A stretch of DNA of 26,055 nt from a virus. A model generated the notes under the pieces. That model was given only the letters and a program-made list of their open reading frames with translations, did not search any database and was not told the DNA's origin. Position numbers and translations under genes: made by a program. Positions 1-26,055 of the stretch are shown here, piece by piece (positions within the stretch are counted from its first letter, which is position 1; each line of letters starts with the position of its first letter). The stretch lies in IMG/VR virus record IMGVR_UViG_3300025120_000473, positions 1-26,055 of that record; one strand, 5' to 3'.

Positions 1-125
1 CAAGTGTTATTGTTAACAATGCGGCACGGTCAACATCTAATTATGAAATAGAAGGTTTTAACAGAGGCACAGGAAATCAAGATGATAAAAGCACCTGTTC
101 AGCAGTATTTGGAGACCTCGCATGA
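1..125 (+). CDS. 3' end of an upstream tail/structural gene (partial)
   Basis: The reading frame with codons from base 3 is open from the left edge to a TGA at 123-125. It encodes about 40 residues, starting SVIVNNAARSTSNYEIEGFN and ending CSAVFGDLA. The stop overlaps the next gene's ATG as ATGA (122-125), the junction style used throughout this strand. That makes a genuine gene end more likely than chance. The start lies outside the window. Function cannot be read from this fragment; its position before tail-fibre genes suggests another tail or structural protein. Confidence 0.7.
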   Translation, partial: SVIVNNAARSTSNYEIEGFNRGTGNQDDKSTCSAVFGDLA

Positions 126-1255
126 GTAAAGCAGCACAACTAGCCGCACTGATTGGTTCAGGTCAGGCGCAGGGTGATAAGAACCTGATTATCAATGGTG
201 CGATGGCTGTTTCGCAAAAAGGAACAAGTGCAGTTGCTGTTCCAAATGGTGGGACTTCAACAGTAGACCGCATGAAATTCTATGAATCAACTGGTGGTGC
301 CTACACAAGCGAACAATCCAGTGACGTTCCAGCAGGTCAAGGTTTCTCTAAGTCAATTAAACTCGCTTGCACCACCGCTGATTCAAGTATAGGTGCAGCA
401 GAGATAGCTACGATGTCTCAAATCATTGAAGGTCAAAACCTTCAGCGTTTGAACTATGGGACATCTGACGCTAAGACTATTACATTATCATTTTGGGTTA
501 AGTCCAACAAGACTGGCATATACACCATTGCTATATATAAACATGCTGGTGGTGGAACAGCTTATGGATGCCCTGTTGAATATACCATATCTTCTGCGAA
601 CACTTGGGAAAAGAAAACCATCACGGTAACTCCTACAGCAGGAAGCACAACGCTTATTACAAGCAGTGCGGGCGCTATTATTGACAGTAATGGTGCTGGA
701 ATAGAGGTTCACTGGGGTCTAGCTTGGGGCAGTAACTTCAACTCTACCAACAACACTTGGTCAGCGTCTGGTTTTTACTCTACATCTAATCAGGTAAACT
801 GGCTAGATAGCACTAGCAACAACTTCTACATCACAGGCATCCAACTTGAAATAGGCGATGTAGCCACGCCGTTTGAACACGAAAGCTATGCGAAAACTTT
901 GCAGAAATGTCTTAGATATTTTTTCCGTGCTACTTCTGGGGGAGATGGACAATTTGCTACTTTTGGTTCAGGCGTAGCCTATGCTTCTACTTCTTATCTA
1001 GGAGAATATACCACACCAGTTCCGATGAGAGCGCAACCTAGTATAGCCTCCAATGTAACTAGCAATGTGTCACAGGGGCAGGTTGTTTTAGGTGGTGTTG
1101 CAAAGGCTTTTTCTTCTCCTGTAGTAACAGGAAATGGTCATGTCATGCGGGTAAACATGACAATGAGTGGCGCAACTCAGGGACAAGGTGCCTACATTCA
1201 GATAATGTACGCAAGTTCTACAGATGCAAATATAGATTTAAGTGCGGAGTTATAA
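122..1255 (+). CDS. Tail fibre / receptor-binding-like protein with jelly-roll module
   Basis: This 377-aa protein probably sits at the distal tail and binds the host surface. Near the N-terminus (residues about 22-34) is NLIINGAMAVSQKGTS, a sequence type that begins carbohydrate-binding-like beta-sandwich modules in many phage fibres. The module appears to run to about residue 255, where ITGIQLEIGDVATPFEHES followed by a Cys-containing RYFF segment gives the usual closing signature. The remaining roughly 110 residues are Ser/Gly/Thr-rich and beta-like, consistent with a trimeric tip. No signal peptide or membrane segment is visible. The start overlaps the preceding stop (ATGA). The ligand is unknown. 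A general virion decoration protein is the main alternative. Confidence 0.75.
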   Translation: MSKAAQLAALIGSGQAQGDKNLIINGAMAVSQKGTSAVAVPNGGTSTVDRMKFYESTGGAYTSEQSSDVPAGQGFSKSIKLACTTADSSIGAAEIATMSQIIEGQNLQRLNYGTSDAKTITLSFWVKSNKTGIYTIAIYKHAGGGTAYGCPVEYTISSANTWEKKTITVTPTAGSTTLITSSAGAIIDSNGAGIEVHWGLAWGSNFNSTNNTWSASGFYSTSNQVNWLDSTSNNFYITGIQLEIGDVATPFEHESYAKTLQKCLRYFFRATSGGDGQFATFGSGVAYASTSYLGEYTTPVPMRAQPSIASNVTSNVSQGQVVLGGVAKAFSSPVVTGNGHVMRVNMTMSGATQGQGAYIQIMYASSTDANIDLSAEL

Positions 1256-1443
1256 TGATGGAAAGCTATAAAGAAATTTCTTCAGCAAAGTATTATTCTT
1301 TTGAAGGTACAAATATAGCGATAATAGTCACTTACAGTAATGGTGAAACATGGTCTGCCCCAATGTCTATTGACAACACAGACTACGCAGAAATCATGCG
1401 TCAGGTTGCGGCTGGCACGTTGACAATCGCGGATGCTGACTGA
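1255..1443 (+). CDS. Small tail-cluster protein of unknown function
   Basis: This 62-aa protein has a central beta-like segment (FEGTNIAIIVTYSNGETWSA) and an Ala-rich helical end (YAEIMRQVAAGTLTIADAD). Its ATG overlaps the previous TAA (TAATG), and a second ATG follows immediately at 1258. Its own TGA overlaps the next ATG (TGATG). Similar short proteins ending in a 'V-A-A-G-x-L-x-I-x-x-A' helix occur among phage tail-fibre genes, where they may be small fibre-associated proteins or chaperones. That role is inference. It is a real gene because it is translationally linked on both sides between two clear fibre genes. Confidence 0.7.
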   Translation: MMESYKEISSAKYYSFEGTNIAIIVTYSNGETWSAPMSIDNTDYAEIMRQVAAGTLTIADAD

Positions 1444-2219
1444 TGTTTGCTGTCTCGTCCATATCTGAACAGCCAATAGCCACGCAGGGGATTGTTCTTC
1501 CTGCCGTGCAGACTATGGACGCAAGCTTTACGCAGACAACTCCTGCTATCTTCATAGCTTCTGGTGAAGCCGAGATGATAGGAACATCAAGTAAGGCTTC
1601 TATCGGTGTAGGCGTTCTTGTAGGCGCTACAGATATTATATTCAGCTTTACTGAAACAGCCACGCCAAGCCTAGTTCTATCCGCCTCACAAACTATGGAT
1701 GCGAACTTCACGCAGACAGCCGTTGGTATTGAGGTTTTTGAAGGGGTCTCTACTCAAGTATCTAGCTTTACCGAAACGGCGGCGGCTAACGGTATTTTTG
1801 TCGGCACCTCTACTCAGGATGCGAACTTCACGCAAGACTCCGTAGGAACAAGGGTCCAGATAACAGGCTCCACTCAAGACTTTAGCTTCACGCAGACAAC
1901 GACTCAGACAAGAGTGCGAACTGAAGTCTCCTCGATGGACTTTAGCTTCACGCAAACATCAAACGGTGGCCTGCTTGTATCAGGTGTGTCTGATATGCTG
2001 TCTGACTTCACGTTATCAGCGCTTGGTGGGTTTCGTTTCTTAGGAACCTCTAGTATGTCCTTTAGCTTTACACAAACATCCGCTGGCGGATTGTTGTGGG
2101 AGCCTATAAATGCAGGAGCCAACCCAGAGTCTTGGACACAGATAGTTCATACTGGTGATACATGGACACAAATTGATGCTAGTGGTACAATAGAGCAGTG
2201 GACAGAGAAGGTAGTTTAA
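1443..2219 (+). CDS. Repeat-built fibre protein, eleven 20-residue units
   Basis: This 258-aa protein is almost entirely repeat. From residue 5 to 224 it consists of eleven consecutive units of exactly 20 residues, with no insertion or deletion. The typical unit is MDxSFTQTxxGxxVxxGxSS, with an F-T-[QE]-T core at unit positions 5-8. The regular polar/aromatic spacing suggests a beta-solenoid or trimeric beta-shaft. Residues 225-258 differ: they contain three W-T motifs (ESWTQI, DTWTQI, EQWTEK) that may form a tip or attachment segment. It lies between a fibre tip-like gene and another fibre gene, with TGATG overlap upstream and the next ATG directly abutting its TAA. A role as a fibre shaft or adhesin is inferred. 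I do not recognise the family. Confidence 0.75.
   Translation: MFAVSSISEQPIATQGIVLPAVQTMDASFTQTTPAIFIASGEAEMIGTSSKASIGVGVLVGATDIIFSFTETATPSLVLSASQTMDANFTQTAVGIEVFEGVSTQVSSFTETAAANGIFVGTSTQDANFTQDSVGTRVQITGSTQDFSFTQTTTQTRVRTEVSSMDFSFTQTSNGGLLVSGVSDMLSDFTLSALGGFRFLGTSSMSFSFTQTSAGGLLWEPINAGANPESWTQIVHTGDTWTQIDASGTIEQWTEKVV
1455..2114 (+). repeat. Eleven tandem 60-bp coding repeats (20-aa period)
   Basis: Aligning the protein from residue 5 gives eleven units of exactly 60 bp. Units differ strongly in third positions and in variable residues but keep the phase. The F-T-Q/E-T core is present in eight of the eleven units. It is replaced in unit 1 (EQPIATQ) and unit 3 (SSKASIG), and altered in unit 10 (FTLS). 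Nucleotide divergence with constant length indicates an old repeat kept by structural selection rather than recent slippage. Confidence 0.9.
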
Positions 2220-3530
2220 ATGGCTAGTACATATACAGGCAACACGGGCATTGAGAAGATTGGAACCGGCGAGCAGGCTGGTACCTGGGGCACGACCTCC
2301 AATCGTAACTTTGATATTATCGACACAGCCTTAAACGGGGTAGTAAGTATCACGTTGTCAGGGACAACACATACTCTGACTACAACCGATGGCACAGTAA
2401 CTGACGGCATGAACAAGGTTCTTGTACTAGCAGGCTCTCCATCTGGCACAAACACAATCACTATTTCCCCTAATGACCAAGAGAAGCTTTACTTTGTTTC
2501 TAATGGCTCTGGTCAAAGCGCTGTGTTTTCTCAAGGCTCCGGCGCTAACGTAACTATTGCCAATGGAGCGCAGGCTATTATCTATGCAGATGGCGCAGGT
2601 TCCGGCGCGGCGGTTGCAGAGATTAAGCCAGTTGCTTCTGCTGGTAGCATTGGTACAGCGTCCATTGCAGATGATGCAGTAACTTCCGCCAAGATAGCCG
2701 ATGATGCTATCACTTCTGCGCTAATTGCAGATGATGCAGTAGTTACCGCCGCTATAGCAGACGACGCTATCACTGCGGCTTTGATTGCTGACGATGCTGT
2801 TGGTGCGGCGGCTATCGCTGATAACGCTGTTGGTGCGGCGGCTATAAACATTTCTGGTAATGGCACCGCTGGGCAGGCTGTCACCTCTGATGGAGATGGT
2901 AGTTTTAGCTATACAACTTTAACTTCGGCAGTTCCTCCTACAAGGCAAGTGTTTACTAGCAGCGGAACATGGAACAGGCCGTCGGGCTGCAAAACTGTTA
3001 AGGTCACCGTAGTTGGCGGCGGTGGCGGCGGTGGCGGGATTAGCCTTCCAAACGGCACCGATGGCGGTCAATCCGCTCCGGGGGCAGGCGGCGGGGCGGC
3101 TATCAAATATATAGATGTTACAGGGACTTCTACTGCCAGCGTCACTGTTGGAGCCGGAGGTTCTGGGGGAGTAAACACATCAGGTAATTCTGGCAGAAAC
3201 GGCGGCACTGGCGGCACTTCCTCTTTCGGAAGTTTTTGTTCGGCAACGGGCGGTGCTGGCGGCGGCGGGGCTACTGGCGGCGGTCAGACGGGCAAGCAGA
3301 GTGGCGCTCCGGGCGTTGGCTCTAATGGAGATTTAAATTTAAGCGGCGGCGGCGGCTTTGGCGTAGGTGGTCCTTCTTTGCTTTCTGGCGGCCCTGTGCC
3401 TCAAGGAGGGTCTAATGGTCTCAGCGGAACTATGGGTTCCGGCGGCGGCGCTACCAGTAATGGTATTGCGACCAGCAAAAACGGAGGCGCTGGCGGTGCA
3501 GGTGTGGTATTAGTCGAGGAGTATTACTAA
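2220..3530 (+). CDS. Tail fibre with IADDA repeat shaft and glycine-rich tip
   Basis: This 436-aa protein has three visible parts. The N-terminal 140 residues begin MASTYTGNTGIEKIGTGEQA and form a beta-rich head of the kind phage fibres use for attachment. Residues 149-208 hold six exact 10-residue IADDA[VI]xxxx repeats, typical of trimeric fibre shafts. From about residue 232 a TRQVFTSSGTWNRPSGC segment leads through VKVTVVGGGGGGGG into a roughly 170-residue glycine-rich domain ending GGAGVVLVEEYY. This 'SGTW...VVGGGG...' layout is known from phage fibre tips with poly-glycine sandwich folds. The protein probably contacts the host receptor. The ATG abuts the previous stop; a GAAGG about 8 bases upstream is the likely ribosome site. 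Confidence 0.8.
   Translation: MASTYTGNTGIEKIGTGEQAGTWGTTSNRNFDIIDTALNGVVSITLSGTTHTLTTTDGTVTDGMNKVLVLAGSPSGTNTITISPNDQEKLYFVSNGSGQSAVFSQGSGANVTIANGAQAIIYADGAGSGAAVAEIKPVASAGSIGTASIADDAVTSAKIADDAITSALIADDAVVTAAIADDAITAALIADDAVGAAAIADNAVGAAAINISGNGTAGQAVTSDGDGSFSYTTLTSAVPPTRQVFTSSGTWNRPSGCKTVKVTVVGGGGGGGGISLPNGTDGGQSAPGAGGGAAIKYIDVTGTSTASVTVGAGGSGGVNTSGNSGRNGGTGGTSSFGSFCSATGGAGGGGATGGGQTGKQSGAPGVGSNGDLNLSGGGGFGVGGPSLLSGGPVPQGGSNGLSGTMGSGGGATSNGIATSKNGGAGGAGVVLVEEYY
2664..2843 (+). repeat. Six tandem 30-bp coding repeats (IADDA shaft)
   Basis: Residues 149-208 of the fibre protein are six consecutive 10-residue units: IADDAVTSAK, IADDAITSAL, IADDAVVTAA, IADDAITAAL, IADDAVGAAA, IADNAVGAAA. The 30-bp units share gcagatgatgc-like cores, so copy number could change by slippage and alter shaft length. 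Confidence 0.9.
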
Positions 3531-3532
3531 AA

Positions 3533-5665
3533 ATGCCGCTAACTAAGTTACAGTTTAGACCGGGCATAAATCGTGACTTAACCTCATATACTAATGAAGG
3601 TGGGTGGCGCGATTGTGACAAGGTGCGCTTCCGTCTTGGGTATCCTGAGAAGATAGGTGGTTGGGAAAAATATTCTAGCTCTACATATCTTGGCTCTGCT
3701 CGTGCTCTTCATAACTGGGTGGCACTAGATGGCTCTAACTATCTTGGTATTGGCACCAACTTTAAATATTATATTGAAGAGGGTCAGTCTTTTAACGACA
3801 TTACTCCCCTTCGGTCCACAACATCCGCAGGTGATGTAACCTTTGCCGCAACTAATGGCTCAACAACAATAACTGTTACTGACTCAGCTAACGGAGCAAA
3901 CGAGTTTGATTTTGTAACCTTTAGTGGAGCAGCTAGTTTAGGTGGCACTGTAACAGCGGCAGTCTTAAATCAAGAGTACCAAATACAAAAACTTATTAGT
4001 TCTAATCAATACGAGATTACTGTGGCGGCAGCAGCCAATGGCTCTGACAGCGGTAACGGGGGTTCTAGTGTTGTTGGCAAGTACCAAATCAACACCGGCT
4101 TAGACACCACAGTTGGAGGAACAGGCTGGGGCGCAGGTTTATGGGGCGGGGCAACAAGCGATGCTCTTAGTACAACTGCTGCCGAAGCTATAGATAACTC
4201 AGAAGATGCAATAGATGTAGCAAGCGGAACAGGTATATCTGCCAGTGATGTAATTATTATTGACGAAGAACTTATTCTTGTTGGTGGTGTGTCTACAAAT
4301 ACTTTAACAGGCTGTACAAGAGGGCATCTGGGCACCACTGCTGCGGCACACGATAACGGGTCAATCGTAACTTTAGTTCTTGGAAATGCTGATGCAAGCA
4401 ATGACTTTTCCGGCTGGGGCATAGCGGCATCTGGTGGCTTGACTACAGAAGTAGAACTAAGAATTTACTCACACGATAACTTTGGCGAAGACTTAATCAT
4501 CAATCCTCGTGACGCTGGCTTATTTTATTGGGATAGAACTAACGGCACAAGCGCAAGGGCAGTGGCCCTTAATACCTTAACAGGTACAAAAAGAAGCATA
4601 CCTACAATTGCAAAACAGATTTTGGTGTCAGACCAAGATAGACATGTTATTGCTTTTGGCGCTGATGCTATAGGCGGATCCAGTGATGTGAACGGTAATG
4701 GAGTGCAAGACCCTTTACTTATTCGTTTTTCTGATCAAGAAGATCCTTTGCAATGGTATCCTTTAGCAACCAACACGGCGGGTGATTTACGGCTTGGTGC
4801 GGGGTCCACCTTTATGCAGGCTGTGGAAACAAAACGTGAGATCTTGGTGTGGACAGATACTGCACTACATAGCATGCGTTTTATTGGGCCTCCGTTTACG
4901 TTTGGCATACAACAGCTTGCTTCTGGTATCACCATTGCTAGTGCTAACGCGGCGGTTGCTTCTGAGGACTATGTGTTCTGGATGGGCATTGATTCCTTCT
5001 TCATCTATGCCGGTCAGACTGCACAGCTACCATGTACCGTAAAAGACAAAGTGTTTACTGATTTTAACCTGTCACAGATTCAGAAGGTAGCTTCTGGTGT
5101 AAACTCTGAGTTTAGCGAAGTAACATGGTTCTACCCGTCTGCTGACTCAGAAGAAAACAACAAGTACGTTACATATAACTACCTTGAAAAGGTGTGGACC
5201 TTCGGATCGCTTTCGAGAACTGCGTGGTTGGACCGTGGTACTCGGACCTTCCCTCTTGCTACCGGCGGCGGCTATTTATACAGCCATGAAATAGGGTATG
5301 ATGACGACGGTGCTCCTATGAACTCGTTTATTGAGTCTGCCTCAATGGACATAGGTGACGGAGACACCTTCTCATATATAAGAAGGCTGGTTCCTGACTT
5401 AACTTTCACTGGTTCTACTGCTCTTAGTTCTCCGCAGGCTACATTTACTTTGAAAGCTCGTAACTTTCCGGGGGCTAACTTCAACAATACGTCCTCATCA
5501 GATGCAATTAGGACACAAGAAAGTCCTGTCGAAGAGTACACAGATCAACTATTTATGAGAGTCCGTGGACGTTCCTTCGCACTTCGTGTAGAATCAGAGG
5601 CACTAGGTTCAAGATGGAAGCTCGGTAGCCCACGAGTAGACCTTCGCTCAGATGGGAGACGCTGA
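3533..5665 (+). CDS. Large tail-hub/stabilisation-like structural protein
   Basis: This 710-aa protein begins MPLTKLQFRPGINRDLTSYT and continues WRDCDKVRFRLGYPEKIGGW. That opening is widespread in a structural protein of marine podovirus-like phages and recalls the start of P22 gp10 (tail stabilisation). Two modules seem inserted. One, at about residues 105-190, includes FDFVTFSGAASLGGTVTAA. The other, at about 220-285, has DEELILVGGVSTNTLTGCTR followed by GHLGTTAAAHDNG, the 'DEExLV..V..N.LT.xRG..GTxAAxH..G' module seen in many virion proteins. The C-terminal half is beta-rich and Trp-containing, as expected for a propeller- or plug-like tail component. The assignment to the gp10-type tail is inference from opening, length and position. 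Confidence 0.7.
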   Translation: MPLTKLQFRPGINRDLTSYTNEGGWRDCDKVRFRLGYPEKIGGWEKYSSSTYLGSARALHNWVALDGSNYLGIGTNFKYYIEEGQSFNDITPLRSTTSAGDVTFAATNGSTTITVTDSANGANEFDFVTFSGAASLGGTVTAAVLNQEYQIQKLISSNQYEITVAAAANGSDSGNGGSSVVGKYQINTGLDTTVGGTGWGAGLWGGATSDALSTTAAEAIDNSEDAIDVASGTGISASDVIIIDEELILVGGVSTNTLTGCTRGHLGTTAAAHDNGSIVTLVLGNADASNDFSGWGIAASGGLTTEVELRIYSHDNFGEDLIINPRDAGLFYWDRTNGTSARAVALNTLTGTKRSIPTIAKQILVSDQDRHVIAFGADAIGGSSDVNGNGVQDPLLIRFSDQEDPLQWYPLATNTAGDLRLGAGSTFMQAVETKREILVWTDTALHSMRFIGPPFTFGIQQLASGITIASANAAVASEDYVFWMGIDSFFIYAGQTAQLPCTVKDKVFTDFNLSQIQKVASGVNSEFSEVTWFYPSADSEENNKYVTYNYLEKVWTFGSLSRTAWLDRGTRTFPLATGGGYLYSHEIGYDDDGAPMNSFIESASMDIGDGDTFSYIRRLVPDLTFTGSTALSSPQATFTLKARNFPGANFNNTSSSDAIRTQESPVEEYTDQLFMRVRGRSFALRVESEALGSRWKLGSPRVDLRSDGRR

Positions 5666-5895
5666 TGTCTAGCAACCAGATTGCTCCACCAAGACTGCCA
5701 GAAGCACCCGACCAGTATTCAAGGTCGTATATGGCTGATCTACTTCGTGCGTTAGAGTTGTTTATTTCACAGGAAAGAAACCCTGGAGAGCTACGGGGGT
5801 CAACGATTACCCTGACTAATCTGCCGACGTCCGCGACTGGACTTGGGGCAGGGGCGTTGTATAATGATAGTGGTACTGTAAAGGTTGTTACCTAA
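5665..5895 (+). CDS. Small tail-associated protein
   Basis: This 76-aa protein has an amphipathic N-terminal helix (YMADLLRALELFISQERNP) and a C-terminal beta segment with TNLPTSATGLGAGALYNDSG. The 'LPTSATGLxxGxLYNDxG' ending is a recurrent element at the end of phage tail and fibre proteins. It is coupled on both sides, with TGATG upstream and TAATG downstream. It is likely a minor tail component or adaptor. Its exact role is unknown. Confidence 0.7.
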   Translation: MSSNQIAPPRLPEAPDQYSRSYMADLLRALELFISQERNPGELRGSTITLTNLPTSATGLGAGALYNDSGTVKVVT

Positions 5896-6722
5896 TGGGA
5901 TTATTTAAGAAATTTAAAGAGGCGTTGCCGGCTGTAGCCGGAGTAGCGGGGTTCGCTATTGGTGGTCCAATGGGAGCGGCTATTGGTTCAGGGCTTGGGT
6001 CCCTTGCCGCAGGTAAATCAGTCAATGATGCATTAGTAAACGCTGCTATGGGTTACGGCGTGGGTAGTATGGGGCAGGCTGCAGGGTTCGGCAAAGGCAT
6101 GGGCACAGGACCGGGAAAGTTCTTGCCAAGTTACACAAGCAAAGGTACGCAAACATCTATGTTCGGTCTGGGTGACACCAGTCGAAATGTAGTTAACACT
6201 ATCGGTGGGGGTATGCCTGAAGGTACTGCGTCCACGGGCCTCGGATCTTTGTTTGATTCTGATATGCTGAAGTACGGGGCACTAGGTGCTGGGGCCTTGG
6301 CCCTTGCTGGTGGGCTTGGTTCAGAAGAAGAAACATCTAGCGGTTCTTTCTATGATGACAGCTACAAAGGACAGGCCAGAGGCAAAGTAGTTGGCCCAAC
6401 ATCTAATAAAGAGTATAGTATAAACAGTCCTGCCGACATGGATGAGTATAACCAAGAGGTCCGTAACCTTCAGAAGTATACACCAAGAGCGGCAGGTGGT
6501 GAGAAGGACCCTATCACAGGTTATGCCGCAGGCGGTGAGCATAATGGCCCCGGCGAAGTAGCGGGTCCGGGAACAGGAACATCAGATTCAGTTCCTGCAA
6601 GATTGTCAGATGGCGAGTTTGTCCTGACAGCTAAAGCAGTAAGAGGAGCAGGTGGCGGAGATAGAGATATCGGAGCGGCTCGTATATATGATATGATGGC
6701 AGACCTAGAGGCGACAGCATAA
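5895..6722 (+). CDS. Gly/Ala-rich internal structural protein
   Basis: This 275-aa protein starts with a short basic helix (MGLFKKFKEA). An uncharged Gly/Ala stretch follows (residues about 12-60, VAGVAGFAIGGPMGAAIGSG), which could insert into a membrane. A second hydrophobic patch (LGAGALALAGGLGS) lies near residue 135. The C-terminus carries GPGTGTSDSVPARLSDGEFV then LTAKAVRGAGGGDRD, a motif recurrent in phage internal and tape-measure-like proteins. Hydrophobic helices plus position suggest a virion protein ejected with DNA to help form the periplasmic channel. This is inference. TAATG couplings link it to both neighbours. Confidence 0.6.
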   Translation: MGLFKKFKEALPAVAGVAGFAIGGPMGAAIGSGLGSLAAGKSVNDALVNAAMGYGVGSMGQAAGFGKGMGTGPGKFLPSYTSKGTQTSMFGLGDTSRNVVNTIGGGMPEGTASTGLGSLFDSDMLKYGALGAGALALAGGLGSEEETSSGSFYDDSYKGQARGKVVGPTSNKEYSINSPADMDEYNQEVRNLQKYTPRAAGGEKDPITGYAAGGEHNGPGEVAGPGTGTSDSVPARLSDGEFVLTAKAVRGAGGGDRDIGAARIYDMMADLEATA

Positions 6723-7549
6723 TGGCAACACAAACAGTAGAACAGGTAGCAAGACTAGCCCCCTTTCAGGAACAATACCTGAAGGATATTTTTGCACAGG
6801 CTAAAGCTTTAGGTGATACACCACAGCCCTTTGCTGAACAGCAATTAGCTGGTTTATCTGGAGGTCAGCAGGCCGCCATTCAAACAGCCATGTCAGGCAT
6901 TGGCGGGTATCAGCCATACATGGATAGAGCACAGCAGTATGCTTCTCCTGAAGGTGTGTCTCAGTTCTTTAATCCTTATGAAGATCAAGTTGTACAGCAA
7001 ACCCTTTCCGACATTGGTGAGCAGGGACAGATTGCTCAGAACCAGTTATCTGGTCAAGGCGTTGCATCAGGTGCCTTCGGTGGCTCTCGTTTCGGTGTTG
7101 CGCAGGCTGGGCTGGCAGGAAAAACATTAGAACAGCAGGCACGTTCTGCAGGTCAGATACGTCAGGCCGGTTTTCAGCAAGCACAGCAGGCGGCGCAAAG
7201 AGCGGCGCAGTTGCAAGGTGCACTGGGTCAAACTGCGCAGGGTATGAATGTCCAAGATATTAATACATTAATGGGTATTGGTAGCCTACAGCAGAGGCAA
7301 CAGCAGGCTGGCTTCGATGTTGATAGAGCTAACCTTCTAGCACAGCAGGCGCTTCCATTCCAGCAAGTTGGCTTTATGTCCGACATCTTCCGTGGTGTAC
7401 CGTCGCTACAGGGAACAGTTCAACAAACTACCACTCCAAACCCAAGTCTTGGGTCCCAGCTTCTGGGTCTTGGTATCGCGGGTATTGGTGCTGTCGGTCA
7501 GGCTGGCGGATTTGGTAATTTCTTTGGCGGTCAAAGGCCGATGAGTTAG
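6722..7549 (+). CDS. Gln-rich internal virion / DNA-ejection-like protein
   Basis: This 275-aa protein is strikingly rich in Gln and Ala, with long predicted helices such as GFQQAQQAAQRAAQLQGALG. It contains FFNPYEDQVVQQTLSDIGEQ followed by a GxGVASGAFGGSRFG turn. This 'NPY.d.vvqqTL.di..qg..a.n.l...g..sGafGgSR' layout is familiar in podovirus internal proteins encoded just before the large ejection proteins. The last 50 residues are Gly-rich and hydrophobic (LGSQLLGLGIAGIGAVGQAG). The likely role is in the internal core or DNA translocation, by analogy with P22 gp7/gp20 or T7 gp14. There is no direct functional evidence. Confidence 0.6.
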   Translation: MATQTVEQVARLAPFQEQYLKDIFAQAKALGDTPQPFAEQQLAGLSGGQQAAIQTAMSGIGGYQPYMDRAQQYASPEGVSQFFNPYEDQVVQQTLSDIGEQGQIAQNQLSGQGVASGAFGGSRFGVAQAGLAGKTLEQQARSAGQIRQAGFQQAQQAAQRAAQLQGALGQTAQGMNVQDINTLMGIGSLQQRQQQAGFDVDRANLLAQQALPFQQVGFMSDIFRGVPSLQGTVQQTTTPNPSLGSQLLGLGIAGIGAVGQAGGFGNFFGGQRPMS

Positions 7550-7558
7550 GGGTAGATA

Positions 7559-9514
7559 ATGAACGAAGTATTACGGCGTAAGCTCTTCAACAAAGTTATG
7601 AATGCGAACCAGCCTGCTGGTATCCTTGCTTCTTCGCCTGAGATGGTAGAGACAGTGCAACGCCGTGCGCATGGTGGATACCATGCCCCAACATCTAACA
7701 TACTGAGTAATGCACTTCGCTCAGTCAGAGGACTTCCTACTCAGTCGCCTACTCAAATACCTGTTGTTGATTCTGAGCCTAATATGTTTGAGAGATTATT
7801 TAAAGCTCGTGCTCTTAAAGACGCTCGTATGTTTCAAGGTGTGCCAGAAGGAAAAAGAACAGTTGGAGATGTTGTGGGCACAGGTATACTAAATGCGGGT
7901 ATTAAAACAGCAACAACAGTGCCCGGTATTATGTCTTCTTTAACTCCTGAAGGAATTGAGGCCAATAGACAAGAAAGGCTCAGAGCCAATGAGCCTTTAC
8001 CAACAGACACACGAGCCACTCGACTAGCTAAAAATATTAGTTCTTCTTTGGAAAATGTTCCTTCACCGATTGAAGTAGTGGGCGCAGGCATACAAGGTCT
8101 AACAGATGCGGCTCAATATGCTTTTGGTGACACACCATACATGCCTGTCACTGAAGGAGACCCTAGATATCGTCCGGGCACAGTTCCTACTGCATCTTAT
8201 GGTGACGATATTGTTGATGACGAATACTCAACTGGTGCGCCACAGACTCCGGGAGAAACTACTGCGGCTGAAGAACTTGCGGCTACAACAACTCCGACTC
8301 AAGAATCAGCTAAAAAAGACGCGGAAGAAGAAACCTCTTCTTCTAAGCCTACTACTTTTACTCCTATCCTTGATGCAGAAACCATTGAAGGATTAACAGA
8401 GGGCTCACTAAGCGCAGAAGATGAGGGAAAGTTAATTCAGGGCACAGGTAATGCTGTAATTGACCAAGCTTTATCCATTCTTCAAGGAGAAACTGGAGCA
8501 AAGACAGAGTCTCAAAAAGCCAAAGCTATGGACGAAACTCTTAATATTCAAGGTACTAGAAAAGAACGCATTGAAAAGCGTAAAGAAGTTCTAAAAGAAC
8601 TTCTTGGGGATCGCGCAAAAGACATTCGCACTGACGCAAACTATAACCTTATGATGACGGGACTTATGATTGCTGCTGGCGAGAGCCCTGATGTTCTTAC
8701 AAATGTGGTAAAAGGGTTGGCTGTTGGTCTTAAAGGTTACGCCGAAGCAGTAGGTGACGAAGCACAGGCTGTTACAAAAGAAGACCGTGGCCTTATGATG
8801 CAAGCTGCTTCAGAAGTTGGTGCAGAAATTAGTTCTGAAAAAGCCGCTGCTTTGAAAGCAGAGCAGGCAAGAGTTACACGACAGCACGAAGAAAGAATGC
8901 AGGACAAAAGACTTGCTACTTCTCTTGTAAGTACTCAGTTACAGGTCGGTTCAAGAGAAGCCCTTGCTTTGGCACAAATTGCGTCAAGAGAAAAACTTGC
9001 AGGTAATGCTTTTGAACAAAACGTAGCTCTGTTTGAGTTAAAAGCAAACCAAGAAGAAAAGATTTTCGACATGAAGGCTGACCTTCAAAGAGAGCTTTCT
9101 AACCCAGACACTGAAACTATAAAACTTATGAAGGCTGTTCAAGAGGAGGCTAAAGCAGATGGAGATGAGATGTCTGACCTTGAAGCCTTGATTGCAGTCA
9201 AACAGGCTGGCGCTACCACAGGAAAATCAACGGACACCACCAACTCTTATAACAGGCTAGTCTCTGCTGGCATGAGTACCATGGATGCATGGCTTCTTTC
9301 TAACCAAACTGCAGTAACTGAACTGATCAAGGATATGGGTTCAGAAGACTTTGAAAACTTCTTGATGGGTAAGCTGGCACAGGGTGGTCAGCAAGCACCA
9401 CAACAAATATCTACGGATCAACACATAGCTGCAAACGCGGCTGCAAAGAAAGCGGGGCAGTCCACATACACAATTGGCACAGGTAAGAACGCGCAAACAT
9501 TTACGGTGCAATAA
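7559..9514 (+). CDS. Internal virion protein, helical, 651 aa
   Basis: The N-terminus (MNEVLRRKLFNKVMNANQPA then GILASSPEMVETVQRRAHGG) is a recognisable opening of marine phage internal proteins. A polar, low-complexity Glu/Thr/Ser linker spans about residues 225-270. A long helical region follows, with NLMMTGLMIAAGESPDVLTN, VVKGLAVGLKGYAEAVG and extended charged coiled-coil-like helices (about 420-520). It is probably the second of the consecutive ejection/core proteins. The start follows the previous stop by 9 bases, with AGGGG upstream as ribosome site. The stop is immediately followed by the next ATG. No enzymatic motif was found. Confidence 0.6.
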   Translation: MNEVLRRKLFNKVMNANQPAGILASSPEMVETVQRRAHGGYHAPTSNILSNALRSVRGLPTQSPTQIPVVDSEPNMFERLFKARALKDARMFQGVPEGKRTVGDVVGTGILNAGIKTATTVPGIMSSLTPEGIEANRQERLRANEPLPTDTRATRLAKNISSSLENVPSPIEVVGAGIQGLTDAAQYAFGDTPYMPVTEGDPRYRPGTVPTASYGDDIVDDEYSTGAPQTPGETTAAEELAATTTPTQESAKKDAEEETSSSKPTTFTPILDAETIEGLTEGSLSAEDEGKLIQGTGNAVIDQALSILQGETGAKTESQKAKAMDETLNIQGTRKERIEKRKEVLKELLGDRAKDIRTDANYNLMMTGLMIAAGESPDVLTNVVKGLAVGLKGYAEAVGDEAQAVTKEDRGLMMQAASEVGAEISSEKAAALKAEQARVTRQHEERMQDKRLATSLVSTQLQVGSREALALAQIASREKLAGNAFEQNVALFELKANQEEKIFDMKADLQRELSNPDTETIKLMKAVQEEAKADGDEMSDLEALIAVKQAGATTGKSTDTTNSYNRLVSAGMSTMDAWLLSNQTAVTELIKDMGSEDFENFLMGKLAQGGQQAPQQISTDQHIAANAAAKKAGQSTYTIGTGKNAQTFTVQ

Positions 9515-12500
9515 ATGGTGGAGTTCACACCCATACCTGTAACCGAAGAAGAGGAAGAGAATCAGTTCGTTCCTGTTCCTGCTCCTATTCAACAGGCGTT
9601 TGTACCAAAGCCTGTGTCCGAGACCCAAGAGTCAACGACACAGGAAATCGCCGAAGGCGTGGCATCTGGCTTGCTTGCCATTCCACAGGGAATCGCGGAA
9701 CTCGGTGCTGCTGCCACGGACCTTGTGTTTGATACCAGCTATTCTCGTGATGTAACTGAAGCATTCGATGGTATTCGAGAGGCCGCAGGAATTGACCCAG
9801 AAGGTGCCGCAGGTGAGATTGCAGAGGTCGTAGCGCAGTTTGTGGTGCCCGGTCTTGGTGCCGCTAGCGTTGTAAGCAAACTTAGTCGTGTAAAAAACTT
9901 ACCTAAGTTTGCACAAAAGGTAGCGCAGATTGGTGCCGCAGGAGTAACAGATGCTGTTGTAGCCACTGATGGAGTAACAACTATCGGTGATTTCTTTGAT
10001 GCCGGGCCAACAAAAACTATTGACACAATCGGTCTTGAGGGCAGAGAACTTGCTGCAGCCCGTATAGCAAATAAACTGAAGCTTGGTCTTGAGGCCACAG
10101 GCGCTGCCGCCGCTGTTGAGCCTGCGCTAAAAACTGTTGGACTTGGGGGCAAGGTAACGGTGAAAGCTACCGCTCCGATTGTTTCTCCTGTTGCTCGTGG
10201 TGTTCTAGCTACTGGTAAAGCGATAGGAAAACCTATTGCAGAACTGGCAGAGCAGGACACTCTTGTTGGGAATGGTGTGAACTCTTTCTTGTCTGTGTTC
10301 CGCTCACGCGGAAACATGACACAAGATATGTTTGAAGAGTCCGCCAAAATAACAGGTAAGGTCGAGGCAGATATTAATCAAGCCGCTACAACTCTTCGTG
10401 AAATTCAGTCCGGTATGGACAAAGTTTTAAAAGAATCTGAAGAGATAATGGCTGACGGCTCCCCTCTAGCACGAACTGAACTAAACAACAGACTATATTC
10501 CTATTTAACAGGTGAGACAGAGTTGTCGAGCTTGCCTAAATACATGCAAGTTCCTTCCAAGAAAATGCGGGACCAAGTTGATGAGCTTTCTAACGATATC
10601 ATTTCATCTGACTACCTAACAAAGGAAGGCTCTGAAGAAGTAACAGACGCTATTAAAGATAACATTGGATCATATCTTCGCCGTCGATATAAGATATTTG
10701 AAGATAAGAACTTTACTGGTTCTAAAGAGTTTATAAAGGAACGTGGTGCAACTGTCTCGTTCTTTAAAAACAATGGAAAGATGGCTGAAAGAGTAGCAGA
10801 CGAGCTTGAAGTTCCACGACAGGAAGGTGATATCTTAGAGTACGCCACAGGCACAAAGACTTCAGATGAGTTTGCGGAAAGACTTACTGAGGCGTATATC
10901 GATAGATACGCTAACACAAACAGATTTCTGCCCAAGTCTGCTCAGAAGCCGGAAAGAATTGCTAAGAACAAAATTAAAACAGGTTTATTTGCTACAAAGC
11001 AGGCAATACCTCAACAGCTTCGCCAACTTTTAGGCGAGGTAAAGGACCCGCAAGAAGCATTTATAGCCACTGTCGCAGACATGGCAGAGTTTAGAGCAGT
11101 CGATGACTTTAACAAGTACATCAACAACAATCTTGTTGACGGCGAGTCCGGCATGTTTTTATCTCAGGAAGCATTTGACTTACTGCCTGAAATTCAAAAA
11201 AGAACTAATTACACCAAGCTTGAAAAAGGTTTCGGGTCACTTGAGGGTTTATACGCAAACAACAGAGTGTACAAAGATATTACCACAAGAGTGAATGGCG
11301 ATGCCGGAACAATGGGTAATCTTTCTCGTGCATTGTACTCAGGTTTTCTGAGAGCAAAAGGTATATCTCAGGCGAGTAAAACTATTTACTCTCCAGTCAC
11401 ACAGGTTCGTAACGTAACATCCGCCGGATTGTTCGCAACTATGCAAGGCAACGTAGGAGCAGGGTCCAATCTGTGGGATAGTGTGGGTTTGGTTTGGAAC
11501 AATATAAACAAGCGCTCAGACAAAGCTGATTACTTTCAGAAGTTACAAAGGCTGGGAGTCGTTGGTACACAGTCTCAAATTCGTGAGATTGACAGGCTAG
11601 TTTCTGAAGGATTGGGCGGAACTCGCTCTGCTGAGATAGATGTTCTGGGGGTGCCCACTTCAGGTAGCTTTACAGACACATTCCGTCGCGGAAAAATGGG
11701 CAGCATGTTGTCTAGTGTGAACACAAAGGCTCGTGACTTCTATCAAGGTGGTGATGATATTTGGAAAGTTTACAACTTTGAGTTTGAAAAAAACAAAATT
11801 ATAAAAGCACTCGGCTCTGAAGATAGAGTTCTTGCTGCATTTGGCAAGTCGTCTGATGCCTACGCTGCGGACATTGTGAAGAACACAGTGCCTAACTACG
11901 AACGGGTCCCTGAGATTGTAAAGAGCTTACGCAAACTGCCTGTCGGTAACTTCATTGCATTCCCGGCAGAAATTATTCGTACCAGTGCTAACACTTTAAA
12001 GCAGGCACTTGATGAACTTGCCAGCACAGAAGCAGGTGTTCGTGAGATTGGAATGCGTAGACTTATGGGGTCAACAATAACCATGTTCGTGGCACCAGCA
12101 ACTATTCAAAAGATGGCGATGGATCTAACTGGAATAGACAACATTGAAGAGCAGATGGAAGCTATTCGTGAGACCGCCGCACCTTGGCAGAAGAACAGCC
12201 GGTTATTACCTACTTCTGTAAAAGACGGCAGGGTAACAGGGTATGTAGACTATAGCTACACTAATCCATATGACTACCTTCAGCGCCCGTTTCTCGCGGT
12301 ACTAAACGCAGTAAACCGTGGCGAAGACATGGGCAGTGACACAAGCAAGGTCGCAACAGATGCTGTCATGGGGGCGATCGGAGAAATATTTGACCCATTC
12401 GCAGGGGAGTCTATTGTTACTGAGAGAATTGTTGACGCTACTGTGCGTAACGGTAGAACACAAACAGGTGCAAAAATATATCGTGACGAAGACACTGTCG

Positions 12501-13363
12501 GTGACAAAACAATGAAAAGCTTTTTTCATATCGCAGACTCGTTTGTTCCTGGAGCCATGCCGATTACTCTCAAAGGACAAAAGAAAGAAACACAAGCGCC
12601 AGGCGTAGAAGTAGGAAGGTTCGCTCGTTCTTTAATGTCCGACACTACTGACCCTAACGGCAATGAGCGCCGTGCAGGGCAGGAAATTTTTAGAGCTTTT
12701 ACAGGTGTTACTGAGAATGAAGTTAAGCCTGAGAACATTATGATGTACCGTGGGTATGAGTATGGTCGAGCACTCCAAAGTACATCACAAATATTCAACA
12801 GTTCTGTTAGTACAAGAAATCAGTTAGACCCTCAGAACGCATTGAGTACATATCGTAACGCTAATGAAGCTCGATTCCGCGTGATGAATGAGATGTTTTA
12901 TGTTATTGAGAACATGCGTAAGCTTGGTATTTCTGACCCAGAAATACGCAGGACATTAAAAAAGAATAAGGTTGCAAACGTCTCTGACTTAATGCGTGGA
13001 AAGTTCGTTCCTTTTGTTCCTTCCTCTGATATTAAAAAAAGAGTTCGGCAGAATAATAATAGACTACCAATGTCCGAAATCAACGCTATTAGAAAAGAGC
13101 TTCGGGGTCGTAAGCTAGGTGTTCCATTGGAACCAGAAACTCAAGAATTCGTACCACAGCCCGTAGACCTCGGACCTGTGACCCCGGTACAATCACAACC
13201 AGTTGCTGCAGGTACTGTCCCTCCATCAGTGCCAGCGCAAGCGGGAGCCGTGTCAGCCCCACTGACGGCTCCCGCATCCCCTTCAATTAGAAACAGCCCT
13301 GCCTTTATGGGCAGTGACCCGTTCTCTGCCTTGAAGAATATGCTAACATTTGGGAACAACTAA
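9515..13363 (+). CDS. Giant internal virion / DNA-ejection protein, 1282 aa
   Basis: This is the longest protein in the window. The N-terminal 35 residues are acidic and Pro-rich, with FVPVPAP and FVPKPVS. Residues about 40-240 form Gly/Ala-rich amphipathic or hydrophobic helices (for example IAEVVAQFVVPGLGAASVVS) that could contact membrane. The centre (about 260-1150) is mainly charged helices. The last 75 residues are Pro/Ala/Val-rich (EFVPQPVDLGP...). Length, order and composition fit the large ejection proteins of podoviruses (T7 gp16 or P22 gp16 role), which cross the envelope ahead of DNA. I see no lysozyme-type or transglycosylase motif; muralytic activity may instead come from the separate lysozyme downstream. 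The family assignment is inferred. Confidence 0.6.
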   Translation: MVEFTPIPVTEEEEENQFVPVPAPIQQAFVPKPVSETQESTTQEIAEGVASGLLAIPQGIAELGAAATDLVFDTSYSRDVTEAFDGIREAAGIDPEGAAGEIAEVVAQFVVPGLGAASVVSKLSRVKNLPKFAQKVAQIGAAGVTDAVVATDGVTTIGDFFDAGPTKTIDTIGLEGRELAAARIANKLKLGLEATGAAAAVEPALKTVGLGGKVTVKATAPIVSPVARGVLATGKAIGKPIAELAEQDTLVGNGVNSFLSVFRSRGNMTQDMFEESAKITGKVEADINQAATTLREIQSGMDKVLKESEEIMADGSPLARTELNNRLYSYLTGETELSSLPKYMQVPSKKMRDQVDELSNDIISSDYLTKEGSEEVTDAIKDNIGSYLRRRYKIFEDKNFTGSKEFIKERGATVSFFKNNGKMAERVADELEVPRQEGDILEYATGTKTSDEFAERLTEAYIDRYANTNRFLPKSAQKPERIAKNKIKTGLFATKQAIPQQLRQLLGEVKDPQEAFIATVADMAEFRAVDDFNKYINNNLVDGESGMFLSQEAFDLLPEIQKRTNYTKLEKGFGSLEGLYANNRVYKDITTRVNGDAGTMGNLSRALYSGFLRAKGISQASKTIYSPVTQVRNVTSAGLFATMQGNVGAGSNLWDSVGLVWNNINKRSDKADYFQKLQRLGVVGTQSQIREIDRLVSEGLGGTRSAEIDVLGVPTSGSFTDTFRRGKMGSMLSSVNTKARDFYQGGDDIWKVYNFEFEKNKIIKALGSEDRVLAAFGKSSDAYAADIVKNTVPNYERVPEIVKSLRKLPVGNFIAFPAEIIRTSANTLKQALDELASTEAGVREIGMRRLMGSTITMFVAPATIQKMAMDLTGIDNIEEQMEAIRETAAPWQKNSRLLPTSVKDGRVTGYVDYSYTNPYDYLQRPFLAVLNAVNRGEDMGSDTSKVATDAVMGAIGEIFDPFAGESIVTERIVDATVRNGRTQTGAKIYRDEDTVGDKTMKSFFHIADSFVPGAMPITLKGQKKETQAPGVEVGRFARSLMSDTTDPNGNERRAGQEIFRAFTGVTENEVKPENIMMYRGYEYGRALQSTSQIFNSSVSTRNQLDPQNALSTYRNANEARFRVMNEMFYVIENMRKLGISDPEIRRTLKKNKVANVSDLMRGKFVPFVPSSDIKKRVRQNNNRLPMSEINAIRKELRGRKLGVPLEPETQEFVPQPVDLGPVTPVQSQPVAAGTVPPSVPAQAGAVSAPLTAPASPSIRNSPAFMGSDPFSALKNMLTFGNN

Positions 13364-13364
13364 T

Positions 13365-13832
13365 ATGATGAAATCAACAGTGCTTAACGAGCTCCGTCAG
13401 GAGCTTGCTGAAGACGAGGGCTGCAAGTACGAGATATACTTGGACCACTTGGGCCTACCTACATTCGGCATAGGTCACCTTGTGACCAAGGAAGACAAGG
13501 AACATGGCAAGCCTGTCGGCACAGTCATTGAGCAGGAGCGGGTACAGCAGGTATTCAACCTAGACATGGCTGTCACGATTAACGACTGCATGACACTGTA
13601 CTCTGACTTTGCACACCTGCCTGATGAGTGCCAGAAAATCATTGCCAACATGATGTTTAACATGGGACGCCCCCGGCTGTCCAAGTTCAAAGGCATGAAG
13701 GCTGGTGTTGATGCGCGTGACTGGAATGAGGCGGCAGACCAGATGGTTGACAGCCGCTGGTATACTCAGGTCCCGAACCGCGCAAGACGTTTGGTATCAC
13801 GGATGAGGGCGTTGTCAGATGGAGAAGCCTGA
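13365..13832 (+). CDS. T4-type lysozyme (GH24 endolysin)
   Basis: This 155-aa muramidase cleaves the glycan backbone of peptidoglycan for host lysis. The catalytic triad has the exact T4 lysozyme spacing, E-x8-D-x5-T: E18 in AEDEGCKYEIYLD, D27, and T33 in LGLPTFGIGH. Downstream MMFNMGRPRLSKFKGM and NRARRLVSRM match the conserved GH24 C-terminal half. ATG 13365 (or the adjacent 13368) is chosen over an in-frame TTG at 13350, because it directly follows the previous stop and has a GGGA about 9 bases upstream. No signal peptide or SAR segment is visible, so export would need a holin, and none is recognisable nearby. Its 3' end overlaps a small zinc-ribbon gene by 14 bases. Confidence 0.92.
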   Translation: MMKSTVLNELRQELAEDEGCKYEIYLDHLGLPTFGIGHLVTKEDKEHGKPVGTVIEQERVQQVFNLDMAVTINDCMTLYSDFAHLPDECQKIIANMMFNMGRPRLSKFKGMKAGVDARDWNEAADQMVDSRWYTQVPNRARRLVSRMRALSDGEA

Positions 13833-13974
13833 GATAAAACGCCACTGCAAGCGGTGTGATCGCTGTGGTGAAGAGCTAAAGACTGTGTTTGTACACGGTC
13901 ATGAGCAGTGTGTTACCTGTGGTCAGGTAATTTACGACTGCTGCCAAGGAGAGACCTGTTCTCCAAGTGACTGA
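13819..13974 (+). CDS. 51-aa Cys-rich zinc-ribbon protein
   Basis: An ATG at 13819, inside the lysozyme gene's last codons, opens a 51-codon frame to TGA at 13972. The product has eight cysteines. Two CxxC knuckles, C13-x2-C16 (CDRCG) and C31-x2-C34 (CVTCG), are separated by 14 residues, a zinc-ribbon arrangement. C41, C42 and C47 follow in a YDCCQGETC tail. Such dense, ordered cysteines are not expected by chance in a non-coding gap. A GGATGAGGG-like stretch lies about 10 bases upstream. It is the last gene of the rightward late block. Function is unknown; nucleic-acid binding or an RNA polymerase/ribosome modulator are guesses. Confidence 0.7.
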   Translation: MEKPEIKRHCKRCDRCGEELKTVFVHGHEQCVTCGQVIYDCCQGETCSPSD

Positions 13975-14027
13975 TTTACTTAAATAAAAACATCGATTCT
14001 CAGGCCGCTCGTTGCGGATGAACGTAC

Positions 14028-14234
14028 CTATGCAGCTTGAGGTCCACGACATTCGCGTTTAACTATCACATATGGCAGTCTTAACCTGTCAAACATTTTT
14101 CTTGCATCAACAGACATCTCATTCATGCGAACAAGGCACTCGGTTTGACTATCATACGGTCCTCTGGTGTTCTCTATAATCATACACTCAGTTGCAACCA
14201 TTAAATGGCAGGCCGTTAGGACTGCATCAAACAT
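14028..14234 (-). CDS. Small Cys-containing protein, possibly exported
   Basis: This 68-aa protein starts with a hydrophobic stretch (MFDAVLTACHLMVATECMII). It then has ENTRGPYDSQTECLVRMNEM and ends in a basic region with a last Cys at residue 62. The four cysteines (C9, C17, C33, C62) and a 'GPY.s..eC..R..eM' core resemble small phage proteins with disulfides or an N-terminal signal sequence; export is possible but unproven. It begins inside the previous gene with an 8-nt overlap (ATGTTTGA) and is the last gene of the leftward replication operon. Function is unknown. Confidence 0.65.
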   Translation of the reverse strand: MFDAVLTACHLMVATECMIIENTRGPYDSQTECLVRMNEMSVDARKMFDRLRLPYVIVKRECRGPQAA

Positions 14235-14385
14235 CTTCCGCTCCTTCTACGGGCAAGTAGACTAAGTAGAAGGCTTCGCAGTTAGGGCAGGATAGGTTAG
14301 ACTCGATGAAGGACTTACCGTCATCATCTTCCTGATCATGGTCGCCCCCCCAGATAAGTTCGTGCCTGCAATGCCAACAGTTCAT
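14227..14385 (-). CDS. 52-aa zinc-ribbon protein
   Basis: The ATG at 14385 overlaps the polymerase stop as ATGA. The product begins MNCWHCRHELIWGGDHDQED and ends EGAEDV. C3-x2-C6 and C33-x2-C36 (LSCPNCEAFY) form a zinc-ribbon pair flanking an acidic loop with GGDHD. The opening 'MNCWHC.HELIWGGDHD' is familiar from many phage-encoded small zinc proteins next to replication genes, so I am confident it is real. The biochemical role of that family is not established. It is coupled to both neighbours, by a 4-nt overlap upstream and an 8-nt overlap downstream. Confidence 0.85.
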   Translation of the reverse strand: MNCWHCRHELIWGGDHDQEDDDGKSFIESNLSCPNCEAFYLVYLPVEGAEDV

Positions 14386-16304
14386 TCTACTTCTCCCCAG
14401 TTATCGACCAGTGCTGTGTCTACCTCGAACGGAATGTTTAGGTTTGGTACACAGGTGGTCATGATTTCAGATATCCGTTCGGCCTGTTCCTTGTTTTCTA
14501 TATTAAAGCACAGTTCATCATGCACTGTCAGCATCGGAGTTAGTCCCTCTGCATAGCAGTCCACCATCGCCTTCTTTGTCTGGTCGGCACTCGAACCTTG
14601 GATCAGCCTGTTCAAAGCCTTGTATGTAAAGGCACGTTTGATTGCCGCCTTTCCGCCATATTCTTTTGCCGCCTGCTCTAATGGCATAGCCTTGCTGTAG
14701 CCGTATGACTTAGGTTGCCACATATTGAAGCGACACTTCCGTCCCAGCCACGTTCTGATATGCCCAACCTCTTCTGCTCTACGCATAGTCATGTCAGCCA
14801 TACCCTTAACGAACGGCACCCTGTCGTGATACTTAGCAAGAAGGTGAGTAGCTTCCTCATCTGTGATATCCATCACACCTGCAAGCTTGGCTTTACCCAT
14901 GCCATACATGATACCAAGGTTGACAGTCTTAGCCTGCTTACGAGAAATACCTGCGATGTCTGCAACCATTTGGTGAAAGTCAGCATCGCCATCATGGTAC
15001 ATCTGCACCACGCCATCAATCTGTGGGTGACGGTGTACGCCTTTTAATGTAGAACAGTAGTGAGCAAGCCAGCGTGGTTCTTGTGACGCATAGTCGAATG
15101 AACCCCACTTGCATCCCTCTTCTGGTATGAACAGCCCACGGATCATAGCTTTGATCTCCGGGTCCCGTGCCGGAATCTGCTGCAGGTTCGGGTTGCTTGA
15201 AGAAAATCTACCCGTTACAGTGCCACCCTCGTCGGAACGCAAAGGATTAAAGTCACAATGGATACGCCCCTTATGAGAGTGCTCAAGAATAGTTTCGATA
15301 AAGGTTGTGTTGGCCTTGTTAAACTCTCTAATCTTTACAATCTTCTGCGCCAGAGGATTGTCATGGTTCGCAAGAAACTGTTTTGTAAAGGCGGGAACCC
15401 CAGTCTTCTCTGTCCTATCATAAGACAACCCGACGGCATCAAACGCCTTTGCTATAGATGTGGCGACCCACGGTTCAATAGTTACACCCGTTTCTTTCCG
15501 CACATCCTCCGTTAATTCTTTCTCTCGGCGCAGTAATTCTGTCCGCGCCTGCTCTGCTTTATCGATGTCAACTCGCACACCATTCGTCTTCATGTCCAGG
15601 AGCACAGGCATCAGGCTTGACTCAAGCTGGAATATACCAGTGCATTCATCCTTGACCATGTCAGCGCGTAACCTGTCCCAAAGTCTCAAGGTAACAGCGG
15701 CATCCTGTTCTGCATATGCCCCGACTAAGTGAGACGGTAGCCGCCACATGCCTCCCTTTGGGTCCACACCAAAGGCAGACGCCGCCGCTTTTAAAATCTT
15801 CTCATCCTTACGCTCACCCAGATACTCACGAGCCAAAGAGTCTAGGTTGTAATACATCCGGTTCTCGTTCAACAGCGGCGCGGCTATCATGGTATCGACT
15901 ATCGGACCTTGAACCTCGATTCCTGCCCAACGTAACCAGCCAAGGTCATACATCGCATTGTGCATGACCTTCTCAATGTGAGGTGTCTCCATCTGTTTCT
16001 TCAGCCAAGTAAAGACTTTCTTCTGTGAGAAGTTCTCGCCGCTCTCATGCCGGATAGGAAAGTACCCTTGGAAATCTCCAGCCGCAACAGCTACTCCAAT
16101 GATATAGCCATCATCTCTACACCAGCCCGGCCCCAATGTCTTGAGGTTTGGGTCCCGTGTCTCAAGGTCAATGGCGATGCGCTCTTGCCCAGTAAGGTCA
16201 GGGAAAGATGATGGTGGAACCCATTGCTTTTCCGTTCCTTGGATAGCAGCGTCTTTCATGTCTAAATCTAGGATGTCCATTTGATAGCTCTCACTCATTA
16301 TCAT
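14382..16304 (-). CDS. polA: Family A DNA polymerase with 3'-5' exonuclease
   Basis: This 640-aa replicative polymerase has an exonuclease domain at about residues 40-215: Exo I IAIDLETR (D46, E48), Exo II HNAMYDLGWL (D120) and Exo III YAEQD (Y197, D201). In the polymerase domain, motif A is FDYASQEPR (D404, E409). Motif B is RKQAKTVNLGIMYG (R455, K459, L463, Y467) and motif C is VHDE (H595, D596, E597). There is no 5'-3' exonuclease domain, as is usual for phage PolA. L463 sits where E. coli Pol I has Phe762. The start may be 16304 or the in-frame ATG at 16298; both overlap or abut the previous gene. It is the core enzyme of the leftward replication operon. Confidence 0.96.
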   Translation of the reverse strand: MIMSESYQMDILDLDMKDAAIQGTEKQWVPPSSFPDLTGQERIAIDLETRDPNLKTLGPGWCRDDGYIIGVAVAAGDFQGYFPIRHESGENFSQKKVFTWLKKQMETPHIEKVMHNAMYDLGWLRWAGIEVQGPIVDTMIAAPLLNENRMYYNLDSLAREYLGERKDEKILKAAASAFGVDPKGGMWRLPSHLVGAYAEQDAAVTLRLWDRLRADMVKDECTGIFQLESSLMPVLLDMKTNGVRVDIDKAEQARTELLRREKELTEDVRKETGVTIEPWVATSIAKAFDAVGLSYDRTEKTGVPAFTKQFLANHDNPLAQKIVKIREFNKANTTFIETILEHSHKGRIHCDFNPLRSDEGGTVTGRFSSSNPNLQQIPARDPEIKAMIRGLFIPEEGCKWGSFDYASQEPRWLAHYCSTLKGVHRHPQIDGVVQMYHDGDADFHQMVADIAGISRKQAKTVNLGIMYGMGKAKLAGVMDITDEEATHLLAKYHDRVPFVKGMADMTMRRAEEVGHIRTWLGRKCRFNMWQPKSYGYSKAMPLEQAAKEYGGKAAIKRAFTYKALNRLIQGSSADQTKKAMVDCYAEGLTPMLTVHDELCFNIENKEQAERISEIMTTCVPNLNIPFEVDTALVDNWGEVE

Positions 16305-16563
16305 TTATGATCTCGCCGCCCAATGCAGCGTATCCAATGATATCAACCCACGAGTCATCCTTGGTTATGTCTTCTGCCAGTCGTGCCAACTTGACACCAA
16401 TCATACATGCCGCCACCTGTTCTGCAGTCACCGCCCTGTTAAGTATAACACTCCATATAGTAGCGATACGCTCATGGTTAAACTTAGCCGGTCCATAGTC
16501 CTTGGCTCTCGGACCATTGATTAACTCTGCGGCGGTGTCAATAAAATGCTGTCGGTCTTTCAT
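16291..16563 (-). CDS. DUF6378-like phage protein
   Basis: This 90-aa protein contains AKDYGPAKFNHERIATIWSV, TAEQVAACMIGVKLARLAED and DDSWVDIIGYAALGGEI. This order, 'YG....N.ERIA.iW...', 'vTaeqVa..M...K.aRL', 'DswvDi.GYaAl..E', is the pattern of the small phage family DUF6378. The fold is helical with conserved His/Glu/Asp, reminiscent of small nucleotide-pyrophosphohydrolase-like helical proteins. That enzymatic idea is my inference only. It overlaps the UvrD-like gene by 4 nt (ATGA) and the polymerase gene by up to 14 nt, so it is made with the replisome. Confidence 0.8.
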   Translation of the reverse strand: MKDRQHFIDTAAELINGPRAKDYGPAKFNHERIATIWSVILNRAVTAEQVAACMIGVKLARLAEDITKDDSWVDIIGYAALGGEIINDNE

Positions 16564-18074
16564 ATTTTAAATCCATACATTGATTGTGATTCGATAATGT
16601 GCAGTGCTTTCTTGGCACGAGTAGCCCCGACGTAGAACGTCCGTATCTCGGAGTCCTGATCAGGGCTTTCTGCACATGGCTTGGAGGAGTCTAGTAGTAG
16701 GGCGACGTTATCCGCTTCTCCACCCTTTGCTTTGTGGATCGTCGATATCTTGATCCTCGGCTTGTTCGTCAGAATCTTCTCGCCCATCCGTCTCACTGAG
16801 GAAATATATATTCTCTCCCTCTCTGAAACTTTGAGCGCATCGTACCACGGCATCTCGGCGGAGACGTTCGTAGTAAAGTTCTCTCTTATGCTTTCTAGAT
16901 TGTAGGTTAGTTCGTTGTCGAGCGTGGCAAGCTTCTTCCTTCCAAACTTGGTCACGATATCCGACTTTAATAATGTAGAGAGAATCCTCAATTCCTTCGC
17001 GGAGAGATATATTCCTTTGCATAGCTTTAGCCAAACCTCAATTCCAGTTAATACATTTGGTGAGATAGACCAACCGGAACCTTCACGCCAGAACAGGTAA
17101 CCCTGCTCTTTGAGATCTGTTGCAATCTTGTTCGCGATGTAATTAGTTCTAGCAAGGATAAGCCACTCGCCGTTGGTTAGGTCTAGACCAAGCATATCAT
17201 GATGCCAAACTACAACTCCAGCCTCGTCTTTGGGCATCCATACCTTTTCCTGCCGGGTACCCAGTTGACTTACCATACTGTCCGCGACGTTATAAATATT
17301 TCTAGGAAGACGATATGATTTATGCAGAATTGTTTTATTATCTGATGCGTTAAGGAAGTCCTTCACATCCACACCCATCCAAGAATAGATACACTGATCA
17401 TCATCACCAGCAAAGTAAACCCGCTTGGCCCGTGGCTTCATCACATCGTGTATCATCTTCCACTGCATAGGTGCTAGGTCCTGTGCCTCATCAACAATAA
17501 GCACATCAAGCAAGGGGGAATCCCCCTCGTCTATGAACCTCTCAATCATATCTACAAAGTCTAGCTTACCCGTATCTTTCTTGTAGTCGAACAGTGCTTT
17601 GTTCACTACCTTCAACTGCTGAAAGTAAAGCCTTCTGTCGTTAGCATCGCTGAACTGCTGCTCAAGACTAACGCCGCGCACCCGTGCTAACTGTATCAAA
17701 GACAGATATGCATCACCTCCTTTGCCGGGGCTAAACAAGTTGCCATCAGCCATAGTAACAGAAGAGTTGGAAGAAAACTCTAGGCCCAGCACCTTACCCA
17801 ACTGATTATAGTCGGAGCCCTTTAGAACCTGATTGGTACTAAGACCTAAGTTCTGAAACGCGAAGCTATGTAAGGTGCGGAACCATACCATCTGGTCCGA
17901 GCCCATGTTTAGAGCCGCCGCTGAACGGTCACGCGCTTCCTCCGCCGCCTTACGGCTGAAGGATACGAACGCAATGTTCTCAGGCTTAGTTCCGTTATCA
18001 AGCTCCTGCTTAACAATATTAATAAGCGTTGTTGTTTTGCCCGTTCCTGGGGGACCGAAGATAGTTGTCTGCAT
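16560..18074 (-). CDS. UvrD/Rep-like SF1 DNA helicase
   Basis: This 504-aa ATP-driven DNA translocase shows these motifs: I GPPGTGKT (7-14), Ia-like AFVSFSRKAAEEA, II VLIVDEAQD (191-199), III GDDDQCIYSW (223-232), IV YRLPRN (254-259), V STIHKAKGGEADNV (444-457) and VI RTFYVGATRAKKAL (478-491). It is shorter than cellular UvrD (about 720 aa), so accessory 1B/2B parts are reduced. The start codon shares a base with the primase stop (TAATG), linking it to primase translation. With no DnaB-like helicase visible in the window, it is a candidate fork or accessory helicase. Roles in recombination or repair are equally possible. Confidence 0.93.
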   Translation of the reverse strand: MQTTIFGPPGTGKTTTLINIVKQELDNGTKPENIAFVSFSRKAAEEARDRSAAALNMGSDQMVWFRTLHSFAFQNLGLSTNQVLKGSDYNQLGKVLGLEFSSNSSVTMADGNLFSPGKGGDAYLSLIQLARVRGVSLEQQFSDANDRRLYFQQLKVVNKALFDYKKDTGKLDFVDMIERFIDEGDSPLLDVLIVDEAQDLAPMQWKMIHDVMKPRAKRVYFAGDDDQCIYSWMGVDVKDFLNASDNKTILHKSYRLPRNIYNVADSMVSQLGTRQEKVWMPKDEAGVVVWHHDMLGLDLTNGEWLILARTNYIANKIATDLKEQGYLFWREGSGWSISPNVLTGIEVWLKLCKGIYLSAKELRILSTLLKSDIVTKFGRKKLATLDNELTYNLESIRENFTTNVSAEMPWYDALKVSERERIYISSVRRMGEKILTNKPRIKISTIHKAKGGEADNVALLLDSSKPCAESPDQDSEIRTFYVGATRAKKALHIIESQSMYGFKI

Positions 18075-19606
18075 TAGAACGGCACCTCACTTTCAATCTC
18101 GATACCCGGAACTTGGACCTCGGAACTGAAGGATGGAACCCACCAGACACGCATCTCTTTTCTTGTTCCAGATGTTGTCTCAAATCTCTTCTTACCATTA
18201 GCTACATTACTGCCATTAAGTTCTTTCAACCGCTCCTGTATCTGACCTCGGCTATAGCTGTCAAACTTCTGACCTCTCAGGAACCTAATCAAAGACTCAA
18301 TCTTAAAGTATGTAAGACCTTCGTCATCGTCTGTAAAAGGCTTGCCAATAGATATCTCTTCTGCTGACTGAGCCTGCACCCTGCCATCACAGTAAGACTC
18401 AAGAAGGTCCATGAACTGACCCTTGTATGTTAGTTCTTCTGGCACCTCTATCTCACTCATGTCCTGCATCATTACGCCAACAAGCTCTTGCCAGTCGCCT
18501 ACCTTCTGCAGTGGCGGCATCACATGTATCTGTTCCATGCAAGCCTTTTGAAACTTCTGCGGTGTTTGTAAGTCATCAGTTGTAAGTTCAACCCGTTGAC
18601 CAGCCACATCACAGAACCAAACGGGAGGCTCTGACTTGACAACACACAAACCTGTTATGTCTACATGAGCAACATGGCTACCTATACCAAACTTCTTTGT
18701 CTTACACAGGCTCTTGTTGCAGAAAGACTTCAGCGGTTCCTGTTCACACGGGAACCCATACTCTTTCTTCTCGTGCTGAGACTGTATGACAACGATCTCA
18801 GAAGCTGGCAAAGGTGGTGAAGCATACTTGTTGTTGATTTCTTCAAGGCGTTCTTTCCACTTCTCTGGTTGTTCTTTCTTACAGCCCACCGCCGCCGCAA
18901 ACATCACAGTATTCCGGGTCCCTTCGGGTATGCCTTGTGCAAACATGCATGACAGGCATGGGGACCAGTCAGCGAACTCATCAACAGGCTCACCAAATGT
19001 CAGGTCAGTGAAAGCTTTGGGAGTTACTCTACGTTCTTCTACTAGGTCTAAGAACTCTGTCAGGTCTGCTTCTTCGCCGTTGGCGAGAAGTGCATAGCGC
19101 ATCGTCTGTTCCGAATCAAAGTACGGAAGGTTAATAAAGTTGCCAACATCACCGCGCTCGACAAGAATCTCTTCTTGCTTCGGGAATATCTCACAGCCAC
19201 CGTACCCCAGATACGATGCAATCTCTGATGCTTTATCACGAAACACTCCTGCACTCATGTACTCTGTAAAGAAAAAATATATGTGTGCGCCGCCTGACTT
19301 AGACCGACAGGTAACACATGGTATGTCTAGGCCCTGTAACTTCTTATCTAAAGCAACAAGGTCTAACGGATACTGGTCAATGTCTAGTGCCCCGAACCTA
19401 CACTTGTTTTCTTCATTGATTGGGATAGAACCCACCCCGCTTTTACCTTCGAGGTGAGAGACAATTAATTCTATAGTGAGAGGTTTACGAACGATGAAAG
19501 ATTTAGCCTTTTGCTTACCGGCCCGTCTCTCTTCTGATATTTGTGTCTGTCCATGTGCCGCACTGAACCCCTCAAATGCAGCCATGAACCGTGTAGCTTG
19601 GTTCAT
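18074..19606 (-). CDS. Archaeo-eukaryotic-type (AEP) primase/primase-polymerase
   Basis: This 510-aa protein has the AEP catalytic core: metal-binding FGALDIDQY (D75, D77), SKSGGAHIYFF (S104, H108), then CEIFPKQ (E139) and GNFINLPYF. This matches the TOTE-type or plasmid/phage prim-pol subgroup. A linker with EGTRNTVMFAAAVGCKK resembles the PriCT helical region. Cysteines at 217/220 (SPCLSC) and at 287, 296 and 301 (PCEQEPLKSFCNKSLCKTKK) may bind zinc. The C-terminal region is helical and ends IESEVPF, resembling an SSB C-terminal tip. It should make primers for the polymerase. It has no fused helicase domain; the separate UvrD-like gene follows immediately. Confidence 0.88.
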   Translation of the reverse strand: MNQATRFMAAFEGFSAAHGQTQISEERRAGKQKAKSFIVRKPLTIELIVSHLEGKSGVGSIPINEENKCRFGALDIDQYPLDLVALDKKLQGLDIPCVTCRSKSGGAHIYFFFTEYMSAGVFRDKASEIASYLGYGGCEIFPKQEEILVERGDVGNFINLPYFDSEQTMRYALLANGEEADLTEFLDLVEERRVTPKAFTDLTFGEPVDEFADWSPCLSCMFAQGIPEGTRNTVMFAAAVGCKKEQPEKWKERLEEINNKYASPPLPASEIVVIQSQHEKKEYGFPCEQEPLKSFCNKSLCKTKKFGIGSHVAHVDITGLCVVKSEPPVWFCDVAGQRVELTTDDLQTPQKFQKACMEQIHVMPPLQKVGDWQELVGVMMQDMSEIEVPEELTYKGQFMDLLESYCDGRVQAQSAEEISIGKPFTDDDEGLTYFKIESLIRFLRGQKFDSYSRGQIQERLKELNGSNVANGKKRFETTSGTRKEMRVWWVPSFSSEVQVPGIEIESEVPF

Positions 19607-19632
19607 CTACTATTACTCCAACAGGTAAGGGA

Positions 19633-19666
19633 GGAGCAGGGTTAGTTGATACCTAGACCCTGCTCC
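19633..19666 (-). promoter_or_regulatory. Strong intercistronic hairpin between ssb-like and primase genes
   Basis: Perfect 10-bp inverted repeat GGAGCAGGGT (19633-19642) / ACCCTGCTCC (19657-19666) with a 14-nt loop. The inner TAG/CTA can also pair around a one-base bulge. A weaker outer AACAG/CTGTT pairing flanks it (19620-19624 and 19669-19673). It fills most of the 67-nt gap, the widest inside this leftward block. On the leftward RNA it is followed by TCCCTTACC rather than a U run. It therefore looks like an attenuator, RNase processing site or mRNA stabiliser rather than a classical terminator. Confidence 0.65.
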
Positions 19667-19673
19667 AACTGTT

Positions 19674-20468
19674 TTAAAACGGCACGTCGTCTGCATCAGA
19701 TGGATTAGCTGAACTCATCTCATCTGAAGTAGCGGCGCTGGTTTTAATCTCACCTGCTTGGAAGTCATTGTACATCTGCTTTGCTTCTTGAAGCACAGCC
19801 ATTGGCACATCAGTCATCTCAGCTTGAGCGACTGCGAAGTTGAACCACGAACCTTTGTCGTTGGACTCTTGAACAGTGCTCAGTGTCCACGGCGTTGCCC
19901 ATGTTGGAGGGTTAAACAATCCCTTGGTTGGGTGCATAACCTTCAACCCAGCCCGTCTTGTGTTCCACTGCTTAGACACTTTCATCTGTGTCTTCTTCAT
20001 GTCGCACACCAACTGGCTGGTCAAGCCATCTTCATTGTATGCAAGCACAAGGTACTGAGCCGAACGCACTAGCTCGTTGCCACTGGGTAGCATTTCAAAT
20101 GGACCGTTGCGTGTGGTCTGACGGATGTCAGGGCTGTTTGGATCTATTTCACCCATGAACCCGCCGCCGCTTTCACGAAGGCCGAACTCAAGGAACTTAG
20201 TCTGAAAGGCACAGACTAAAACCTTAACACCTGTGTCAGCTTCCCAGTATTCCCCGGTCACTGTGTTAAAGATGTCACCTGCTGACGCGCCCTTAATAAA
20301 CTTAGGGTCCGTCTTCAAAAGCTGTGGTGATAGCGGCTGAAGGATCCGCAAGAATGGTATCTGCATATCCTCTGCACCGATAGCCTCACGACCTTGCCCT
20401 GCCGCCTCAAACAAATCATCCATGATGTTTGCTACTGCTGTGCTTTCTTTTTTTGCTACTGCTTCCAT
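19674..20468 (-). CDS. Putative single-stranded DNA-binding protein
   Basis: This 264-aa protein has a central beta-rich region (about residues 60-215, including GVKVLVCAFQTKFLEFGL and QYLVLAYNEDGLTSQLVC). It then has an unstructured Ser/Asp/Ala tail ending SDADDVPF. An acidic tail ending in a hydrophobic Pro-Phe is the hallmark of bacterial SSB (E. coli ends DDDIPF) and is functionally similar to the acidic, Phe-ended tail of T7 gp2.5. It lies immediately upstream of primase in the same operon, as an SSB would. No canonical OB-fold motif can be read by eye, so the call rests on tail, size and context. Confidence 0.6.
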   Translation of the reverse strand: MEAVAKKESTAVANIMDDLFEAAGQGREAIGAEDMQIPFLRILQPLSPQLLKTDPKFIKGASAGDIFNTVTGEYWEADTGVKVLVCAFQTKFLEFGLRESGGGFMGEIDPNSPDIRQTTRNGPFEMLPSGNELVRSAQYLVLAYNEDGLTSQLVCDMKKTQMKVSKQWNTRRAGLKVMHPTKGLFNPPTWATPWTLSTVQESNDKGSWFNFAVAQAEMTDVPMAVLQEAKQMYNDFQAGEIKTSAATSDEMSSANPSDADDVPF

Positions 20469-20473
20469 AGTCT

Positions 20474-21040
20474 CTAGCTCCTAGTAATTTTAGCTTCGGT
20501 CCCCACAAAGATACCGAATGTGTTAAAGTCAATTTCCTTGCCGCTTTCAATACGGCCCTTGGCCCATGCCTTCAAAGTCTGTGCGTGAATGTGTGTCTTC
20601 TGCGCAGGCTCCAGACCATACTGCCCTCGTAGATCTTCTACTACAGCACTAGCCATGTTGTCCTCACCAGACTTGAATGAGATGGTCACATCATTCTTAA
20701 TGATGTCGCCCTCACCAATAGAACGTAGCCAAGTATAAGCCTCGTCCCTCTTCTCATCTGGGATACGCGCATGAACGAACTGCCGGAGCGCAACCTTGTT
20801 GCCATCGACGGTAACAGAATCCATGCCCATCTCCTGCATCAGGTTGGGGATATCATCCTCGTTCACTTTTCTTTTCTTGAATTTTAAATCCTTGAGATAC
20901 TGCTCGGCTTGAGCAATCTCATCATCAATCTTCTTTGACTCACGGATCAAATGAGACAGGCGGGAGCCTGTATCAGTAGTTACTTTGTCGAACTTATCGG
21001 CATCGACTTCCTCATCAAATAGCGAAAACACATCGCTCAT
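20474..21040 (-). CDS. Coiled-coil replication-operon protein of unknown function
   Basis: This 188-aa acidic protein has a clear N-terminal charged coiled coil (about residues 27-60, ESKKIDDEIAQAEQYLKDLK then FKKRKVNEDDIP). A compact alpha/beta part follows, with MGMDSVTVDGNKVALRQFVH and KSGEDNMASAVVEDLRGQYG. It is the first gene after a promoter candidate, with AGGAG six bases before its ATG, and lies only 5 bases upstream of the ssb-like gene. Proteins of this layout recur beside phage ssb genes. Possible roles are replisome scaffold or host-nucleoid interference, but nothing in the sequence decides. Confidence 0.6.
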   Translation of the reverse strand: MSDVFSLFDEEVDADKFDKVTTDTGSRLSHLIRESKKIDDEIAQAEQYLKDLKFKKRKVNEDDIPNLMQEMGMDSVTVDGNKVALRQFVHARIPDEKRDEAYTWLRSIGEGDIIKNDVTISFKSGEDNMASAVVEDLRGQYGLEPAQKTHIHAQTLKAWAKGRIESGKEIDFNTFGIFVGTEAKITRS

Positions 21041-21056
21041 CGTACACTCCTGTTAC

Positions 21057-21069
21057 GTTAAAGTTTAAC
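21057..21069. promoter_or_regulatory. 13-bp perfect dyad (operator candidate) in 5' leader
   Basis: GTTAAA-G-TTTAAC is a perfect inverted repeat just downstream of the predicted transcription start and upstream of the AGGAG ribosome site of the 188-aa gene. It could bind a repressor dimer. A small 4-bp stem (ACCC/GGGT) lies directly beside it at 21068-21079. Confidence 0.4.
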
Positions 21070-21088
21070 CCCTTCGGGTCAGGTGGAG

Positions 21089-21119
21089 AGTATAGACCCA
21101 CTCCCCAGAGGTATGTCAA
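21089..21119 (-). promoter_or_regulatory. Sigma70-like promoter for the replication operon
   Basis: On the minus strand a perfect TTGACA -35 (21119-21114) is followed after 19 bases by TATACT (21094-21089, five of six to consensus). The spacer is longer than the 17-bp optimum. It begins one base after the stop of the 55-aa gene and precedes the 188-aa, ssb-like, primase, helicase and polymerase genes. Confidence 0.5.
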
Positions 21120-21287
21120 TTACTTTTTTGTACGCCCGTTATAAAACCTTTTGTTAGACGGAGCAAGGGTGAGCCTACTCAGCCTGTGCTTGTCCACTGG
21201 GGCCTTCGGGTCTATCCGACGCGTTCGCTCTGTAATTCTAGCAAGGTCCAGCTTAAACTCTTCTATTGTCATAGTGATGCTGTTCAT
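21120..21287 (-). CDS. 55-aa small basic protein of unknown function
   Basis: The reading frame from ATG 21287 gives MNSITMTIEEFKLDLARITE followed by RTRRIDPKAPVDKHRLSRL and a basic end NGRTKK. An earlier in-frame start (21350) would lie inside the RHH gene and is less likely. The alternative ATG at 21272 (MTIEEF) is possible. An acidic N-terminal helix followed by an Arg/Lys-rich half suggests RNA- or DNA-contacting character, but no family is recognised. It follows the RHH regulator stop by one base, so the two are presumably co-transcribed. Confidence 0.5.
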   Translation of the reverse strand: MNSITMTIEEFKLDLARITERTRRIDPKAPVDKHRLSRLTLAPSNKRFYNGRTKK

Positions 21288-21288
21288 C

Positions 21289-21435
21289 TTAGGCCGCTGT
21301 CTTTTCTGCCACGCTTTGCTTAACAATATGGGCCAACTGTTTGCTAACACTTCTGTCGCTAGCCTCTGCCTGCTTCCGAAGCATGTTATATATTTCTACC
21401 GATACAGCTATCGACTTCCATTTAGATGTGTCCAC
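21289..21435 (-). CDS. Ribbon-helix-helix transcriptional regulator (GTG start)
   Basis: A GTG at 21435, with AAGGA seven bases upstream, opens 48 codons to TAA at 21289. The product begins MDTSKWKSIAVSVEIYNMLR, reading the GTG as fMet. The fold signature is clear: a strand (KWKSIAVS), helix A (VEIYNMLRKQAEAS), a turn (DRS) and helix B (VSKQLAHIVKQSVAEK), as in Arc/MetJ/CopG-type repressors and antitoxins. It should bind DNA as a dimer or tetramer. It is the first gene after a promoter overlapped by a dyad, the usual position of an autoregulated repressor, and is divergent from the nuclease gene at 21508. Confidence 0.8.
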   Translation of the reverse strand: MDTSKWKSIAVSVEIYNMLRKQAEASDRSVSKQLAHIVKQSVAEKTAA

Positions 21436-21447
21436 GAGTTGTTCCTT

Positions 21448-21453
21448 TATAAT
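21448..21453 (+). promoter_or_regulatory. Possible -10 box for the nuclease gene
   Basis: A perfect TATAAT on the plus strand lies about 55 bases before the ATG at 21508. No convincing -35 lies 16-18 bases upstream. The same bases belong to the leader of the oppositely oriented RHH gene. The call rests on the -10 match and on the need for a rightward promoter somewhere in this gap. Confidence 0.3.
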
Positions 21454-21470
21454 TAGTGTGTTACGGTTTG

Positions 21471-21500
21471 ATAATATCTTATATTAGACTAGGGGGTCAA
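21471..21500 (-). promoter_or_regulatory. Sigma70-like promoter for RHH regulator and leftward genes
   Basis: On the minus strand TTGACC (21500-21495) and TATTAT (21476-21471) are separated by 18 bases, each one mismatch from consensus. It lies 36 bases ahead of the GTG start in the AT-rich 72-bp divergent gap. A perfect dyad covers the -10 and part of the spacer. Confidence 0.5.
21472..21486. promoter_or_regulatory. Perfect dyad operator candidate TAATAT-CTT-ATATTA
   Basis: Six-base arms with a three-base spacer overlap the -10 element of the leftward promoter and sit between the divergent RHH and nuclease genes. Binding here would block the leftward promoter and could affect the rightward gene, as for autoregulated RHH repressors. 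AT-rich dyads arise easily by chance, so confidence is moderate. Confidence 0.45.
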
Positions 21501-21507
21501 GTAAAAA

Positions 21508-22059
21508 ATGAGACCAGCACATCAGGTTCGTGATGGTAAAAGATCTGAACTCATTGCCGCCGCTTGGCTTGTGTCTCAAGACTGCTATGTCTACTCCCCT
21601 TTCATCGAGCAAGGCCCGATAGACTTGATTGCATTAGCTCCCAACGGGGAGATGTTCCTGTTCGATGTGAAAACTGCGGGTCGCAGAAAGGATGGCTCCA
21701 TAATCTCCCGAATGTTAAAGCCCATTCAATTAAAACTGGGCGTCCGTCTTCTGTATGTGGACCTTGAAACAAACACCTGTGCTTTGTACCCACACCAGCT
21801 ATCCCGCAACCCAAATAACAACGCCTCCAAGTATGCGGAACAGAAGACATCTAATCGTCACTTTTCCGGGGGTCCAGTTCCAACCATTGACGAGCTTCTT
21901 CTCCAAGGGTCTTCGCAGACAAGTCGATCTTATCCCGAAGAGTCTTCACTATATGAACATCAACTGTCCCCTTCGACACCAGATCCACATAGGTCACCGA
22001 ATGCTTCTGACCTATTCGATGAGCGCGATCCTCAGACTGAACCCTCGTCTCAAGATTAA
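21508..22059 (+). CDS. PD-(D/E)XK nuclease-like protein with antisense-overlapping tail
   Basis: This 183-aa protein has GKRSELIAAAWLVSQDCYVY (E14), GPIDLIAL (D39) and MFLFDVKTAG (D53, K55). This is the E...PID...DxK layout of small PD-(D/E)XK endonucleases (Holliday-resolvase/restriction-like, often annotated group I intron endonuclease-like). The core ends near residue 100. The rest is a Ser/Pro/Arg-rich, probably disordered tail. Residues about 115-183 are encoded opposite the last 69 codons of the SNF2-like gene. It is the only rightward gene in the right half. AGGGGG about 11 bases before ATG may serve as ribosome site. A role in DNA processing, host-DNA degradation or defence is open. 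Confidence 0.75.
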   Translation: MRPAHQVRDGKRSELIAAAWLVSQDCYVYSPFIEQGPIDLIALAPNGEMFLFDVKTAGRRKDGSIISRMLKPIQLKLGVRLLYVDLETNTCALYPHQLSRNPNNNASKYAEQKTSNRHFSGGPVPTIDELLLQGSSQTSRSYPEESSLYEHQLSPSTPDPHRSPNASDLFDERDPQTEPSSQD

Positions 22060-23305
22060 AGTCATTGGCGTAGTAGATTACATTAGTCGCCGCCGTTAGT
22101 GTCAGGCCATAGCCTGCTGTCTGTGGGTTAGCAACAAAGAACCTAGCATCCTCGAACTGAAATCTTCTGACCGCTGTCTGCCTGTCATCATCACTGGTGT
22201 CCCCATAATATGTGACCACGGAACTCGGACCATGAACCTTGGCTAGTTCAGCCTCAATCTTCTTGATGTCATAGCGGAACCGTGACCAGATGATTACCTT
22301 GCCGGACATCTCCTGCACTGTGTCCAGAATGGCATCGATACGCCGAGTCGGAAACTCTACTAGCTCACCATCATCTGTCATGATGTGTCCACACAGTACC
22401 TGTTGAAGGCGGAGCAGTTGTGTCATCACAGCCGGAGCAGACACTAGCTGACCGTCATCGAGTAAAGCAATCGCAGCACTTTTCAATGAACTGTAATACT
22501 GCAACTGTTCTTTTGATAACCCCACCTCACGGACAGTATAAATCTTTTCCGGTAGGTCCAGTGCATCTTCTTTAGTCACACGATACGAAAAGTAGTTCAG
22601 CTTAGTTGATAGCTCGTCTAGGTTACGATAGCCCACAACCTGCTGGAAGCTGTGCGAACCCATGCGCTGAGTGCGTGTGATAGCGTACCTCCCCTGAAAG
22701 GAGTAGTAGCTGTCGAAGCCGAGCAACTCCTTGTCCATGAATCCACACTGGGCGTACAAATCCATAGGCGATTTAGTAACGGGCGAGCCGGTAAGGATAC
22801 GCTTGAACGATGCGCCTTGACCAACTGCAACCAAAGCTTTAGTCCGCTTGGCCTTTGGGTTCTTAATAGTCGTGCTCTCATCAACCGCAAGTAAGAAAGC
22901 CGAACCTTGTGTAAATAGATCCATGTATTTCTTAACCTTGGCTGTTGCGAAACCTTCCACATTGACCAGTAAGATGCGGAGCTTTTCACGCTGACCAACC
23001 CCTGCGGATAGGTGCTCCCGCTGATTCTTCTTTGGGTTTGGATTCCAAACATAGACCTCGTGATCAACGTCTTCAGGCAGGTGCGCCGGTATTTCTGATA
23101 TCTCCCAGTTGCGATAGACTCCCTTGGGGGCGACAACAATAGCGGTGTCAATCTTCTTGTTCTCATAGAGCCAAGTGATGTTATCAATAAGGACCTTCGA
23201 TTTACCACACCCCATCTCCATAAAGTACCCATAGTTCTTCTTGTCATAAGACTTCTCCAGTGCCACGCGCTGATGCTCGTATGGTTCTGTTCTATACTTA
23301 AACAT
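21851..23305 (-). CDS. SNF2-like SF2 helicase / DNA translocase
   Basis: This 484-aa protein starts at ATG 23305, chosen over the in-frame ATG at 23335 because GGTGGGGAAG precedes it and it makes the 8-nt overlap seen elsewhere. Motifs are Q-like EPYEHQ (7-12), I MGCGKS (31-36), Ia VVAPKGVYRNW, II VDESTTIKN (DEST instead of DEAH, 142-145), III LTGSP (171-175), V GLTLTAATNVIYY and VI QSEDRAHRIGQ (423-433). This is the SNF2 signature. It probably translocates on duplex DNA during replication, recombination or protein displacement. No fused nuclease domain is present. The separate PD-(D/E)XK gene converges on its 3' end with a 209-bp antisense overlap. Confidence 0.9.
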   Translation of the reverse strand: MFKYRTEPYEHQRVALEKSYDKKNYGYFMEMGCGKSKVLIDNITWLYENKKIDTAIVVAPKGVYRNWEISEIPAHLPEDVDHEVYVWNPNPKKNQREHLSAGVGQREKLRILLVNVEGFATAKVKKYMDLFTQGSAFLLAVDESTTIKNPKAKRTKALVAVGQGASFKRILTGSPVTKSPMDLYAQCGFMDKELLGFDSYYSFQGRYAITRTQRMGSHSFQQVVGYRNLDELSTKLNYFSYRVTKEDALDLPEKIYTVREVGLSKEQLQYYSSLKSAAIALLDDGQLVSAPAVMTQLLRLQQVLCGHIMTDDGELVEFPTRRIDAILDTVQEMSGKVIIWSRFRYDIKKIEAELAKVHGPSSVVTYYGDTSDDDRQTAVRRFQFEDARFFVANPQTAGYGLTLTAATNVIYYANDFNLETRVQSEDRAHRIGQKHSVTYVDLVSKGTVDVHIVKTLRDKIDLSAKTLGEEARQWLELDPRKSDD

Positions 23306-23498
23306 CTTCCCCACCTTTCTTGACAAACGGAACAATATTATCCCTTGTCATCTCCTGCAACAGTCCAGTTATTATCTCCTCACCCAAAGCACTGAACCCC
23401 ATGATTAACTCAACAGCTTCTTTTAAGTTGATATCGCCATCACAATACTGGTCACACACTGTTAGATAAGTGTCAGTTGTATTCTCCATCGTCTTCAT
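23298..23498 (-). CDS. 66-aa small protein upstream of SNF2 gene
   Basis: A short, mostly helical acidic protein: MKTMENTTDTYLTVCDQYCD, then INLKEAVELIMGFSALGEEI and an end VKKGGEDV. GGAGG five bases before ATG 23498 favours this start over the second Met. It overlaps the 82-aa gene by 26 nt and the SNF2 gene by 8 nt (ATGTTTAA), so its translation probably feeds the helicase. No family is recognised. Confidence 0.65.
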   Translation of the reverse strand: MKTMENTTDTYLTVCDQYCDGDINLKEAVELIMGFSALGEEIITGLLQEMTRDNIVPFVKKGGEDV

Positions 23499-23721
23499 CC
23501 ATACCTCCAGCCATCAGCGCATACTCTGCGCTCTTTAAATAAAATAATAACTCAGCAGTGTCAGGTTGAGTTGTTATCATCTTAATCGTACCGTTCTCAT
23601 CCTCGCCCAAGATAAGAACATCCTTTAACATTGTGCCTGCTATCTCACATAAGACAGGGACAGGGTTCTTTGAAAGCTTCATCACATTGTTAAGGTATAC
23701 TACGTTATCTTTATCACTCAT
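23473..23721 (-). CDS. 82-aa small acidic protein
   Basis: The sequence MSDKDNVVYLNNVMKLSKNP is followed by an alpha/beta middle (GTIKMITTQPDTAELLFYLK) and an acidic end MDEDDGEYN. The LFYLKSAEYALMA helix suggests a small globular protein. Phage early regions often carry comparable 'VxxLxxxxDxAEllfxLexAe' proteins of unknown function. The start overlaps the previous gene's stop by 8 nt (ATGAGTGA). Confidence 0.7.
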   Translation of the reverse strand: MSDKDNVVYLNNVMKLSKNPVPVLCEIAGTMLKDVLILGEDENGTIKMITTQPDTAELLFYLKSAEYALMAGGMDEDDGEYN

Positions 23722-23890
23722 CGGTCAGTCCTGTTCGTATAAGGTGTGCCCTGTTCCGCATATCACGGTAGGTCTGGAGCCGCTTACGAACTCCTTCTGC
23801 CTCATCATACATACCAGCCGCCTCTAGTTCTATTACTTCTTCTGACAGGTTGTTTATCAACCGTGTCATCCCTGCAAAATTCTCTTCCAT
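23714..23890 (-). CDS. 58-aa helical protein
   Basis: ATG 23890, with GAGGAAGGC directly upstream, opens 58 codons to TGA 23714. The product begins MEENFAGMTRLINNLSEEVI and continues ELEAAGMYDEAEGVRKRLQT to LIRTGLTDE. It is an amphipathic, charged helical hairpin. Strict operon packing supports it: a 25-nt overlap with the zinc-ribbon gene upstream and an 8-nt overlap (ATGAGTGA) with the 82-aa gene downstream. Without it the operon would have an otherwise unexplained 144-bp gap. Function is unknown. Confidence 0.75.
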   Translation of the reverse strand: MEENFAGMTRLINNLSEEVIELEAAGMYDEAEGVRKRLQTYRDMRNRAHLIRTGLTDE

Positions 23891-24195
23891 GCCTTCCTCA
23901 CTTCGTATGCAATTTCTGGGTCAACGTCTTCCGGCTCCGTCAAGTATTCTTCTATCAGGCTCTCGATAGTTTGTACCGCATCGGACCAGTTCATCTGCAT
24001 TGTACCTGCAGATATCTCCTGTTCTGTTGGCGCTATCCAAGTTGATGTGTCCATAATCTGTAGCGAACAAACACTGCATTGAATTGTACCATCAGCCTTG
24101 TGCAGGTTTAGTATAGCGTCACACTTAGGGCACCGACCTGCGTCCAGCCGCATCTGCATTGAACCATCTCCGGTGTTAATGTCTTGTGTCATCAT
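23866..24195 (-). CDS. 109-aa zinc-ribbon protein
   Basis: The chosen start is ATG 24195 (or adjacent 24192) after AGGAG at 24204-24200. Longer in-frame starts would lie deep in the previous gene. C22-x2-C25 (RCPKCDAIL) and C40-x2-C43 (QCSVCSLQ) form a zinc ribbon near the N-terminus. A helical acidic C-terminus follows (SDAVQTIESLIEEYLTEPED ... RKAWKRILQG). Such zinc ribbons often bind nucleic acid or transcription proteins; here that is inference. It overlaps both neighbours (20 and 25 nt). Confidence 0.65.
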   Translation of the reverse strand: MMTQDINTGDGSMQMRLDAGRCPKCDAILNLHKADGTIQCSVCSLQIMDTSTWIAPTEQEISAGTMQMNWSDAVQTIESLIEEYLTEPEDVDPEIAYEVRKAWKRILQG

Positions 24196-24460
24196 CCATC
24201 TCCTCTTCTTCCTCGCCACCATTCTCCTGATCAAGGATGTTCTTATTGGCAACCATCATTGCCGCCGCCACTAGCTGGTTCACTACGATAGGAGACTTCC
24301 TATTGACAGCTATCGCCATACCAAAGCCTGCGGACAACAGCAGATACGCCACATAGTCTGGGTCAATCATCTGCTCCTGCATGCTTTGCAGCATCTCAGA
24401 CACCGTCTCAGCGGCCTTGTCAGCCTGCTCTTTGTCCATTGGTACAAACTCTTCAATCAT
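24176..24460 (-). CDS. 94-aa helical acidic protein
   Basis: MIEEFVPMDKEQADKAAETV begins a helical protein with an uncharged central helix (DYVAYLLLSAGFGMAIAV), a second helix VVNQLVAAAMMVANKN and a poly-acidic tail GGEEEEEMDDD. The middle could be a buried helical hairpin or a weak membrane segment. AAGGA eight bases before ATG supports the start, which lies one base after the previous stop. No family is recognised. Confidence 0.65.
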   Translation of the reverse strand: MIEEFVPMDKEQADKAAETVSEMLQSMQEQMIDPDYVAYLLLSAGFGMAIAVNRKSPIVVNQLVAAAMMVANKNILDQENGGEEEEEMDDDTRH

Positions 24461-24461
24461 T

Positions 24462-24707
24462 TTAGTAGTCCTTCTTTTTTCTGTACTGGTATTCTACTTC
24501 CTTTGATTCGATAACTTCAATGTCACCGAGGCTGTAGCCAAGCCGCGCCATGCCGCGAGATCTTCTTGACCTGTTCTCTGCAATCTCACTAGCCTCCTGC
24601 TCATCAATAGCCAGTACTGTAACTGTGCGCGTAAACTCTTGGACCATTGTTACTTCGTGCCAAGTAGCTTTGTCCTTATACTCAGTTGTTGTCCTTGCTT
24701 TAAGCAT
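24462..24707 (-). CDS. 81-aa small protein
   Basis: ATG 24707 is preferred to earlier in-frame ATGs: GGGAGG lies nine bases upstream and it produces an 8-nt overlap (ATGCTTAA) with the previous gene, while the longer frame would run 125 bases into it. The product has a beta-rich first half (MLKARTTTEYKDKATWHEVT, FTRTVTVLAIDEQEA) and a basic middle (NRSRRSRGMARLG). It ends in beta plus Lys (VEYQYRKKKDY). Function is unknown. Confidence 0.6.
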   Translation of the reverse strand: MLKARTTTEYKDKATWHEVTMVQEFTRTVTVLAIDEQEASEIAENRSRRSRGMARLGYSLGDIEVIESKEVEYQYRKKKDY

Positions 24708-25089
24708 AGTAACCATCCTCCCATTCATAATCAAAAACCTTGTCCAGATGCTCAATGATATCAGTCGGCAGATACCGGAGTGGATTTTCGTAGCCCAGTG
24801 ATTCTGGGGCCCTGTCCGCCGCACCTCGGTCCTTGATTCTTTGAACTATCTCTGGCTTCCAATCATCCAAGATACCTTTGTTGTCCTTGTTAAACAGGAT
24901 AGACTTCCCGTCCTTCAAGATGTCCAGTATCATGTAGTTATGACAGCCCCAGCTATCAGTCTCGCAGGTATAGCCAAGCTTTTCAATCTCGCCCTCAACC
25001 TCATGCGTACCGTTCCATGCATCTCCGTCCCCGAACCCGAACTTATCGAACGCTTCGGGCCACTCCCATTCAATGTATACTCTAGGCAT
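24700..25089 (-). CDS. 129-aa acidic aromatic-rich protein
   Basis: The protein opens MPRVYIEWEWPEAFDKFGFG with an acidic, Trp/Tyr/Gly-rich region up to TDSWGCHNYM. An alpha/beta segment (ILDILKDGKSILFNKDNKGI) follows, and it ends FDYEWEDGYYA. The start lies in an 8-nt overlap (ATGCCTAG) with the upstream gene. Strong acidity and aromatic content are typical of early phage proteins that bind host factors or mimic DNA, but this is only a compositional remark. Confidence 0.65.
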   Translation of the reverse strand: MPRVYIEWEWPEAFDKFGFGDGDAWNGTHEVEGEIEKLGYTCETDSWGCHNYMILDILKDGKSILFNKDNKGILDDWKPEIVQRIKDRGAADRAPESLGYENPLRYLPTDIIEHLDKVFDYEWEDGYYA

Positions 25090-25429
25090 CGACTTCCTCC
25101 TGATAGTTACTAATTATACTCGGATATGTGTGGTCCCTGTCCGATGTTTCAGGGTCTATGAAAGAGTTCATAACTTGACTATTACTGAGTCGCTTCAGCT
25201 TGCCGTTCACAATCTCATATACCCCATGCGCGGCGGCACTATACATCTTGGTGCGGTACACATATATTCTTCCCGCAAACCGCTGGCCTTCCTCTATCGG
25301 AAAGGTCTTTCGCTTTTGCAACAGCTTCTCCCCCAGCACTGCAATCGAACGGCACACAGGTGTCCCTAGATATGCAACGGGCTTGCCCTTTGCATCGAGC
25401 ACCTGTTCTCTCGCGTAAAATTTAGTCAT
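25082..25429 (-). CDS. 115-aa small basic protein
   Basis: The sequence MTKFYAREQVLDAKGKPVAY and the later GRIYVYRTKMYSAAAHGVYE suggest a compact beta-rich fold with basic patches, followed by a flexible acidic end (SNYQEEVDA). The start codon overlaps the previous stop as TAATG. I do not recognise the family; nothing catalytic is visible. Confidence 0.65.
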   Translation of the reverse strand: MTKFYAREQVLDAKGKPVAYLGTPVCRSIAVLGEKLLQKRKTFPIEEGQRFAGRIYVYRTKMYSAAAHGVYEIVNGKLKRLSNSQVMNSFIDPETSDRDHTYPSIISNYQEEVDA

Positions 25430-25722
25430 TATCCATTCTCCCTTACATCCAGATTAAATTCATATCTTAGCTTACCGTTAGCATCAGCAAGGTCCTGCAA
25501 CTCAAGAGCAGTGACAGCCCTGATACCTCCCATGTCAGGATATAAAACTGTGTCCAGTACACTGTCCAGCTTGTCATATAAATCCTTCACCGCCTGCCTC
25601 TGGTCAGGAGATAAGGCATTGAAAGTTTCCAATCTTTCACAAGCCTCGCGCTCTCGCCGCTTTTCCCAATATACGATACGCTCTTCTTGTGTCATGTTCT
25701 CAATATTTTTTGGTCTACCCAT
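25429..25722 (-). CDS. 97-aa helical protein with GRPK N-terminus
   Basis: ATG 25722 (MGRPKNIENMTQEERIVYWE) is preferred to an in-frame ATG at 25755, because GGGAG lies seven bases upstream and it follows the previous stop by two bases. The first half is a highly charged helix (KRREREACERLETFNALSPD), followed by further helices (DLYDKLDSVLDTVLYPDMGG). The N-terminal GRPK resembles an AT-hook-like minor-groove motif, but a single one is weak evidence for DNA binding. Confidence 0.65.
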   Translation of the reverse strand: MGRPKNIENMTQEERIVYWEKRREREACERLETFNALSPDQRQAVKDLYDKLDSVLDTVLYPDMGGIRAVTALELQDLADANGKLRYEFNLDVRENG

Positions 25723-25724
25723 AA

Positions 25725-26055
25725 CTATACTCCCATCTTCTTTTGTAATGCCCACAATCGGGCTCTAATTCTCTCAGCTTCTGCCTGCCAGTTTTCATCT
25801 GGGTCTTCAATCAGGCAAGCCAAATCTAAATCAACGCTGTCGAATGTAACGTCCGCATCCTCCTCTTCCTCACAATAAACAATCTCGAACAACGCACCTG
25901 TGCCGTAGGTCCAATGCCCCACATCAACATGGTCCTCAATCATGTCCACAAATCTATTCCGCATCGGCTCACGGTACTCATCGTTCAAGAGTTGCATAAC
26001 CCTAAACTTTGCAACCTCCTCACTAGGTGCTGAGATTACGAAGTTCTTATCGCAA
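25725..26055 (-). CDS. Acidic early protein, 5' end beyond the window (partial)
   Basis: The frame is open from its TAG at 25725 to the right edge. The 19 codons before the first ATG (25997) read as ordinary protein (CDKNFVISAPSEEVAKFRV), and no ribosome site is well placed before that ATG. The true start is therefore probably outside the window. The visible 109 residues are very acidic (IVYCEEEEDADVTFDSVDLD) with a Trp-containing C-terminal helix (DENWQAEAERIRARLWALQK). Function is unknown; acidity could suit DNA mimicry, which is speculation. Confidence 0.6.
   Translation of the reverse strand, partial: CDKNFVISAPSEEVAKFRVMQLLNDEYREPMRNRFVDMIEDHVDVGHWTYGTGALFEIVYCEEEEDADVTFDSVDLDLACLIEDPDENWQAEAERIRARLWALQKKMGV

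Follow-up and report, generated by a model that had tools for sequence, protein, structure and literature searches.

A phage nuclease gene converging on a SNF2 helicase gene probably combines a short dual-coding C terminus with a tolerated stop-loss extension

A predicted nuclease gene and a SNF2 helicase gene overlap tail to tail by 209 bp in the window, the 26,055-nucleotide stretch of viral DNA analysed here (IMG/VR record IMGVR_UViG_3300025120_000473, positions 1 to 26,055). With good confidence, we explain this overlap by two parts, an obligate, short dual-coding C terminus and a tolerated stop-loss extension that is kept open and hydrophilic. In this model, the nuclease gene, which is phage-specific and of PD-(D/E)XK type, would converge on the 3′ end of the adjoining helicase gene. 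The final ~17 codons of its fold would face the final ~15 codons of the helicase, with both proteins depending on this stretch. Past this motif, the nuclease frame would run on until helicase codons happen to supply an antisense stop, usually at Val463–Lys464, giving overlaps of 86–98 bp. Several lineages, including that of the window, would have lost this optional stop, letting the frame run on, in most of them to a stop at Phe426–Asn427, for up to 209 bp. The remaining ~150 bp would form a fast-evolving, predicted disordered tail with no detectable required sequence, kept open and hydrophilic and most likely translated; a hydrophobic or sticky tail would presumably harm the nuclease. Two lineages appear to have got free of this conflict: in one, the nuclease gene was reversed next to the helicase, with the motif kept and the tail dropped, and in the other the nuclease was lost.

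The features of the two genes lie in the window as follows.

21508–22059, + strand: PD-(D/E)XK-like nuclease ORF, 183 aa, with candidate catalytic residues E14, D39, D53 and K55
21508–21846, + strand: nuclease residues 1–113, before the overlap (fold core 1–98 and variable linker 99–113, from AlphaFold and clade identity)
21847–21900, + strand: nuclease residues 114–131, motif (S)NR-F-GG--PTID-LL, in the overlap from 21851, putatively dual coding
21851–22059, both strands: convergent coding overlap, 209 bp common to both ORFs
21851–23335, − strand: SNF2-family DNA helicase ORF (Pfam SNF2-rel_dom and Helicase_C, PHROG 62)
21901–21945, + strand: nuclease residues 132–146, tail common to all convergent relatives, predicted disordered from 134
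21946–21948, + strand: position at which the nuclease of short-overlap relatives stops (antisense of the helicase Val463–Lys464 junction), a sense codon, TCA, in the window
21946–22056, + strand: nuclease residues 147–183, long tail of long-overlap lineages only, predicted disordered and hydrophilic
22057–22059, + strand: nuclease stop TAA, forced by helicase Phe426–Asn427

The C-terminal 69 of the 183 nuclease codons, in an ORF that starts with ATG, share the overlap with residues 426–494 and the stop of the 494-residue helicase, including its Helicase_C domain and motif VI (RAHRIGQ, residues 437–443, positions 22007–22027). The first-pass annotation had placed the overlap exactly, and its reading that motif VI and the helicase C terminus are covered is borne out. 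The phase is 123:132 (naming per PMC2174442), in which the first codon positions oppose each other and the third positions oppose the other gene's second, so that almost no change is silent in both frames. The identity of the helicase is secure. Its translation more likely starts at an ATG near 23305 than at the TTG at 23335, given that the alignments of most relatives begin only at residues 9–12.

The nuclease ORF most likely encodes a PD-(D/E)XK-type enzyme with predicted activity, as indicated by family matches, fold matches and four invariant residues. All 46 aligned relatives match phrog_5018 and 17 of the 46 weakly match Pfam PDDEXK_5; the window nuclease itself has no significant Pfam match. 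E14, D39, D53 and K55 are invariant across the 46, with catalytic roles assigned by analogy. An AlphaFold model built on the 46-row alignment is confident to about residue 131 (pLDDT mostly 77–94 per block for residues 1–113), places helices at 105–118 and 127–131, and falls below 50 for residues 134–183. The best matches of this model in a Foldseek search of the PDB include the homing endonuclease I-Ssp6803I (2ost, E 3e-4) and, among other structures, Hjc resolvases (E 2.5e-3), with modest TM-scores for a query that includes the disordered tail. The protein thus resembles known PD-(D/E)XK nucleases (I-Ssp6803I, Hjc-type folds, PDDEXK_5) in fold and in its conserved catalytic-type pattern, but is found only in these phages in the collections searched. 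No match was returned by a PDB sequence search or by tblastn of the window nuclease against phage records, and no relatives were found in bacterial genomes; a codirectional relative used as the query gave only weak partial matches to phage records. The phage collection searched contains no isolate from exactly the window's clade. Since these three sources hold no solved or named close relative, we continue to infer the role of the nuclease.

Scans of IMG/VR with the nuclease and helicase yielded 283 usable helicase loci on metagenomic contigs, dereplicated to 73, from a phage family that is largely aquatic. All convergent relatives overlap, at discrete lengths only, which are 209, 197 or 185 bp for long overlaps and 116, 98, 95 or 86 bp for short ones (83–209 bp overall, the 83-bp case, L179, being set aside for an apparent frameshift in its helicase). 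The 12-bp differences among these lengths reflect helicases that end four codons earlier. Orthologues are shorter than the 183-residue window nuclease at the 3′ end, as expected of a 3′ extension, with 140–151 residues in short-overlap relatives and about 129–140 in codirectional ones. In the codirectional relatives (e.g., L030, L043, L051), the nuclease gene follows the helicase downstream on the same strand and does not overlap it; the freed nuclease retains NRRFNG--P--LDEVI, lacks the tail and terminates three residues after this motif. Some relatives carry other genes at the nuclease site. The pair behaves as a true convergent pair, in that both ORFs belong to conserved families, the overlap is conserved in relatives and codon choice is constrained by the opposite gene. 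It does not behave as an overprinted de novo gene, since only the C-terminal codons overlap and the core is an older fold.

These relatives settle several points raised by the first-pass annotation. A sequencing error or point mutation that removed the true nuclease stop from this contig is almost certainly not the explanation. Of the long overlaps in annotated prokaryote genomes, most have been judged artefacts, among them 124 of 178 convergent ones (PMC2478687), but here the identical 209-bp overlap recurs in 41 distinct sequences from many metagenomes, and every convergent relative overlaps by at least 83 bp. Nucleases that stop before the helicase end, named there as counter-evidence, do exist, but only where the nuclease gene has been turned round. 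The comparison of homologues it proposed shows a conserved C-terminal motif and a variable long tail that is missing in short-overlap, codirectional and nuclease-less relatives.

The positions at which the nuclease frame can end are set by helicase codons. In this phase, each nuclease codon draws on two helicase codons, taking the first base from one and the third and second bases from its predecessor. An antisense stop arises wherever xTT, xCT or xTC in the helicase precedes a codon with A as its first base. At Val463–Lys464 this happens when valine is GTT or GTC, as in 22/22 capable short-overlap sequences and also in 10/10 capable nuclease-free or codirectional sequences; valine 463 is GTG or GTA in all 18 members of the window clade. 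At Phe426–Asn427, TTY-AAY always gives an antisense TAA or TGA, and because every codon choice there yields a stop, 209 bp is a hard limit. Within the overlap of the window clade, 4/4 fully capable stop junctions are stop-free, compared with 10/46 upstream.

Codon choice in the relatives argues that the first ~50 bp of the overlap is genuine, functional dual coding. Helicase Leu485, which must be TTR for nuclease Thr126, is TTR in 53/56 convergent sequences versus 0/11 released ones, codon 489 is xCC (nuclease Gly121) in 55/56 versus 0/11, and Glu479 is GAA in 56/56 versus 7/11, although these are related sequences, so that Fisher and Mann–Whitney p values overstate independence and the released state stands for roughly two events. 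The first base of codon 490 is C in 55/56 convergent versus 4/11 released sequences, and therefore even a helicase amino acid is affected (Arg rather than Lys). Helicase codons opposite the motif are thus frozen only when overlapped. In the window clade, synonymous change opposite the motif is reduced (P 0.011, parsimony counts), and no upstream 11-codon window matches the same-codon fraction of this zone, the only one with significant synonymous conservation; the footprint is weaker in the short-overlap group. Nuclease identity within the window clade is 0.85 for the core, 0.81 for the motif, 0.53 for the linker and 0.62 for the tail. The first-pass view that the nuclease core is complete before the overlap is therefore wrong by ~17 residues, because the last ~17 residues of the folded domain, with N116, R117, G121, T126, L130 and L131 inside the overlap, are conserved, predicted folded and kept in non-overlapping relatives. 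Its description of a tail overprinted on conserved helicase codons fits the Ser/Pro-rich part, but not the first ~50 bp, which would encode the folded end of the nuclease.

Beyond the motif, openness of the frame exceeds chance only marginally in the window sequence considered singly. When helicase codons are redrawn according to upstream usage, 5% of trials keep the full stretch of 67 antisense codons open, and other antisense open runs of 57–90 codons are present in the same helicase gene. Across relatives, openness strongly exceeds chance. The frame is open over helicase residues 428–494 in 18/18 dereplicated members of the window clade, while 0/1,044 equal-length upstream windows (348 positions × 3 antisense frames) are open in even 14/18. 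In short-overlap relatives, where the same zone is no longer read, 62% of sequences contain stops.

The tail is most distinctive in its composition. The nuclease second base is the complement of the helicase third base, and A-ending helicase codons therefore mostly give hydrophobic nuclease residues. In the window clade, the fraction of A-ending codons is 0.28 upstream, 0.13 in 428–462 and 0.08 in 463–478; no upstream 35-codon window is as low as 428–462, and past the nuclease stop, in codons 391–425, the depletion ends (0.32). In 428–462, short-overlap, nuclease-less and codirectional relatives have 0.20–0.25 A-ending codons. Short-overlap relatives show a fall only in 463–478 (0.07), the part still translated, and nuclease-less and codirectional relatives show a clear reduction in neither segment. 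The antisense hydrophobic fraction of 428–462 is 0.13–0.20 in the five long lineages versus 0.22–0.35 expected, about half of expectation in four of these five independent lineages and lower than expectation in the fifth, and 0.27–0.29 versus 0.29–0.31 expected where untranslated. One exception is the 116-bp clade, in which low hydrophobicity continues beyond the present stop; its sister is long, which suggests that this clade may have been truncated recently. Because the depletion of hydrophobic-coding helicase codons reaches roughly to the end of the nuclease frame in each lineage, the tail is probably translated. Ser/Pro richness was rejected as a sign of function: the untranslated antisense frame of short-overlap, nuclease-less and codirectional relatives is also S/P-rich (0.27–0.29 vs 0.33), making it mostly a by-product, and only the hydrophobic depletion discriminates.

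In a tree built from the part of the helicase upstream of the overlap, convergent short-overlap sequences stand at the base and long overlaps occur in at least four or five places, namely the window clade (18), L087/L142/L144, L173/L176, L049 and the 185-bp clade. L135, a short-overlap sequence on a long branch, joins the window clade at its base. Codirectional and nuclease-less lineages both fall within an 18-row clade (SH-aLRT 99) deep among convergent sequences, with an all-convergent clade disfavoured (AU p 0.03), and in a tree of the nuclease core the codirectional nucleases are nested in a 13-row convergent clade (99). As codirectional sequences are nested among convergent ones in both trees, the nuclease was probably turned round once, and the motif is taken as retained after that event. 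A codirectional ancestor was rejected for the same placement, although tree support is not absolute (AU p 0.03), and a codirectional-first polarity appears less likely. The long tail looks dispensable, because it was gained repeatedly and is missing from the freed nuclease.

It is unlikely, in our view, that the long tail is functional, a disordered nuclease arm that binds, for example, the helicase or DNA and is open clade-wide because it is selected for its sequence. Such an arm would fit the clade-wide open frame, the hydrophilic composition of all five long lineages, the partly conserved end DPxTE--SQD, and a same-codon fraction in the tail zone of 0.67 versus 0.54 upstream. However, about 19–20% of upstream windows (about 19% of control windows) reach that level of conservation, tail residues are far less identical than those of the core or motif despite the highly conserved helicase residues behind them, and short-overlap, codirectional and nuclease-less relatives manage without the tail. 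Synonymous changes in the long-tail zone, at 2.49 versus about 3.2 per codon, are only mildly reduced (P 0.15, parsimony counts), and strong sequence-specific selection on the tail was rejected on this basis. We infer that selection keeps the tail open and soluble rather than acting for a particular sequence. In a related scenario, a functional disordered arm was born each time a single optional antisense stop within a conserved helicase gene disappeared, and selection then preserved it; this is still a minority reading. If true, helicase codon choice would be part of nuclease function, and several independent births in one phage family would amount to natural replicates of how protein sequence can arise by extension into an antisense frame.

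At the other extreme, the tail could be a neutral run-on, an open stretch left by chance, unselected and perhaps untranslated. The 5% chance of an open frame in a single window, given the helicase protein and codon usage, and the lack of a significant excess of synonymous conservation would allow this, but clade-wide openness would be unexpected of an untranslated or unselected tail, as would a depletion of hydrophobic codons that tracks the extent of the nuclease frame in each class; we regard it as quite improbable. We are similarly doubtful that convergent transcription, or antisense pairing of the nuclease mRNA with the helicase operon, is what is selected and the coding overlap a by-product. 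Since the nuclease gene sits on the + strand amid a series of − strand replication genes, any transcription reading through leftward would yield RNA antisense to the entire nuclease mRNA, and no terminator-like site was found between the two genes, where promoter and terminator scan counts are no different from shuffles. Such regulation predicts neither codon footprints of nuclease residues nor hydrophobic depletion, however, and relatives with the nuclease turned round or absent persist.

Long overlaps in prokaryotes are usually misannotations, although some convergent ones were judged possibly real (PMC2478687), and among convergent phases 123:132 is the most frequent, chiefly in overlaps shorter than about 50 bp and to a lesser degree in longer ones (PMC2174442). 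The phage pair resembles these long convergent pairs in orientation, phase and 3′ extension after stop loss, but is conserved across a diverse clade at discrete lengths and comes with natural controls, the turned-round and lost nucleases, so that the dual-coding motif can be separated from the extension. The rarity in phages proposed by the first-pass annotation is relative only: antisense overlaps >50 nt are uncommon, yet not exceptional, in tailed phages (84/1,079 siphovirus, 82/544 myovirus and 21/347 podovirus reference genomes; PMC7017920). De novo overlapping viral proteins tend to be disordered (PMC8227390, citing Willis and Masel 2018). The overprinted segments described there are, like the phage tail, predicted disordered C-terminal segments from an alternative frame of an older conserved gene; compared with that account, the phage case extends an existing enzyme rather than creating a new gene, and its hydrophilicity follows a scarcity of A-ending helicase codons that is confined to the translated part. 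In human cells, C-terminal extensions created by stop loss lower protein level when hydrophobic (PMC11502859), and the phage tail is alike in that stop loss adds a tail, with hydrophobic tails harmful and hydrophilic ones tolerated. It differs in being read antisense to a conserved gene, where harm from hydrophobic tails is only presumed.

For most long antisense overlaps, a single genome does not suffice to judge whether they are real, and here the relatives serve as controls. One tree with short, long, turned-round and absent states separates the dual-coding end from the tolerated run-on tail. The codon-level footprint, in which hydrophobic-coding complements are avoided, tracks how far the opposite frame is translated, and could serve to judge, from sequence alone, whether other antisense extensions are translated.

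Several neighbouring genes were noted. A 48-aa ORF with a GTG start at 21289–21435 (−; MDTSKWKSIAVSVEIYNMLRKQAEASDRSVSKQLAHIVKQ...) looks like a ribbon-helix-helix DNA-binding protein and, being divergent from the nuclease gene, could regulate it; similar ORFs lie between the helicase and the gp33-like gene in L033, L045 and L078. At 21120–21287 (−), a probable 55-aa gene (MNSITMTIEEFKLDLARITERTRRIDPK...) adjoins the gp33-like gene. Two genes at 19674–21040 (−) match the Pam3 phage gp34-like (PF23977) and gp33-like (DUF7307) families, and this region resembles the replication block of Pseudanabaena phage Pam3. Further along, 14382–19606 (−) holds a primase matching AEP-TOTE (PF22548) and phrog_21866, then a UvrD-like helicase and a family A DNA polymerase. 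The site between the helicase and gp33-like genes seems to be a variable cassette site. In one nuclease-less relative (L086:6450-6803), the gene at the nuclease site reads like a SET-domain protein (..GVGVIATQDISRGSIIEE..YNHGSDPNAEW..). In Pelagibacter phage HTVC023P (L090:1440-1477), the gene for gp85, of unknown function, meets a related SNF2 helicase gene convergently and overlaps it by 38 bp, so that such overlaps at the end of this helicase may have more than one origin.
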